Below the pieces are notes generated by a model. The model did no database searches. It was not told where the DNA came from and worked only from the letters and a program-made list of their open reading frames with translations. The position numbers were made by a program, and so were the translations under genes. A stretch of DNA of 64,000 nucleotides, from contig JAFGFT010000004.1 of assembly GCA_016930935.1 (NCBI GenBank), positions 47,844-111,843 of the forward strand, read 5' to 3'. This document shows positions 1 through 64,000 of this stretch, piece by piece (position 1 is the stretch's first letter; each line of letters opens with the position of its first letter). The stretch is from Dehalococcoidia bacterium (GTDB taxonomy: Bacteria; Chloroflexota; Dehalococcoidia; GIF9; AB-539-J10).

Positions 1-336
1 GCGCTGTGCCTCATGCTCATCGCGCGTAAGAATCACACTGCTTCCGCATGGACGGCCTGGATACCCGTGGCGAACCTCAGATTGATGTGTGTGATTGGGA
101 AGTCTCCCCCGGTGTGTTTTCTGGGACTGTTCGTGCCACTCGTTGCGCTGGCTGTGGGCCTGCTGGTCTGGATGCCGTTGTGGATTCTCGTGTGGGCATG
201 TATCTGGGCGCTGGCGTGGGCTGTGGCGTGGGCGCGAATCTCTTTCGCACGCGGGAGGCAGAGCGCTTTTGGTCTGCTTATCGTAGTTCCAGTAATCAAT
301 CTGGCCATGCTGGGAAGCCTCGCGTTTGGAGACTAG
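1..336 (+). CDS. Small multi-pass membrane protein (DUF5684-like), 5' truncated by window edge
   Basis: Open frame runs from the window start (ALCLMLIARKNHTASAWTAWIPVANLRLM...VVPVINLAMLGSLAFGD); repeated AW.AWIPVANL / VVPVINL pattern and hydrophobic helices. Confidence 0.5.
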   Translation, partial: ALCLMLIARKNHTASAWTAWIPVANLRLMCVIGKSPPVCFLGLFVPLVALAVGLLVWMPLWILVWACIWALAWAVAWARISFARGRQSAFGLLIVVPVINLAMLGSLAFGD

Positions 337-375
337 TCGCAATCGCGCGGCTCTACCCAGCTGAAGGCCATGGCG

Positions 376-1041
376 CTAGGCGCTGACAGTGTGCTTCGAG
401 ATGATTGGCTCGAGCATGGCCTTGGGCATCGCTCCGAGCTTCTGGTCTACCAGCTTTCCGTCTTTGAAGATCAGGATAGTCGGGATTGACTGAATCTGGA
501 ATCTTCTGGCGGTTGCGGGGTTCTTGTCCACATCGAGTTTGCCGAACGTCACCTTTCCGGCGAAATCCTTCGCCAGTTCGTCGATAACGGGCGCTACCAT
601 TCTGCAGGGACCGCACCATACGGCCCAGCAGTCAACGACCATCACGCTATTCGCGTTCACCACGGTGTCGAACGTACTGTCGGTCAACTCCAAGACTGTG
701 CCTGTTGCTGTCTGTTCGTCTTCTTTGGCCATCGTTCTTCGTTCCTCCATTGCTATTGTGCCGTCCTGCCCCTCAACGAAATCCCAGTCCAACTCGGGCC
801 ACTTGAAAGACTGGCGCAGCTTGTCTCTTGCAAACTTCAGCGCTGTGAATCTCTTCTCAGCCTCATACCCCTTCAGCGTCTCAAGGAGAACTGCTGCGTC
901 AAGTTCGTTCTGGTAGAAGGCCTTGAGGAGAGTGTCTACCTGGGCTTCTTCATCTGCCAGAATCCGTTCCTCATCTGACAGACTGCCCACGCTCTGCAGT
1001 CTTTCTCGTATCCTTGGTGATAGACCATCAAGTGATTCCAT
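376..1041 (-). CDS. Thioredoxin with N-terminal extension (alternative internal start at 732)
   Basis: WCGPC active site in VDCWAVWCGPCRMVAPVIDELAKDF, IQSIPTILIFKDGK; ORF is open upstream to MESLDG. Confidence 0.8.
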   Translation of the reverse strand: MESLDGLSPRIRERLQSVGSLSDEERILADEEAQVDTLLKAFYQNELDAAVLLETLKGYEAEKRFTALKFARDKLRQSFKWPELDWDFVEGQDGTIAMEERRTMAKEDEQTATGTVLELTDSTFDTVVNANSVMVVDCWAVWCGPCRMVAPVIDELAKDFAGKVTFGKLDVDKNPATARRFQIQSIPTILIFKDGKLVDQKLGAMPKAMLEPIISKHTVSA

Positions 1042-1093
1042 CACGTCGTGCCTCCCATGTGTAGTATCGGACGCTTTCGCTGAGTGCTTTGTC

Positions 1094-1192
1094 CAAGTGT
1101 AGGGTATGCGGGCTGTGTGCGGCGAATCACCACCGCGTACATCCTTCAAGTGTAGGTCATGCTTGCCGGTTGAGGCGAATCACCGCCCGGCG
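1094..1192. repeat. Two imperfect direct copies (~45 bp) of an intergenic repeat
   Basis: caagtgtaggGTATGCgggctgtgtgcGGCGAATCACCaccgcg (1094-1137) and caagtgtaggTCATGCttgccggttgaGGCGAATCACCgcccggcg (1147-1192). Confidence 0.6.
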
Positions 1193-2031
1193 CGAAGGGC
1201 ACGTGCCTTCTTGAAGCCTATGAATGAGAACACACCAGGGTCAACTCTCTCGATGCAGGCGAATGGGCGCATCTGTGAACCGGGTTTTCCCAGTTCAACG
1301 TCTCGCAGCGTCCACTCTGACTCCGGAATCGAGGGAGAGTTGTACACCTCCGGCATGAGTTCATGGGAGAGAAGATGTCGAATATCGTCAAGAGTGAAGA
1401 GTTTGCGGCCTCTCTGGCTCAGCACGAGGGCGGCAATGTAGGGTGCCCACTGTCGGACTGCGTATGTTTCAGCGAAGATAGCCTGTTCTTCGCTATCGGT
1501 GATGTACGCGCTGCCGAGGCGCTCTTTCGCTGCGGCAACAATATCCACTGATGCATCGGGCCCGGGCACAGACTCAAAAGCGGGAGGCAGCGGGTACGGC
1601 GCGTCGTGAGCGCCGTTTGGACCCGACTTGGGCTGGTGGGATGACTGTGAGCCAATCTCTCTCAGTCTTTCCATTACCCACAGTCTGGCAAGTGTCTGGG
1701 GTGATTCGTCGAGGTCTCGGGCGAGCCGCCGCAGTTGTTCAGCCCTGTTCGCTGGAATCTCTATGCGGAAGGTGACGGAGTCAGGACCGGATTGCTCTCC
1801 GGTGTCAGGATTGCGCCGTTGCGCCGATTCATCCGCGGGACCCGTTGAAGGCTCATTGTCCAGCATGCTCATGATACTGCGATACATGTACTGGTCGATG
1901 CCAGCCCCGTTTCCACGGCCAGGCGCCTGAGGTGGGTTCATCCCGGACATGGGACCCTGCGACTGGAAGGGGTCTGGCATGCCTTCGTAGTCACGGCGCG
2001 CAGGGCGACGACTCTTGCGTTTTTCAAACAT
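1180..2031 (-). CDS. Hypothetical protein with a possible ribbon-helix-helix-like segment
   Basis: Long ORF, VTFRIEIPANRAEQLRRLARDLDESPQTLARLWVMERLREIG resembles RHH-type segment; remainder unrecognised. Confidence 0.55.
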   Translation of the reverse strand: MFEKRKSRRPARRDYEGMPDPFQSQGPMSGMNPPQAPGRGNGAGIDQYMYRSIMSMLDNEPSTGPADESAQRRNPDTGEQSGPDSVTFRIEIPANRAEQLRRLARDLDESPQTLARLWVMERLREIGSQSSHQPKSGPNGAHDAPYPLPPAFESVPGPDASVDIVAAAKERLGSAYITDSEEQAIFAETYAVRQWAPYIAALVLSQRGRKLFTLDDIRHLLSHELMPEVYNSPSIPESEWTLRDVELGKPGSQMRPFACIERVDPGVFSFIGFKKARALRAGR

Positions 2032-2138
2032 AGCTTCTAGACCTTTCGACTATCACTACGACATGAAATATAGCAAACCCATTGCATTCCTCGCATGCGG
2101 CGTAGCCGCAATCGTCGCGGCCAGTCGATCGGGCGGGT

Positions 2139-3536
2139 TCATGCCGTCTCAGATGAGTGTATCCGTCCGCGGGCGAATGATGCAACGATTCCGGCAACGC
2201 AGGCCACTGTGCAGACGAGGAATGTGAGTCTGACTGCGGATACGAACTGGCCAATCGGTGTGGAGCCGACGGTAATCTCACCAACGAATGAACCTATGAT
2301 GAGGGTAGCCAGTGCCATGCTGAGTACCATTCCAATCTGCCGCATGGTTGCGAGCGTGGCGGATGCCAGTCCGTACTTCGGAGGTGGTACCGATGTCATG
2401 ACTGCGTTTGTGTTGGGTGATGAGAACAGTCCCACTCCAAGTCCGAACAGGAGAAGTGCCGCCACAACGTAGGAAATGGGGGTATTCGCCGCCAATCGTG
2501 ACATAAGAAGCAGGGAAAGGGCGCTCAGTCCCATGCCAGTGGAGGCAAGTATGCGTGGCTCAATCCTGTCCGAAAGCCTTCCTGCCAGAGGCGATACGAT
2601 GGCTTGTACCAGCGGCATGGAGACCAGTACCAGTCCTGCTCGTCCAGGGGACAGGCCTGATACAACCTGGAGGTAGAGGCTGAGGAGAAAGCTTGTCGCG
2701 AAAGTGGCGCTGTAGTTCAGCAGCGCGGCGATGTTGGACATGGCGAAGACGACGTTCGTCTTGAACAGGACGATGTCTACCAGCGGCATGTCGCTGCGAC
2801 GCTCGATGAGGATGAGAATGACGAGCGCGCCGAGACCGATGGCCATCAGTATGAAGCCCCTGCTTTCGGGCAGTTCAGTTGCTCCGTACATCAGACCAAG
2901 AAGGAAGACTGCATAGGCTGCAAGGCCTTTGAAGTCGAACTTCATGTCTGGAGAGGCCGGGCGCAGTCGCGGAAGCTTGTACCACGCGGCGAGTATGAGA
3001 GCGATTCCAAGAGGAATGTTCATGAAGAACAATGCCCGCCACCCGAAAGCCTCAGTCACGATACCGCCGATTGCGGGTCCGAGAGAAAGGCCGCCGTACA
3101 GTGCAGCGGCGTTTATTCCGAGCGCTCTTCCGCGTTCACCAGGGCCAAAGAAATCGCTCACTATAGCGATTGATGTGGCGGCGAGCATCGCTCCGCCGGC
3201 TCCCTGTACGGCCCTGGAGGCTATGAGCGTCGTGCCGGTGCCCGCGAGTGCAGCGAGCGTGGAGCCAACCACGTACGTTGCCACTCCGACTACCAGCAGG
3301 TCTTTTCGTCCTTTCATGTCGCCCACGCGACCAACTGGGACGAGAAGAATTGCAGAGGTAAGCAGGAACGAGGTTGCGACCCATGCCAATTGGACCGCAC
3401 TCATGTCAAGGTCTACGCCAATAGAAGGTAGAGCCACATTGACGGAGGAACCCATGAAGGGAAACAGGAAGGAGGCGGCGCAGGTTACCGCGAGAACGGC
3501 GCCCTTGTTTGACTCTGGGTTCCGCTGCGTGTTCAT
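2139..3536 (-). CDS. MFS transporter (drug/H+ antiporter, 14-TMS-like)
   Basis: VALPSIGVDLDMSAVQLAWVATSFLLTSAILLVPVGRVGDMKGRKDLLVVG signature and many TM segments. Confidence 0.85.
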   Translation of the reverse strand: MNTQRNPESNKGAVLAVTCAASFLFPFMGSSVNVALPSIGVDLDMSAVQLAWVATSFLLTSAILLVPVGRVGDMKGRKDLLVVGVATYVVGSTLAALAGTGTTLIASRAVQGAGGAMLAATSIAIVSDFFGPGERGRALGINAAALYGGLSLGPAIGGIVTEAFGWRALFFMNIPLGIALILAAWYKLPRLRPASPDMKFDFKGLAAYAVFLLGLMYGATELPESRGFILMAIGLGALVILILIERRSDMPLVDIVLFKTNVVFAMSNIAALLNYSATFATSFLLSLYLQVVSGLSPGRAGLVLVSMPLVQAIVSPLAGRLSDRIEPRILASTGMGLSALSLLLMSRLAANTPISYVVAALLLFGLGVGLFSSPNTNAVMTSVPPPKYGLASATLATMRQIGMVLSMALATLIIGSFVGEITVGSTPIGQFVSAVRLTFLVCTVACVAGIVASFARGRIHSSETA

Positions 3537-3812
3537 AGAGGGCCATTATAGCCTACGCGAGATGCTCTCCCTGATTCGTTGTGCGGATAGGAAATGGAGG
3601 TATGGGATGACCGTCGTTTTGGATGCGTTGTGTGGTGTGGACTACACTTCTGACCAGCGCCACGGTAAGACTGTGATGGATGTTGAGAGAAATCACCGGT
3701 GGATGGTGCGTAGTGCTGCCAGGGGGAGGGGTTTCCGGCTGCGGCGCGCCGACCGTGGAGGAAAGGGGGAATCTGAGTGACACCCGAAGTGCGGCCTGGG
3801 TCAGAGGACAGT

Positions 3813-5882
3813 GTGAAGCACAATCGTCTTCAATACGAATCAAGTCCATATCTCCTGCAACATGCTGGCAATCCTGTCGATTGGTATCCATGGTCGGAAG
3901 AGGCGTTCGAAAAGGCGCGGCGTGAGGACAAGCCTGTGTTCCTTTCCATTGGCTACTCATCCTGTCACTGGTGTCACGTCATGGAAGAGGAATCGTTCTC
4001 GCAGGCTGGCGTAGCGGAACTGCTCAATGCATCGTTTATACCGGTGAAGGTTGACCGTGAAGAGCGACCTGATGTTGACCAGGCATACATTGCTATGAGT
4101 CAGCGCATGACTGGAAGCGCAGGATGGCCGTTGAATGTCATTGCCACTCCGGAAGGGTGGCCGTTCTACATAGGTACCTATATACCAAAGGAATCGCGTC
4201 CGGGGATGATAGGGATGATAGACCTGCTGCCCGCTGTGGCTGGCTACTGGGTGGATGGGAACAAGCGTGATGAGTTGCTTGAGTCCGCGAAGAAAATCGT
4301 CGATGCGACGCAGGCCATGCTCACTCCCGAACGAGAAGGTACATTCGCACCCGAGGTGCATGCAAGAGCGGTTAAGGAACTCGCTGATGCATATGATTCA
4401 GTGAACGGGGGGTTCGGTGTTGCCCCCAAATTCCCTACGCCGACACGTCTCGCATACCTCTTGCGGAGTTGGCGCGAGACTGGAGATACGGCTTCACTTG
4501 AGATGATTACCGTCACGCTGGACCACATGCGGCACGGCGGCATATACGACCATGTGGGCTCGGGTTTTCACAGATACTCGGTGGACCAGTCATGGTCCGT
4601 GCCACACTTTGAGAAGATGCTCTATGACCAGGCGCAGCTTGCCGAAGTGTATGTGGATGCGTATCTCGCGACTGGAAATCAGGCGTACGCGGATACTGCG
4701 CGGGACGTGTTGAATTACGTGCTTCAGCGACTGACAGGTCCGAATGGTGCATTCTATGGCACTGAGGATGCCGATTCTGCAGGAAAGGAAGGCGTTTACT
4801 ATCTGTGGAGTGGGCGGCAGCTTGCGAGCGTTCTCAGCGAAATAGAGCTATCGGTGCTTCTGACTGCGGCGGGAATAATGCGTGATGACACGACAGGTGA
4901 TGAGGCACGCTTTGTGTTGGGCCTCGTGAATGGTACGGAGACCGTGGCTGCGGAGCTGGAGATGTCTGAACAGCAGGTGGAGACCAATCTCCGTTCAGCG
5001 CTCACGAGGCTGCGTGAGGAAAGGTTGAAGAGGGAACCACCAGGCCTGGACGATAAGATTTCCGCGGACTGGAACGGATTGGCCATTGCCGCGTTCGCGA
5101 AAGCGGGCAGGGCACTGGGAGCGCCCGACCTGATTGCGGCAGCGGAGCGGGCAGCCGCATTCGTGTTGAAGGAACTGGTTTCTGAAGAGGGACGCCTGCT
5201 CCACTCCTATCGGGATGGCGAAGCGTCGGTTCCCGGTATGCTTGAAGACTATGCGTTCATGGTCTACGGGCTGCTGGAACTCTACCAGGCGTCTCATCAA
5301 TACACGTATCTGCAATCAGCGGTCAAGCTCAATGCTGACATGCTCTCCTTGTTCTGGGACCAGGACAAGGGAGGTTTCTTTCAAACAGGTTCGGATGCCG
5401 AACAATTGGTGGTGCGTATCAAACCCTCGTTTGACGGTGCGCTGCCATCCGGCAATTCTGCGGCCTCTATGAATTGTGCGCGCATTGCACGGTTGACATC
5501 GGACCCGGAGATGGACGAGGTTGTAGACCGGTTGTTTGCATCCCTGTCTGTCCTCGTGGACCGGAGTCCAAGCCTGTATACGCACCTGCTGTTGGGTCAC
5601 AGGCTTCGGTACGGGGATGTGTTCGTCACGATAGTAGTGGGTGAAGCCGACGGAGAGGACACGAAGGCTTTGTTGAACGTACTTGACGGCGTATATGCAC
5701 CGGCAAACCTCGTTGTGTACGTGCCGACAGGAGAAGCACACGACGATCTGTTACAGATGGTGCCTGTTGCACGCAATCACTCTCTGCTGGACGGCCATGC
5801 GGGTGCGTATGTGTGCGACAGAGAGATGTGTGCTTCCCCGACGAGCAACCCTGAGGAATTGCGGGCGCTTCTGTTGAGATAG
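3813..5882 (+). CDS. Thioredoxin domain-containing protein, YyaL/SSP411 (DUF255) family
   Basis: [59 protein letters not shown]; start chosen at GTG near 3813 (ORF opens at 3777). Confidence 0.85.
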
Positions 5883-5930
5883 GGGAGTCTATCAACCGAT
5901 GGTTCTGGACAGGGCCGCAGAGGTGGAGTC

Positions 5931-6572
5931 CTACGTTGCGCCGGGTGTCTGTTCCGCGCATTCGGCGATGGTGGAGTGGATTGCTTCATCCGGAATGGCA
6001 CCGTGGCGCAGTATTGAGACGCTTTTGCCGTCTATCTTCACGACTGTCGACGGGAGTGCACCACCGGCTCGCCCTGCATCGAGGATGTAGTCAACGCTCT
6101 TGCCCAGCTGCTTGCGCACCTCGTCAGCGGTCATGCATGGGGCGGCACCTGTCAGATTCGCGCTCGTTCCCGTGATGGGGCCTCCGAACCGCTCGATGAG
6201 ACGAAGGCAGAACGGGTCGTCGGGAATCCGCAGTCCTACAAAACCGTCCTGTACCAGTGCAGAAGAGAGTGGAAGTCGGGCAGGGACGACAAGTGTGAGT
6301 GCGCCGGGCCAGAAACGTGTCGCGAGACAGAGGGCAATTGGACTCAGCTGCTGAGCGACTGCCGTAACTTGTGAGATGTCGGCAATCAGCAACGGGAGTG
6401 GCGAGTGTGGCGGTCTGCCTTTGATGTCGAAGACGCGATGTACCGCTGCTTCGTTCCGGGCGTCAGCCCCAAGGCCGTACACGGTGTCTGTGGGAAATGC
6501 CACCACGCCACCTTCTGCAAGAACGCGTGCAGCCTCGGTAACCTGGCGGACATAGCTGTTCGCCGTGAGCAT
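5931..6572 (-). CDS. tsaC: L-threonylcarbamoyladenylate synthase (Sua5/YrdC/YwlC family)
   Basis: GGVVAFPTDTVYGLGADARNEAAVHRVFDIKGRP and ITGTSANLTG motifs; start placed at MLTANS. Confidence 0.85.
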   Translation of the reverse strand: MLTANSYVRQVTEAARVLAEGGVVAFPTDTVYGLGADARNEAAVHRVFDIKGRPPHSPLPLLIADISQVTAVAQQLSPIALCLATRFWPGALTLVVPARLPLSSALVQDGFVGLRIPDDPFCLRLIERFGGPITGTSANLTGAAPCMTADEVRKQLGKSVDYILDAGRAGGALPSTVVKIDGKSVSILRHGAIPDEAIHSTIAECAEQTPGAT

Positions 6573-6914
6573 CCTTATCCACGTGCAGCACTGCATTGTC
6601 CTGTCGAGTGTAGCAAACGTGTGGTTGCGGGCCAAACGCCTTCTCAGATGGACTGGCGCGGAATCTGCAGGCGGGGGAGGTGGGGTCAGATATCTCTATG
6701 GCGACTGGCGTGTTGTCCATGAAGTGGGTGCTGCCTCTCTGTGTTGCGCGAGGATTGTCTATCGTGCAGAATCTCACGAGCGATTGCTGTGACGGTGCTG
6801 TGTCTGGCGGCGTGGCAGCGGCGCGAAGACGTTGCCCGGATGTCCCACGGAATACTTCTTTTGCAGCGTACCGCTGAGAACAGCGGTTGTGGTTCGTCTG
6901 GAAGGAGTGTCGCT

Positions 6915-7892
6915 ATGCAGACTATTCCCGTCAGCTCGAGTTTTGGTCATCGAAGCAACTACTGCTTTGACGCGAGTACACCGCCGGTACTGAAGGTCCA
7001 ACCGGGAGAGATGTTCGTTGCCGAGACGGAGGATTCCTACAACGGAGTGCTTCGCAAGAACCCCGGTTATCTGCAGCCGCGCGATATGGGCACGTATACC
7101 AAGCATGCGCCCTTCTGGTACAACCCTGTCTGTGGGCCGGTATATGTTGAAGGCGCGCATCGCGGTGACGTCCTCGCAGTGACGATTCATAACATAGACA
7201 AGATGTCAACGGGGAGCGTCGCCACTGTCCCCGGAGCTCATCATTTCACGGGCTTGCTGGGATGGGAGGAGACCGACGAGATGTACACGGCAATGATCGA
7301 GAACAGTGGGACAGAATCTGTGTTCACCTATGGTGAACACTCCTTTCGTTGGCGCCCTCAGCCGTTCATCGGGACAATTGCGACGGCCCCTGAACACGAG
7401 GTTCTGTCGAGTCTGACAACCAGCTTTGGCAGTGCGATGGGCTGCGGGGGAAATCTTGACAGCAACGTCGTTCGACCCGGAGCAACCGTCTATCTGCAAT
7501 GCTTGAATGAGGGGGGACTACTCTTCCTCGGAGATCTTCATGCGTCGCAGGGTGATGGTGAATTGTGTGGGGTAGCGAACGAGATTGCGGGGCGCGTCAC
7601 TCTGTCGTGCAACGTTGTGAAGAAGAAGAGATTGCGAAATGTCAGAGTTGATACGGGGCAATCGCTCGTCTCACTCTACTGCTATCGGCCGATAGAGAAG
7701 GGCTTTCAAGAGGCAGTGCGCGACATGATACTCTGGTTGGAGGAGGATTATGGCTTTTCACGCAGGGAGGCATACCTGCTGATAAGCATCTGCCCGGAGT
7801 TTCGATTGCGCACGTATCAGATGTGCAGCGGCCTGGGACGCCTCATGACGACGGTCGGAGCTGAATTTCCCAAGCACCTGTTGCCATCGTGA
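6915..7892 (+). CDS. Acetamidase/formamidase family protein
   Basis: ATG preceded by gaaggag; VQPGEMFVAETEDSYNG, GPVYVEGAHRGDVLAVTI, DLHASQGDGE motif. Confidence 0.8.
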   Translation: MQTIPVSSSFGHRSNYCFDASTPPVLKVQPGEMFVAETEDSYNGVLRKNPGYLQPRDMGTYTKHAPFWYNPVCGPVYVEGAHRGDVLAVTIHNIDKMSTGSVATVPGAHHFTGLLGWEETDEMYTAMIENSGTESVFTYGEHSFRWRPQPFIGTIATAPEHEVLSSLTTSFGSAMGCGGNLDSNVVRPGATVYLQCLNEGGLLFLGDLHASQGDGELCGVANEIAGRVTLSCNVVKKKRLRNVRVDTGQSLVSLYCYRPIEKGFQEAVRDMILWLEEDYGFSRREAYLLISICPEFRLRTYQMCSGLGRLMTTVGAEFPKHLLPS

Positions 7893-7935
7893 CAGAGTGA
7901 GTTCTGCCTGCGGCAGGCGATTGCGCACCCCCGGG

Positions 7936-8439
7936 CTATGCCGGCTCGACAATCTCCAGGAGTTCCAGGTGGAATATCAGCGTTTCTCCCGCCAGCGGGT
8001 GGTTGGCGTCGACGGTCACCGTTGTGTCCGTGAAATCCGTGATGATGCCCCGTACGGTGACATTGTCGCCTCGCAGGACCACGGTGGCTCCGAGGGCGAA
8101 CTCGGTGTCGGGTGGGAATTCGCTTGTGGGCAGGTGAAACACAAGGTCTTCCTGGAAGTCTCCGTAGGCGTCGTCAGAAGGAATCTCAACCGTCTTCGTC
8201 TCGCCCACCTGCATTCCCAGCACTGCATTCTCGAAGCCGGGGACTACCTTGCCCTGTCCAATCTGAAAGACGAGGGGGTCTTTCCCAACTGATGAATCGA
8301 ACTGTGTTCCATCAACGAGTTCGCCGGTATACTCGACACTTACGATGTCATTTACCTTGGCAACCGTCGGCGCGCATCCCAGGGCGCCTGCGAGAAGAAT
8401 CGCCACACATATGCCTGATACGAGAACCCTGTTCAACAA
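7936..8439 (-). CDS. FKBP-type peptidyl-prolyl isomerase (SlyD-like), probable lipoprotein
   Basis: Lipobox LLAGALGC; VSVEYTGELVDGTQFDSSVGKDPLVFQIGQGKVVPGFENAVLGMQVGETKTVEIP; TTG start. Confidence 0.85.
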   Translation of the reverse strand: MLNRVLVSGICVAILLAGALGCAPTVAKVNDIVSVEYTGELVDGTQFDSSVGKDPLVFQIGQGKVVPGFENAVLGMQVGETKTVEIPSDDAYGDFQEDLVFHLPTSEFPPDTEFALGATVVLRGDNVTVRGIITDFTDTTVTVDANHPLAGETLIFHLELLEIVEPA

Positions 8440-8569
8440 TTGTCTGCCCCTTGTAGTTACAGTCAGATTGTCATTCTATCACTCCCGGCGTGTATGGTGG
8501 ATGCTACCTGTGCTAACATGATTGGCGTAGCGTTGATGTACGACTGTCTGTCCCTTCGATTTCGCGGGT

Positions 8570-9400
8570 TTGGCCGCCATCATCTGTCGCACCACCATCA
8601 AGGGATTATCTGTGCGCTCTGATTTGGACCTTGCAGCAGAATCACTTCTTGCACACCGGCATGTCGTGTGTCTGACAGGCGCTGGCATGTCAGTCGAGAG
8701 TGGCATTCGGCCATTCAGAGGCCCTGGAGGCCTGTGGACGGAGAATGGTGAACCTCCTCTGGATGACTATCAGAGGTTCCTCGAAGACCCTGCAGGCTAC
8801 TGGCAGAAGGAGATGTATCCGACAGGCCAGATGGGAGAGTTGTATGCGGCTCTGCAGCGCGCGGTTCCCCATGCAGGTCACCGTGCTCTTGTCAGCCTTG
8901 AGCGGCAGGAAATTGTGAAGTTTCTCATCACTCAGAACATCGATGGTCTGCATCGTAAGGCGGGGAGTCGCAATATTGCCGAGATTCATGGCAACTACTC
9001 GTTGCTCCGCTGTGTGAGTTGTGGTAGAAGGTTTGAGAGAGAAGGATTTGCCGGTGCCGGTCTTCCCCCTTCTTGCCCCGAGTGCGGTGATATCGTGAAG
9101 AGTGACGTAGTGGTATTTGGAGAGCCCATCCCGCAGGACGTGGCTGCGGCGTGCATCGACCAGGTAGAATGCTCAGACTGCCTTCTGCTGGTTGGAACTT
9201 CAGGATACGTATATCCTGCAGCAGGTTTCCCTCACCATGTGAAGGCAAACGGGGGAACTGTCATCGAGATTGGTCCGCATGAGACGGACTTGACGGGAAT
9301 TTGTGACCTTTCGGTGCGCTTGACGGCTGCTGAAGCGTTGCCCATTATTGAGAGAACCGTGCGGGGAACAGGTCGTGTTCCCATGACTGATGCCGGTTGA
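8570..9400 (+). CDS. cobB: NAD-dependent protein deacylase (sirtuin)
   Basis: LTGAGMSVESGIRPFRGPGGLW, ITQNIDGLHRKAGSRNIAEIHG, Zn-binding CVSCGRRF...CPECGDI. Confidence 0.9.
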   Translation: MAAIICRTTIKGLSVRSDLDLAAESLLAHRHVVCLTGAGMSVESGIRPFRGPGGLWTENGEPPLDDYQRFLEDPAGYWQKEMYPTGQMGELYAALQRAVPHAGHRALVSLERQEIVKFLITQNIDGLHRKAGSRNIAEIHGNYSLLRCVSCGRRFEREGFAGAGLPPSCPECGDIVKSDVVVFGEPIPQDVAAACIDQVECSDCLLLVGTSGYVYPAAGFPHHVKANGGTVIEIGPHETDLTGICDLSVRLTAAEALPIIERTVRGTGRVPMTDAG

Positions 9401-12270
9401 ACGGAAGACACATGACACATCGAATAGAAGTTGCATTCAATACTGACCTGATTGACCCACGCGAGGACGGCATCATGACCGGCATCCGGGACCTGGGCGT
9501 GTTCTCTATACAGCGTGTGCTCGTTGCTGATGTGTACTGGCTTGATGGGGCTCTTTCACCGGCACAACTCGACGTGCTGTGCGGGAGGCTGCTTTCAGAC
9601 CCCGTTGCGCAGAAGTGTCGCTACGACGGCGGTCACGTTAGGGACGAGGAGTCCTGCCTGCGGCAGATCGAGGTGACATACAACAACGGAGTCACCGACA
9701 CGTTGCAGGACACGATTCTTAAGGGTATTCAAGACCTGGATATCGGCGGAGTGAGCAAGGCTCGCAGCGGTACCAGGTATGTGCTGTATGGCTCCGCCAG
9801 CGAGAGCGAACTAGACGTGATTACGAATCGCCTTCTGTTGAACCCGATTGTGCAACATGTGGTTCGTGAAGGGGAGGAGATCTTCCCTTATGTGCCCGTC
9901 TACGAGTTGGAGCAGCACTCTGTGCCGCTGCTGAACCTGCAGCCGCAGGAACTGTCTGACATGGCAGCTCGATTCGGCTTCTTTCAGACGGAGATGCGTG
10001 CCATCCTTGACCATTTCTCGGAGTTGGGGCGCGACCCGACAGATATAGAGCTCGAGACGCTCGCGCAATCATGGTCTGAACACTGTGTGCACAAGACATT
10101 CAAGGCACGCATCAATGTTGAAGGCGAGACGATTGAGAACCTTCTTCGCAGCACGATAATGAAGGCTACGGGCATGCTGAACAAAGACTGGTGCCTATCT
10201 GTCTTCAAAGACAACGCCGGCGTTATCGACTTCGACGGCCAGAATGCGATCTGTTTCAAGGTGGAGACACACAACCACCCGTCTGCAGTGGAACCCTACG
10301 GGGGAGCCGCGACAGGACTGGGTGGCGTCGTGCGCGATGTGCTTGGCACGGGATTGGGCGCCTTTCCCATCTTGAACACCGACGTGTTCTGCTTCGCGAG
10401 ACCTGACTATGGCTATGACTCGCTGCCTGCCGGGATTCTTCACCCTCGGACTGTGTTCAAGGGAGTGAGGGCTGGAGTGGCAGACTATGGCAACCGCCTT
10501 GGGATTCCCACGATCAACGGTACGGTTCGATTTGATGACCGGTACCTGGGTAATCCACTGGTATTCTGTGGCACGGCGGGCATCATGCCAGTGTGGGCAG
10601 CGCAACAGGGCCTGCAGGAGCCGGGCGACCTTGTGGTGCTGGTGGGCGGAAGGACGGGCAGGGATGGCATTCACGGTGTGACGTTCGCGTCCGAGAAGCT
10701 CGATGAGCAGTCGTCTTTGAGTTCGCGTAGCGCGGTACAAATCGGGAATCCGATTGTTGAGAAGAAGACGATAGACGTCTTGATGGTGGCTCGTGACCGA
10801 AGACTGTACCGCAGGACAACGGATTGTGGTGGTGGTGGGCTGTCTTCCGCTGTGGGAGAGATGGGAGCTGAAACGGGCGTTCGTGTCTACCTGGACAGGG
10901 TTCCCCTGAAATACTCCGGGCTGTCCCATGACGAGATATGGATTTCAGAATCACAGGAACGGATGATATTGGCCGTACCTCCGGAATGCTGCGATGAATT
11001 GCTGGAGCTTTGCAGAGGCGAGGCCGTTGAAGCGACCATTATCGGAGAGTTCACAGACAACCATCGCCTTGAGTTGCTCTACGATGATGTGCTGGTGGGT
11101 GACCTTGAGATGGACTTCCTGCATGACGGGAGGCCGCAACTCGAACTCATGGCAGCGCCGCCAAAGCCTCGTACTCCGGTCGTTGACCCTCCTCCTGCCG
11201 CGTCTATGGAAGATGCACTCACGTCGATTCTGTCTTCATTGAACGTGTGCAGCAAAGAGTGGGTTGTCCGGCAGTACGACCATGAAGTGCAGGGTGGGAG
11301 TGTTCTGAAGCCGCTCGTGGGTGTTGAGGGCGATGGTCCCGGTGACGCTTCAGTGATTCGGCCCGTCCTTGGTTCGACGAGAGGACTCGCGGTATCGAAT
11401 GGCATCAATACCCTCTTCGGAGATACTGACGCGTATGCGATGGCTGCGTCAGCGATTGACGAGGCATTACGGCAGATAGTCGCCGTGGGTGGCAGTCTCG
11501 AAAGGGTGGCCCTTCTGGATAATTTCTGCTGGGGGTCAGTCTCTGAACCTGAGACGTTATGGGCACTCGTCGAGGCCTGCAGGGCCTGTCATGACCTGTC
11601 GCTGGCCTACGGCGCACCATTCATCTCCGGCAAAGACAGCTTGAACAACTTCACGGAGATTGAAGGACAGCGCATCTCCATTCCTCATACGTTGCTTGTT
11701 TCAGCCATCTCTGTGGTGCCTGATGTCAGAAAGGTGATTTCCATGGACCTCAAGGAGGCTGGAAACCTGCTGTTCATTGTTGGCAATACCTACGGCGAGT
11801 TGGCAGGTTCTGAATACAGCCAGTACCTCGGTGAGGAAGGAGCGAATGTTCCGCGTGTTCGCCCTGAGACCGCGCTGCAGGTGATGACGCAGCTTCAGTC
11901 TGCCATCGCTAGTGGCTACGTGAAGGCCTGCCACGACTTGAGTGAAGGGGGAGTTGGGGTGGCGGCGTCTGAAATGGCATTTGCGGGCCACCTGGGAGTG
12001 ACACTGTCTCTCGACAAGGTGCCCCTTGGCGAGAAAGTCACGAGAGATGACATAATGCTCTTCTCGGAGTCGAATAGTCGTTTCCTTGTTGAAGTCAGTG
12101 CAGGGGATGTTCAACGGTTTGAAGAACTGTTCACCGGGCTTCCCTGCGCTATTGTAGGCGTGGTTCAGGAATCGCAACGACTGCGGGTGACGGGGCTTGA
12201 GGGAACGACGGTACTGGACTGTGGAATTGACTCATTGAGGACCGCGTGGAAGCGGCCCCTGGATTGGTAG
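9397..12270 (+). CDS. purL: Phosphoribosylformylglycinamidine synthase, PurS-PurL fusion with two PurS-like N-terminal repeats
   Basis: SWSEHCVHKTFKARI, VETHNHPSAVEPYGGAATG, LSEGGVGVAASEMAFAG; first ~165 aa contain two homologous PurS-like units. Confidence 0.9.
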   Translation: MNGRHMTHRIEVAFNTDLIDPREDGIMTGIRDLGVFSIQRVLVADVYWLDGALSPAQLDVLCGRLLSDPVAQKCRYDGGHVRDEESCLRQIEVTYNNGVTDTLQDTILKGIQDLDIGGVSKARSGTRYVLYGSASESELDVITNRLLLNPIVQHVVREGEEIFPYVPVYELEQHSVPLLNLQPQELSDMAARFGFFQTEMRAILDHFSELGRDPTDIELETLAQSWSEHCVHKTFKARINVEGETIENLLRSTIMKATGMLNKDWCLSVFKDNAGVIDFDGQNAICFKVETHNHPSAVEPYGGAATGLGGVVRDVLGTGLGAFPILNTDVFCFARPDYGYDSLPAGILHPRTVFKGVRAGVADYGNRLGIPTINGTVRFDDRYLGNPLVFCGTAGIMPVWAAQQGLQEPGDLVVLVGGRTGRDGIHGVTFASEKLDEQSSLSSRSAVQIGNPIVEKKTIDVLMVARDRRLYRRTTDCGGGGLSSAVGEMGAETGVRVYLDRVPLKYSGLSHDEIWISESQERMILAVPPECCDELLELCRGEAVEATIIGEFTDNHRLELLYDDVLVGDLEMDFLHDGRPQLELMAAPPKPRTPVVDPPPAASMEDALTSILSSLNVCSKEWVVRQYDHEVQGGSVLKPLVGVEGDGPGDASVIRPVLGSTRGLAVSNGINTLFGDTDAYAMAASAIDEALRQIVAVGGSLERVALLDNFCWGSVSEPETLWALVEACRACHDLSLAYGAPFISGKDSLNNFTEIEGQRISIPHTLLVSAISVVPDVRKVISMDLKEAGNLLFIVGNTYGELAGSEYSQYLGEEGANVPRVRPETALQVMTQLQSAIASGYVKACHDLSEGGVGVAASEMAFAGHLGVTLSLDKVPLGEKVTRDDIMLFSESNSRFLVEVSAGDVQRFEELFTGLPCAIVGVVQESQRLRVTGLEGTTVLDCGIDSLRTAWKRPLDW

Positions 12271-12278
12271 AGGGTAAC

Positions 12279-13052
12279 ATGAAGACACCGCGCATACTTG
12301 TATTGAGAGCACCGGGCACCAACTGTGACCATGAGACTGCTTTCGCATTCGAACTCGCCGGCGGAGCAGCGAGTCTTGTGCATATAGAGCGACTTCTTGA
12401 ACGGACGACTACCATAGAAGGGTTCCAGATATTCGTTATTCCTGGTGGATTCAGCTATGGCGATGACCTCGGGTCGGGCAAGATTGTGGCGAATGAGATT
12501 GAACTCAGGTTGCGGGAGCAGTTGGCTGACTTCGTAGGTAGGGGAGGTCTTGTGCTCGGAATCTGCAACGGATTTCAGGTGCTTGTGCGCGCGGGGCTTC
12601 TGCCGACAGTGTCCTCCCGTCAGAGCGTGAGTCTGTTGCCGAATGTGTCGGGGCGCTTCGAATGTCGCTGGGTGCACATGCGGACGGTGGAGGGTAGCCC
12701 GTGCATCTTCACCCGTGGCATGGACAGTCTTGAACTGGGTGTAGCACATGGCGAGGGCAGACTATTCGTGCCGGAGGATGTCAGGGCGCAGGTCTTCCCT
12801 GCGTTGCGCTATGTGAATCCTGACGGCGGCACCGTAACGTATCCACACAATCCGAACGGTTCCTGCATGGACATCGCAGGATTGAGCGACCCCTCGGGGC
12901 AGATCTTCGGCCTTATGCCGCATCCTGAGCGGTTCGTGCGCGCTCTCCAGCATCCCTCCTGGACGCGGGGTTCGGCTGGTGATGGCAACGCGGCGGGAGC
13001 AGGGTTGCAGATGTTCGTGAACGCGGTCGACTACGCGCGCCAGCTTGCCTGA
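12279..13052 (+). CDS. purQ: Phosphoribosylformylglycinamidine synthase glutaminase subunit
   Basis: RILVLRAPGTNCDHETAFAFELAG, GGFSYGDDLGSGKIVANEI, GICNGFQVL, PHPERF. Confidence 0.92.
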   Translation: MKTPRILVLRAPGTNCDHETAFAFELAGGAASLVHIERLLERTTTIEGFQIFVIPGGFSYGDDLGSGKIVANEIELRLREQLADFVGRGGLVLGICNGFQVLVRAGLLPTVSSRQSVSLLPNVSGRFECRWVHMRTVEGSPCIFTRGMDSLELGVAHGEGRLFVPEDVRAQVFPALRYVNPDGGTVTYPHNPNGSCMDIAGLSDPSGQIFGLMPHPERFVRALQHPSWTRGSAGDGNAAGAGLQMFVNAVDYARQLA

Positions 13053-13064
13053 GGTGAGGCATTC

Positions 13065-14057
13065 CTAGAGCGTGTCGATGTCTACCAGTTGGTCGTAGGG
13101 AAGCACGCCGCTCTCAGCGGTGTTGTCTATGTCCAGTCCTGCCTCCGCTGCTGCAGCTACCGGATTGAGACCACCGAGTAGCACCATTCCTATCCTGTTC
13201 ATGCCGACGCTTATCTGGCAGACTGATTCACTGGTATTGCCGAGAACGTAGACGGGGTTGATTCCTGCCTCTCGGAGTTCCTTGATTCGTTGCTCCACAA
13301 TCATGCGCGATGGGGCCAGGAGTTCACGGAAATTCGCGAGAATTCTGCCGGAGCCTGTCTGTGCTACCTCTCGTACACTTGTCATGCGGGCCCTGATGTA
13401 CTGTTCGGATGGGTCGAGTGACGTTCCGTCGTAGCGAATAATGGCGACGAACCGACGTGGCTTGCCATCCTGAATCTCGAGTACACCGCCAAAGCGTGAC
13501 TCGATAGGCACAGAGGAATTCAAGAGGACACCATTGACTACCACTCCGCACACCGTGGCCAAACCAACCTTCCCTTTCGGGATGACCACGGACCCTATCT
13601 TCTCTCCTTCATTGGCAACTGCAACGAGCCTGCTTGCGCAGAAGCCCGTATCGAAGACGGGGCGCATTGCCTTTAGAGCATCGGGGAACTCATCAGTTCG
13701 AAAGAGTGATGCGTTGACAGGCACCAGCCCCTTCGCAGTCGAAGGGTTGAATGTCGTTCTGAATGCCAGGAGCTGCAGCTTCTCGAGAATGAATCCGACT
13801 TGCTCTGGAGCCATTGCCATGCGAAGCTCTTGAAGGCCCAGGGGAGTAATGATCCGCCCGTCTCGTCCGAGCGGCTCGGTGTAGCCTCGCTCATCTGTCA
13901 TCCGGAGGTGGTATCGAACCGCTCGTTCGCTGAGGAAGATGCCGTGTCGTTCCAGTTCACGAGATATGGTAATCGAACCCAGTGCGTCTGATGACTCAGA
14001 CAACACCTTCAGAATGGCGATTGACTTGCGCTCCGTCTCTTTGTCTATTGTCTGCAT
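13065..14057 (-). CDS. NrpR-like transcriptional regulator (winged HTH + DUF128 domain)
   Basis: N-terminal HTH (KSIAILKVLSESSDALGSITISRELERHGIFLSERAVRYHLRMTDERGYTEPLGRDGRIITPLG) followed by NrpR regulatory-domain-like sequence GKVGLATVCGVVVNGVLLNSSVPIESRFGGVLEI. Confidence 0.75.
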   Translation of the reverse strand: MQTIDKETERKSIAILKVLSESSDALGSITISRELERHGIFLSERAVRYHLRMTDERGYTEPLGRDGRIITPLGLQELRMAMAPEQVGFILEKLQLLAFRTTFNPSTAKGLVPVNASLFRTDEFPDALKAMRPVFDTGFCASRLVAVANEGEKIGSVVIPKGKVGLATVCGVVVNGVLLNSSVPIESRFGGVLEIQDGKPRRFVAIIRYDGTSLDPSEQYIRARMTSVREVAQTGSGRILANFRELLAPSRMIVEQRIKELREAGINPVYVLGNTSESVCQISVGMNRIGMVLLGGLNPVAAAAEAGLDIDNTAESGVLPYDQLVDIDTL

Positions 14058-14125
14058 TTGTATTCAACCCTCGTGTGATTCTCGAGTGGGCGAACTATCG
14101 CGGGGTTCGACGAGCCATTGACGCG

Positions 14126-14740
14126 TCAGTCGTGGGCGTCCCGAGTACAGACATACTGCGTGACCATATCGAGAAAATACGCGTGAACACGCAGATCTTC
14201 GACGAACTCAGGATGAAAACAGGTGGCGAGGATGTTGTTCTGCCTGCATGCCACGATAGTGCCGTTTGCAAGTCGTGCCAGTACCTCTACTCCGTCGTTT
14301 GACGATTCTATCACGGGAGCTCGTATGAACACGCCACGATAGACAGGTCCGGGCAGTGCGGATATCGAAAGGTCTTCTTCAAAGCTGTCTACCTGTCTGC
14401 CAAATCCGTTACGTGCGACCGAGATGTGCAGAAGATTCAACAGGTCCATCGAATGGCTTGTGACGTGAGTAGCGAGGCATATCACACCGGCACATGTGCC
14501 CAGTACGGGCAAGCCCAATGTGATGGCTCGCCTCAGCGGTTCACGTAAACCGTATTCATCAATCAATTTCAGAATAGTCGTACTCTCACCGCCGGGAATC
14601 ACGAGTCCGTCCAGCGTCGCGAGTTGATCAGGGAGTCGGACTTCCACCGCATCAACTCCCAACTGTGTGAGGGACTTCATGTGCTCAGAGAAGGAGCCTT
14701 GGAGCGCAAGCACTCCGATGCGTGTAGACGAGGGACTCAT
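14126..14740 (-). CDS. pdxT: Pyridoxal 5'-phosphate synthase glutaminase subunit
   Basis: IGVLALQGSFSEHMKSLTQLGVDAVEVR, GLVIPGGESTTILKLIDEYGL, GTCAGVICLA; ATG overlaps the upstream purF stop (ATGA, 14737-14740). Confidence 0.9.
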   Translation of the reverse strand: MSPSSTRIGVLALQGSFSEHMKSLTQLGVDAVEVRLPDQLATLDGLVIPGGESTTILKLIDEYGLREPLRRAITLGLPVLGTCAGVICLATHVTSHSMDLLNLLHISVARNGFGRQVDSFEEDLSISALPGPVYRGVFIRAPVIESSNDGVEVLARLANGTIVACRQNNILATCFHPEFVEDLRVHAYFLDMVTQYVCTRDAHD

Positions 14741-16128
14741 TGGGCAGCCTCCAGGGCGAATTTGTCCAATCCAATCTGGACGGGCACGGGGTAGTCGCCA
14801 GTGAAGCATGCCATGCACAGCTTGTCTTGCTCGAAGCCGACCGACTTGAGAAGACCTTCCAGGCTGATATAGCCCAGCGAATCGGCCTTCACGTAATCGC
14901 GAATCTCTTCAACCGACTTCCTGGTGGCGATAAGTTCCCACTCCGTGGCCATGTCCACTCCAAGGAAACAAGGGTGTTTGATGGGTGGAGCGCAGATTCT
15001 GAGGTGTACTTCTGTTGCACCCGCATGGCGAAGCAGTTCAACGACGTGAGGGGTTGTGGTGCCTCTCACTATGCTGTCGTCCACAACCACCAGGCGTTGG
15101 CCCTTGATGACTTCCTTCAGCGGATTGAATTTGAGTTGCACTCCGAGGTCTCTGAGCCTCTGGTCAGGAGAGATGAATGTCCTGCCGACATAGCGGTTTT
15201 TCAAGAGACCTTCAGAGTAGGGAATGCCCGACGCTTCAGCATATCCGATGGCTGCCGGTATGGCGGAATCAGGTACGCCGAGAACGAGGTCGGCGTCTAC
15301 CGGATACTCCTCCCAGAGGCGAACGCCCATGCGCTGCCGCGTTTCATATGCGAGCTTGTGGTCAAGTCTGCTATCGGCGCGTGCCAGATAGATGTACTCA
15401 AAGACACACGCTGCCCGCCTTCCGTCGCTGAACACCATCGTGCTTGTTTCACCTTCGTGGGTGAAGGAGATTATCTCTCCCGGTTGGACGTCTCTGTCAT
15501 ATCGAGCCCCTATATGGTCCAGCGCACAGGTTTCAGATGCCACCACCGGATTAGAATCGACGTATCCGATGCAGAGAGGGCGGACCCCAAGCGGGTCTCT
15601 CGCCGCAATGAGTGATTCGTCTGTGAGGAGTGCGAGGGAGTATGCACCGATGAGGCGCCGCATGGCCGACGAAACGCGTTCCTCCCAGTTGTGGCCGGGG
15701 GACGCGACAATCAACTTGGCAATTACCTCTGAATCGGTCGTGGTGGTGAAGTCGAAGCCTCGCTCCTCAAGTTCCTGCCGCAGCTCTACCGCATTCACTA
15801 CATTGCCGTTGTGCGCCAGAGCGAGCGTGCCTGCAGGTCCGGTCACAATCATCGGTCCCGCGTTGGCTACCGAACTGGAGCCGGTTGTTGAGTAGCGGTT
15901 GTGGCCTATGCCTGCGTTGCCGCGTAGAGTGGCAAGCGACTGTTCGTCGAATACCTGGGATACGAGTCCAACTCCAACGTGGCGGTTCATCTGCTCGCCG
16001 TTGGTGACGACGATGCCGCTACTTTCCTGGCCGCGATGCTGGAGGGCGTAGAGTCCAAAAAATATGAGGCGAGCGACATCTTCCGACTGGGACATTGTCC
16101 CGAATACCGCGCACCTGTCTCTTATCAT
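14737..16128 (-). CDS. purF: Amidophosphoribosyltransferase
   Basis: CAVFGTMSQSEDVARLIFFGLYALQHRGQESSGI; VVVDDSIVRGTTTPHVVELLRHAGATEVHLRICAPP. Confidence 0.95.
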   Translation of the reverse strand: MIRDRCAVFGTMSQSEDVARLIFFGLYALQHRGQESSGIVVTNGEQMNRHVGVGLVSQVFDEQSLATLRGNAGIGHNRYSTTGSSSVANAGPMIVTGPAGTLALAHNGNVVNAVELRQELEERGFDFTTTTDSEVIAKLIVASPGHNWEERVSSAMRRLIGAYSLALLTDESLIAARDPLGVRPLCIGYVDSNPVVASETCALDHIGARYDRDVQPGEIISFTHEGETSTMVFSDGRRAACVFEYIYLARADSRLDHKLAYETRQRMGVRLWEEYPVDADLVLGVPDSAIPAAIGYAEASGIPYSEGLLKNRYVGRTFISPDQRLRDLGVQLKFNPLKEVIKGQRLVVVDDSIVRGTTTPHVVELLRHAGATEVHLRICAPPIKHPCFLGVDMATEWELIATRKSVEEIRDYVKADSLGYISLEGLLKSVGFEQDKLCMACFTGDYPVPVQIGLDKFALEAAQ

Positions 16129-16167
16129 ATCCTACAGTACCTTAGCGCTCGCGTACGAAGCTGTCAA

Positions 16168-17277
16168 TCAACGTGTCTCCGCGACCTGATTCGAACGCAT
16201 CATGTCCACGAATTGCAGGAATAGATACTGGCTGTCCTGAGGCCCTGGAGTGCCTTCAGCATGGTATTGAATCGAGAGAAGCGAATAGTCCTTGTGCCGC
16301 AGTCCCTCGACCGTGCCATCGTTGAGATTGACGTGGCTGATTTCGATTCCATCTGGCAAAGAGTCGCCGTCAATCGCATACCCGTGATTCTGAGTGGTGA
16401 TGTGAACTCTACCTGTTGCGATGTCACGCACGGGATGATTGCCCCCATGATGGCCAAACTTGAGTTTGAATGTGTTGGCACCCAGCGCGCGTGCCACGAC
16501 CTGGTGGCCAAGGCAGATTGCCATTATCGGGACTCTGCCGAGCAGCTGTCTGGTGATATCTTCAATGCTTCCCAGGTGCACGGGGTCTCCCGGTCCGGGA
16601 GAGAGCAGGACTCCATCAGGATTGAGTGCCATGACCTGTTCAGCAGTTGATGAGACTGGTACGACGGTGACGCGGCATCCCACCCTGTTGAGATTGCGCA
16701 TGATGCTGCGTTTCACTCCGAAGTCAATCAAGACTACGTGCAGCCCGTTGTCGTTGTCGCCGGGCTTGTAAGTACAGTTGGTAGTTGTGCTGACTTCAGC
16801 AACGAGATTCTGGCCGCCATAGGCGGGCACCCTGTGCACTTCGTTGAGCGCCTCCTCTGGAGTCATCTCGCTGGTGAGTACACCCATGAGTACTCCGGTC
16901 GAGCGCAGGTGTCGTGTTATGGCCCTGGTGTCAAGCGCGGTAATTCCGGGGATTCCCTGTCGTTGGAGATAGTCATGGAGAGTCTCGACACTCTGGTAGT
17001 GGCTTGGAGCAAGACAGTGCTCGCGGACGATGAGGCCGCGGGCCTGCACGTGGGCCGACTCGTCATCAACTTCGTTCATTCCGTAATTGCCGACGAGGGG
17101 ATAGGTGAGCGTAAGTAGTTGACCTGCGAATGATGGATCGGTCAGCATCTCCTGATAGCCAGTCATGGAGGTGTCAAAAACGACCTCGCCAAAGGTGGTT
17201 CCTTCTGCGCCGAACGATTCTCCCTGGTAGACGGTGCCGTCCTCCAGTACCAGATATGCTTTCTTGCTCATTATCAA
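16168..17277 (-). CDS. carA: Carbamoyl-phosphate synthase small subunit
   Basis: FDTSMTGYQEMLTDPSFAGQLLTLTYPLVGNYG, LSPGPGDP, MAICLGHQVVARALG, TTQNHGYAI. Confidence 0.95.
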   Translation of the reverse strand: MIMSKKAYLVLEDGTVYQGESFGAEGTTFGEVVFDTSMTGYQEMLTDPSFAGQLLTLTYPLVGNYGMNEVDDESAHVQARGLIVREHCLAPSHYQSVETLHDYLQRQGIPGITALDTRAITRHLRSTGVLMGVLTSEMTPEEALNEVHRVPAYGGQNLVAEVSTTTNCTYKPGDNDNGLHVVLIDFGVKRSIMRNLNRVGCRVTVVPVSSTAEQVMALNPDGVLLSPGPGDPVHLGSIEDITRQLLGRVPIMAICLGHQVVARALGANTFKLKFGHHGGNHPVRDIATGRVHITTQNHGYAIDGDSLPDGIEISHVNLNDGTVEGLRHKDYSLLSIQYHAEGTPGPQDSQYLFLQFVDMMRSNQVAETR

Positions 17278-17325
17278 CTCCTCGGGGCTATGTAGCGTTG
17301 CAGACGAGGCTGCAAGATGGAAAGT

Positions 17326-19092
17326 TCATCCATGAAAGCTGTTTGTAATAGGCAGTCGTCGGTCCCGTCCGAACGCCCTGGTCGTTATCTTGATGCCAGG
17401 CGGTGCCTGCCGCCTCTTGTACTCACTTCTGTCCACAAGTCGCGCGGTTCGTTCGACCGTCTCCGCATCGTGTCCCAGTGCGATTATCTGTGCGATGCTT
17501 CTGTCATCTTCCACGTATGACTTCAGAATCGGGTCAAGAACGGAGTAGGGTGGGAGGTTGTCACTGTCCTTCTGGTCTGGTCTGAGTTCAGCGGATGGGG
17601 GTCTGTCAATCACGGATTGGGGAATCACATGCGACGTGGACAGTGAGTTGCGATAGGCCGCCAGTTGATACACGAGAGTCTTTGGCACGTCTTTCAACAC
17701 TGCAAAGCCGCCCGCCATGTCGCCGTAAAGTGTCGTATAGCCTGCTGCCATTTCGCTCTTGTTTCCAGTGGTAAGCACCAGCCAACCGTACTTGTTGGAT
17801 AGGGACATCAGGATGGTGCCGCGAATTCGTGCCTGCAGATTCTCCTCGGTCGAGTCAGGTTTTCTTCCTTCAAATGCGTGGTGGAGCATGCCGATGAACG
17901 CGTCGTACGCAGGCTCGATTGGAATATCGAGTATTCTGATGCCGAGGCTGGAAGCCATTTCCAGCGCATCATCGATGCTCTTCCGAGAAGTGTAACGTGA
18001 TGTCATGCAGACACCCACGACGTTTTCTGCTCCAAGCGCGTCACATGCCACGCATGCCACCAGCGAGGAGTCTATGCCTCCGGACAAGCCGATGACTACT
18101 TGCTTGAAACCGTTCTTTCGTACGTAGTCGCCGGTTCCGAGAACAAGTGCCTGATAGACTTCTTCGTTTGCATCCATCGGGACTGCGTACTGGGGTGCAA
18201 TCAGGGGCTTTGTCTCATCAGAAATCGTGGTGGTGACTGTGACTGCATCCTTCTGAAGGCACTGGCTTGCCAGGAAGGTCTCTGTCTTGCGCCATCGTGG
18301 GTCATGCAGGCGAGCCCGGAATACCGATTCGATCTGTACGTCGGCATAGACCATATCTTCAGAGAATGACTTGCCAGAGGCGAGAACGTCGCCCTGTTCG
18401 TCAACAATCATGCTACATCCATCGAAGACGAGTTCGTCCTGACCACCAACCAGGTTGCACATTGCGAATACGCATACATTGTCGCGTGCACGCGTCGCGA
18501 GCATCTGGCGGCGGCTATCGCCTTTTCCACAATGGTATGGAGAGGCACTCAAGTTGAGGATCAGTTCGGCTCCGTTCGCAGCTTGGACACTGGCAGGGCC
18601 GCCTTCGTACCAGATGTCTTCACAGATTGTGACGCCTATGCCTACGCCGCCAACGCTGAACACTGGACATTCACGTCCGGCCCTGAAGTAGCGGTTCTCA
18701 TCGAAGACTCCGTAGTTGGGAAGAAAGACCTTGTGGTATACGGATGAGACGCGGCCATCATGGATAATCGCTGCCGCATTGAACACATCGGAAGCACTGT
18801 CAACGAAACCGACTGCCACCACGGGGCCATGAGTCTGCTCCGCTATCCTGCGAACGCAAGAGAGATTCTGGCTGATGAATCGAGGACGAAGAAGAAGGTC
18901 CTCGGGCGGGTATCCGCACACGGCCAGTTCCGGAAATACGACGACATCTGCGCCCTGATGCGATGCCTCTTTGATGCAGTCGATAATCCTGGCGGTATTG
19001 CCGTCAAGATCACCTACAGTGCTGTTCAGCTGGGCAAGAGCAACCCGGACAACCGCGACTTTGCGGTTGTCCGGGTCGATTATCCGTTGCAT
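17326..19092 (-). CDS. nadE: Glutamine-dependent NAD+ synthetase (nitrilase + synthetase domains)
   Basis: VFPELAVCGYPPEDLLLRPRF, GVTICEDIW, VIGLSGGIDSSLVACVA, TTGNKSEMAAGYTTLYGDMAGGF; ORF opens at 19116. Confidence 0.92.
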   Translation of the reverse strand: MQRIIDPDNRKVAVVRVALAQLNSTVGDLDGNTARIIDCIKEASHQGADVVVFPELAVCGYPPEDLLLRPRFISQNLSCVRRIAEQTHGPVVAVGFVDSASDVFNAAAIIHDGRVSSVYHKVFLPNYGVFDENRYFRAGRECPVFSVGGVGIGVTICEDIWYEGGPASVQAANGAELILNLSASPYHCGKGDSRRQMLATRARDNVCVFAMCNLVGGQDELVFDGCSMIVDEQGDVLASGKSFSEDMVYADVQIESVFRARLHDPRWRKTETFLASQCLQKDAVTVTTTISDETKPLIAPQYAVPMDANEEVYQALVLGTGDYVRKNGFKQVVIGLSGGIDSSLVACVACDALGAENVVGVCMTSRYTSRKSIDDALEMASSLGIRILDIPIEPAYDAFIGMLHHAFEGRKPDSTEENLQARIRGTILMSLSNKYGWLVLTTGNKSEMAAGYTTLYGDMAGGFAVLKDVPKTLVYQLAAYRNSLSTSHVIPQSVIDRPPSAELRPDQKDSDNLPPYSVLDPILKSYVEDDRSIAQIIALGHDAETVERTARLVDRSEYKRRQAPPGIKITTRAFGRDRRLPITNSFHG

Positions 19093-19159
19093 AGACCTAC
19101 TCTTCGTCATCGGCACTCTGTTCGCAGGGCACCGTATGACATTGTAGCAGGTTCGGATA

Positions 19160-20503
19160 CTACAGTATCGGGAGGTACCGGTTGATTTCGTATTCGGTTA
19201 CCTGGGTGCTGTATTCCCTCCACTCGATCTTCTTGTTCGCGATGAATGCTTTGAACACGTGGTCACCAAGACACTTGTGCAGGAATTCACTGCCCTCTGC
19301 CAGCCGGGTCGCATCCTGCAGGGTCTCAGGGAGAGTGGCGATGCCGCGCGCTTTCCTTTCATCCTCGCTCATCAGATAGACATTCTCTTCAACAGGGGCC
19401 GGACACTCGTATTCATTCTCAATGCCTTCAAGGCCGGCAGCCAGCATGACTGCGAAGGCGAGATATGGATTGCAGGCAGGGTCGGGTGAGCGGAGTTCAA
19501 CGCGCGTTGCGTTCTCCTGTCCAGGTTTGTATCCCGGTACGCGAATCATGTCGGCCCTGTTCCTTCGTGCCCATGACAAGTAGACGGGTGCCTCGTAGCC
19601 TGGCACGAGTCGCTTGTATGAATTCACGAACTGATTGGTGACAGCGGTGAACTCGGGGGCATGCCTCAGGAGTCCTGCAATGTAGTGTCGTGCAGTCTTG
19701 GAGAGGCTGAACTGTCCTTGGGGGTCAAACATCGCGTTGTGGCCGTTCTTGAAAAGGGACTGATGCACATGCATTCCACTGCCGTTGATGCCGAACACGG
19801 GCTTCGGCATGAACGTGGCGTGCACGCCGTTCGCCATCGCGATTTCCTTGACGATCAGTCTGTAGGTCATCACGTTGTCTGCCATCGTCAGCGCGTCGGT
19901 GTAGCGCATGTCTATCTCATGCTGACTGCCTGCGACCTCATGATGTGAGTACTCGACGCCGATACCCATGGCCTCGAGGGTCAGTACAGTCTCCCGCCTG
20001 AGGTCGGTGGCGGCATCCAGCGGAGTCATGTCGAAGTAGCCACCGTGGTCCAGTCCCTCTGTACTCTTGCTGTCTTTGAAATAGAAGTACTCAAGCTCTG
20101 GTCCAACGTAGTAGGTGTAGCCAAGGTCGGAGGCACGCTTCAGATTGCGTATGAGTACCTGGCGTGGGTCTCCGTCAAACGGGTCTCCTTCAGGTGTGAC
20201 GATGTTGCAGAACATCCTCGCGACGGCGTGATGCTCTCTGGGGCGCCATGGCAGAAGTTGGAATGTTTCGGGAACAGGCATTGCCATCATGTCGCTCTCA
20301 TCTATCCGGCAGAAGCCCTCAATTGAGGACCCGTCGAACCCCATTCCCTGCTCGAGTGCGGTCTCCAATTCCTCTACTGTAATCGCGAAACTCTTCAGAA
20401 AACCGAGAATATCCGTGAACCAGAGTCGAATGAATTTGACATCATGTTCTTTGGCTGTCTTGAGCACGTATGCTTTTGCTTCGTCCTGAGTTCTGTTGGC
20501 CAT
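19160..20503 (-). CDS. glnA: Glutamine synthetase, type I (GSI-alpha-like)
   Basis: GMGFDGSSIEGFCRIDESDMMAMP, GSGMHVHQSLFKNG, RVPGYKPGQENATRVELRSPDPACNPYLAFAVMLAAGLEGI; no NLYDLPP adenylylation motif. Confidence 0.95.
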   Translation of the reverse strand: MANRTQDEAKAYVLKTAKEHDVKFIRLWFTDILGFLKSFAITVEELETALEQGMGFDGSSIEGFCRIDESDMMAMPVPETFQLLPWRPREHHAVARMFCNIVTPEGDPFDGDPRQVLIRNLKRASDLGYTYYVGPELEYFYFKDSKSTEGLDHGGYFDMTPLDAATDLRRETVLTLEAMGIGVEYSHHEVAGSQHEIDMRYTDALTMADNVMTYRLIVKEIAMANGVHATFMPKPVFGINGSGMHVHQSLFKNGHNAMFDPQGQFSLSKTARHYIAGLLRHAPEFTAVTNQFVNSYKRLVPGYEAPVYLSWARRNRADMIRVPGYKPGQENATRVELRSPDPACNPYLAFAVMLAAGLEGIENEYECPAPVEENVYLMSEDERKARGIATLPETLQDATRLAEGSEFLHKCLGDHVFKAFIANKKIEWREYSTQVTEYEINRYLPIL

Positions 20504-20576
20504 TCTTCCTCCTTAGTACCTTGCCCCACTTGCAGGGGCGGCAATTACACCGATATGTGAATTGTGAGGCCCAATT

Positions 20577-20626
20577 GTTTCGGGAATATTTCTAAGGGGT
20601 TCGAAATACCGAAATTCCGTCGAATT
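20577..20626 (-). promoter_or_regulatory. Candidate regulatory region upstream of glnA: degenerate GlnR-like boxes plus palindrome AATTC-cgtc-GAATT
   Basis: Minus strand CGAAC-n6-GAAAT-n6-GAAAC (20603-20577) at 11-bp phase; palindrome at 20613-20626; about 75-125 nt upstream of glnA ATG. Confidence 0.35.
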
Positions 20627-20648
20627 GCGCCACGTGCCATCGGTGCAA

Positions 20649-22094
20649 TTATGCGAGTTCCTGCTCCAATAGCTCGCGTGTGACTGCTGGATTGGCGCGG
20701 CCCCTTGTGGCGCGCATCACCTGACCTGTCAGGAACTTCGTAGCCTGTTCCTTGCCGGCTTTGAAATCAGCCACTGCCTTGGGGTTATCGGCGATGACCT
20801 GTTGTACGGCTGTACGCAACTCATCCGAGCCGCTGATCTGGCCGAGGTTCTTCTCTTCCATGATTGCTGCAGGGCGCTTGCCTGACTTGTACATCTCCTC
20901 CAGGACAGACTTCGCTCCCGGGCCGCTCAACTCGTTGTTGTCGATAAGCTCAAGTAGCTCAACCATCCCGTGGGCCTGGAGCGGACAGTCGCATATCTCG
21001 ATACTGTCCGCATTGAGAAGACGGCTTACGTCGCCGAGAAGCCAGTTTGACACCGCGTGCCCGCGACTCGGGCCGGCTATGGCAACGCATTCGTCGAAGA
21101 ACTCCGCCATCGGACGGGATGCTACGAGGGTGACTGCGTCCTGTGCAGGAACGCTGAACTGGTCGACGAACCTTGCCTTGCGCGCCTCCGGAAGTTCCGG
21201 CAGGCCATTGCGAATCTGTTCCATCCACTCGCCCGTGAGCACGAGAGGAGGAAGGTCAGGCTCGGGGAAATACCGGTAGTCTTCCGCGTATTCCTTGCTA
21301 CGCTGAGATACCGTCACCCCCTCGGCCTCGATCCATCCCATGGTCTCCTGCTTCAGCTTTCCTCCGCTGTCGAGGACAGCAGCCTGCCGCTGCTGCTCGT
21401 ACTTGAGGGCGCGATAGACGCCCCTGAAGCTGTTCATGTTCTTGACTTCCACTTTGGCGCCGAGTTCAGTGGTTCCCCATGGGCGCAGGCTGATATTGGC
21501 GTCACATCTGAAGCTGCCGTCTTCCATGTTCCCTGTAGACACACCGAGGTATCGCAGAAGCGAGCGGAGCGTCATCAGGTACTCCCTGGCCTCCTCAGGA
21601 GAGCGCATGTCAGGCTCACTCACGGTCTCCATCAGAGGAATACCGGAGCGATTCACGTCAACCAGGCTGTAGCCATCGTGATGAAACGACTTCGCCACAT
21701 CTTCTTCCAGGTGAACGCGCGTGATTCCGATTCTTCTGTTCTCACCACCGACCTGGATGTCGAGCCATCCGGTGTGGCCGATTGGCGCATCGTACTGAGA
21801 GATCTGGTATCCCTTCATGAGGTCGGGATAGAAGTAGTTCTTCCTGTCAAACCTGGTGTTGCGGGAAAGTTCACAGTGAAGTGCAAGCGCGGTAGTCATG
21901 ACGTACTCAATCGCCTGCTTGTTCGCAGACGGCATGGCCCCCGGCATTCCCAGACAGATGGGGCAGACATGGGTGTTCGGGGGGCTGTCCAGATAGTCTG
22001 TGGAGCAGCCGCAGAACATCTTGCTGTTGGTCAGCAGTTGGGCGTGTACTTCAAGCCCAATCACCGTTTCATATCTGCCTTGTTCGGTCACCAA
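20649..22094 (-). CDS. gatB: Aspartyl/glutamyl-tRNA amidotransferase subunit B
   Basis: YETVIGLEVHAQLLTNSKMFCGCSTDY, CPICLGMPGAMP, FDRKNYFYPDLMKGYQISQYD. Confidence 0.95.
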   Translation of the reverse strand: MVTEQGRYETVIGLEVHAQLLTNSKMFCGCSTDYLDSPPNTHVCPICLGMPGAMPSANKQAIEYVMTTALALHCELSRNTRFDRKNYFYPDLMKGYQISQYDAPIGHTGWLDIQVGGENRRIGITRVHLEEDVAKSFHHDGYSLVDVNRSGIPLMETVSEPDMRSPEEAREYLMTLRSLLRYLGVSTGNMEDGSFRCDANISLRPWGTTELGAKVEVKNMNSFRGVYRALKYEQQRQAAVLDSGGKLKQETMGWIEAEGVTVSQRSKEYAEDYRYFPEPDLPPLVLTGEWMEQIRNGLPELPEARKARFVDQFSVPAQDAVTLVASRPMAEFFDECVAIAGPSRGHAVSNWLLGDVSRLLNADSIEICDCPLQAHGMVELLELIDNNELSGPGAKSVLEEMYKSGKRPAAIMEEKNLGQISGSDELRTAVQQVIADNPKAVADFKAGKEQATKFLTGQVMRATRGRANPAVTRELLEQELA

Positions 22095-22115
22095 GTCCTC
22101 CTTAGCAGGAGCCTT

Positions 22116-22454
22116 CTACACGGCATCCATTCCTGATTCTCCCGTCCTGATACGAAGCGCATCCTCGACGGGAATGACGAATATCTTACCATCGCCGATG
22201 TCCCCTGTGCGCGCGCTTGCTGCGAGTGCACGCAGCACCGTCATGGCGTCCTCATCGAGCACCACGACCTCTACCTTGACCTTCGGGATGAGGTCAACCT
22301 CAAATTCCCCCGAGCGTTGTTGCAGTTTGAGGCCCTTCTGCCTGCCGCGGCCTTCAACGTGACTGACCGTCATGCCGAAGTAGCCCTTCTCCTCGAGCGC
22401 ACGCTTAATGGCGTCGAAACTCTCTTCCCTGACAATGGCTTCTATCTTCTTCAT
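22116..22454 (-). CDS. PII nitrogen regulatory protein
   Basis: KKIEAIVREESFDAIKRALEEKGYFGMTVSHVEGRGRQKG...VDLIPKVKVEVVV...TGDIGDGKIFVIPVEDALRIRTGE; start overlaps amtB stop (TAATG). Confidence 0.93.
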   Translation of the reverse strand: MKKIEAIVREESFDAIKRALEEKGYFGMTVSHVEGRGRQKGLKLQQRSGEFEVDLIPKVKVEVVVLDEDAMTVLRALAASARTGDIGDGKIFVIPVEDALRIRTGESGMDAV

Positions 22455-23680
22455 TATACGCTACCTCCATACGCTCTCTCTGCGTGCTGAGCAAGGTCGA
22501 GTCCCAGTGTCTCTTCACGCGGCTGGACACGAAGTCCGATGGTGGCGGAGAGAAGACGTCCGATGAGGTACGTCATCCCGAATGCAAAGACGGCCACTAC
22601 CACGATGCCCACTGCTTGCAGTCCGACCTGTGACGCATTGCCGAAAATGAGACCCGTAGCGCCTCCTACAGACGGGTCGGCGAAGATGCCGGTGGCAAAG
22701 GCGCCCCAGACGCCACCCATTCCGTGGACGGCCCAGACATCGAGGGACTCATCTATCTTCATCCTGACGCGAAGGCGGATGCAGAAGTAGCACACGACCG
22801 ACACAACCATGCCTATCGGTATCGCGGCGACGGGTGATACGAAACCTGCTGCGGGTGTGATGGCGACCAGACCTGCTACGGCCCCCGTTGCAACGCCAAG
22901 AGCACTCGGTTTGCGGTCCCACCACGAGAGCAACATCCACGTGACCGCGGCGGCGGCGGCACTGGTGTTGGTGGCTACAAACGCTGACGATGCTAAACCA
23001 CCGGAGGTCAAGGCACTGCCCGCATTGAAGCCGAACCATCCGAACCAGAGGAGCCCGGCACCCAGGACGACCATGGGGATATTGTGCGCTTCCATGGGGC
23101 GGCCTTCGGCGTAACCCTTTCGAGGTCCAAGTATCATTGCGAGTGCGAGAGCTGAGAAGCCGGCACAGATGTGCACGACGGTACCGCCTGCGAAATCGAG
23201 CGCGCCGAGGTTGAGCAGCCACCCTCCTGCACCCCACACCCAGTGGGCCACGGGGCAGTATACGACGGTCAGCCAGATTACGGAGAAAACCATCAACGCG
23301 GCAAAGCGCATGCGCTCCACCACTGCACCGGTTATGAGGGCCAGCGTGATGATGGCGAACATACCTTGAAAGGCGAAGAATGCCAGATGAGGCACGGTGC
23401 TGGCGTACGTGTCAGATGGAGTCTGGCCAACTCCCCTGAGCAGTGCAAAATCGAGACCTCCGAATATGCCACCTATGTCGCTGCCGAAACTCAGGCTATA
23501 GCCATACAGTAGCCACAGTACGGAAGCCACGCCGAGCATGGCGAAGCTCATCATGGTGGTGGAAATGACGTTCTTGCGTCGAATCATTCCGGCGTAGAAC
23601 AACGCCAATCCTGGCGTCATCAGCATAACGAGGGCGGACGAGACAAGCAGCCATGCTGTGTCTGCAGCATTTATACTCAT
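22454..23680 (-). CDS. amtB: Ammonium transporter (Amt family)
   Basis: DTAWLLVSSALVMLMTPGLALFYAGMIRRKNV, FAGGTVVHICAGFSALALAMILGPRKGY; ATG 23680 with upstream aaggagg. Confidence 0.93.
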   Translation of the reverse strand: MSINAADTAWLLVSSALVMLMTPGLALFYAGMIRRKNVISTTMMSFAMLGVASVLWLLYGYSLSFGSDIGGIFGGLDFALLRGVGQTPSDTYASTVPHLAFFAFQGMFAIITLALITGAVVERMRFAALMVFSVIWLTVVYCPVAHWVWGAGGWLLNLGALDFAGGTVVHICAGFSALALAMILGPRKGYAEGRPMEAHNIPMVVLGAGLLWFGWFGFNAGSALTSGGLASSAFVATNTSAAAAAVTWMLLSWWDRKPSALGVATGAVAGLVAITPAAGFVSPVAAIPIGMVVSVVCYFCIRLRVRMKIDESLDVWAVHGMGGVWGAFATGIFADPSVGGATGLIFGNASQVGLQAVGIVVVAVFAFGMTYLIGRLLSATIGLRVQPREETLGLDLAQHAERAYGGSV

Positions 23681-23729
23681 GGGGGTGTGCACCTCCTTGG
23701 CAGTACTGGAGGAAGCATAGATGGCGAAT

Positions 23730-23767
23730 GTTACGGAGGTGTTTCGGGATGGTTACAATGATGTTAC
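23730..23767 (-). promoter_or_regulatory. Candidate GlnR-type operator: four 5-mers at exact 11-bp phase upstream of amtB
   Basis: Minus strand: GTAAC atcatt GTAAC catccc GAAAC acctcc GTAAC; lies ~50-87 nt upstream of amtB ATG. Confidence 0.7.
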
Positions 23768-23781
23768 GGGAAGGGCGTCAT

Positions 23782-24456
23782 TCAGACATCCTTGTGGAAG
23801 CGGTATCCAACGTTCCGCACTGTGTCGATGAACGTGTGGCTCGTGTTCTCAATCTTGCTGCGGAGTCTCCGTACGTGTACGTCCACCGTGCGGTCTCCAC
23901 CGTAGTAATCATATCCCCATACACGGTCGAGCAGGACGTCACGTGAGTGCACTCTGCCCGGGTTCGCCGCGAGAAACTTGAGCAGTTCGTATTCCTTGAA
24001 CGTGAGTTCGATGAGATGCCCGCCAAGTGAGACTTCGCAATTTGCGGTGTCGATACTGAGGTCACCCCGCTTGATGATATCGCCGCTGTCAGGGTTAAGG
24101 TCAGCAAGGCGGCGCACGCGGGCGCGTATTTCGGCGCCGGGTGCGCCTATAAGCGCAAAATCATCTACTCCCGTACGTGGCAGGACGAGGTTGAGAAGGC
24201 CGGAGTCTACGATTGCGAGAAGCGGAGAGTGTGCAATTGCCTTGATCCGTGATGGAAGCGTGCGTAATTCCTCAGTGTTCTGAAGAACGACGACAACTGC
24301 AGAAGGGGACGGTCGGAGTGCGGCATCGAAATCCTCTGCTGCGACGTCAACCTCAGACACTTCAGCTTCGAGCATGCGCAACTCTTCGACGAGAGAAGCG
24401 TTCTCGTCTGAGGGAGACGCTATAACGACGATACGTGTGGGTGAGGTGGTGTTCAC
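23782..24456 (-). CDS. GlnR-like OmpR-family orphan response regulator
   Basis: C-terminal winged helix ELTFKEYELLKFLAANPGRVHSRDVLLDRVWGYDYYGGDRTVDVHVRRLRSKIE...FIDTVRNVGYRF; GDLSIDTANCEVSLGG linker; receiver-like domain lacking a conserved phospho-Asp (VVVVLQNTEE); GTG start. Confidence 0.85.
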   Translation of the reverse strand: MNTTSPTRIVVIASPSDENASLVEELRMLEAEVSEVDVAAEDFDAALRPSPSAVVVVLQNTEELRTLPSRIKAIAHSPLLAIVDSGLLNLVLPRTGVDDFALIGAPGAEIRARVRRLADLNPDSGDIIKRGDLSIDTANCEVSLGGHLIELTFKEYELLKFLAANPGRVHSRDVLLDRVWGYDYYGGDRTVDVHVRRLRSKIENTSHTFIDTVRNVGYRFHKDV

Positions 24457-24467
24457 CTGCCGTTGCA

Positions 24468-25229
24468 CTAGTAGGCGTACAACCTTCCGTACGGCCGCAG
24501 GTAGAGCGGGAACAGCTTCACGAAGTCTCCTGCAAGTATGTCCTCGCAGGACCCGTCGAAGTACGAACAATACCGTTTCACGGCATTCTCAAGGACGGCG
24601 TTATCGTGCTCTGTAAGTGCGGCGATGCCTACTTCCTTTCCCACCTGGTGGTTCTCTATGCCGCCGCGGAGATAGATGGCACCGCCATGCATACCGGTGC
24701 CGACGAAACGGGCACGCGTGCGGCCAGCAGATGGTCCTGTCAATCCTAGCACGACGAGCACACCGCCTGCCATGTACTCTCCGAGAAAGTCCTGGGCGCC
24801 GCCACCAATCACGACCAGCGGGCCCTTGCCTTCGTACTCTTTCATGTGAATTCCGGCACGATAACCCGCACTGTCTCTCACCATGATAGTGCCCCCTCGG
24901 GCAGCGAGGCCGAGGGCGTCTCCCACATGACCGTGGACGATAATCTCTCCGCTATTCATGGTATTGCCGATGCCGTCCTGACCATTGCCACGCACCGTTA
25001 TTCTGGGGCCATCCATGAATGCACCAAGGTCATTGCCGGGCGTGCCAGTGAGTTCTACCTTCATGGTGCTGAGAAGGCTGGTGCCGATGTAGCGCTGGCC
25101 GTTGAGGTTGCTCACGTGTACGTCCATGACGCCGTTGGCAGCCGCTTCTTTCAGCTTCTGATTCAGGTCTCTATAGGACAGGCCGAGGGCATCGATCTCC
25201 ATTGTCTTCATCTCCAATACACGTTCCAC
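24468..25229 (-). CDS. Glutamate synthase GXGXG-domain subunit (GltB3/GlxC-like)
   Basis: GTPGNDLGAFMDGPRITVRGNGQDGIGNTMNSGEIIVHGHVGDALGLAARGGTIMVRDSAGYRAGIHMKEY beta-helix repeats. Confidence 0.88.
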   Translation of the reverse strand: MERVLEMKTMEIDALGLSYRDLNQKLKEAAANGVMDVHVSNLNGQRYIGTSLLSTMKVELTGTPGNDLGAFMDGPRITVRGNGQDGIGNTMNSGEIIVHGHVGDALGLAARGGTIMVRDSAGYRAGIHMKEYEGKGPLVVIGGGAQDFLGEYMAGGVLVVLGLTGPSAGRTRARFVGTGMHGGAIYLRGGIENHQVGKEVGIAALTEHDNAVLENAVKRYCSYFDGSCEDILAGDFVKLFPLYLRPYGRLYAY

Positions 25230-25237
25230 ATCGGTTT

Positions 25238-26740
25238 CTAGGTGCCTGCCATCTTGACGCCGAGCGCTTCCATCTCTCCCTCCGTCAGGCCGATGGCGCG
25301 AAGGTGGAGTCGATTGCCACGCAGGCTTTCTATGGCGTTCACGCCCATGCCGCCCAGCATGTCCTTGATCTCAAGGCTCCAACCTCGTACGAGGTTGACG
25401 ACCCGTTGTGCTCCAATCTCAGGATTGATTCGCTTCGTGAGTGCAGGGTTGCTTGTGCAGATGCCCCATGTGCACTTGCCCGTGTGGCATTGTTGGCATA
25501 CGTGGCAACCCAGCGCGATGAGGGCCGCGGTGCCGATGTTCACGGCATCTGCGCCAAGCGCGATTGCCTTGGCAACATCTCCGCTCGACCGGAAGCCACC
25601 TGAAGCGACCACCGAAGCCAGGTTTCTGATGCCTTCCTGCCTGAGTCTCGTATCGACTGCGGCCAGGGCAAGTTCAATCGGTATTCCAACGTTATCGCGG
25701 ATAGCCTTGGGTGCAGCTCCCGTTGCTCCCTTGAGTCCATCGATGACAATCATGTCGGCACCTGCTCGAACCATGCCACTGGCGATTGCCGCGACGTTGT
25801 GGACCGCGGCTATTTTGACTGAGACAGGCTTCTCGTAGTTCGTTGCTTCTTTGATGGCGTAGATGAGTTGTCGCAAATCCTCGATGGAGTAGATGTCATG
25901 GTGGGGCGCAGGCGAAAGTGCATCGGTGCCCTGGGGTATCATGCGTGTGCGGGATACCTCGGCGCTTACTTTCTCTCCGGGCAGATGACCGCCGATGCCG
26001 GGCTTGGCCCCCTGGCCAATCTTGATCTCTACTATGCGCGCATTGCGCAGGTACTCAGAATGGACACCGAAGCGTCCTGAGGCTACCTGGACGATGGTGT
26101 TGTCAGCATACTGCCTCAGCGACGGATGTAGACCACCCTCCCCTGTATTCCAGAGAGTTCCGAGTTCCGTAGCGGCTCGGGCGAGAGACTGCTGGACATT
26201 GAGACTCACGGCGCCGTAGGACATGGCAGCGAACATGATTGGCGTCTCAATCTTGACCTGTGGTGGAAGCGGCTCCTTCAGTTTTCCGGAGGTATCGAAT
26301 TCGACTCTGTCCGGTTTCCGCCCGATGTAGGTGCCGAGTTCCATTGGCTCGCGCAAAGGGTCGATTGAGGGGTTTGTCACCTGGCTGGCGTTCAGGAGCA
26401 GGTGGTCCCAGTAGTTCTTGTGACCCTTGTCGTTGCCCATGCCGGTGAGAAGCATGCCGCCGGTCTCGGCCTGCTTGAATATGTCCTCGATTGTCTCGGA
26501 CGTCCAGTTGGCGTTCGACCTGTACTCGAGGGGATTCCGTCGAATGGTAAGCGCATTGGTCGGACAGAATGCAACGCAACGGTGGCATCCGACGCAGTTC
26601 TCTTCACGCGCCTTGACGACGCCCTCGTCTTCATCGAAATAGTGCACGTCGAATGTACATTGATTCACGCAGACCTTGCATTGGATACAGCGATTCGGGT
26701 CACGGTCGACCACGAACGCAGAAGGCAGAAAACTCTTCAT
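25238..26740 (-). CDS. Glutamate synthase FMN-binding domain protein with N-terminal 2x[4Fe-4S] ferredoxin (archaeal-type GltB2)
   Basis: CIQCKVCVNQCTFDVHYFDEDEGVVKAREENCVGCHRCVAFCPTNALTIRRNP; GEGGLHPSLRQYADN, KIGQGAKPGIGGHLPGEKVSAEVSRTR, VIDGLKGATGAAPKAIRDNVGIP. Confidence 0.9.
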   Translation of the reverse strand: MKSFLPSAFVVDRDPNRCIQCKVCVNQCTFDVHYFDEDEGVVKAREENCVGCHRCVAFCPTNALTIRRNPLEYRSNANWTSETIEDIFKQAETGGMLLTGMGNDKGHKNYWDHLLLNASQVTNPSIDPLREPMELGTYIGRKPDRVEFDTSGKLKEPLPPQVKIETPIMFAAMSYGAVSLNVQQSLARAATELGTLWNTGEGGLHPSLRQYADNTIVQVASGRFGVHSEYLRNARIVEIKIGQGAKPGIGGHLPGEKVSAEVSRTRMIPQGTDALSPAPHHDIYSIEDLRQLIYAIKEATNYEKPVSVKIAAVHNVAAIASGMVRAGADMIVIDGLKGATGAAPKAIRDNVGIPIELALAAVDTRLRQEGIRNLASVVASGGFRSSGDVAKAIALGADAVNIGTAALIALGCHVCQQCHTGKCTWGICTSNPALTKRINPEIGAQRVVNLVRGWSLEIKDMLGGMGVNAIESLRGNRLHLRAIGLTEGEMEALGVKMAGT

Positions 26741-26750
26741 TTGTCCCTTC

Positions 26751-27518
26751 CTAAAGCCTGATGGGAATATTCCGATCGCGGAGGTACCTCTTGGTTTCCG
26801 CGATAGTAATCTCATTGTAGTGGAAGATGCTGGCGGCTAGAACGGCATCGGCCTTGCCCTCATGCAGAGCGCGATAGAGGTGCTCAGCTGACCCTGCTCC
26901 ACCGCTGGCGATAACCGGTATGGAAACGCTGGTGGAAACGGCGCGCGTCAATTCGATATCGTAGCCATCCTTGTGTCCATCGGCATCCATGCTGGTCAGC
27001 AGTATCTCTCCTGCGCCCAGTTCTGCGGCACGGAGCGCCCATTCGACGGCGTCCATCTCGACTTCGACGCTGCCTCCATAGGTGTGAACCTGCCATCTCA
27101 GGGGGTCGGAACGCTCCACGCGCTTGGCGTCGATGGCCACCACCACGCACTGTGTGCCGAACCTGTCGGCCGCCCTGCTCACAAGCTGCGGGTCGCGGAC
27201 AGCAGCCGTGTTGAGTGATACTTTGTCTGCGCCACTGAGGAGCATGCGGCGCATGTCGTCGACGGTGCGTAGACCGCCACCCACAGTCAGTGGCATGAAC
27301 ACGACCTCGGCGATGCGTTCGACCACTTCGGCCATGGTGTCCCTGTGTTCCTTGCTGGCCGTGATGTCGAGGAAGACCAGTTCATCGGCACCCTCTTCAT
27401 AGTAGCGCCGTGCAAGTTCGACGGGGTCGCCTGAATCGCGTAGCGACAGGAAACTGGTGCCTTTGACGACGCGGCCGTCCTTCACATCAAGACAGGGGAT
27501 TATGCGCCTAGTGAGCAC
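26751..27518 (-). CDS. hisF: Imidazole glycerol phosphate synthase cyclase subunit
   Basis: [55 protein letters not shown]. Confidence 0.95.
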
Positions 27519-28656
27519 CCGCGAACACCTCTCTTGGATTCAAGGTGTCCCCCTGAGTAGGCATGTGGCCCAGCCTTGCGATGACAGGCTGTCCTCCAAC
27601 GGGTATCCAGGCATCTTCAAGTTCAGGGCAGACGAGGCGCATGGCCGATTCTTCTGAAGAAAGGAATACCTTGCTCCCCTGTGTGCCAACCACCAATGGT
27701 CGAAGCCTGATTCTGTCGGTCAGACCTACCATCTCTCCCGTCCTGCCGACGATGATGGTGAACGGACCGTTCATGAGAAGCCCGCTATAGGTCATTCTCA
27801 AGGCGCTCATCATTTCGGCCTCGTCCGCGTCGAGATACTGAAGTTCATTCCAGAAAGGCGCTGCGAGGACTCGCGTCGCCACCTCCATTGGCAAGTGGTG
27901 ACGCCGCACGAGAAGGTCGACCGCGTAGGCAACCACCTCCGTGTCGGTCTGCAGAGAGCAGACGTAGCCGTACTGCTCAAGGAAACGCTTGTTGATGCCG
28001 TAGGAAGAGATTTCTCCGTTGTGCACGACGGTCCAGTCGAGGAGGCTGAACGGGTGAGCGCCGCCCCACCATCCAGGGGTGTTGGTCGGAAAACGGCCAT
28101 GAGCGGTCCAGAGGTAACCGCTGTATTGCTCCAGACGGAAGAATTTCGCTATGTGGTATGGGTGGCCGACGCCCTTGAATACGCCCATGTTCTTGCCGCC
28201 CGAAAAGACGAAGCTGTCGCGTATGGTGTTGTTGACGTACATGGTCTTGTCTGCCACGTACTGCAAAGGGTCTGTGCCAGCCATCTTCTCATTCTTGGGC
28301 GACATGAAGTATCGTTGCATCAGAGGCGGATTGGGGAGGGCGGTGGGGTCCACATCCATGAGTTCGGATTTCTCGATGTTGAACCACTCCGCGAGGTATT
28401 CCTCAGTGTCGCGTTGGCCTTCCTTGCTTGCATACATGATGTGGAAGGCGTAGCTGTCCTCGTGCTCGGGATACAGTCCGTATGCGGCGAATCCTCCGCC
28501 GAGTCCATTGTCACGGTCGCGCATCAGGTCGATAGCACGAATCGCGACGTCTGCGGGGATTGCCTTCCCCGACGTGTCCATGACCCCGAAAATCGAGCAG
28601 CCGTCGAAGACCTTATCATCACCATAGCTGTTGTTGACCAGCGTTACGTTCTTCAT
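27508..28656 (-). CDS. Class II glutamine amidotransferase, glutamate synthase GATase subunit (GltB1/GlxB-like)
   Basis: [10 protein letters not shown] near N-terminus, [62 protein letters not shown]. Confidence 0.88.
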
Positions 28657-28713
28657 ATCGATACCCCTTGAGTGTTGCAGCCTCTTCCGCAGAAGACGGC
28701 GGGTAACACACCA

Positions 28714-30003
28714 CTACATGATAGCGCCATTTGCTCCGTTGGTCGTCAGACTGTCACGCCACAGTTCCTCAGGGAGAGAAAGAAGTCCGAATTCCTCACT
28801 CACAAGGCTGTTCTTCCAATCTCCGACTGGTGTTCTTCGCTTCATGAGCGTGTGAATCAATCCACATCTGGTTGTGTCGCCGGCGAATACCATTCCTGTC
28901 ACTATGTTGTCGTGGAGCATGACCTTGCGGTAGCAACCCTTTGAGTGAGAGACGAGAGTCTCTGCGTCCGGCCTATCGTCATCGACGATTCCTGCGGAGC
29001 CAACCGTGACGCCGAAGTAGGGCAGTGCGTTCAGCGTGGTGCTGCCGTCATACTCATGAAAGAGACCTGTCATGTTCGTTCCGGCAATCGCGCCTCCGGC
29101 AACGGCGTTCGGCCATACGGCGATAACCTGCTGACTGCGGCGCACAAAATCCGTCGTCTGGCACGCGTCTCCACACGCGAATACGTCATCCGCTGATGTC
29201 TGCATGCATCTATCTACGATGATGCCACGGTCTACCTGGAGAACACCGGCAGCAATCTCGGTTCGTGGCCTGACTCCGACGGCGACTATGACCATCTCGC
29301 ACGCGAGGCGAGAACCGTCGTCAAGTGTGACGCTCGTGACGCTATTACCTGCCATGGGGTCAACATTGATGGATTCGACGCGTCGGCTTGTCATGACCCT
29401 GGCACCCGAAGTGGTTGCTGCATCTTCAACCATGCGTGACGCTGTCTGGTCGAGCATGAGACTGAGAATCCTGTTCTGCATCTCGACCACGGTCACCTCA
29501 ACGCCTCGCTTACACAGGGCGTCAGCGGCGCTCAATCCAATGAATCCTCCACCCACTATGACGGCCCTTTCAACGGCGGGAAGGTGGGCCGCGATCTGGC
29601 GTGCGTCGTCGAATGTCGTGAAGGTGAATACGCCCGATGCGTCGTGGCCGGGAATCGGAGGCACAACGGGCGAACTCCCGGTAGCAAGAAGCAGCCGTTC
29701 GAACGCGATGGTGCGTCCATCTGCTGTCTTGATGATGTGCTCAACGGGGTTGAAACCGACGGCCCGAGTCCCGAGACTCAGTTCGATTGCGTTCTCCTGA
29801 TAGAACTCGGGGGCTACGAGGCGCATTGTGTCGACACCCTTCGCTTCGGACAGATGCTTTGCGATAAGCGGTCGTGAATAGGCAGGGTAGTGCTCTTCAG
29901 AGAGCATCAGGAGAGAGCCAGCGTTGTCAGACTTGCGCAAGGCCCGCGCAGCCGACATGGCACCGGCCGAGTTGCCGACAATGACATACCTATATTGTTC
30001 CAT
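28714..30003 (-). CDS. FAD-dependent pyridine nucleotide-disulphide oxidoreductase
   Basis: YVIVGNSAGAMSAARALR, LLLATGSSPVVPPIPG, AVIVGGGFIGLSAADALCKRGVEVTVVE, VFACGDACQ. Confidence 0.85.
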   Translation of the reverse strand: MEQYRYVIVGNSAGAMSAARALRKSDNAGSLLMLSEEHYPAYSRPLIAKHLSEAKGVDTMRLVAPEFYQENAIELSLGTRAVGFNPVEHIIKTADGRTIAFERLLLATGSSPVVPPIPGHDASGVFTFTTFDDARQIAAHLPAVERAVIVGGGFIGLSAADALCKRGVEVTVVEMQNRILSLMLDQTASRMVEDAATTSGARVMTSRRVESINVDPMAGNSVTSVTLDDGSRLACEMVIVAVGVRPRTEIAAGVLQVDRGIIVDRCMQTSADDVFACGDACQTTDFVRRSQQVIAVWPNAVAGGAIAGTNMTGLFHEYDGSTTLNALPYFGVTVGSAGIVDDDRPDAETLVSHSKGCYRKVMLHDNIVTGMVFAGDTTRCGLIHTLMKRRTPVGDWKNSLVSEEFGLLSLPEELWRDSLTTNGANGAIM

Positions 30004-30032
30004 ACGTTTGCTACCTTATGACGAGACGAGAG

Positions 30033-30641
30033 TCAGGCCTGAGTGTATTCGAGAAAGTTGCGATAGACCTGGAGGCCGAGTGCACCGCTCTTTTCGGGGT
30101 GAAACTGCGTTGCCACGAGATTGCCCTTCTGTACTGCACTGCAGAATCGACCCGCGTAGTCCGTTTCAGCAAGTATGGTTGTCGGGTCGTCAGGCTGTGC
30201 AACGAAGCTGTGCACGAAGTAGAAATTGGAGCCGTCGGGAATCCCTCGAAAGAGCGGACTCTCAAACTTGTAGTGCACCTGGTTCCATCCCATATGCGGA
30301 ACCTTCAGCGTGCTGGGAAGCTTCCTTACACGTCCTGGCAGCACGCCAAGGCAGTCCTGCCCGCCTCCCTCATCAGATTGAGTGAACAGAACCTGGAGTC
30401 CCATACAGATTCCCATGAACGGCCGGTCGGCCTTGATCCACTCGATAACCGCATCTGCCAGACCTCGTGAGCGCAGGTTCTCCATGGTGTCTGCAGCGGC
30501 GCCAACGCCCGGCAATATCATTGCGCGTGCATGCGTGATGTCGCGGGGCGACTCGACAATGGTGGCGTCAGCGCCCACGTTGCGGAGCGCTGACATCACA
30601 CTGCGCAGATTTCCTGCGCCATAGTCCATGACGGCAATCAT
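30033..30641 (-). CDS. hisH: Imidazole glycerol phosphate synthase glutaminase subunit
   Basis: MIAVMDYGAGNLRSVMSALRNVGAD, MILPGVGAA, FMGICMGLQVLF, ATQFHPEKSG. Confidence 0.95.
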   Translation of the reverse strand: MIAVMDYGAGNLRSVMSALRNVGADATIVESPRDITHARAMILPGVGAAADTMENLRSRGLADAVIEWIKADRPFMGICMGLQVLFTQSDEGGGQDCLGVLPGRVRKLPSTLKVPHMGWNQVHYKFESPLFRGIPDGSNFYFVHSFVAQPDDPTTILAETDYAGRFCSAVQKGNLVATQFHPEKSGALGLQVYRNFLEYTQA

Positions 30642-30667
30642 ACATTCCTTCCAGAGCGACAGACTGT

Positions 30668-31036
30668 CTAGTTCTTGATTGTTACCTCTACGATACTCTG
30701 CCTTGCCACGATTCGTTCCTGGTCTCCGACCCTGACGAACACGTGCATCAAGCCGAGAACCTCGTATTTTCCGTTCTCCACGGTGGTAGTGTCCCAGCTT
30801 ACGGGGAAGTTGGCAGCCTTATCATCTGACTCCCCAACTTTGAGCCACGTGTTCTGTCCTACCTTACGAATGTACCACGGGTTGGAGATTCGTGCGACGG
30901 AGCCTTCGATTCCGAGGGATTCGAGATTATACTTGAGAAGTTCTTCGTCAAGTGTCTCTCTCAGCAGAATTCTGCCGGAAAAATCCCTCAACGTATCTGA
31001 CGGGACAATAAAATGGGGTCCCCAGTTGTGGGACAT
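30668..31036 (-). CDS. Hypothetical protein (122 aa) inside the glutamate synthase cluster
   Basis: Intact ORF on the same strand as, and between, hisH and the glutamate-synthase-related gene. Confidence 0.6.
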   Translation of the reverse strand: MSHNWGPHFIVPSDTLRDFSGRILLRETLDEELLKYNLESLGIEGSVARISNPWYIRKVGQNTWLKVGESDDKAANFPVSWDTTTVENGKYEVLGLMHVFVRVGDQERIVARQSIVEVTIKN

Positions 31037-31136
31037 GACTCACCTCCTCTGGCTATTCGATATACGTACCAGGGCATCAGTCAGGCCGCCACAACCGGGG
31101 ACCTCCACTATGAGGTCGTATCCAGGCTGCGGCGGA

Positions 31137-32729
31137 TTAGCTGTCCAGTACGGCCAGCGCCTCCTGCCTGTATGCATCCATCAAGTATGGAATATCTGTA
31201 ACTTTGGCGCATTCCTCCGTCAGAGACATAAGGTCCCTTCGGTTGATGGTTGAGAGGCTGAAGTTCCGGCTGCCCGCCATCAGCTGCTGCAGTCCGACCT
31301 TCAATTTCTGTGCATAGCTATAGAAGCCGATGGCGCCGAGCGGAATGTTCTTCATCTCGTCCGCGCCGACCATCTTCTTGACCTCTTCCCAGCAGACGAA
31401 AATCTCTTCTGGTGTTGAGCCGAACTGGCCGACTGTCCGTGGAAGCTTTCCATCCTCAAGCCATTTGGCGATGTTCTTGCCTACCATGCCCGGAATCATC
31501 AGTGCGCGGCCCATGCAGACGGCCTTGACGTAGGGTGCGCCCATGGCGAGTGCCTTGAAAATGCCGTCCTCGCTGCTGAAGCCTCCGGCGAACGCGATGT
31601 CCGGTACTCGTTCTCCCTTGTCGGAGAGACGGTTGCAGAACTCGTACGCTGCAGAGTGCAGATACAGGCTCGGCATACCCCACTCTTCCATCATGCGCCA
31701 CGGACTCATTCCTGTACCGCCAGGCGCACCGTCGATGGTGAGAAGGTCAATCTTGGCCTTGGAACCCCACTTGATGGCCATTGCCAGTTCGCGTAGACCA
31801 TAGGCGCCGGTCTTGAGCGTGACGCGCTTGAAACCGACGTCGCGCAGTCGCTGAACCTCGTTGAGGAATCCTTCCTCGTCGATGAAACCGAGACGACTGT
31901 GGCGCTCGAATTCCTTGAGCGCGCCTGCTTTGAACGCAGCCTGATTCATGGGGTCGGACGGGTCAGGAGTGACGATGTAGCCGCGCTCCTGTAGTTGAAG
32001 CGCACGTTCGAGGCTTGCTACCTTAATCTCGCCACCGATGCATTTCGCGCCCTGTCCCCACTTCAGCTCAATAGTGTCAAGACCATGCTTGTTGTGGACA
32101 TATTCACCGGCACCCAGACGCGTATCTTCAACATTCATCTGGACAAGAATTTCGCCGTAGCCATCGTGGTAGCGGCGATAGGTCTCGATCCTGCGGTCCA
32201 TGTCGGGTGCGGCAATAACCTTGCCATTTGAGTCGAGTTCCAGTTTGGGGTCGATTCCACAGACGTTCTCACCGCATACGATAGTGACCCCACTGAGGGC
32301 TGCGCCCACGGCGAAATGCTCCCAGTTCTTGCGGGCTATCTCAGTTGAGCCAAGTGCACCGGTGAATACCGGTACGCGCATCTTGACCTTCTTGTCCCAG
32401 CCGTACTCAGTCTCCGTGTTCACCGAGGGGAATGTGGCGGTGTCAGGGTTGCCGACTACGCCCTCAGGTAGGCCGTTGGCCCCCATCGCATAGCCCTGGA
32501 TGTTAAGGTGCGAGTAATCAACAGGGTAGTCTTTGTCGCCTCCAGCGGTAATTTCGCTGAAAGGACCGGGATAGATGAGTTCGCGGCTGCGGAAGGTAGC
32601 CTTGAATACCTCGCAGTTGCCAGTGCACCCGTCGATGCACCGCGAACACAAACCGCTCATCGGTACGACATCGCGTGACCGATTCGCCGTTTGCGTGGCG
32701 TCGTTGGCATTAGGTCGTCTGAGATTCAC
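31137..32729 (-). CDS. FMN-binding glutamate synthase-related protein with N-terminal Cys cluster
   Basis: SGLCSRCIDGCTGNCEVF N-terminus; KHGLDTIELKWGQGAKCIGGEIKV, LLTIDGAPGGTGMSPWRMMEEWG. Confidence 0.8.
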   Translation of the reverse strand: MNLRRPNANDATQTANRSRDVVPMSGLCSRCIDGCTGNCEVFKATFRSRELIYPGPFSEITAGGDKDYPVDYSHLNIQGYAMGANGLPEGVVGNPDTATFPSVNTETEYGWDKKVKMRVPVFTGALGSTEIARKNWEHFAVGAALSGVTIVCGENVCGIDPKLELDSNGKVIAAPDMDRRIETYRRYHDGYGEILVQMNVEDTRLGAGEYVHNKHGLDTIELKWGQGAKCIGGEIKVASLERALQLQERGYIVTPDPSDPMNQAAFKAGALKEFERHSRLGFIDEEGFLNEVQRLRDVGFKRVTLKTGAYGLRELAMAIKWGSKAKIDLLTIDGAPGGTGMSPWRMMEEWGMPSLYLHSAAYEFCNRLSDKGERVPDIAFAGGFSSEDGIFKALAMGAPYVKAVCMGRALMIPGMVGKNIAKWLEDGKLPRTVGQFGSTPEEIFVCWEEVKKMVGADEMKNIPLGAIGFYSYAQKLKVGLQQLMAGSRNFSLSTINRRDLMSLTEECAKVTDIPYLMDAYRQEALAVLDS

Positions 32730-32762
32730 TGCAAAACCTCCTTTATTGGGTCTTGCGATGAA

Positions 32763-33251
32763 TCATACCAGAATTGGGTAGCGGCCACCGGTTGCCGTTG
32801 AAGGTACCGTGGACTTTTCTTCAACAATAACCAGGGCTCCATTCGGACAGACACTGACGCAACGAGGTGTTTCTCGGTCGAGACATCCGTCGCATTTGAC
32901 AATCTTGCCGGTCTGCTCGTCCTTGCGAATTGCACCGAATGGACAGACCAGCATGCACGTGCCACAGCCAATGCACTTCTCCTGGTCAACAAGAACGAGG
33001 CCGCTCTCCTCGTCGCGATACAGGGCTCCTGTGAGACACGCCTCAAGGCAAGGGGCGTCTGCGCAGTGTTGGCACCTGACGGAGATGCACATATCGAGAT
33101 TCTGCTCCACCCGTATTCCACCTGCGGGGGGTGCAGTGCGCTTCTTGAGCGTCTTGACGAGGTCATCACCACCGGCGTGGTGCGCCTCGCAGTAGACGCG
33201 GCAAAGACCGCAACCTATGCACAATTCCTCATGTACTAGAACCCTTCTCAT
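32763..33251 (-). CDS. 4Fe-4S ferredoxin-type electron transfer protein (HycB/DmsB-like)
   Basis: Four Cys clusters: CIGCGLCRVYCEAHH, CQHCADAPCLEACLTGAL, CIGCGTCMLVCPFGAI, CDGCLDRETPRCVSVCPNGAL. Confidence 0.85.
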   Translation of the reverse strand: MRRVLVHEELCIGCGLCRVYCEAHHAGGDDLVKTLKKRTAPPAGGIRVEQNLDMCISVRCQHCADAPCLEACLTGALYRDEESGLVLVDQEKCIGCGTCMLVCPFGAIRKDEQTGKIVKCDGCLDRETPRCVSVCPNGALVIVEEKSTVPSTATGGRYPILV

Positions 33252-33297
33252 TTGTTCACTACCTTGTGTTTGCAGTAAATCTCAGATGGCCTAATGC

Positions 33298-33318
33298 GGC
33301 GAGCGGCAACCGCTTGCC
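33298..33318. other. Hairpin GGCGAGCGG-caa-CCGCTTGCC between the ferredoxin gene and pyrG
   Basis: 9-bp stem with one mismatch, 3-nt loop; ~50-70 nt upstream of the ferredoxin ATG. Confidence 0.5.
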
Positions 33319-33487
33319 GTCTGAAAACTATCACGACATGAAGCGTCTGTCAAGCAGAAGTAATCGTAAGATGGAGAAATTGTTTTCTCTGGCTACTATT
33401 GTGATGCACATGGAGGACGGCAACGAGCAAGCTGGCGGTTGCCGTTGCGGCAGAGGTGCGTTTTGCAGTGCTGTCATGGTCTGTTGA

Positions 33488-33516
33488 TTGACAGTCTGGA
33501 GTGGCGTTCCTATAAT
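33488..33516 (+). promoter_or_regulatory. Consensus sigma70-type promoter for pyrG
   Basis: TTGACA (33488-33493) - 17 bp - TATAAT (33511-33516), 33 nt before the pyrG ATG. Confidence 0.85.
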
Positions 33517-33549
33517 GCAATGCAGCATTCTTTTCGTCTGCCAGAGAAC

Positions 33550-35178
33550 ATGGCCAAACACATATTTGTAACCGGCGGCGTTGTCAGTTCTGTTGGCAAG
33601 GGAATCACTGTCGCTTCCATCGGTACCCTCCTGAAGGCGCGTGGCGTCAAGGTTGCTGTCCAGAAACTCGATCCCTACCTCAACGTCGACCCGGGAACCA
33701 TGTCTCCGTATCAACACGGAGAGGTGTACGTGACCGAGGATGGTGCGGAGACGGACCTCGACCTGGGCCATTACGAGCGGTTCATCGGCGTGGACCTGAC
33801 TGCGGATGCGAATGCTACTTCCGGCAGAGTCTATAGCTCGGTCATCAGCAAAGAGCGGGAGGGACAATTTCTTGGCGGTACCATCCAGGTCGTGCCGCAT
33901 GTCACCAATGAGATAAAGAGGACCATCATGGATTGCGCAACGCGGATGTCCGCGGATGTCCTCATTACTGAGATAGGCGGCACAGTGGGTGACATCGAGG
34001 GCCAGCCGTTCATCGAAGCCATTCGTCAGATGCGCAAGGATGTGGGGCGAGAGAATGTGATGTACATCCATGTGACGTACCTGCCGCATCTCGCGTCGAC
34101 TGGCGAGCTGAAGACGAAGCCAACGCAGCATAGCGTTCGCGAGTTGCGAGCGATGGGCATCCAACCAGACATAATAGTCTGCCGCAGCGACTACGTGATG
34201 CCCGAAGACCTGCGGGATAAGATAGGTCTGTTCTGTGATGTTCCGCGCCAGGCTGTCATACCACTTCCGACAGTCGATAGTATCTACGAAGTCCCCCTCG
34301 TTCTGGCGGATGCGGACATGGGTGACCTTGTGGCAGAGAAACTTGGACTCACTCAAGGACGGGGAGACCTGTCAGTCTGGAAAGACATCGTGGCACGTTT
34401 GCGTGACGCGCGGGAACCTGTCTCAATCGCACTTGTTGGCAAGTACGTTGAGTTGGAGGATACGTACCTGTCAGTGCGTGAGTCTTTGAAGCACGCTGCG
34501 TTGATGCATGGCAAGGCGCTGGAGCTATTCTGGGTTCATTCCGAGCAACTCAACGACGACAACGTCATGGCGCAACTGGCATCGGCACACGGTATCGTTG
34601 TACCCGGGGGCTTCGGGATGCGGGGTATCGAAGGGATGATTGTCGCGGCGCGGTACGCTCGCGAGAACGGAGTACCGTATCTTGGACTCTGCCTCGGGAT
34701 GCAGGTTATGGTTATCGAATTCGCGCGGAATGTGTTCAATTCGCAGAGTGTGAACTCTACTGAGTTCGATCAGGGTGTTGACTATCCTGTGATTGACCTG
34801 CTGCCCGAACAACGTGAGATAGACAAGATGGGTGGTACGATGAGGCTGGGGAGCTATCCATGCGAACTGGTAGCCGGTACTCGTGCCCGTGAGGCGTATG
34901 GTGTGGAGAGCACCAGTGAACGACACCGCCACCGCTTCGAGTTCAACAATGATTACCGGCAGCAACTGCAAACGGCAGGCATGGACTTCAGTGGCCTTTC
35001 GCGCGACGGGCGCCTTGTTGAAATCGCTGAAGTGAGAGACCATCCCTGGATGGTGGGATGTCAATTCCACCCGGAGTTCAAGTCACGCCCTGACCGTGCG
35101 CACCCTCTGTTCGCCGCGTTTATGAAGGCAGCAACCGAGAGTGTTCCGCCCGGTGGACAGGCAGAACTGCCGCTCTAG
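33550..35178 (+). CDS. pyrG: CTP synthase
   Basis: MAKHIFVTGGVVSSVGKGITVASIGTLLKARG, QKLDPYLNVDPGTMSPYQHGEVYVTEDGAETDLDLGHYERF, LGLCLGMQ. Confidence 0.97.
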   Translation: MAKHIFVTGGVVSSVGKGITVASIGTLLKARGVKVAVQKLDPYLNVDPGTMSPYQHGEVYVTEDGAETDLDLGHYERFIGVDLTADANATSGRVYSSVISKEREGQFLGGTIQVVPHVTNEIKRTIMDCATRMSADVLITEIGGTVGDIEGQPFIEAIRQMRKDVGRENVMYIHVTYLPHLASTGELKTKPTQHSVRELRAMGIQPDIIVCRSDYVMPEDLRDKIGLFCDVPRQAVIPLPTVDSIYEVPLVLADADMGDLVAEKLGLTQGRGDLSVWKDIVARLRDAREPVSIALVGKYVELEDTYLSVRESLKHAALMHGKALELFWVHSEQLNDDNVMAQLASAHGIVVPGGFGMRGIEGMIVAARYARENGVPYLGLCLGMQVMVIEFARNVFNSQSVNSTEFDQGVDYPVIDLLPEQREIDKMGGTMRLGSYPCELVAGTRAREAYGVESTSERHRHRFEFNNDYRQQLQTAGMDFSGLSRDGRLVEIAEVRDHPWMVGCQFHPEFKSRPDRAHPLFAAFMKAATESVPPGGQAELPL

Positions 35179-35179
35179 C

Positions 35180-35209
35180 TTGACGGTTCCCCCTCTGACA
35201 GCATACTAT
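35180..35209 (+). promoter_or_regulatory. Promoter for tRNA-Glu
   Basis: TTGACG (35180-35185) - 18 bp - TACTAT (35204-35209); same -10 and spacing as the 16S promoter. Confidence 0.65.
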
Positions 35210-35226
35210 TCTACGTCGATCTACGT

Positions 35227-35303
35227 GGCGCATTCGTCTAGGGGTTTAGGACACCGCCCTCTCAAGGCGGAGATCACCGGTTCAAATCCGGTATGCGCTA
35301 CCA
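35227..35303 (+). tRNA. tRNA-Glu (anticodon CUC), CCA encoded
   Basis: Acceptor GGCGCAT/ATGCGCT, anticodon arm CCGCC-ctCTCaa-GGCGG, T-arm CCGGTTCAAATCCGG, 3' ACCA. Confidence 0.93.
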
Positions 35304-35333
35304 ATTCCTCTCTTCGAAAGTGAGTCAGGCTTA

Positions 35334-36311
35334 ATGGCGAAACGCGTATTCTCTGGAGCACGTCCTACCGGCCGTCAGCACATCGGCAACTACTTCGGCC
35401 ACATCTTGAATCTTATTGCTCTCCAGGAGGAGTACGACTGTTTTGACTGCGTCGTCGACCTTCATGCGCTCACCACTCTAGAGAGCACTGCAACTTTGCA
35501 GCAGGACGTCAACGACATGGTGATTGACTGGTTGGCGGCGGGTGTTGACCCTGAGAAGAGCGTCGTTTTTGTGCAATCACACGTTCCTGAAATCGCCGAG
35601 CTTCATCTGCTGCTCAGTATGGTCACTCCGCTCAACTGGCTTCTTCGGGTGCCCACGTTCAAAGACAAGGTGAAGATGCATCCGGAAAATGTGAACTACG
35701 GGCTTGTCGGCTATCCTGTTCTGATGACGTCCGACATTGTCCTTTACAAGGGCGAAGTGGTACCTGTTGGCGAGGACCAGTTGCCTCATCTGGAGCTAGC
35801 CCGTGAGATTGTGCGCCGGTTCAACTCCATGTTCGGTGACGTTTTTCCTGAGCCTCAGGCGAAGCTCACGGAGTTTCCGATGATTGTGGGTTTGGATGGG
35901 TCGGGCAAGATGAGCAAGAGTGCGGAAAACTATCTTGAGATTTCGTCGACGCCGGACGAGATTCGGCGAAGAATCAGCACCGCCTTCACAGACCCTGCCC
36001 GAAAGCGCCGCACCGACCCCGGTCATCCCGAGGTCTGCAATGTGTTCAGCCTTCACAAGATGTTCACCCCGCGCCGTGTCGTGGAGATAGAGACTGAGTG
36101 CCGAGGAGCCGGAATCGGCTGTGTCGACTGCAAGAAACTGCTCGCGCAGGGAGTGGTCGACTACTTCGGTCCCTTGAGGGAGCGCCGTGAGGCGCTTGTC
36201 AGGGAGCCCGAGTACGTCAGGAATGTAGTGGCTGATGGAGCACGGCGTGCGGCCGTCGTTGCTCGCCAGACGCTCGAAGAAGTGAAGTCCGCGATGAACC
36301 TGAAGTCCTAG
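35334..36311 (+). CDS. trpS: Tryptophanyl-tRNA synthetase
   Basis: KRVFSGARPTGRQHIGNYFGHILN (HIGN), VGLDGSGKMSKSAENY (KMSKS). Confidence 0.95.
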   Translation: MAKRVFSGARPTGRQHIGNYFGHILNLIALQEEYDCFDCVVDLHALTTLESTATLQQDVNDMVIDWLAAGVDPEKSVVFVQSHVPEIAELHLLLSMVTPLNWLLRVPTFKDKVKMHPENVNYGLVGYPVLMTSDIVLYKGEVVPVGEDQLPHLELAREIVRRFNSMFGDVFPEPQAKLTEFPMIVGLDGSGKMSKSAENYLEISSTPDEIRRRISTAFTDPARKRRTDPGHPEVCNVFSLHKMFTPRRVVEIETECRGAGIGCVDCKKLLAQGVVDYFGPLRERREALVREPEYVRNVVADGARRAAVVARQTLEEVKSAMNLKS

Positions 36312-36832
36312 GGATGCTGGCGCAACGCCAGTATCTTCCGTGCTGCAACCTCTGCGGCAGTCGCGCATACCAGCGGACACCTATTGTCGTCGTGCCCGCT
36401 TGCATCGAGGAAGGCCTGTCTGTCAGCGTCATCTGCCATCTCAAAATACCTTCCGAATATCTCGGTCTGAATATCGCGGCACAGCGTTGATGGGAGAGGG
36501 TTGGCGATTCCGAATCTGGCCTGCACTGCGGTCTTGAAGTCCTCAATGACGGACTGGGCCTCATCCAACGCGTGGCCGTATGCTGCCGTGTTCTTCATGT
36601 CATCACGCCCGCAGACGAGTCCGAGACCGAGAAGTGCGCCAAGCAACGCGCCGCAGGTTTCTCCACGCCGGGCGACGCCCCCTGACAGAGTGGTGGCTGC
36701 TCTGAATGATTCGGCATCACCAATGCCCAGTTCTGACTGCAGGGCACCGAGTACTGCCTGCGAGCAGCCACTGTAGTGGTCGTTCTCCAGAGCGGCACGC
36801 CCGATTGCACTGATAATCTCTTCCTGCGACAT
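36308..36832 (-). CDS. C_GCAxxG_C_C family protein
   Basis: DHYSGCSQAVLGALQ ... GGVARRGETCGALLGALLGLGLVCGR; SD gaaggaggg before MSQEE. Confidence 0.75.
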   Translation of the reverse strand: MSQEEIISAIGRAALENDHYSGCSQAVLGALQSELGIGDAESFRAATTLSGGVARRGETCGALLGALLGLGLVCGRDDMKNTAAYGHALDEAQSVIEDFKTAVQARFGIANPLPSTLCRDIQTEIFGRYFEMADDADRQAFLDASGHDDNRCPLVCATAAEVAARKILALRQHP

Positions 36833-36906
36833 GTTTCCCTCCTTCGAACAGACAGTCTTGTGACTGTGTATGGTGGCTGCCACGAGGTGGCAGGGGACAA
36901 CGCAGG

Positions 36907-38373
36907 CTAGAGGCGAGGTCTTTGTAGATGCCAGTCGGTGGCCTTCTGGTAGGCGTAGGCCGCACGGAGTAGGACGTCTTCGCGGAAGCGATTACCCATC
37001 AGTTGCATGCCTACCGGCAAACCTGAGACATAGCCTGATGGCACGGTTATCGCCGGAATTCCTGCGATGTTGATGGGAAGAGTGAACACATCGCTGAGGT
37101 ACATCTGCATGGGGTCGTCCAGCTTCGAGCCGAGCGGGAAAGCCACAGTAGGTGATGTTGGAGTGACAAGGATGTCGTACCTGGCAAATGCCTGATCGAA
37201 TTCCTGTCTGAGAAGATAGCGCACCTTCTGTGCTTTCAGGTAGTATGCGTCATAGTATCCTGAAGACAATGCGTAGGTCCCAAGCATTATCCTGCGCTTG
37301 ACCTCATCACCAAATCCCTCGCCGCGCGTATTCGCTATTGCCATTTCTGAGCTGGTGGAGTCTACGGAGAATCCGTACTTCACGCCGTCGAAACGCGCGA
37401 GGTTGGCGGATGCTTCAGACGGCGCGATAATGTAGTAGGCAGCGAGGGCATGCTGGGTAGAGGGTAGAGAGACATCGCGATCGACTGATGCGCCCAGTCG
37501 CTCAAGAACGCTGATGGCATCCTCGATGCGGGCGCGAACTTCCGGGTCCATTCCGTCGATGAAGTATTCCCGCGGCACGCCAATCTTAAGTCCGCGGATA
37601 TCCTCTGAAAGAAAAGAAGTGAAGTCCGGGACTTCGATGGGTGCAGACGTCGAATCGTGTTCACACTGCCCCGAGATGGCATTCATGACGAGAGCGCAAT
37701 CTTCCACGTCTTTGGTGAACGGCCCAATCTGGTCGAGAGAACTGCCGAAGGCAACCAGTCCGAAGCGGCTGACTCGACCGTATGTCGGCTTGAGGCCAAC
37801 AACTCCGCAGAAGCCGGCGGGTTGCCGGATACTCCCGCCCGTGTCGGAACCCAACGCAAAGAGCCCCTGTTCTGATGCTGTGGCTGCGGCCGAACCACCA
37901 CTGCTGCCCCCCGGAACACAGTCGAGATTCCAGGGGTTGTGAGTGGGGAAGAATGCCGAATGTTCAGTTGATGACCCCATGGCGAACTCGTCCATGTTCG
38001 CCTTTCCGAGGAGAACCGCGCCCTCAGCATCAAGACGGCGGATAACCGTGGCACTGTACGGTGGGACGAACGATTCCAGTATTCGGGAGCCACACGTAGT
38101 CTTGACGCCTTCGGTACACAGCACGTCCTTGGCGATGTAGGGAATTCCCATCAAGGTAGCGCCCTCACCGCGTGAGAGCAGCTTATCAGCCTCATCGGAC
38201 TGGGCAAGCGCACGCTCCGCGCAGACCGTGATAAGCGCGTGTACGGAAGGTTCCGTGGCCTCAATGCGTTCAAGGCAGGATTGCGTCAGTTCGCGCGATG
38301 AGAGTTGCCGTGAGCGCAGTAGTTCACGAGCTTCATGAATGGAAAGCCGAAAGTGTTGTTGTGTATCGCTCAT
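36907..38373 (-). CDS. gatA: Aspartyl/glutamyl-tRNA amidotransferase subunit A
   Basis: GIPYIAKDVLCTEG, GSSGGSAAATASEQGLFALGSDTGGSIRQPAGFCGVVGLKPTYGRVSRFGLVAFGSSLDQIGP. Confidence 0.95.
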   Translation of the reverse strand: MSDTQQHFRLSIHEARELLRSRQLSSRELTQSCLERIEATEPSVHALITVCAERALAQSDEADKLLSRGEGATLMGIPYIAKDVLCTEGVKTTCGSRILESFVPPYSATVIRRLDAEGAVLLGKANMDEFAMGSSTEHSAFFPTHNPWNLDCVPGGSSGGSAAATASEQGLFALGSDTGGSIRQPAGFCGVVGLKPTYGRVSRFGLVAFGSSLDQIGPFTKDVEDCALVMNAISGQCEHDSTSAPIEVPDFTSFLSEDIRGLKIGVPREYFIDGMDPEVRARIEDAISVLERLGASVDRDVSLPSTQHALAAYYIIAPSEASANLARFDGVKYGFSVDSTSSEMAIANTRGEGFGDEVKRRIMLGTYALSSGYYDAYYLKAQKVRYLLRQEFDQAFARYDILVTPTSPTVAFPLGSKLDDPMQMYLSDVFTLPINIAGIPAITVPSGYVSGLPVGMQLMGNRFREDVLLRAAYAYQKATDWHLQRPRL

Positions 38374-38427
38374 AATGATGTCGCTACGGGCACACGCAAA
38401 ACGCAGACAGTCGGTGCAGTGACGATT

Positions 38428-38715
38428 CTATTCCAGGATGGGGGCGACGCGGAAACAGGAATCTTGACTCCGGGGCGCATTCGCGAGCACTGATTCTACC
38501 TCGAGTGAGGTTTGGGGTACATCATCACGGAGTACATTCTCAAGCAGACTGGCGTGAGGAGCAGCGGGAACGTGCTCTGTGTCCAACTCCTGCAGCACCC
38601 GGAAGTGGTCGAGAATGACAGACAGGTCGATTCGGAATCTCTCAATCTCATCATCGGTGACACCGAGCCGTGCCAGCCATGCGATATGTCTTACTTCGTC
38701 GTTAGAAAGTCCCAT
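38428..38715 (-). CDS. gatC: Aspartyl/glutamyl-tRNA amidotransferase subunit C
   Basis: LSNDEVRHIAWLARLGVTDDEIERFRIDLSVILDHFRVLQELDTEHV ... LRDDVPQTSL. Confidence 0.9.
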   Translation of the reverse strand: MGLSNDEVRHIAWLARLGVTDDEIERFRIDLSVILDHFRVLQELDTEHVPAAPHASLLENVLRDDVPQTSLEVESVLANAPRSQDSCFRVAPILE

Positions 38716-38735
38716 AGAGCATCACGAACGGCACG

Positions 38736-38797
38736 ATTATAACATTGGGCCGCTTCACTCGCAATTGTTGCGAAGTCCTTGATGGTAACCGTATAAT
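38736..38797. promoter_or_regulatory. Back-to-back divergent promoters (gatC minus strand / EF-G-like plus strand)
   Basis: Minus: TTGCGA-17-TATAAT (38764..38736); plus: TTGCGA (38768)-18-TATAAT (38792-38797); -35 elements form the palindrome TCGCAA-ttg-TTGCGA. Confidence 0.7.
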
Positions 38798-38846
38798 CAC
38801 GTGCAATTTACGCCGTTGTACCGCTATCCGTCGGAAGGAGTATGCC

Positions 38847-40889
38847 GTGGATTCATATACACCGGAGATGATTCGCAACGTGGTCCTGCTCGGACATTAC
38901 AGGTCCGGGAAGACATCGATCGGAGAGTTGATGCTGTTTCGTTCTGGGGCGACGAGTCGCCTAGGAAGCGTCTCTGACGGTACCAGTGCTTCGGACTATG
39001 ACCCGATCGAGATAGAACGCAAGATGAGCATCAGCCTTGCTCTGCTACCGATGGAGTGGAAGGGGCACAAGATCAATGTACTGGATACTCCCGGGTATGC
39101 TGACTTCGCTGGAGAGGTGAAGGCCGGTCTACGCGTTGCTGATGGAGCGCTGGTCTTCGTGTGTGCGGCGAGTTCTGTGGAAGTGGGGACGGAACAGGTG
39201 TGGGCGTATGCAAGAGAAGCCGGCATTCCTGCGGCTATCGTAATAACCAAGATGGACCGCGAAAATGCGGATTTCCACAAGACACTCGCAGATATACAGG
39301 CCCAATTGTCATCCAGGTGTGTTGCGGTTCATTTGCCGATGGGTGCTGAGGCGTCATTCAGCGGATACATAGATCTGGTATCTATGAAAGCATATGTCGG
39401 CGATAGTGAACAGGCTATTCCTGCCGAGTTGATGGATGAGGCGCAATCACTCCGAGAGAAACTTGTCGAGACAGTGGTGGAGGCAGATGATGACCTGATG
39501 TCCCGTTATCTTGAAGGCGGGGAAATCTCGGACAGTGAGATTGAGGCTGCCGTCAAGAGAGCGTCTGCCCAGGGCATCGCTGTTCCTGTGTTCGTGACCT
39601 CTGCTGTGAAAAGCATTGGCATCGAACCGATTCTGGAGTGTGTGTGTTCCTGTCTGCCGTCGCCTGTCGAACAGCAGGCTGCAACGTCCGAGATTGTCGC
39701 GTCTGACAGTGGACCACTTGCGGCCATAGTCTTCAAGACGACTGCCGACCCGTTCACCGGCAAGATCAGCTACTTCCGTGTGTATTCCGGACAGTTGGAG
39801 AGCAACTCTCAGACCTGGAATGTCAACAAGAAGGTGAACGAGCGGATTGGGCAGTTGTTCCTCCCACTTGGAAAGCAGCAGACGACCGTAGCGAAGGTTG
39901 GCGCAGGGGACATCGGGGCAATTGCAAAGCTGAGTGCTACCTCAACCGGTGATACGCTGGGTGCGCGTGAACTTGCGGCCCCACTTGCGGGGATAGCGTT
40001 CCCGAATGCGAGATACAGTCTGTCAGTGCAACCTGATTCAAAGGCCGACCTGGACAAGTTGAGCACTGTGCTTCCCCGGATGGTTGAAGAGGACCCGTCG
40101 TTGGTTCTGAAGCGCGACCCTGATACGGGCGAGACGCTGATGTCCGGACTTGGTGACACCCATCTTGAAGTTGTGAAGGATAGGATGAACCGGAAGTTCG
40201 GTGTGAAGGTTGTGCTTGATACACCTGCTGTGCCGTACAGGGAGACCATCACCCAGGGCGCACGAACGGAGCACAAACACAAGAAGCAGACGGGCGGTCA
40301 TGGGCAGTACGGTCATGTAGTCTTGCAGTTGGATCCGCTTCCTCGCGGTTCTGGTTTCCAGTATGAGGTCAAGATTGTGGGAGGTGCAATCCCGAACAAC
40401 TTCCTGCCCTCGGTTGAGAAGGGAGTCAATGAAGGAGTTCATGAGGGAGGAGTGGGTGGTTTTCCGATAGTCGATGTCAAAGTGACCGTAGTTGACGGAA
40501 GTTTCCATGCTGTTGACTCGTCCGACATCGCGTTCAAGATTGCTGCCTCACAGGCACTCAAGAAGGCACTTCAGCAGGGTTCGCCTGTACTGCTGGAGCC
40601 TATTATGAATCTTACTATCAGGGTTCCCGACGGCATGACTGGTGACATAATCAGTGATTTGAACACCAAGCGCGGTCGTGTGCAGGGTATGAATCCTGAG
40701 GGCAAGTACAATGTTGTCACGGCGCAGGCACCCTATGCTGAGGTGCTGCGATACTCTATTGATTTGCGGTCGATGCTTCAGGGACGCGGAGACTTCGAAA
40801 TGGAGTTTGACCACTACGAGCTGGTCCCTGCGCATATCGGGCAGCGCATCATAGAGCAGCATGCGGAGAAGGCAGAGAAGGCTGAGTAG
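38847..40889 (+). CDS. Elongation factor G-like translational GTPase
   Basis: GHYRSGKTSIGE (G1), INVLDTPGYADFAGEV (G3), VITKMDREN (G4); EF-G domain IV/V at C-terminus; GTG start after gaaggag. Confidence 0.85.
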   Translation: MDSYTPEMIRNVVLLGHYRSGKTSIGELMLFRSGATSRLGSVSDGTSASDYDPIEIERKMSISLALLPMEWKGHKINVLDTPGYADFAGEVKAGLRVADGALVFVCAASSVEVGTEQVWAYAREAGIPAAIVITKMDRENADFHKTLADIQAQLSSRCVAVHLPMGAEASFSGYIDLVSMKAYVGDSEQAIPAELMDEAQSLREKLVETVVEADDDLMSRYLEGGEISDSEIEAAVKRASAQGIAVPVFVTSAVKSIGIEPILECVCSCLPSPVEQQAATSEIVASDSGPLAAIVFKTTADPFTGKISYFRVYSGQLESNSQTWNVNKKVNERIGQLFLPLGKQQTTVAKVGAGDIGAIAKLSATSTGDTLGARELAAPLAGIAFPNARYSLSVQPDSKADLDKLSTVLPRMVEEDPSLVLKRDPDTGETLMSGLGDTHLEVVKDRMNRKFGVKVVLDTPAVPYRETITQGARTEHKHKKQTGGHGQYGHVVLQLDPLPRGSGFQYEVKIVGGAIPNNFLPSVEKGVNEGVHEGGVGGFPIVDVKVTVVDGSFHAVDSSDIAFKIAASQALKKALQQGSPVLLEPIMNLTIRVPDGMTGDIISDLNTKRGRVQGMNPEGKYNVVTAQAPYAEVLRYSIDLRSMLQGRGDFEMEFDHYELVPAHIGQRIIEQHAEKAEKAE

Positions 40890-40919
40890 CCGGGTCTTTC
40901 CGGTATTGCAGAGAATGCA

Positions 40920-40959
40920 AGAATGGGCGGCGAGGCTTCTGAGCCTGGCCGCCCATTCT
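40920..40959. terminator. Bidirectional intergenic hairpin between convergent EF-G-like and etfA genes
   Basis: AGAATGGGCGGC-g-AGGCT-tctg-AGCCT-g-GCCGCCCATTCT: 12-bp perfect outer stem plus 5-bp inner stem; no clear U-tract. Confidence 0.6.
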
Positions 40960-40983
40960 ATTGCTATCCGCTATGGGGTCTGG

Positions 40984-41982
40984 CTACTCTGCCAGCAACT
41001 CTTTTACCTTTGCGGTGAATGCTGGTACCACATCCTCGAATCGCCCGACCACACCGTAGTCTGCCTCAAGGAAGATGTTGGCCTCGGCGTCTTTGTTAAC
41101 TGCAACAATCGTCTTTGAGCCGGAACATCCCGCCATGTGCTGGCTGGCGCCTGAAATGGCGACTGCTACGTACAGTTGCGGCGCTACAATCTTGCCGGTC
41201 AGACCGATGTGCATCGTTTCAGGAGCCCAACCGTTATCGCATGGAGGTCTGGAGGCTCCGACTGCACCGTGAAGTGCATCGGCAAGGTCTTTTAGAATCG
41301 TGTTGAATGGTTCAGGACCTGCCGTTCCCCGTCCACCGCTGACGACAACGACGGCATCTTCCAGCTTGACGCCGACGACCTCTTCTTGAATGCGCTCGAG
41401 TATCTGGATGCCGCTGGAGACGGCATCAGTCTGAAGGTCGACAACGCTGGTGGCCTTGCGTGTGAGGTCCGGGTCGCCCGCGCTCATCGCTTTGGGGCGC
41501 ACGGTCACAACCTGTGGTGGTGCTGCGGCAAAGTCGGCGAGTGCGTTGCCGCCATACACCGGCTTGGTGACCAGTATTTCCTTCGTCTGTTCATCAATGC
41601 GAATGTTGATGCAGTCGGTGGCCACGGCTGAGCCGAGCCGGAATCCGAGGCGTGGACCAAGCTCACGGCCAATCGATGTGTGGCCGATGAGAATCAATGC
41701 GGGAGATGCCTGTGCAACTGCCTCAGCGGCAACTGCAATATGGGCGGAGGGAGAGGTGCTGTCTTCTGCAGGGAGCTTCGCGGTGAATACCGTATCTGCT
41801 CCGCGACTGCCTGCTTCAGCAACGCAGGTCTCTATGTCATCCTGCCCTGTCAGCACACACGAAAGTGTCTGCGCCATGGTGTCGGCGAGCTGTCGTCCGC
41901 AACCCAGGAGTTCACAGGTGGTGCCTGACAGTTTTCCGTTTACAACCTCTCCGTAGACAAGTACTCCACTATACTCTTTCAC
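40984..41982 (-). CDS. etfA: Electron transfer flavoprotein alpha subunit
   Basis: [75 protein letters not shown]. Confidence 0.93.
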
Positions 41983-42002
41983 AATGTCCTCCTGAGAGTT
42001 CG

Positions 42003-42812
42003 TTAGATGACCTTGGCTTCGCGGAGTCGCAGCGCAAGGTTCGCTCCGGCCTCGGCTCCAGTCTCGCCCTCGACTATGTCACATTTTGCCTCTTTGACAG
42101 GCTGGTAGAGCCTGGTTAGCGCGAGGCGACGTCCCTGTGCTCCAACCTCTGAGGCGTCCAGTCCCAGGTCAGCAGGCGTCCATACAGTGGGTTGCTTCTT
42201 GGCTGCGGCCATGATGCCTCTGAGTACTGCATACCGGAGGTTGCCGAGTTCGCTCGTGACGGTGACTACGACGGGGGTGGGCACCTCGACGACCTGGTAC
42301 CCATCGGGAATCACCTGCTCAATCCGGAGTTTTCCGTCCGCCGCTTCCACCTTGCGGGCAAGGGTCACCAGGGGCAGCCCGAGAAGCTCCGCAAGTCCGG
42401 GACCGACCTGTCCTGCATCCCAGTCAGAGGATTGCCGTCCACAGAAGATGACATCGTATCCTTCCAGCTTCTGTACTGCCTTGGAGAGGGCGTACGCCGT
42501 GGACCAGCTGTCGCTATCCTCAAATGCGGCATCCTCGAGTAGCACCAGTTCATCGGCGCCGACGGCCAGGCTTTTCTTGATGACGTCTCGGACGATGTTG
42601 TTGCCAAGGCTCAACACGGTCACCGTGCCGCCTGCCTGCGCCTTGACTCTGAGGGCTGCCTCCAGCGCGAATTCATCATATTGCCCGATGACTGGCTTGA
42701 TGTCAGACGGCAACGTCATTCGTTTCGTGGCAGGGTCTATCTTGAATGAGGTGGGGGGAGCCTCTGGATCAAGTACTTGTTTGCAGCAGACAACCATTCT
42801 CAATTCTGACAT
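42003..42812 (-). CDS. etfB: Electron transfer flavoprotein beta subunit
   Basis: MVVCCKQVLDPEAPPTSFKID, GQYDEFALEAALRVK, DVIFCGRQSSDWDAGQVGPGLAELLG. Confidence 0.93.
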   Translation of the reverse strand: MSELRMVVCCKQVLDPEAPPTSFKIDPATKRMTLPSDIKPVIGQYDEFALEAALRVKAQAGGTVTVLSLGNNIVRDVIKKSLAVGADELVLLEDAAFEDSDSWSTAYALSKAVQKLEGYDVIFCGRQSSDWDAGQVGPGLAELLGLPLVTLARKVEAADGKLRIEQVIPDGYQVVEVPTPVVVTVTSELGNLRYAVLRGIMAAAKKQPTVWTPADLGLDASEVGAQGRRLALTRLYQPVKEAKCDIVEGETGAEAGANLALRLREAKVI

Positions 42813-42862
42813 GAGAGGAACCTCCTTGCGTGCATCCCTTCCGTGACCAGGACGCGTGATAG

Positions 42863-44317
42863 CTATGCGTCAAGCAGTCGAATCGCATGAGCCAGTCGAG
42901 ACAGTGTCCTGTCTCTCCCCAGCACTTCCATAGTCTCAAATAGCGGCGGTGCCGCACTTCTGCCTGTCGTCGCAACTCGGAGCAAACCAAAAAGCTGTTT
43001 GGTGGATACTTCCATGGAATCACACAGTGGCCGCACAAGTGTTTCGAGGTTCTCTACTGTCCACTCTTGACTGGAGGAACACAGTACAAGCACCGCAGCG
43101 AGTATCTCTTTCGCACGCGCGGCTTCAAGGCCCTTCGGCAGTAGCATGTCGGCAGGGTATGAGAGTTCTTCCTGAAAGAAGAAACCACACAATTCGCCAA
43201 GCTCAGCAAGCGACTTGGCTCGTTCTTGCACAAGTGTGCCTATGCGTGCAACGTATTCAATGTCCAGTGGTCTGCTGACGCTTGCAGGCAGGTCGCGCTC
43301 AATATAGGGCAACGCGCGTGCTGCAAACTCTTCAGGCGAAAGTCCCCTGATATAGACCCCGTTCATCCAATCCAACTTCGGCTTGTTGAAGACCGCAGCG
43401 GTCTTGCCTACACGTTCCAACGAGAAGTTCTGGACCAGTTGATCACGGGTGAGCAGGTCGGTCTTGTCATCGAGCGACCATCCAAGTAGCGCCAGAAAAT
43501 TGAACATCGCCTCTGGCAGATATCCCTGGTCACGGTATTCTCCAATAGTGGTAGCCCCGTGACGCTTGGATAACTTGGCCTTGTCAGGTCCGAGTATCAT
43601 CGGCAGATGAGCGAATACGGGTGGGCTCCAGCCGAACGCGGAGTAGAGCATCACATGGAGCGGGGTACTGGATATCCATTCATCCGCTCTCAATACATGG
43701 GAAATGCGCATGTCGTGGTCGTCTATCACGTTGGCAAGATGATACGTTGGGTAGCCATCCGACTTCATCAGGACATAGTCATTGAGGACCGCATTGTTGA
43801 AAGTGACGTCGCCACGTATGAGGTCCGCCACCGTTGTGTCTCCCGTCTGCGGCATCATGAAACGGACGACAGCAGGCTCGCCAGCAGCCAGTCTGCGCTG
43901 GACCTCAGTCTCTTCGAGGTTCCTGCAGTGTCCATCGTAGCGTGGGGGTAGATGATTGTGCATCTGTTCCTCACGGACGGCTTGCAGTCGTTCAGCGGAA
44001 CAGAAACAGTAGTATGCCTTTCCTTCGCGGATGAGTGTCTGAATTCCATCCTGATAGAGATGCAGTCTGTCGGATTGGAAGATAGGGCCTTCATCCCAAT
44101 CCAGTCCCAGCCATCGAAGACCATCGGTGATGGACTCGACGGCACCCTCCACACGGCGGGCGGTGTCAGTGTCCTCGATTCTGAGGATGAACACACCGCC
44201 GTGATGACGTGCGAACAACCAGTTGAAGAGAGCAGTGCGGATATTGCCTACGTGAGGGAACCCTGTAGGGCTTGGTGCGAAACGCACTCTTACGTCGATA
44301 GATATGTCAGTTGCCAT
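42863..44317 (-). CDS. gltX: Glutamyl-tRNA synthetase
   Basis: RVRFAPSPTGFPHVGNIRTALFNWLFARHHGG, FILRIEDTDTAR, KAKLSKRHGATTIGEYRDQGYLPEA. Confidence 0.96.
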   Translation of the reverse strand: MATDISIDVRVRFAPSPTGFPHVGNIRTALFNWLFARHHGGVFILRIEDTDTARRVEGAVESITDGLRWLGLDWDEGPIFQSDRLHLYQDGIQTLIREGKAYYCFCSAERLQAVREEQMHNHLPPRYDGHCRNLEETEVQRRLAAGEPAVVRFMMPQTGDTTVADLIRGDVTFNNAVLNDYVLMKSDGYPTYHLANVIDDHDMRISHVLRADEWISSTPLHVMLYSAFGWSPPVFAHLPMILGPDKAKLSKRHGATTIGEYRDQGYLPEAMFNFLALLGWSLDDKTDLLTRDQLVQNFSLERVGKTAAVFNKPKLDWMNGVYIRGLSPEEFAARALPYIERDLPASVSRPLDIEYVARIGTLVQERAKSLAELGELCGFFFQEELSYPADMLLPKGLEAARAKEILAAVLVLCSSSQEWTVENLETLVRPLCDSMEVSTKQLFGLLRVATTGRSAAPPLFETMEVLGRDRTLSRLAHAIRLLDA

Positions 44318-44385
44318 GCTGCAAGGTCTGAAGATTCGAACACGTCATTCCCCGGAAGAAGCAAACGGAGCACGTGTGGTTGAAT

Positions 44386-44664
44386 TCACTTTGATAACAC
44401 TTTCTGCAAGCCTTTCAACCTGCTGAGATGCTTCTTGAGCTTCTGGGCAAGTACCTCCGACTGACGGAGCGCCATTTCCGTGTCCTCAATCTCTGCCTGA
44501 ATGGAGAATAACAACCTGCTTTCCTGTCCGGAAAGGTTGGCCTCATAGGCTGAGAGGTCATCGAAGCTGCTCTCTCCGAGCAACTCAGACAACAGTTTGG
44601 CTTCACGCCGCTGCTGTTCGCCAGCGAGGTGATCCAGAGATTCTGCGTAGTCTTTCTTCTGCAT
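44386..44664 (-). CDS. Hypothetical coiled-coil protein
   Basis: 92-aa ORF between gltX and rluD, Leu/Glu/Lys-rich, helical. Confidence 0.5.
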   Translation of the reverse strand: MQKKDYAESLDHLAGEQQRREAKLLSELLGESSFDDLSAYEANLSGQESRLLFSIQAEIEDTEMALRQSEVLAQKLKKHLSRLKGLQKVLSK

Positions 44665-44705
44665 TCTGGTGTTCCACGACTATATCATGTGCGGCTCGGA
44701 CAAGG

Positions 44706-45668
44706 CTAGTCCTGCGCGAGCCTTCTGGCTTCGGCCAGAGAGGCAATCAGGTCATTGGGCAAGTCAGATATGAAGGTCCGGGGTTCCCTCTCTCCCGGCA
44801 ACAGAAGCGTGAGTGTGTGGGCGTGGAGGAACTGTCGCGCCAGAACGCCTGATAGCGCGCGCCTGCTGTTCTTGCCGCCGTATGTGCGGTCGCCTGCTAC
44901 TCCATGACCGATGTGGTCAAAATGAACCCTTATCTGGTGGGTTCTTCCTGTCTCCAGGACCACATTCAGAAGGGAGAACTCCCCGATGTATTCGCACACC
45001 GTGTAGTGGGTCCGTGCTTCTCTTCCCGTGCTGACGACAGCCATTTTCTTTCTATGCACAGGGTGTCGCCCGATTGGTTCGTCGATCGTTCCTGACTGTG
45101 CAGTCCTGCCGACAACCAGTGCGACATACTCTTTGTGGACCCTGCCTTCCTTGAACTGTTGCATGAGGTACTGTCGTGCCGATTCGTCTTTGGCAACAAG
45201 CAACAGTCCAGAGGTGTCCTTGTCCAGTCTGTGTACTATTCCTGGCCGAAGGGCCTCACCGCACTGGAGCTGTGGGTAGCGGCCGAGCAACGCGTTGACA
45301 AGCGTGTGTGCATCGTGTCCCGGGGATGGGTGTACCACCATTCCTGCCGGCTTGTCTATGACGAGAACGGCGTCATTCTCAAAGATGATGTTGAGGGTGG
45401 ACTGTTCGCCTTGCGGGGTGGCACTGGCAGTCGGCGGGAATAGTACAGTCACGGTGTCACCAACGTTGATACGCTGGCTTGGCTTGCACATCGTGCCGTT
45501 GACGGTGACGTGGGACTCCCTTGTGAGGCGCGCAGCGGCCGCTCTTGAGAGCCCGTCGATGCTGTTGCTAAGAAAGACATCAAGCCTGCTACAGGCGATG
45601 TCTGCTGTCAGCCGTGTTGCATCCGGCGTGGTGTCACTCGTCTCCTGTGTCTCCGGCAACGGATGCAC
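44706..45668 (-). CDS. rluD: Pseudouridine synthase, RluA/RluD family
   Basis: S4-like N-terminus; GEALRPGIVHRLDKDTSGLLLVAKDESA, ETGRTHQIRVHFDHIGHGVAGDRTYGG. Confidence 0.9.
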   Translation of the reverse strand: MHPLPETQETSDTTPDATRLTADIACSRLDVFLSNSIDGLSRAAAARLTRESHVTVNGTMCKPSQRINVGDTVTVLFPPTASATPQGEQSTLNIIFENDAVLVIDKPAGMVVHPSPGHDAHTLVNALLGRYPQLQCGEALRPGIVHRLDKDTSGLLLVAKDESARQYLMQQFKEGRVHKEYVALVVGRTAQSGTIDEPIGRHPVHRKKMAVVSTGREARTHYTVCEYIGEFSLLNVVLETGRTHQIRVHFDHIGHGVAGDRTYGGKNSRRALSGVLARQFLHAHTLTLLLPGEREPRTFISDLPNDLIASLAEARRLAQD

Positions 45669-46137
45669 CTCGAGTTAGAATGCTGTAGACGAGCACGATC
45701 GTACCTGCAACGACACAGGAATCCGCTATGTTGAACATCGGCCAGTGGATACCACGTGCAATCTCAATGTCAATGAAATCTGTGACGCTCGAAAGCCAGA
45801 TGCGGTCTATGAGGTTGCCGATAGCACCTCCCGTAACCAGCGCAATGCAGATGGTCTCGACTTTGTCAGGCACGTACGCGTAGTGGGATGACGCGTACTG
45901 CAAGGCAATCGGAATGAGTGCGAGTACGATGATAGAACCGATGGTGGGGATGATAATGTGACCCTGTCCCAGACCGAACACCGAGCCTGTGTTGGCAACA
46001 CGGGTCAGGCTGAGTGGACCAAGGACGGTAATTGACTCACCCAGGTCGAGCGTTGCTCGAATCCATGCCTTGCTCAACTGGTCAAGAATGATTGCGGACG
46101 CAATGACCGCCGCAGGTAGAAAGAAACTCCTACGCAC
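45634..46137 (-). CDS. lspA: Signal peptidase II (lipoprotein signal peptidase)
   Basis: IILDQLSKAWIRATL, RVANTGSVFGLGQG, ALVTGGAIGNLIDRIWLSSVTDFIDIEI...WPMFNIADSCVVAG; GTG start overlaps the upstream gene stop. Confidence 0.9.
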   Translation of the reverse strand: MRRSFFLPAAVIASAIILDQLSKAWIRATLDLGESITVLGPLSLTRVANTGSVFGLGQGHIIIPTIGSIIVLALIPIALQYASSHYAYVPDKVETICIALVTGGAIGNLIDRIWLSSVTDFIDIEIARGIHWPMFNIADSCVVAGTIVLVYSILTRGASVAGDTGDE

Positions 46138-46495
46138 GTCCAGTGCTCTTCGGTTGCTGTGTCTTGCAGCGCATACAGAGGGTCGCCTGCGGGCGAGCCT
46201 CCAACCGCTCCTCTTCGATGTCCTGACCACAGGATTCGCACTTGCCGTACGTGCCTTCCTTAAACCTGGCAATTGCATGGTCTATCTCTGCCAGAGCTGC
46301 CTTGAGATTCGCATCGAGCATGATGCGTTTCTCTAGCTCGAAAGCCTCGGTTGCCTCTTCCTCTCTCTTGCCGAAAGGGCTACCCTCACGCGTTTCGTCC
46401 GCGCTTTCCGCATCTGCATGCAACTGGTCGATGCGCTTCATGACCAGTGCCCGTTCATTGTCCAATCTTGCACGCCTGTGTTCTAGAGTCGTCAT
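46130..46495 (-). CDS. TraR/DksA-type zinc finger protein
   Basis: ALAEIDHAIARFKEGTYGKCESCGQDIEEERLEARPQATLCMRCK. Confidence 0.88.
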   Translation of the reverse strand: MTTLEHRRARLDNERALVMKRIDQLHADAESADETREGSPFGKREEEATEAFELEKRIMLDANLKAALAEIDHAIARFKEGTYGKCESCGQDIEEERLEARPQATLCMRCKTQQPKSTGRA

Positions 46496-46655
46496 AGGAA
46501 ATTTCCCTCGCCTCTGCAGACACTCGACTGTATTGTACCGCTGAGCATTGGATATGCCAATGACTTCCGAGGGGCATCCAATTGTGTCAGCAATTGTGGT
46601 TGATGCCCGTCGGAAGTTCGTAGAAAGTCTCCAGTAGTTAGTCAGTGCTCCCGGG

Positions 46656-48287
46656 CTACGCGGAACCCGCGAAGACCTGCCGAATCGCCGGGTGGAGTTC
46701 ATTCCCAAGGCGTTCGATTGCCTCACGCCGAATACGATTGAGGCCCTTCTGGTTCTCAGCAAAGTCTTCAGCCGCGAACAGCTTCTCAGGGTGTGAGTAT
46801 ATGTCATCAAGGTTGCGGACCGACCGAGGAACCTGGAAGCCCGTCGGTGAGTCTTCCCAGTCTTCGAGCCCTCCCCTGAGAAGCGAATCGAGGATGGCCA
46901 TGGTGTGCTCCAACTTGATGTCCCTATATCTGCTGTCACCCACCTCATCGAGGTCAGCACTCGATTCGGAGGCGAGCACGCCGATGCTGCCGGTGTTGAG
47001 AAGGTAGAAATTCATGTCTGGAAGGCCCTTCACTATCTCGTAGAAGCGGTTCGCGTGCGTGGCCTTGTCGCCAGCAATGAATGGGTCGTAGAAGAATTCG
47101 CTTTTCACCTTGCCTGCCAGGGCAGGATTGCCCGCGGACGATTCCATTGCCTGTCCGAGAACCATCAGTGCCACGGCCTGCTCGCAAGAGAGGCGCGATA
47201 TGGCAGGAATTAGTGGTCCGCGCGTAATCAGTATGAAATTCTCCACACCATCTACATCAATCTTGCTACTCGCGTGCATGAAGTCGTCACGTCGTACGAC
47301 CGCCCTTCCGTTAGAAGTGCGGCTGAAATCGTAGAAATCGAATTCTCCGTTCTGGTCAACTGCAACGTTCTCGCATAAAGTAGAGGGCTTCAAGAGTCCG
47401 TAGAAAATCTCAAGCTGGGTTCCCGGGTTGACGCCCTCAGTCTTGACGAACACTCCGCCACCTTCAAAGCCGTGGAACGAGCCATCTGGCATGAGTGTGC
47501 CGCCGTCATCTTGAACGAGCCATGACTGCTCATTCCCCTTGCGTGCAAGTATCTTCGAGGTGGTTGTGGTCTTGCCATTCGCGCTGAGCGCAACAAGGAG
47601 CGTCCTCACAGTCCTGAAGTCTCCGTGTGCAGACTGAAGCCTGTCTTCACGGCAACCGGCGTGAAGGAAGATGCCTTCGCCGTGTGCCTTGGCAGCCCAG
47701 TCATGAGCTGCAAAGACTCCCTTCTTGTACTCTCCTATGTAGTTGCTGTTGCGGACGATCTTCACCACTCTTCCATCGTCCAGCATTGCGAGTCGGATTG
47801 AGATGTCCTTCTGCGACAGTGGGAGCGTCTTGTTGTGGTCGAAGTTCTCGTCGAAGAACATGACGATTTCATACGTGGGCTCAGTGACCTCACCCTCAGG
47901 GGCCAGGAAGAGATTGGGACCGCCGTATGCGACGTGCGCAAACTCCTCCGGAACGGTCAACCTCACCGTGGTGTTGCTCGTCCTTCCTCCGACGATGCGG
48001 TCAACTGAGACGAGGCGCATTGTTGCCATCCTGGCTTCGCACTGTGCAAGCAGTTGCACTTCATCGTCGCCGAACTCGGCATCGACGCTGTTCTTGGTGA
48101 AGCTGGCAGCGCGAGAAGTGGGCTCACTGTTTGCGACAAAACTCCCGTAGACAGTCTCCCGTGTGGCAGGCTGCCGAAGCAGCATCTCCCTCAGAGTGTT
48201 CTTGTCAGGGTTCTCCGTGAGGCGTCCTTCTGCCTTGGCGCGCTCGCGAATCCGGGCAACCGTCCGGGAAAACTCATACAAATCCAT
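46656..48287 (-). CDS. Divergent ATP-type phosphoenolpyruvate carboxykinase-like protein
   Basis: LVALSANGKTTTTSKI (P-loop position), WLVQDDGGTL, FHGFEGGGVFVKTEGVNPGTQLEIF, ENVAVDQNGEFDFYDFSRTSNGRAVVRRDD, PAISRLSCEQAVALMVLG, YLLNTGSIG. Confidence 0.75.
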   Translation of the reverse strand: MDLYEFSRTVARIRERAKAEGRLTENPDKNTLREMLLRQPATRETVYGSFVANSEPTSRAASFTKNSVDAEFGDDEVQLLAQCEARMATMRLVSVDRIVGGRTSNTTVRLTVPEEFAHVAYGGPNLFLAPEGEVTEPTYEIVMFFDENFDHNKTLPLSQKDISIRLAMLDDGRVVKIVRNSNYIGEYKKGVFAAHDWAAKAHGEGIFLHAGCREDRLQSAHGDFRTVRTLLVALSANGKTTTTSKILARKGNEQSWLVQDDGGTLMPDGSFHGFEGGGVFVKTEGVNPGTQLEIFYGLLKPSTLCENVAVDQNGEFDFYDFSRTSNGRAVVRRDDFMHASSKIDVDGVENFILITRGPLIPAISRLSCEQAVALMVLGQAMESSAGNPALAGKVKSEFFYDPFIAGDKATHANRFYEIVKGLPDMNFYLLNTGSIGVLASESSADLDEVGDSRYRDIKLEHTMAILDSLLRGGLEDWEDSPTGFQVPRSVRNLDDIYSHPEKLFAAEDFAENQKGLNRIRREAIERLGNELHPAIRQVFAGSA

Positions 48288-48293
48288 TGTTAC

Positions 48294-50180
48294 CTACACC
48301 TCGCGGAAATCGCCTTCAACGCTTCCTTCTTCGTCGTTCGGTTCTTCTGGAGCGCCGGCTTCGGCTCCAGGTTGGCCTGGCTGGCCGTAGACCGCTGAGC
48401 CTGCCTTCTGCAGTGTCTCTGACAGGTCCTGCATTGCGCTCTTGATAGCGGCATTATCCTGCCCCTTCAGCGCAGTCTGCAGAGTCGCTGTCTTGGCTTC
48501 AATCTCCTGTTTCATCTCGGCTGGCAACTTGTCACCATGGTCACGAATGGTCTTTTCCGCAGTGTACGCAAGGCTGTCGGCTGCGTTTCTGGTTTCTGCA
48601 GCCTCTTTTCGCTGCGAATCCTCAGATGCATAGCTCTCGGCGTCCTTGCGCATCTTCTCCACTTCGCTCTTGTCGAGACCACTTGAGGCGGTAATGGTAA
48701 TCTTCTGTTCTTTGCCGGTGCCCTTATCGCGTGCGCTCACATTGAGTATGCCGTTCGCGTCGATTTCGAACGTGACCTCAACTTGCGGGACTCCGCGCGG
48801 AGCCGGCAGGATGCCGTCCAACATGAAACGCCCGAGGGTTCGGTTGTCTCCTGCCATGGGACGTTCGCCCTGGATAACGTGGATCTCCACACTGGATTGA
48901 CTGTCGGTCGCAGTGCTGAATATCTGGCTCTTCTCAGTCGGAATGGTGGTGTTACGGGGAATCAGGGATGTAGCGACACCGCCAAGAGTCTCGATTCCCA
49001 GCGTCAATGGAGTAACATCCAGAAGCAGGACTTCACCCACCTCTCCCTTCAGCACACCTGCCTGGATCGCGGCGCCCAGCGCAACGGCCTCATCCGGATT
49101 CACACCCTTGACCGGTTCATGACCGAAGTGCTCACGGATAACCTCCTGCACTCTCGGCATTCTGGTCTGGCCACCCACGAGGACGATGTCATTCACCTGC
49201 TGCGCGGAAATTCCTGCATCTTTCAGGGCCTGGCGAAGCGGCTCAAGGCTCCGGTCAAGAAGGTCAGCTGTGAGCTGTTCCAACTTGGCCCTGGACAACG
49301 TCATGCTCAAGTGCTTCGGTCCCGAGGCATCGGCCGTAATGAACGGAAGGTTGATATCGGTATTGGTGACAGTGGAGAGTTCTTTCTTGGCCTTCTCCGC
49401 TGCATCTTTGATTCGCTGGAGAGCCATCCGGTCCTGCTTCAGGTCGATACCCGCTTCTTTCCGGAATTCGTCAGCGATCCAGTCCATGACACGCTGGTCG
49501 AAGTCATCTCCACCGAGGTGGGTATCGCCATTCGTCGACTTGACCTGGAATGTGCCGTCGCCGATGTCCAGGATGGAGATGTCGAAGGTTCCTCCTCCGA
49601 GGTCGTACACGGCGATTGTCCGCTCACCGGACTTGTCCATGCCGTAAGCGAGTGCGGAGGCGGTTGGCTCATTGATGATTCGCAGAACATTGAGGCCTGC
49701 GATGGTGCCTGCATCCTTGGTTGCCTGGCGTTGGCTGTCGTTGAAGTACGCGGGTACGGTAACGACAGCATCGGTCACCTTCTCGCCGAGATAGGCTTCC
49801 GCGTCAGCCTTCAGTTTCTGCAATATCATGGCGGAGATTTCCTGCGGGCTGTAGTCCTTGCCACCCATTGTCACGTGGCAGTCACCATTGGGGCCCTCCG
49901 TTATCTTGTAGGGCAGACGCTTGAGGTCGAACTGGACCGCCGGGTCCTGAAACTTTCGTCCAATCAACCGCTTGATGCTGAATATCGTATTTTCGGGATT
50001 GACGATTGACTGTCGTTTGGCAATCTCACCAACCAATCGCTCTCCATTCTTGCTGATAGCCACAACAGACGGCACTAGATTGCCGCCCTCGGCGCTCGGG
50101 ATGATCTTGGGTTCTCCCCCCTCCATCAACGCTACCGCGCTTAGTGTTGTACCAAGGTCAATACCGATTGCTCTCCCCAT
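48294..50180 (-). CDS. dnaK: Chaperone DnaK
   Basis: [72 protein letters not shown]. Confidence 0.97.
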
Positions 50181-50202
50181 GCTATGCCTCCTTAACTACT
50201 AC

Positions 50203-50772
50203 CTACTGGTCTTGCTCAATTTCTTCGGCCTCTTCGGCTACGCCAACGACTACCATACTGGGACGTAGCAGCCGACTGTGCAGTGTGTATCCCTTCTGAA
50301 CCTCCTCTACCACCACCCCTTCTTCTCCAACGCGTTTCATCACGGCTTCGTGAAGCCGCGGATTGAATTCCTGTCCCAGTGCCTCAATAGGTTCCAGTCC
50401 CTCACTGGCCAGTGCAGCCTTGAGTTTGTCGAAGCCCACTCGTGCTCCCTCCACCCATGACGCTTTTCGCATTTCGCTTGCAGGCCTGGAGAACGCACGT
50501 TCAAGGTCATCCAGAGGTGCAAGTACCTTTCTTACCAGACTTGTGTCTGCGAGCATTCGTGATTGCTGTCGCTCCTGCTCCACTCGCCTGCGAAAATTGT
50601 CCAGGTCGGCCTGTGTGCGTTGCCAGTTCGCGAGGTAGGATTGTGCCTTTTCACGCAACTCCGCAATCTCGTTCTTCAGACTTTCAGTATCCGAGACCTC
50701 TTCGGGCAAGGATTGCTGGTCATCGGGTTCGAGGTATTCCTGTTCGTCAGCGTCCACGTCACACTCCTTCAC
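50203..50772 (-). CDS. grpE: Nucleotide exchange factor GrpE
   Basis: Coiled-coil N-terminus, YLANWQRTQADLDNFRRRVEQE, FNPRLHEAVMKRVGEEGVVVEEVQKGYTLHSRLLRPSMVVVG. Confidence 0.92.
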   Translation of the reverse strand: MKECDVDADEQEYLEPDDQQSLPEEVSDTESLKNEIAELREKAQSYLANWQRTQADLDNFRRRVEQERQQSRMLADTSLVRKVLAPLDDLERAFSRPASEMRKASWVEGARVGFDKLKAALASEGLEPIEALGQEFNPRLHEAVMKRVGEEGVVVEEVQKGYTLHSRLLRPSMVVVGVAEEAEEIEQDQ

Positions 50773-51787
50773 AATTGTAGGACTCGCAAATGGACTCGCT
50801 CAACAGTGCTGCGAGGTAGTTGACGGACGAAATCGCTCGGCCGTAGTCCATCCTTTTCGGGCCAATGACGCCAATCAGTCCTCTCGAATTACTGTACGAC
50901 CCGTAATTCCCCACAACGAGGCTCAAGTCCTGCAGTGCCTCTTCCTTATTCTCACGGCCAATCATTACCTTTACGCCGTCACTCGTCATATGAGAACCCA
51001 CTGCGCTCTCAATCCAGTTGTCCCTCTCCACCAATCTGAGGAGTGTGAGCGTTTGCCTGTTGTTCGCAAACTCGGGATGGCTCAACATCAGATGAAGGCC
51101 TTCAACGTATGTACGCCCGAGTTCCGGCTTGTCTTCCTCCGCCATCATGTCTGCGACATGCGCAACTATCTCACGATCGGCCTCTGCCGTTGCGGCCTGA
51201 ACCTTGACCTCTTCCTTGGACATTCCCCCGAGCCGGGCAGAGAGCCTGTTCGAAATCTCTGTCAGGGACTCCTGCGTTGGAGCGACGGCCAGTGCGATGG
51301 TCTTCTGGCGCACCACGGTTGGCTTGGAGAGTACGAGTATCATCAGGGTGAGAACCCCGTCGATAGACACCAGCTGGATGTGCTTCAGCCTGGCGTGTGT
51401 CGCCTTTGGTTGCGTCACAATTGCTGCGCTATGGACGAAGTGTGCCAGAAGAGTGGCTATCAACCGCAGACGCTTATCGAGTTCTTCACTTGCATCGTGA
51501 CATACATCATCTATCAGCATCTGGTCAGTCAGGGGAAGCTTCACATCGGGCGTGAGTGATTCAACGTAGTAGCGGTACGCCTTGTCGGTCGGCACTGCTC
51601 CGGCTGATGAATGAGGCCGGGAAATGTAGCCCTCCTCTTCAAGACCCGTCACGTCGTTGCGTATGGTGGCCGGACTCACGTGAATGTTGGTGAGAGCGAT
51701 TGTCCTGGAAGCAACGGCATTTCCGCCCGCGATGTACTCGCTGACTATGGTCCGTAGTATGAATTCCCTTCTTGATGTAAGGCTCAT
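50759..51787 (-). CDS. hrcA: Heat-inducible transcription repressor HrcA
   Basis: SRREFILRTIVSEYIAGGNAVASRTIA...VSPATIRNDVTGLEEEGYISRPHSSAGAVPTDKAYRYYVE; start at ATG 51787 (ORF opens at 51793). Confidence 0.92.
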   Translation of the reverse strand: MSLTSRREFILRTIVSEYIAGGNAVASRTIALTNIHVSPATIRNDVTGLEEEGYISRPHSSAGAVPTDKAYRYYVESLTPDVKLPLTDQMLIDDVCHDASEELDKRLRLIATLLAHFVHSAAIVTQPKATHARLKHIQLVSIDGVLTLMILVLSKPTVVRQKTIALAVAPTQESLTEISNRLSARLGGMSKEEVKVQAATAEADREIVAHVADMMAEEDKPELGRTYVEGLHLMLSHPEFANNRQTLTLLRLVERDNWIESAVGSHMTSDGVKVMIGRENKEEALQDLSLVVGNYGSYSNSRGLIGVIGPKRMDYGRAISSVNYLAALLSESICESYNCEGV

Positions 51788-51813
51788 TAGCACTCTAACC
51801 CAACGGCTGCTAA
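51787..51813 (-). promoter_or_regulatory. CIRCE-like operator at the hrcA start
   Basis: TTAGCACTC-n9-GGCTGCTAA versus consensus TTAGCACTC-n9-GAGTGCTAA: left arm perfect, right arm 2 mismatches. Confidence 0.75.
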
Positions 51814-51821
51814 TTCACGGT

Positions 51822-51850
51822 AATCTACCACGACCGCCCATGAGTGTCAA
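51822..51850 (-). promoter_or_regulatory. hrcA promoter
   Basis: Minus strand TTGACA (51850-51845) - 17 bp - TAGATT (51827-51822), just upstream of the CIRCE-like site. Confidence 0.65.
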
Positions 51851-51877
51851 AGCCACCTCGGCTTCGTAGGAGTCGTG

Positions 51878-51907
51878 TTGACCTGTGACAACCACGCGAT
51901 GTATATT
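51878..51907 (+). promoter_or_regulatory. glyA promoter (predicted leaderless transcript)
   Basis: TTGACC (51878-51883) - 18 bp - TATATT (51902-51907), only 8 nt before ATG 51916. Confidence 0.6.
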
Positions 51908-51915
51908 ACGCACGT

Positions 51916-53175
51916 ATGAATACTAATGCGGCACTCATGCCTCTTTACCAATCCGACCCCGAACTTGCAGCCCTTATCACGAAAGAAAATGAGCGACAGT
52001 CATCGACTATTGACTTGATTGCCTCTGAGAATCATGTTGATAGCGCGATACTCGCGGCTCAGGCGAGTCTCCTGACTGATAAGTATGCGGAAGGGTATCC
52101 CGGTCGACGCTACTACAATGGTTGTTCCGTTGTCGATGAAGTGGAGGAGCTTGTAATTTCCCGTGCGAAGGCTCTTTTCGGGGCGGAGTACGCGAATGTC
52201 CAGCCGCATGCGGGAAGCCAGGCCAACTTTGCAGCGTACCAGGCGTTCATCGAGCCCGGAGCAACCGTGTTGGGAATGGATCGAAGCCACGGAGGGCATC
52301 TGACGCATGGTGCGAGCGTCAACTTCTCGGGGAAGTTGTTCCATTCTGTGTCCTATCAGGTTGACCCTGATACGGAATTGATTGACTATGACATTGTGCG
52401 CCGGATGGCGCATGAGCACCGCCCCGCACTCATCATCGCAGGTGCGAGTTCATATCCGAGAATCATAGACTTCGCTATATTCGGTGAGATTGCGCGTGAA
52501 GTTGACGCGAAACTCATGGTGGATATGGCGCATATTGCAGGCCTTATCGCGGGTGGTGTCCACCCTTCTCCAGTTCCCCATGCCGATGTCATTACCGGTA
52601 CAACGCAGAAGACTCTGCGAGGGCCTCGTGGCGGAATGATTCTCAGCAGGGACGAATACGGCAAGAAGATTGATTCGGCGGTATTCCCGGGGAGCCAGGG
52701 TGGTCCGCTTCTGCATGTGATTGCCGCCAAGGGCACGTGTTTCCTTCAGGCGATGCGGCCGGAGTTCCGTGATTACGCGCAGGCTATCGTGGCAAATGCG
52801 CGCGCAATGGCTGAGACTATTGCTGAGGACGGCCTTCGCGTCGTGAGTGGTGGAACTGACAATCACCTGGTGCTGGTCGACCTCAGCGCCCTGGGTATTA
52901 CGGGCAAGGATGCGGGTATGGCGTTGGAACGCGCCGGCATTGTTGCCAATAAGAACAGCATTCCGTATGACACGATTCCACCGGCGCTTGCCGGCGGGCT
53001 TCGTGTTGGTACCCCCGCCATTACAACTCGCGGATTCAACGTCGATGAAGCGCGCACGGTAGCGCATCTTGTGTGCAGGGTGTTGAGAAACCCCGAAAGC
53101 GAGCAGGTACGGGACGAAGTCCGACGCACTGTCAGTGAGTTGTGTGAGAGCCACCCGATACCAGGTTTGCTCTAA
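51916..53175 (+). CDS. glyA: Serine hydroxymethyltransferase
   Basis: STIDLIASENHVDSAILAAQASLLTDKYAEGYPGRRYYNGCSVVDEVEELVISRAKALFGAEYANVQPHAGSQANFAAY, TGTTQKTLRGPRGGMIL. Confidence 0.96.
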   Translation: MNTNAALMPLYQSDPELAALITKENERQSSTIDLIASENHVDSAILAAQASLLTDKYAEGYPGRRYYNGCSVVDEVEELVISRAKALFGAEYANVQPHAGSQANFAAYQAFIEPGATVLGMDRSHGGHLTHGASVNFSGKLFHSVSYQVDPDTELIDYDIVRRMAHEHRPALIIAGASSYPRIIDFAIFGEIAREVDAKLMVDMAHIAGLIAGGVHPSPVPHADVITGTTQKTLRGPRGGMILSRDEYGKKIDSAVFPGSQGGPLLHVIAAKGTCFLQAMRPEFRDYAQAIVANARAMAETIAEDGLRVVSGGTDNHLVLVDLSALGITGKDAGMALERAGIVANKNSIPYDTIPPALAGGLRVGTPAITTRGFNVDEARTVAHLVCRVLRNPESEQVRDEVRRTVSELCESHPIPGLL

Positions 53176-53183
53176 GCAGGGAG

Positions 53184-53201
53184 TGCGGTCTTGAAACCGC
53201 A
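53184..53201 (+). terminator. Candidate hairpin downstream of glyA
   Basis: TGCGGT-cttgaa-ACCGCA perfect 6-bp stem, no U-tract. Confidence 0.35.
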
Positions 53202-53275
53202 TTGCGCGAACGCTTCCGTGCCCACGGTGCTATAATGCGGACGCGAGTGGCTCGCGTTCAAGGAACAAGGACACT

Positions 53276-54214
53276 ATGGATGAACTGAGAGTATTCACGG
53301 GCAATTCACATCCCACCCTGGCATCTTCAGTCTGTGACTACCTCGGCATTCCACTTGGCCGATGTGAGGTATTCGAATTTTCCAATGAGAACATATTCGT
53401 TCGCATCCTGGAGAATGTCAGAGAGCGGGATGTTTTTGTCGTGCAGCCAATCTGCAGCCCCGTCAACAAGAGTCTTGTTGAACTCCTGATTATGATGGAC
53501 GCGTTCAAACGTGCGTCAGCAGGCAGAATCACTGCAGTTGTTCCCTACTACGGCTATGGACGCACGGACAAGAAAGACCAGCCCCGCGTGCCGATTTCGG
53601 CCAGGCTTGTCGCCGACCTGCTGACGACTGCAGGCGCGAATCGTGTGCTGACGGTCGACCTGCATGCGCCCCAGATACAGGGATTCTTCACTATACCGGT
53701 CGATGAACTTACCGCAGTGTCTATCATCTGCAAGTACATACGAGAGAAGCATCTGCAGGACCTCGTTGTCGTTGCCACGGACATCGGCATCTCAAAGAGA
53801 GCACGTGATGTTGCTGCGAGCCTCGGCGCGTCTCTCGCGATTGTCGAGAAGCGCCGGTTGGGCAACAACGACGCAACGGAAGCGCTGAACGTCATCGGAG
53901 ATGTGAAAGGGAGAATTGCTCTGACCGTCGATGATGAGATCGATACTGCTGGTTCTCTCGTGGGCGTGGTCGAGACACTGCTTGCGCGCGGTGCGACAGA
54001 AGTGTACTCCTGCGCGACTCACCCCGTGCTGTCTGGAAAGGCAGTCGAAAGAATCGGGAATAGCCCGGTGAAAGAAGTGGTCGTGACGGACACGATTCCA
54101 CTGTCGGACGACAAGAAACGGGACAACATCACCGTACTGTCCATCTCTTCCCTTCTCGGAGAGGCTATCCATCGTATCCACACTGGTCTGTCTGTCGGGG
54201 CGATGTTCGAGTAA
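53276..54214 (+). CDS. prs: Ribose-phosphate pyrophosphokinase
   Basis: LRVFTGNSHPTLASSVCDYLGIPLGRCEVFEFSNENIFVRILENVRERDVFVVQPICSPVN, TVDLHAPQIQGFF, LTVDDEIDTAGSL. Confidence 0.93.
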   Translation: MDELRVFTGNSHPTLASSVCDYLGIPLGRCEVFEFSNENIFVRILENVRERDVFVVQPICSPVNKSLVELLIMMDAFKRASAGRITAVVPYYGYGRTDKKDQPRVPISARLVADLLTTAGANRVLTVDLHAPQIQGFFTIPVDELTAVSIICKYIREKHLQDLVVVATDIGISKRARDVAASLGASLAIVEKRRLGNNDATEALNVIGDVKGRIALTVDDEIDTAGSLVGVVETLLARGATEVYSCATHPVLSGKAVERIGNSPVKEVVVTDTIPLSDDKKRDNITVLSISSLLGEAIHRIHTGLSVGAMFE

Positions 54215-54219
54215 TCCTC

Positions 54220-56862
54220 ATGGGCCTGGGAAAGATACTGGGGCGGCGGGTTGGTGGCCTGTTCTTCGACTCCAATGAGAAGCAGCTGAAGAGGTTCGGC
54301 TCGCTTGTCGACAAAATCAACGCTCGTGAAGACTTCTTTGCCGGGCTGTCGGATGACGCGCTCCTTGGCACCACGGATACCCTGAAGCATCGGCTCGACA
54401 GCGGTGAGTCCGTCGATGATATCCTGGTAGATGCTTTTGCCGCGGTTCGAGAGAATTCACGCCGCACCCTTGGGATGCGGCATTTCGATGTGCAACTGAT
54501 TGGAGGGATTATTCTCCATCAGGGCCATATTGCGGAGATGAAGACGGGGGAAGGGAAGACGCTTGTCGCGACGCTTCCCCTGTATCTCAATGCGCTGGAA
54601 GGCATGGGATGTCATCTCGTGACGGTGAATGACTACCTGGCCAAGCGTGACTGTCTCTGGATGGGGCCTGTGTATCACGGACTGGGTCTGTCTGTTGCCT
54701 GCATCACTGGCAGGCAGGACGATGCCAGTCAGCGACCGTCGTTCATGTACGACCCTTCTTATGAGGCAACCGATGAACGCTGGTCGCGCCTCAGGCCATG
54801 TACGAGGTCTGAAGCGTATGCTGCTGATATCACGTATGGCACCAACAACGAGTTCGGCTTCGATTACCTTCGTGACAACATGGTCAACGACCTGTCGCAG
54901 TGTGTCCAGCGGTCGCTTCACTATGCCATAGTGGACGAGGTAGACAACATACTCATCGATGAAGCCCGGACGCCGCTGATTATCAGTGCCCCTTCTACCG
55001 AGGCTGCGAGCAAGTACGTGGTGTTTGCCCGCGTGGTCTCGAAGCTGGTGAAAGGGTCTGACTTCGAGATTGACGAGCGCTCGCGGACGGTTCACCTGAC
55101 TGAAGAAGGAACCTCCAGGGTTGAAGCGATGCTCCAGGATTCGGGGCTGCTGAAAGGGCCAAACCTTTTTGATCCGGCCAACCATATGCTGACCCACTAC
55201 CTGCAGAGTGCTCTCAGGGCGCATGCGTTGTTCCGGCGGGACAAGGACTACGTCGTCAAGTCCGGGCAAGTGATAATTGTAGACGAGTTCACTGGTCGGC
55301 TGATGCCGGGCCGGCGGTACTCCGAAGGTCTACACCAGGCCATTGAAGCGAAAGAGCACGTGCAGATTCAGCATGAGAGCGTTACTCATGCGACGATTAC
55401 CTTCCAGAACTACTTCCGAATGTATGAGAAACTTGCCGGTATGACAGGAACGGCGTTGACGGAAGCCGAAGAGTTCAGCCGCATATATGAGCTTGAGGTT
55501 CTTGAGGTTCCCACGAACAAGCCGAATGTTAGAAGAGACGTGTCTGACAGGATATACAAAGACGAGAAGTCGAAGTTCATGGCTGTGGTCAATGACGTGG
55601 CTGATGTCCACGCGACTGGCCGGCCGGTGCTTGTCGGCACAACCTCTATTGAGGCATCCGAGACTCTCAGCGACCTCTTCATTCGGAAGGGAATGAAGGC
55701 GCAGGTTCTGAATGCAAAGAATCATGAGAGAGAGGCGAACATCATCGCAGATGCGGGCCACCTCGGTGCGATAACCGTGGCAACCAACATGGCGGGACGT
55801 GGAGTCGACATAATACTTGGTGGAAATCCTGACACAGTTGATGCCGGCAAGTGGCAGAAAGAGCACGAACAGGTCCTCGAGAAGGGTGGACTGTATGTCG
55901 TGGGTACGGAACATCACGAGGCGCGACGTATCGACAATCAGCTTCGTGGCCGTGCAGGACGGCAGGGCGACCCCGGAACCACGTGCTTCTTCGTATCGCT
56001 TGACGACGATATCATGCGTCGTTTCGGGAGCGACAGGGTCAAGTCTGTCATGGATTGGGCTGGCTTCGATGAACAGACCCCCATCGAGCATCCTGTAGTG
56101 ACCAAGGCCATAGCCAACGCCCAGGTGCAGACTGAAGGCTATCATTTCGATGTCAGGAAACACCTGGTTGAGTACGATGACGTGCTGAACAAGCACCGGG
56201 AAATCATCTATGCGGAGCGTCGCAAAGTCCTGTCAGGTGCTGACCTGAAAGAGAACGTACTCTCCATGTTGGATGACGAGATGGCCCTCACAGTGGATGG
56301 TCATTTTGACCCGGCGATGGATGAGTTGGACCGCGAGGGGTTGATGCGGGAATTGGGGGGATTCTTCCCATTGTCGGCAGACGTCATTGACGGACTGCTG
56401 AGTGGGCTTCCCGCTGCCGGAATGCGTGATGCTCTGGCCGAAAGGCTTACCGGCTTCGCACGGCGCATGTATGACCAGAGAGAGGAAGAACTGGGCTCCG
56501 TTGCGATGCGGCTGGCGGAGAGATTCGTCATGCTCAAAGTGATTGACGGACTGTGGATGGAGCACCTGACTGCCATGCAGCACATGCGGACCGGCATCGG
56601 TCTGCGTGCAGCGGGCAACCAGCAGCCACTCGTTGTCTACAAGAAGGAAGGTCACGAACTGTTCCAGGGGATGCTCGCGGGCATCAAACATGATGTGGCG
56701 GTTGGCATGTTCCACGTTTCCGTGAGAACGCAGGAACAAGCGGCTGCACTGAAACCACGGCCACATAAGGTGCCGGCAAAAACTGCCGGCGGGAGAGTCG
56801 GCCGCAACGATCCGTGCCCCTGCGGGTCTGGCAAAAAGTATAAGCATTGTTGTGGCAAGTGA
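54220..56862 (+). CDS. secA: Protein translocase subunit SecA
   Basis: GEGKTLVATLPLYLNALEGMGCHLVTVNDYLAKRD, MAGRGVDIILGG, LRGRAGRQGDPGTTCFFVSL, C-terminal SEC-C GRNDPCPCGSGKKYKHCCGK. Confidence 0.97.
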   Translation: MGLGKILGRRVGGLFFDSNEKQLKRFGSLVDKINAREDFFAGLSDDALLGTTDTLKHRLDSGESVDDILVDAFAAVRENSRRTLGMRHFDVQLIGGIILHQGHIAEMKTGEGKTLVATLPLYLNALEGMGCHLVTVNDYLAKRDCLWMGPVYHGLGLSVACITGRQDDASQRPSFMYDPSYEATDERWSRLRPCTRSEAYAADITYGTNNEFGFDYLRDNMVNDLSQCVQRSLHYAIVDEVDNILIDEARTPLIISAPSTEAASKYVVFARVVSKLVKGSDFEIDERSRTVHLTEEGTSRVEAMLQDSGLLKGPNLFDPANHMLTHYLQSALRAHALFRRDKDYVVKSGQVIIVDEFTGRLMPGRRYSEGLHQAIEAKEHVQIQHESVTHATITFQNYFRMYEKLAGMTGTALTEAEEFSRIYELEVLEVPTNKPNVRRDVSDRIYKDEKSKFMAVVNDVADVHATGRPVLVGTTSIEASETLSDLFIRKGMKAQVLNAKNHEREANIIADAGHLGAITVATNMAGRGVDIILGGNPDTVDAGKWQKEHEQVLEKGGLYVVGTEHHEARRIDNQLRGRAGRQGDPGTTCFFVSLDDDIMRRFGSDRVKSVMDWAGFDEQTPIEHPVVTKAIANAQVQTEGYHFDVRKHLVEYDDVLNKHREIIYAERRKVLSGADLKENVLSMLDDEMALTVDGHFDPAMDELDREGLMRELGGFFPLSADVIDGLLSGLPAAGMRDALAERLTGFARRMYDQREEELGSVAMRLAERFVMLKVIDGLWMEHLTAMQHMRTGIGLRAAGNQQPLVVYKKEGHELFQGMLAGIKHDVAVGMFHVSVRTQEQAAALKPRPHKVPAKTAGGRVGRNDPCPCGSGKKYKHCCGK

Positions 56863-57043
56863 TGCCGCGATGATCCCCCGTCAGTCGCTGTGGTCGCTCA
56901 CTCAGTTGTGATGTCCTTGAGCCTCGCGGCGGGAAGCGTTGCGCGCCCTTCATATTCCAGACCCTCTTTCGGAATGGTCATTCCTATCGGCTCGCCGGCC
57001 TCGATTCCTCCACCACATGTAGCGTGATATATACTTTGACGAT

Positions 57044-57715
57044 ATGGACCAATCGGACGAACAACAGATAGTTGCCGAGTTGAGAGACAGCGTTGCCACA
57101 GGGCATGACTGGTATCGAGCCATGTTGAGCGCGATACGAGTGTGGCCATCGGCGGAAGAGGACTTTGATGGAGCGCGGTGTGTCTATCTCATCGATGGTG
57201 AAGCGCTGGACCTCATGCGCCTGTGTGAACGACTGTCGGTAGAGATAGGAGACCTCGTTCCTGAGGAGCAGATTGTTGATCTGCTCACGCGTGACCATCC
57301 CCCGACTGAAGTCTCCCGTGAAGAACTCAAGTCACTGCTTGGCCCTGACAAGTACAAAGCGTACCTCAGTTATCTCTACGGGGTTCTCGTTGAAGAGATG
57401 GTGCCGCTTGCGGTTCTTGAGGAGTTGCGGAAGGCACGGAGAGCATCAGGGCTTACGAGAGCTGATGTGGACATCGACGATGCGTACGAATACGTGTACG
57501 GAAGTGGCAAGCAGGAACTGGCGGTTGCATTTCAGCGTGAACGCGGCCTGCCGCGCCGCCACAGCATGACGCTGACGGAACTGAAGGAATTCACCTACTG
57601 GCTCTTCAAGTTGCGGTTGAAGGCTTCAGACAAAGCGCGCGTTGCGAGTGATACGAAACGGGCACTGACAGTGCTTCACCGCTACACGGCAGCCAGGGCG
57701 AGCTTGTCGCTCTAG
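57044..57715 (+). CDS. Hypothetical protein (223 aa)
   Basis: Clean ORF between secA and convergent valS; no recognised motif. Confidence 0.65.
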   Translation: MDQSDEQQIVAELRDSVATGHDWYRAMLSAIRVWPSAEEDFDGARCVYLIDGEALDLMRLCERLSVEIGDLVPEEQIVDLLTRDHPPTEVSREELKSLLGPDKYKAYLSYLYGVLVEEMVPLAVLEELRKARRASGLTRADVDIDDAYEYVYGSGKQELAVAFQRERGLPRRHSMTLTELKEFTYWLFKLRLKASDKARVASDTKRALTVLHRYTAARASLSL

Positions 57716-60381
57716 CCCAACTCCCCGAGTTCGGCATCCAGTCTTGCCAGCTTATCCGTCAGGCTTGCGGCAAGGTCGCGTTGCTTGGCAACGACCTCGG
57801 CCGGTGCTCGTGTCACGAATACTTCATCCGCCAGCCGCACCTCAATTGAATCAAGTCGCGCTCTCGTGGAATCTGATTCCTTGACCAGTGCTTCGCGAAT
57901 CTTCTCGATATCGGCGGAGGTGATACCTGTCAGCACTATCTCTGCGTCTGTGAGGATAATGGTGCCCTGTGTGTCAACGTTGCTCTGCCGGGCAGCCGTG
58001 TCGTCAACCTCGAGGATATGAGTGCGTGACAGGTGCTCAATCATCGGCACCATCATCTTGAGTTCTTCCAGTATGCTGCCCGAATACAGTCGCGCTTCCA
58101 TCCAGCGCGCGACCTCGAGTTTCCTCTCTGCCCTGGCATTGCGCAGTGCCCTCACGATGTCTATCGCTGCTCCGACGGCTCTCTCCGCATTCACGTCGTA
58201 CGCACGTTCATCGGCCACAGGGTAGGGAGAAACCATGATTGACGGGGCTGCCTTCGTGTCCTCCATGCGGGATGGCTGTACCGTCTGCCACAACTCTTCA
58301 GTGACAAAGGGCATAAAAGGATGCAGCAGTCGCAGGGATGCCTCCAACACTCCGATCAGGTAGGGGAGCGGCGAAACTGTGTCTGCGGCGCCTTGTGTGG
58401 TCCTGAGCCTCATCTTCGCTATTTCGATATACCAGTCGCAGAACTCAGACCAGATGAAGTCATGAATCTGTCGTTCGGCCTCTCCGAGTTGGTACTCCTT
58501 CATCAGCGCGTTCACTGACTCGGATACTCGATTCAGTCGACTGACGATCCAGCGGTCCTCAAGTTGGAGCGGTTGGGGCATCTTTCCTGATACAGAGGCA
58601 GCACCGTCTGAACTCTGCACGACGAACCTTGTTGCATTCCAGAGTTTGTTGACGAAGTTGCGCGACGCCTCGAGCTTCGGAGCACCGAACGAAAGGTCGT
58701 TCCCTGGGGAATTACCTGTGGTCAGTGCGAACCGAAGGGCATCGACGCCATAGGCACCAATTGCCTCATCAGGCTTGATGACGTTTCCACGCATCTTGCT
58801 CATCTTCTGCCCGTGTTCATCACGAATCAGTCCGTTCAGGTAGATGGTGTGGAAGGGTATCTCGCCCGTATCCTCGATACCCATCATTATCATGCGTGCC
58901 ACCCAGAAGAACAGGATGTCGTAGCCTGTTTCCATTACTGCGGTGGGATAGAAATAGCGCAGGTCCTCGGTATCATCAGGCCAGCCCAGTGTGGAGTGGG
59001 GCCACAGCGCAGAACTGAACCATGTGTCGAGAACATCGGGGTCCTGTTCGATGTGAGGACTACCGCATTTGGCACAGGATGTGGGTGTTTCCACGCTGAC
59101 AGTGAGCGCATTGCAGTCATCGCAATACCATACGGGGATGCGATGACCCCACCAGAGTTGGCGGCTGACACACCAGTCACGAATGGATTCCATCCAGGTG
59201 TAGTACACCTTCGTGAAGTGCTCAGGGATTATCCGTATCCGGCCGTCCCGGACGGCTTGGATTGCGGGCTCTGCGATTGGCTTGGTATCCACGAACCATT
59301 GAAGGCTGATCCGGGGTTCAACCGCTTCACGACAACGGCTGCAGTGTCCGACCTTGTGAGCGTGTGGTTCGATGTGGTCCAGCAGCCCCCTGTCTGTAAA
59401 CAACTCCACGACTTTGTCCCTGCATGCCATCCGATCCAGACCCTGGGAGTCACCGGCGTTCTCGTTCATGGTGCCGTCAGAGTTGAAAACATTGAATCCC
59501 GGCAGCTTGTGCCGGTCCGCAACGTCCATGTCTGTGGGGTCGTGGCTGGGCGTAATCTTGAGCGCTCCGGTTCCGAATGCGGGGTCCACCGCATCATCCG
59601 CTATGATGGCAATCTCTCTTCCTGAAACGGGAAGGACGACCATTTTTCCCACTGAGTCAATGTAGCGTTCGTCCATAGGACTGACGGCGACGGCCATGTC
59701 TCCGTAGCACGTCTCGGGTCTTGTGGTTGCAATGGTTATATAGCCGCTGCCATCGGCAAACGGGTACTTGAAATAGTAGAGATGTCCTTCGGTGTCCTGA
59801 TGCTCCACTTCGAGGTCGGAGAGCGCTGTCTGACACCGGGGGCACCAATTGACCATTCGCTCGCCGCGGTAGAGAAGCCCCTTGTCATAGAGGCGAACGA
59901 ATGCGGTGCGTACTGCCCTGCTGGGCCCTTCATCCAGCGTGAATGCTTCTCTTGACCAATCGCACGAAGACCCCAGCATCTGGTTCTGTTGTCGTATGGT
60001 GCCTCGACTTCGCTCAACCCGTTCCCATGCACGCCTTAGAAACTCGTCGCGCCCGACATCGTACTTGGTGAGTCCCTCAACTGCCAGGTCTTTCTCAACC
60101 AGTACCTGTGTGGCGATTCCTGCGTGGTCCGTACCCGGCACCCATAGTGATGGGTCGCCACACATGCGGTGCCATCGAATCATGATGTCTTCAAGAACCA
60201 TCGTGAGTGCATGACCGACGTGAAGTTCTCCCGTCACATTGGGAGGAGGCATAGTCATGACGAAGGGTTCACGTTTGGGGTCTATGGTGGGCTTGAAATA
60301 GCCCTGCTCCAGCCAGAACTGGTACCACTTTGTCTCAATTCTTCCGGGTTCGTATGTCTTCGCGAGTCCTTCGGGTTCCAA
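57712..60381 (-). CDS. valS: Valyl-tRNA synthetase
   Basis: TMPPPNVTGELHVGHALTMVLEDIMIRWHRMCGDPSLWVPGTDHAGIATQ, GQKMSKMRGNVIKPDEAI. Confidence 0.97.
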   Translation of the reverse strand: MEPEGLAKTYEPGRIETKWYQFWLEQGYFKPTIDPKREPFVMTMPPPNVTGELHVGHALTMVLEDIMIRWHRMCGDPSLWVPGTDHAGIATQVLVEKDLAVEGLTKYDVGRDEFLRRAWERVERSRGTIRQQNQMLGSSCDWSREAFTLDEGPSRAVRTAFVRLYDKGLLYRGERMVNWCPRCQTALSDLEVEHQDTEGHLYYFKYPFADGSGYITIATTRPETCYGDMAVAVSPMDERYIDSVGKMVVLPVSGREIAIIADDAVDPAFGTGALKITPSHDPTDMDVADRHKLPGFNVFNSDGTMNENAGDSQGLDRMACRDKVVELFTDRGLLDHIEPHAHKVGHCSRCREAVEPRISLQWFVDTKPIAEPAIQAVRDGRIRIIPEHFTKVYYTWMESIRDWCVSRQLWWGHRIPVWYCDDCNALTVSVETPTSCAKCGSPHIEQDPDVLDTWFSSALWPHSTLGWPDDTEDLRYFYPTAVMETGYDILFFWVARMIMMGIEDTGEIPFHTIYLNGLIRDEHGQKMSKMRGNVIKPDEAIGAYGVDALRFALTTGNSPGNDLSFGAPKLEASRNFVNKLWNATRFVVQSSDGAASVSGKMPQPLQLEDRWIVSRLNRVSESVNALMKEYQLGEAERQIHDFIWSEFCDWYIEIAKMRLRTTQGAADTVSPLPYLIGVLEASLRLLHPFMPFVTEELWQTVQPSRMEDTKAAPSIMVSPYPVADERAYDVNAERAVGAAIDIVRALRNARAERKLEVARWMEARLYSGSILEELKMMVPMIEHLSRTHILEVDDTAARQSNVDTQGTIILTDAEIVLTGITSADIEKIREALVKESDSTRARLDSIEVRLADEVFVTRAPAEVVAKQRDLAASLTDKLARLDAELGELG

Positions 60382-60465
60382 GTATCGATACCTCTCTTTA
60401 TCTGGTCGACGGTGTCACGGTTCATGCCGTGATGTTGCACGTGGCGCGCCAACGGCGTAGTGGCA

Positions 60466-61650
60466 TCAAGGGAGCAGTTGCACGATGCGGTCAACGATGC
60501 AGTCTGCCACTTGCCGCTTGGTCATGAGGGGAAGGCGGTCGACGCCTCCCTTCGAGTCGATTATTGCAACTCGATTGTTGTCTGATGCGAACCCGCTATC
60601 GCGGGAGGTGATATCGTTGGCAACAATCAGGTCCAGTTTCTTGTCCGTCATCTTCTGGATGGCATTCTGTTCAAGGTTGCTGCTTTCAGCCGCGAATCCG
60701 ACGCGAATGAATTCGCCGTGTACGCTGCTCAGGATGTCCACTGTTCGCTCAAGGTGGAGGTCAATGCCAACCTGTCCCTTCTTTATCTTCTCGTCGGATG
60801 TCGTGGCAGGGCGGAAATCCGCAACCGCAGCCGCCATTATCAGGGCGGAAGCGTTCGAAACCGCGCTCTGCGTTGCCTCGTACATCTGCTGCGCAGTCAT
60901 CACGGGCATGACTTCGACACCCGCCGGGGAACGAAGCGAATTGCTGGCGCTTACCAGCACGACATCGGCCCCTCTGTCACGGCACGCTTCCGCAAGTGCA
61001 TAGCCCATCTTCCCTGATGACCTGTTGGTAATACTTCGAACAGGGTCCAGCGGCTCTTGAGTGCCACCGGCTGTTACCACGATTCGTCTGCCGGCAAGGT
61101 CACCCTCCCGACCGAGCGCTTTCATCGTGTGTCCTACAATCTCATGGATGTCCGCCATTCTTCCAATGCCGGAGCCGCCCGATGCAAGGTCACCGGATTC
61201 CGGACCGACCAGCACCGCCCCTCGTTCGCGGAGTGCAGCGACGTTGGACTGCGTGGCGGGATTCAGATACATGTTCTCGTGCATCGCCGGAGCGATAACG
61301 AGAGGTCGGTTGCTCGCGAGTACCGTGCAGCAGAGTAGATCGTCAGCAAACCCGTGTGCCAATCGTGCGATGGTGTCCGCACTGGCAGGAGCGACGACTA
61401 CGACATCTGCGGTATCAGCAAGGGTGATATGCGGAATCGGGCCACTGCTCGCATCGTCAAACAACTGTGTCGTCACGGGGCGCGAGAGGAGCGCTTCGAA
61501 TGTGAGTGGACAGATGAATCTGGTGGCGGCCTCGGTCATCACGACGTCGACCAGAATGCCGTTGCGTGATAACTCGCGCGCGATTTCAACAGCTTTGTAA
61601 GCCGCAATGCTTCCTGAAACGCCCAGCAATACTCTCTTTCCCCTGGTCAT
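60466..61650 (-). CDS. coaBC: Bifunctional phosphopantothenoylcysteine decarboxylase/phosphopantothenate-cysteine ligase
   Basis: VLLGVSGSIAAYKAVEIARELSRNG, APAMHENMYLNPATQSNV, VTAGGTQEPLDPVRSITNRSSGKMGYALAEACRDRGADV. Confidence 0.95.
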   Translation of the reverse strand: MTRGKRVLLGVSGSIAAYKAVEIARELSRNGILVDVVMTEAATRFICPLTFEALLSRPVTTQLFDDASSGPIPHITLADTADVVVVAPASADTIARLAHGFADDLLCCTVLASNRPLVIAPAMHENMYLNPATQSNVAALRERGAVLVGPESGDLASGGSGIGRMADIHEIVGHTMKALGREGDLAGRRIVVTAGGTQEPLDPVRSITNRSSGKMGYALAEACRDRGADVVLVSASNSLRSPAGVEVMPVMTAQQMYEATQSAVSNASALIMAAAVADFRPATTSDEKIKKGQVGIDLHLERTVDILSSVHGEFIRVGFAAESSNLEQNAIQKMTDKKLDLIVANDITSRDSGFASDNNRVAIIDSKGGVDRLPLMTKRQVADCIVDRIVQLLP

Positions 61651-61654
61651 CTGG

Positions 61655-62437
61655 TCATTCCCTCTCGTGGTCTGGCACGTTCATGTCGTAAATCATTCTG
61701 AGTCCCGTGAGCGAGAGGTCAGGATTGGAGACGTCAATCTCCGGAACCTGTTCTGCGAACTTGTCCGCGTAGCCACCAGTGGCGACCACAACAGGCTTTG
61801 CTTGCAGCTCCGCAGTAATCTCTTTGAGAATCTTCTCTATCAGTCCTATGTACCCGAAGATGATTCCGGACTGCATCGCACTCACTGTCCCACGGCCGAT
61901 GGCCTGCCTTGGGCGGAGCAATTCGATTCGTGGTAGTACCGCCGTACGAGAGAAGAGGGCTTCGCTCGCGATGGTGATTCCCGGTGCAATCGCACCTCCC
62001 AGGAAATCACCCTCGGCTGACACGACATCAAACGTTGTCGCCGTGCCGAAGTCTATTACCACGAGGGGCTTGCCGTACAGTCTGGTGCCGGCTACAACGT
62101 TCGCGACTCTGTCGGGACCGAGTTCCCGTGGGTTGTCTACGAGCAACCTGAGCCCGGTCTTGATGCCTGGAGCTACAACCACGGGTTGGGTGGCGAGGTA
62201 TTTGGAGCAGACATCTTCAAATACAGGGATCAGTGGCGGTACTACGCTGCACAGTACTGCTCCATGGATTGAGGACATGGGCACTCCGTTGTGCTGCAGC
62301 AGACTGTATACGAGAGAACCATATTCGTCAGAGGACCGGTCTATTCCGGACATCAGCCGCCATGCGTTCACGAGCCGTTCTCCTTCGAATAGGCCCATGT
62401 TGATGCTCGTATTGCCGATGTCTATTGTGAAAAGCAC
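61655..62437 (-). CDS. coaX: Type III pantothenate kinase
   Basis: MLFTIDIGNTSINMGLFEGERLVNAWRL, LVIDFGTATTFDVVSAEGDFLGGAIAPGI, VVVATGGYADKFAEQVPEIDVSNPDLSLTGLRMIYDMN. Confidence 0.94.
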   Translation of the reverse strand: MLFTIDIGNTSINMGLFEGERLVNAWRLMSGIDRSSDEYGSLVYSLLQHNGVPMSSIHGAVLCSVVPPLIPVFEDVCSKYLATQPVVVAPGIKTGLRLLVDNPRELGPDRVANVVAGTRLYGKPLVVIDFGTATTFDVVSAEGDFLGGAIAPGITIASEALFSRTAVLPRIELLRPRQAIGRGTVSAMQSGIIFGYIGLIEKILKEITAELQAKPVVVATGGYADKFAEQVPEIDVSNPDLSLTGLRMIYDMNVPDHERE

Positions 62438-62497
62438 TCACCCTCCCACGGAAACAAATGAGGCGTACTTCTGCCACTGCGGGGTGACACCCCGATA

Positions 62498-63448
62498 CTA
62501 TATCCAGTGTTTGTGCCGCAAGAAAGCGAACACTCCCAAACCACAAGCGGTCATAATGCCAACAATCCACTCGAAAGCAATGATGCTGCCACGCTCAATA
62601 CCGCCCGGCAGGTATACGTTCATGCCGAATATACCTGATATCAACGTGAGAGGCGCCAGTACTACAGTTATGATGGTGAGCACTCTCATTATTTCCTGAA
62701 TCCGGTGCGACGTGAGCCAATTGCTTGTCTCCGCCAGGCCATCCACCACTTCCTTGCACTCTTCCAGGCTGTCCCATATCTTTCTGACATGGTCGGCGAT
62801 ATCGCCGAAGTAGACCTCCTGTTCCTCCTTGAAGAAGGGGTAGTCTTCCTGCTCAAGCGTCTCAATGACGCTGATCTGCGGGCGTATTACACGGCGAAAG
62901 GAGATGAGATCCCTTCTGAGGATAGAAATGGTACGAACGGTTTCGGGAACAGCCTCTGAGAATATGATGTCGGCGACATCGTCGATGTTGTCCGTAATCC
63001 GGTTTACGATAGGGAAGCAGTAGTTCACAAGTCTATCTATAATGTGGTAGAGAAGGTAGCCTGAACTGCGGCCGAGGTAGGCGGTTCTACTCTCTTCCCG
63101 AATCTGGCACTCACGGAAGAACTTCGAGAGTGGTTTGAGGTCGGCATTGCAGTGTACGGTAACGACGTAGTCTTCGCCGATGAAGACGTCCACCTCGCTC
63201 GGACGCGTCATCTTGTTCTCTTTGTCGAAAACGGGGAACTGCAGGACAATGAAGAGATGATCATCGTCCTCGTCGATTTTTGGCCGTTGAGCCCGACTCA
63301 GGACGTCGTCAATCTCAAGAGGATGGAAGCCGAACCTGTCTGCGAGGAAGCGGCCCTCAGCCTCGGAAGGCTTCTCAATGTATATCCATGTGAGCTTTCC
63401 TTCTGAGATGCTCTGTATCTTCTGGTCCTGCACCTCTGCAATTGACAT
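62498..63448 (-). CDS. corA: CorA-family magnesium transporter
   Basis: SEVDVFIGEDYVVTVH, LTIITVVLAPLTLISGIFGMNVYLPGG (GMN), C-terminal two TM helices. Confidence 0.93.
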   Translation of the reverse strand: MSIAEVQDQKIQSISEGKLTWIYIEKPSEAEGRFLADRFGFHPLEIDDVLSRAQRPKIDEDDDHLFIVLQFPVFDKENKMTRPSEVDVFIGEDYVVTVHCNADLKPLSKFFRECQIREESRTAYLGRSSGYLLYHIIDRLVNYCFPIVNRITDNIDDVADIIFSEAVPETVRTISILRRDLISFRRVIRPQISVIETLEQEDYPFFKEEQEVYFGDIADHVRKIWDSLEECKEVVDGLAETSNWLTSHRIQEIMRVLTIITVVLAPLTLISGIFGMNVYLPGGIERGSIIAFEWIVGIMTACGLGVFAFLRHKHWI

Positions 63449-63545
63449 AAGCACTCACCTGATATCCTAATGGGGGATTGGCTATTGTACCACCGCAAGC
63501 CGTCACGGACTACAAGAGAAAAGCGGAGGAAGGGCTCAAACGTGC

Positions 63546-63575
63546 TTGACACCCCCCCCTGATACGATGTACTAT
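63546..63575 (+). promoter_or_regulatory. rRNA operon promoter
   Basis: TTGACA (63546-63551) - 18 bp (includes C8 run) - TACTAT (63570-63575). Confidence 0.75.
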
Positions 63576-63608
63576 ACCCCTCGCGTCACAGCTTCGCAGT
63601 TGAGACGT

Positions 63609-63620
63609 GGCACTTTAACA
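63609..63620 (+). promoter_or_regulatory. BoxA-like rRNA antitermination element in the 16S leader
   Basis: GGCACTTTAACA resembles boxA TGCTCTTTAACA; lies between promoter and 16S 5' end. Confidence 0.5.
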
Positions 63621-63648
63621 GCTGAATAGTGGAAGGAAGGTTTTTTTT

Positions 63649-64000
63649 AAACTGAGAGCTTGATCCTGGCTCAGGATGAACGTTGGCGGTGCGCTTTATG
63701 CATGCAAGTCGTACGAAATCATGGTTTTCGGATTATGGTTTAGTGGCGGACGGCTGAGTAACACGTAGGTAACTTGCCCACGAGTGGGGGATAACTTGCC
63801 GAAAGGTAAGCTAATACCGCATGGCATGGATCTGCATAAGTAGATTCATCAAAGCCGTAAGGCGCTTGTGGATGGGCCTGCGGCCGATTAGCTTGTTGGT
63901 GGGGTAACGGCCTACCAAGGCAATGATCGGTAGCTGATCTGAGAGGATGACCAGCCAGATGGGGACTGAGACACGGCCCCAACTCCTACGGGAGGCAGCA
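63649..64000 (+). rRNA. rrs: 16S ribosomal RNA, 5' portion (truncated by window end)
   Basis: AAACTGAGAGCTTGATCCTGGCTCAGGATGAACG..., CATGCAAGTCG, GGCGGACGGCTGAGTAACACG, ACTGAGACACGGCCCCAACTCCTACGGGAGGCAGCA. Confidence 0.97.

Follow-up and report, generated by a model that had tools for sequence, protein, structure and literature searches.

The window, meaning the whole 64,000-nucleotide stretch analysed here, belongs to a 2.38-Mb draft genome (92% complete, 6% contaminated), which was scanned by patterns together with its relatives among the Dehalococcoidia. The window carries the following features, all on the minus strand.

19160..20503, minus strand: glnA, glutamine synthetase type I (TIGR00653, 537 bits; cut-off 429)
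20561..20614, minus strand: partial second site upstream of glnA, CGAAC-n6-GAAAT-n6-GAAAC-n10-CACAAT, with three of four boxes
20649..22094, minus strand: gatB-like open reading frame, named by eye, 21 nt past glnK
22116..22454, minus strand: glnK/glnB, P-II signalling protein (Pfam P-II, 104.7 bits)
22454..23680, minus strand: amt, ammonium transporter (Pfam Ammonium_transp, 436 bits; TIGR00836, 478.8 bits, cut-off 343.3)
23714..23719, minus strand: -10 element TATGCT
23730..23767, minus strand: predicted four-box GlnR-type operator array (sequence, matrix score, class-wide conservation)
23767-23763 GTAAC, 23756-23752 GTAAC, 23745-23741 GAAAC and 23734-23730 GTAAC, minus strand: the array boxes in reading direction
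23782..24456, minus strand: glnR-type gene, OmpR-family regulator of 224 aa with an atypical receiver (Pfam, PDB matches, tree, predicted model)
24468..30003, minus strand: split glutamate synthase cluster directly upstream of glnR (open reading frames and profiles)
24468-25229, minus strand: GXGXG domain gene of that cluster
25238-26815, minus strand: FMN/FeS domain gene
26751-27518, minus strand: hisF-like gene inside the cluster
27508-28656, minus strand: GATase gene
28714-30003, minus strand: NADH oxidoreductase gene

The array fills the gap between the stop of the regulator gene at 23782 and amt, and reads GTAAC atcatt GTAAC catccc GAAAC acctcc GTAAC from 23767 down to 23730, so that all four 5-mers stand in exact 11-bp phase. 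The likely start of amt is the ATG at 23680, favoured over the GTG at 23692 because the latter falls within a Shine-Dalgarno run, AAGGAGGTG. The gatB-like gene probably shares the amt-glnK operon, and the same neighbour is present in three relative loci (L032, L034 and L035). In these nearest relatives a full array occupies the gatB-glnA position at which the window has its partial site. The gene order of the glutamate synthase cluster is common to many relatives, many of which also have a hisF-like gene at the matching position; an apparent hisH end lies just upstream of the cluster, at about 30040 (by eye).

Within the genome, the degenerate four-box pattern matches two places with 0 mismatches, one before each of its only two amt genes. 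The second exact array lies on another contig, about 54 nt ahead of another amt-glnK pair. Matches at two mismatches beyond these were rejected as noise (six, against three in the control). A histidine-kinase-like gene and a NarL-type regulator gene, both named by eye, diverge from the second amt (L120:1999-4516), and the second array is thus within an intergenic region common to both sides.

Across the class, the exact pattern occurs at 89 places in 63 of 148 Dehalococcoidia genomes, whereas a reversed control pattern occurs once. When 88 arrays were read in context, 66 had amt, glnK, glnA or another nitrogen-cluster gene no more than 700 nt downstream on the same strand. Arrays in relatives sit between glnR and amt, glnR and glnA, or gatB and glnA, and the order glnR-array-amt (or glnA) is recurrent. 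Others precede nifH (two), NasC-like nitrate reductase, UrtA and GlnII genes, and one, beside a P-II gene, precedes a ferredoxin-nitrite reductase-like gene; the NasC and nitrite reductase matches are under their models' cut-offs. Phylogenetic conservation of the phased boxes had been set in advance as a check on the site, and they are indeed conserved class-wide at the equivalent place. The pattern extended to include the -10 element was found in 11 of 24 class genomes and in none of 177 other genomes sampled from the phylum.

The array and a GlnR-type protein also tend to occur in the same genomes. At a cut-off of 1e-65, 57 of the 148 genomes have both, 45 the protein only, six the array only and 40 neither (Fisher p = 7e-7; 1e-4 at 1e-57 and 2e-9 at 1e-70, with genomes counted without correction for kinship). 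Depending on the cut-off, 31 to 53 genomes, about half of those bearing the protein, have no exact array, which suggests either that the pattern is too strict or that the site differs there.

The gene beside the array was originally described as encoding an OmpR-family protein very like GlnR in its C-terminal half, and the likeness holds but is not confined to that half. The N-terminal half passes the Pfam GlnR_1st model (PF21695), if narrowly, at 28.8 bits against a cut-off of 27 (many Actinomycetota GlnR proteins score about 150 bits), and Trans_reg_C matches at 96.3 bits. The best PDB matches are the solved GlnR structures 8hig and 8hih (130 and 114 bits), followed among full-length proteins by RegX3 (86). 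A predicted structure (pLDDT 91.2) has 8hih as its top Foldseek match, with low full-length TM-scores (0.45) and an unsure arrangement of the two domains (pTM 0.65). In a tree that also included seven OmpR-family paralogs from its own genome, the regulator joins the Actinomycetota GlnR clade with 100/100 support and the paralogs fall outside; branch order within the clade is weakly supported. The Actinomycetota sample was a set around Ilumatobacteraceae, a set around L072 having been dropped, as it includes a genome titled Armatimonadetes (L071) and may therefore represent some group other than Actinomycetota. A recent transfer of glnR from Actinomycetota is not favoured, the Dehalococcoidia not being nested inside the Actinomycetota clade. 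By profile, structure match and tree the regulator is GlnR-type, and the putative pairing of a GlnR site with its regulator outside Actinobacteria, which the original prediction rated a notable extension of GlnR control if found, can now be placed in the Dehalococcoidia.

The receiver is where the regulator departs from its namesakes. An acidic pair, one Asp and one Lys are conserved in typical receivers; in the window regulator the acidic pair, Asp, Thr/Ser and Lys are all replaced, and the phosphorylation pocket is not intact. The phosphoacceptor Asp position (receiver position 57) is Asp in 19 of 19 Actinomycetota GlnR proteins but Val here, and of 53 Dehalococcoidia GlnR proteins 16 have Asp there, 18 have Glu and the remainder carry something else. 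In Actinomycetota GlnR, Asp-50 together with Thr-9 and Arg-52 reportedly keeps the dimer stable (PMC10704036). The positions of that Thr and Arg are likewise not kept, and the window regulator thus lacks the receiver residues that are tied to dimer stability there. No kinase gene was found beside it among the neighbouring window genes, which are metabolic. Thus, judged by every test run, the protein resembles GlnR at the DNA, yet it is not a canonical Actinomycetota GlnR, and because its receiver lacks the Asp that those proteins keep, a divergent GlnR lineage is the best name for it.

What would such a regulator do at this site? The -10 element begins exactly 10 nt past the last box; the original prediction had it at 8 nt, whereas counting places TATGCT at 23714-23719. 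A -35 element sought at spacers of 15 to 19 nt in the window gave a best match of two of six letters. Among 83 arrays, 48 have TAnnnT starting 10 nt past the last box (any other offset accounts for at most nine), and -35 matches of at least four letters occur in three, all with a 16-nt spacer; spacers of 15, 17, 18 and 19 nt give none. A fixed -10 spacing with no recognisable -35 fits an activator-dependent, class-II-like promoter, and the proposal that the array stands where a class II activator would replace a weak -35 therefore agrees with the arrays of relatives as well; by its sequence, the layout would be that of a promoter needing an activator in place of its -35.

I therefore take the array to be the operator of a GlnR-type nitrogen-control promoter, whose regulator is probably the product of the neighbouring gene, activating under nitrogen shortage (probability about 0.88). 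Four protomers of this product would probably occupy the four 5-mers in head-to-tail order along one face of the DNA, covering the site of the missing -35 and recruiting RNA polymerase to TATGCT. Nitrogen shortage would then switch on amt-glnK-gatB, and perhaps glnA-nadE too. This regulator probably also drives the other amt-glnK operon of the genome and, through the partial site, glnA.

The rival that survives best grants the binding but has the regulator repress, or act both ways by condition, rather than serve as a simple activator. There is precedent, since GlnR of M. smegmatis acts as both activator and repressor (PMC3662644), yet a missing -35 and a fixed -10 spacing in dozens of promoters fit activation, and box 4 lies upstream of the -10 rather than over the start, so I consider this improbable. 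Somewhat less probable still is that the real or competing binder is another OmpR-family regulator of the genome, MtrA- or PhoB-like. Such proteins also use 11-bp direct repeats, the genome has ten further OmpR-type matches, led by an MtrA-like one at 259.7 bits, and in Streptomyces GlnR faces competition from MtrA and PhoP at nitrogen promoters (PMC10704036). However, no protein of the genome reaches the MtrA cut-off of 300 bits (the window regulator itself scores 99.5 bits against this NCBIfam equivalog), the GlnR clade excludes the seven paralogs placed in the tree, and the array travels with glnR and nitrogen genes.

That chance or a repeat produced the phased boxes can be dismissed almost entirely: the motifs are short and the array was spotted by one reader's eye within 64 kb, but its scores far exceed the Markov controls, the reversed pattern all but vanishes class-wide, and the control for the pattern with its -10 gave 0 matches across 201 phylum genomes. 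By a hand-made box score the array reaches 34.0, against a best of 28.9 in 40 Markov-1 sequences of 64 kb. A 54-column matrix built from 41 loci of relatives, with the window excluded, gives it 47.7, while Markov sequence totalling 4.8 Mb reaches at most 9.8, and the second-best place in the window is the partial glnA site (13.7 against the same null maximum). The original reading of GTAAC-n6-GTAAC-n6-GAAAC-n6-GTAAC in 11-bp phase is thus exact, and far above random sequence. The training arrays were chosen by the hand-made score, which favours known box letters, so there is some circularity in the measured box conservation, though not in the -10, the gene context or the reversed-pattern control.

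The operator is of a known kind in an unexpected lineage, with a divergent GlnR regulator. Actinomycetota GlnR (Streptomyces, Mycobacterium, Amycolatopsis, Saccharopolyspora; PDB 8hih, 8hig) shares with the window regulator its OmpR type, the GlnR_1st receiver and an identical recognition helix (RTVDVHVRRLR), along with 11-bp phased gTnAc/GaAAc boxes and amt, glnK, glnA, nitrate and urea gene targets. Its sites are gTnAc-n6-GaAAc repeats, and the solved activation complex places four GlnR molecules head to tail along a promoter of four sites (PMC10704036), the number of sites found here. The M. smegmatis site is given as AC or AT-n9-AC (PMC3662644), a form that GTAAT-n6-GAAAC, common in relatives, also yields. 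In contrast, the present system lies in another phylum (Chloroflexota), the receiver Asp is Val and varies among relatives, glnR has a split glutamate synthase cluster on one side and amt on the other, and arrays of Dehalococcoidia relatives also stand before nifH and often have GTAAT as box 3. Two other comparisons are less close. In PhoB/PhoP-type OmpR activators, pho boxes replace the -35 and 11-bp direct repeats end about 10 nt before the -10; this repeat geometry is alike, whereas the box letters, targets and regulator clade of the window are GlnR-type. GlnR/TnrA of Bacilli are MerR-family proteins unrelated to the OmpR-type regulator, with which they share only a name and a nitrogen role. 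Open-licence papers, judged by titles and abstracts, gave no earlier report of this system in Chloroflexota or Dehalococcoidia.

If the reading is right, Dehalococcoidia place the uptake and assimilation of ammonium under a nitrogen master regulator regarded as actinobacterial, which in some relatives would reach nitrogenase, nitrate and urea genes as well. It would give poorly cultured bacteria a promoter code open to testing, and GlnR proteins that naturally lack the receiver Asp could help reveal how GlnR senses nitrogen. A wider proposal, which I regard as tentative and rather unlikely as a whole, is that the GlnR regulon predates the split of Actinomycetota and Dehalococcoidia or was passed long ago, that it runs nitrogen control throughout a class whose members include organohalide respirers as well as nitrogen fixers, and that the receiver senses without a conserved Asp, the signal arriving by another route such as P-II or glutamine synthetase.

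Several arrays and GlnR-like genes elsewhere deserve mention. The two nifH genes with arrays upstream (L196:1109-2048 and L202:2185-3152) score 449 and 447 bits against a cut-off of 394, and in some Dehalococcoidia nitrogen fixation may be under this regulator's control. In SAR202-type and related Chloroflexi (L074, L075) a GlnR-like gene adjoins glnA, where an array was sought and not found. Five Omnitrophota loci (L037, L041, L048, L053 and L060) have GlnR-like genes with weaker phased boxes of TTAAT/TTAAC type nearby. Finally, four-box arrays stand directly before an acetyltransferase gene at L177:2792-3310 and L180:2686-3204. Its best models are arsinothricin/phosphinothricin N-acetyltransferases (L177 at 142.6 bits, under the cut-off of 170), and it is possible that the enzyme guards glutamine synthetase under nitrogen control.
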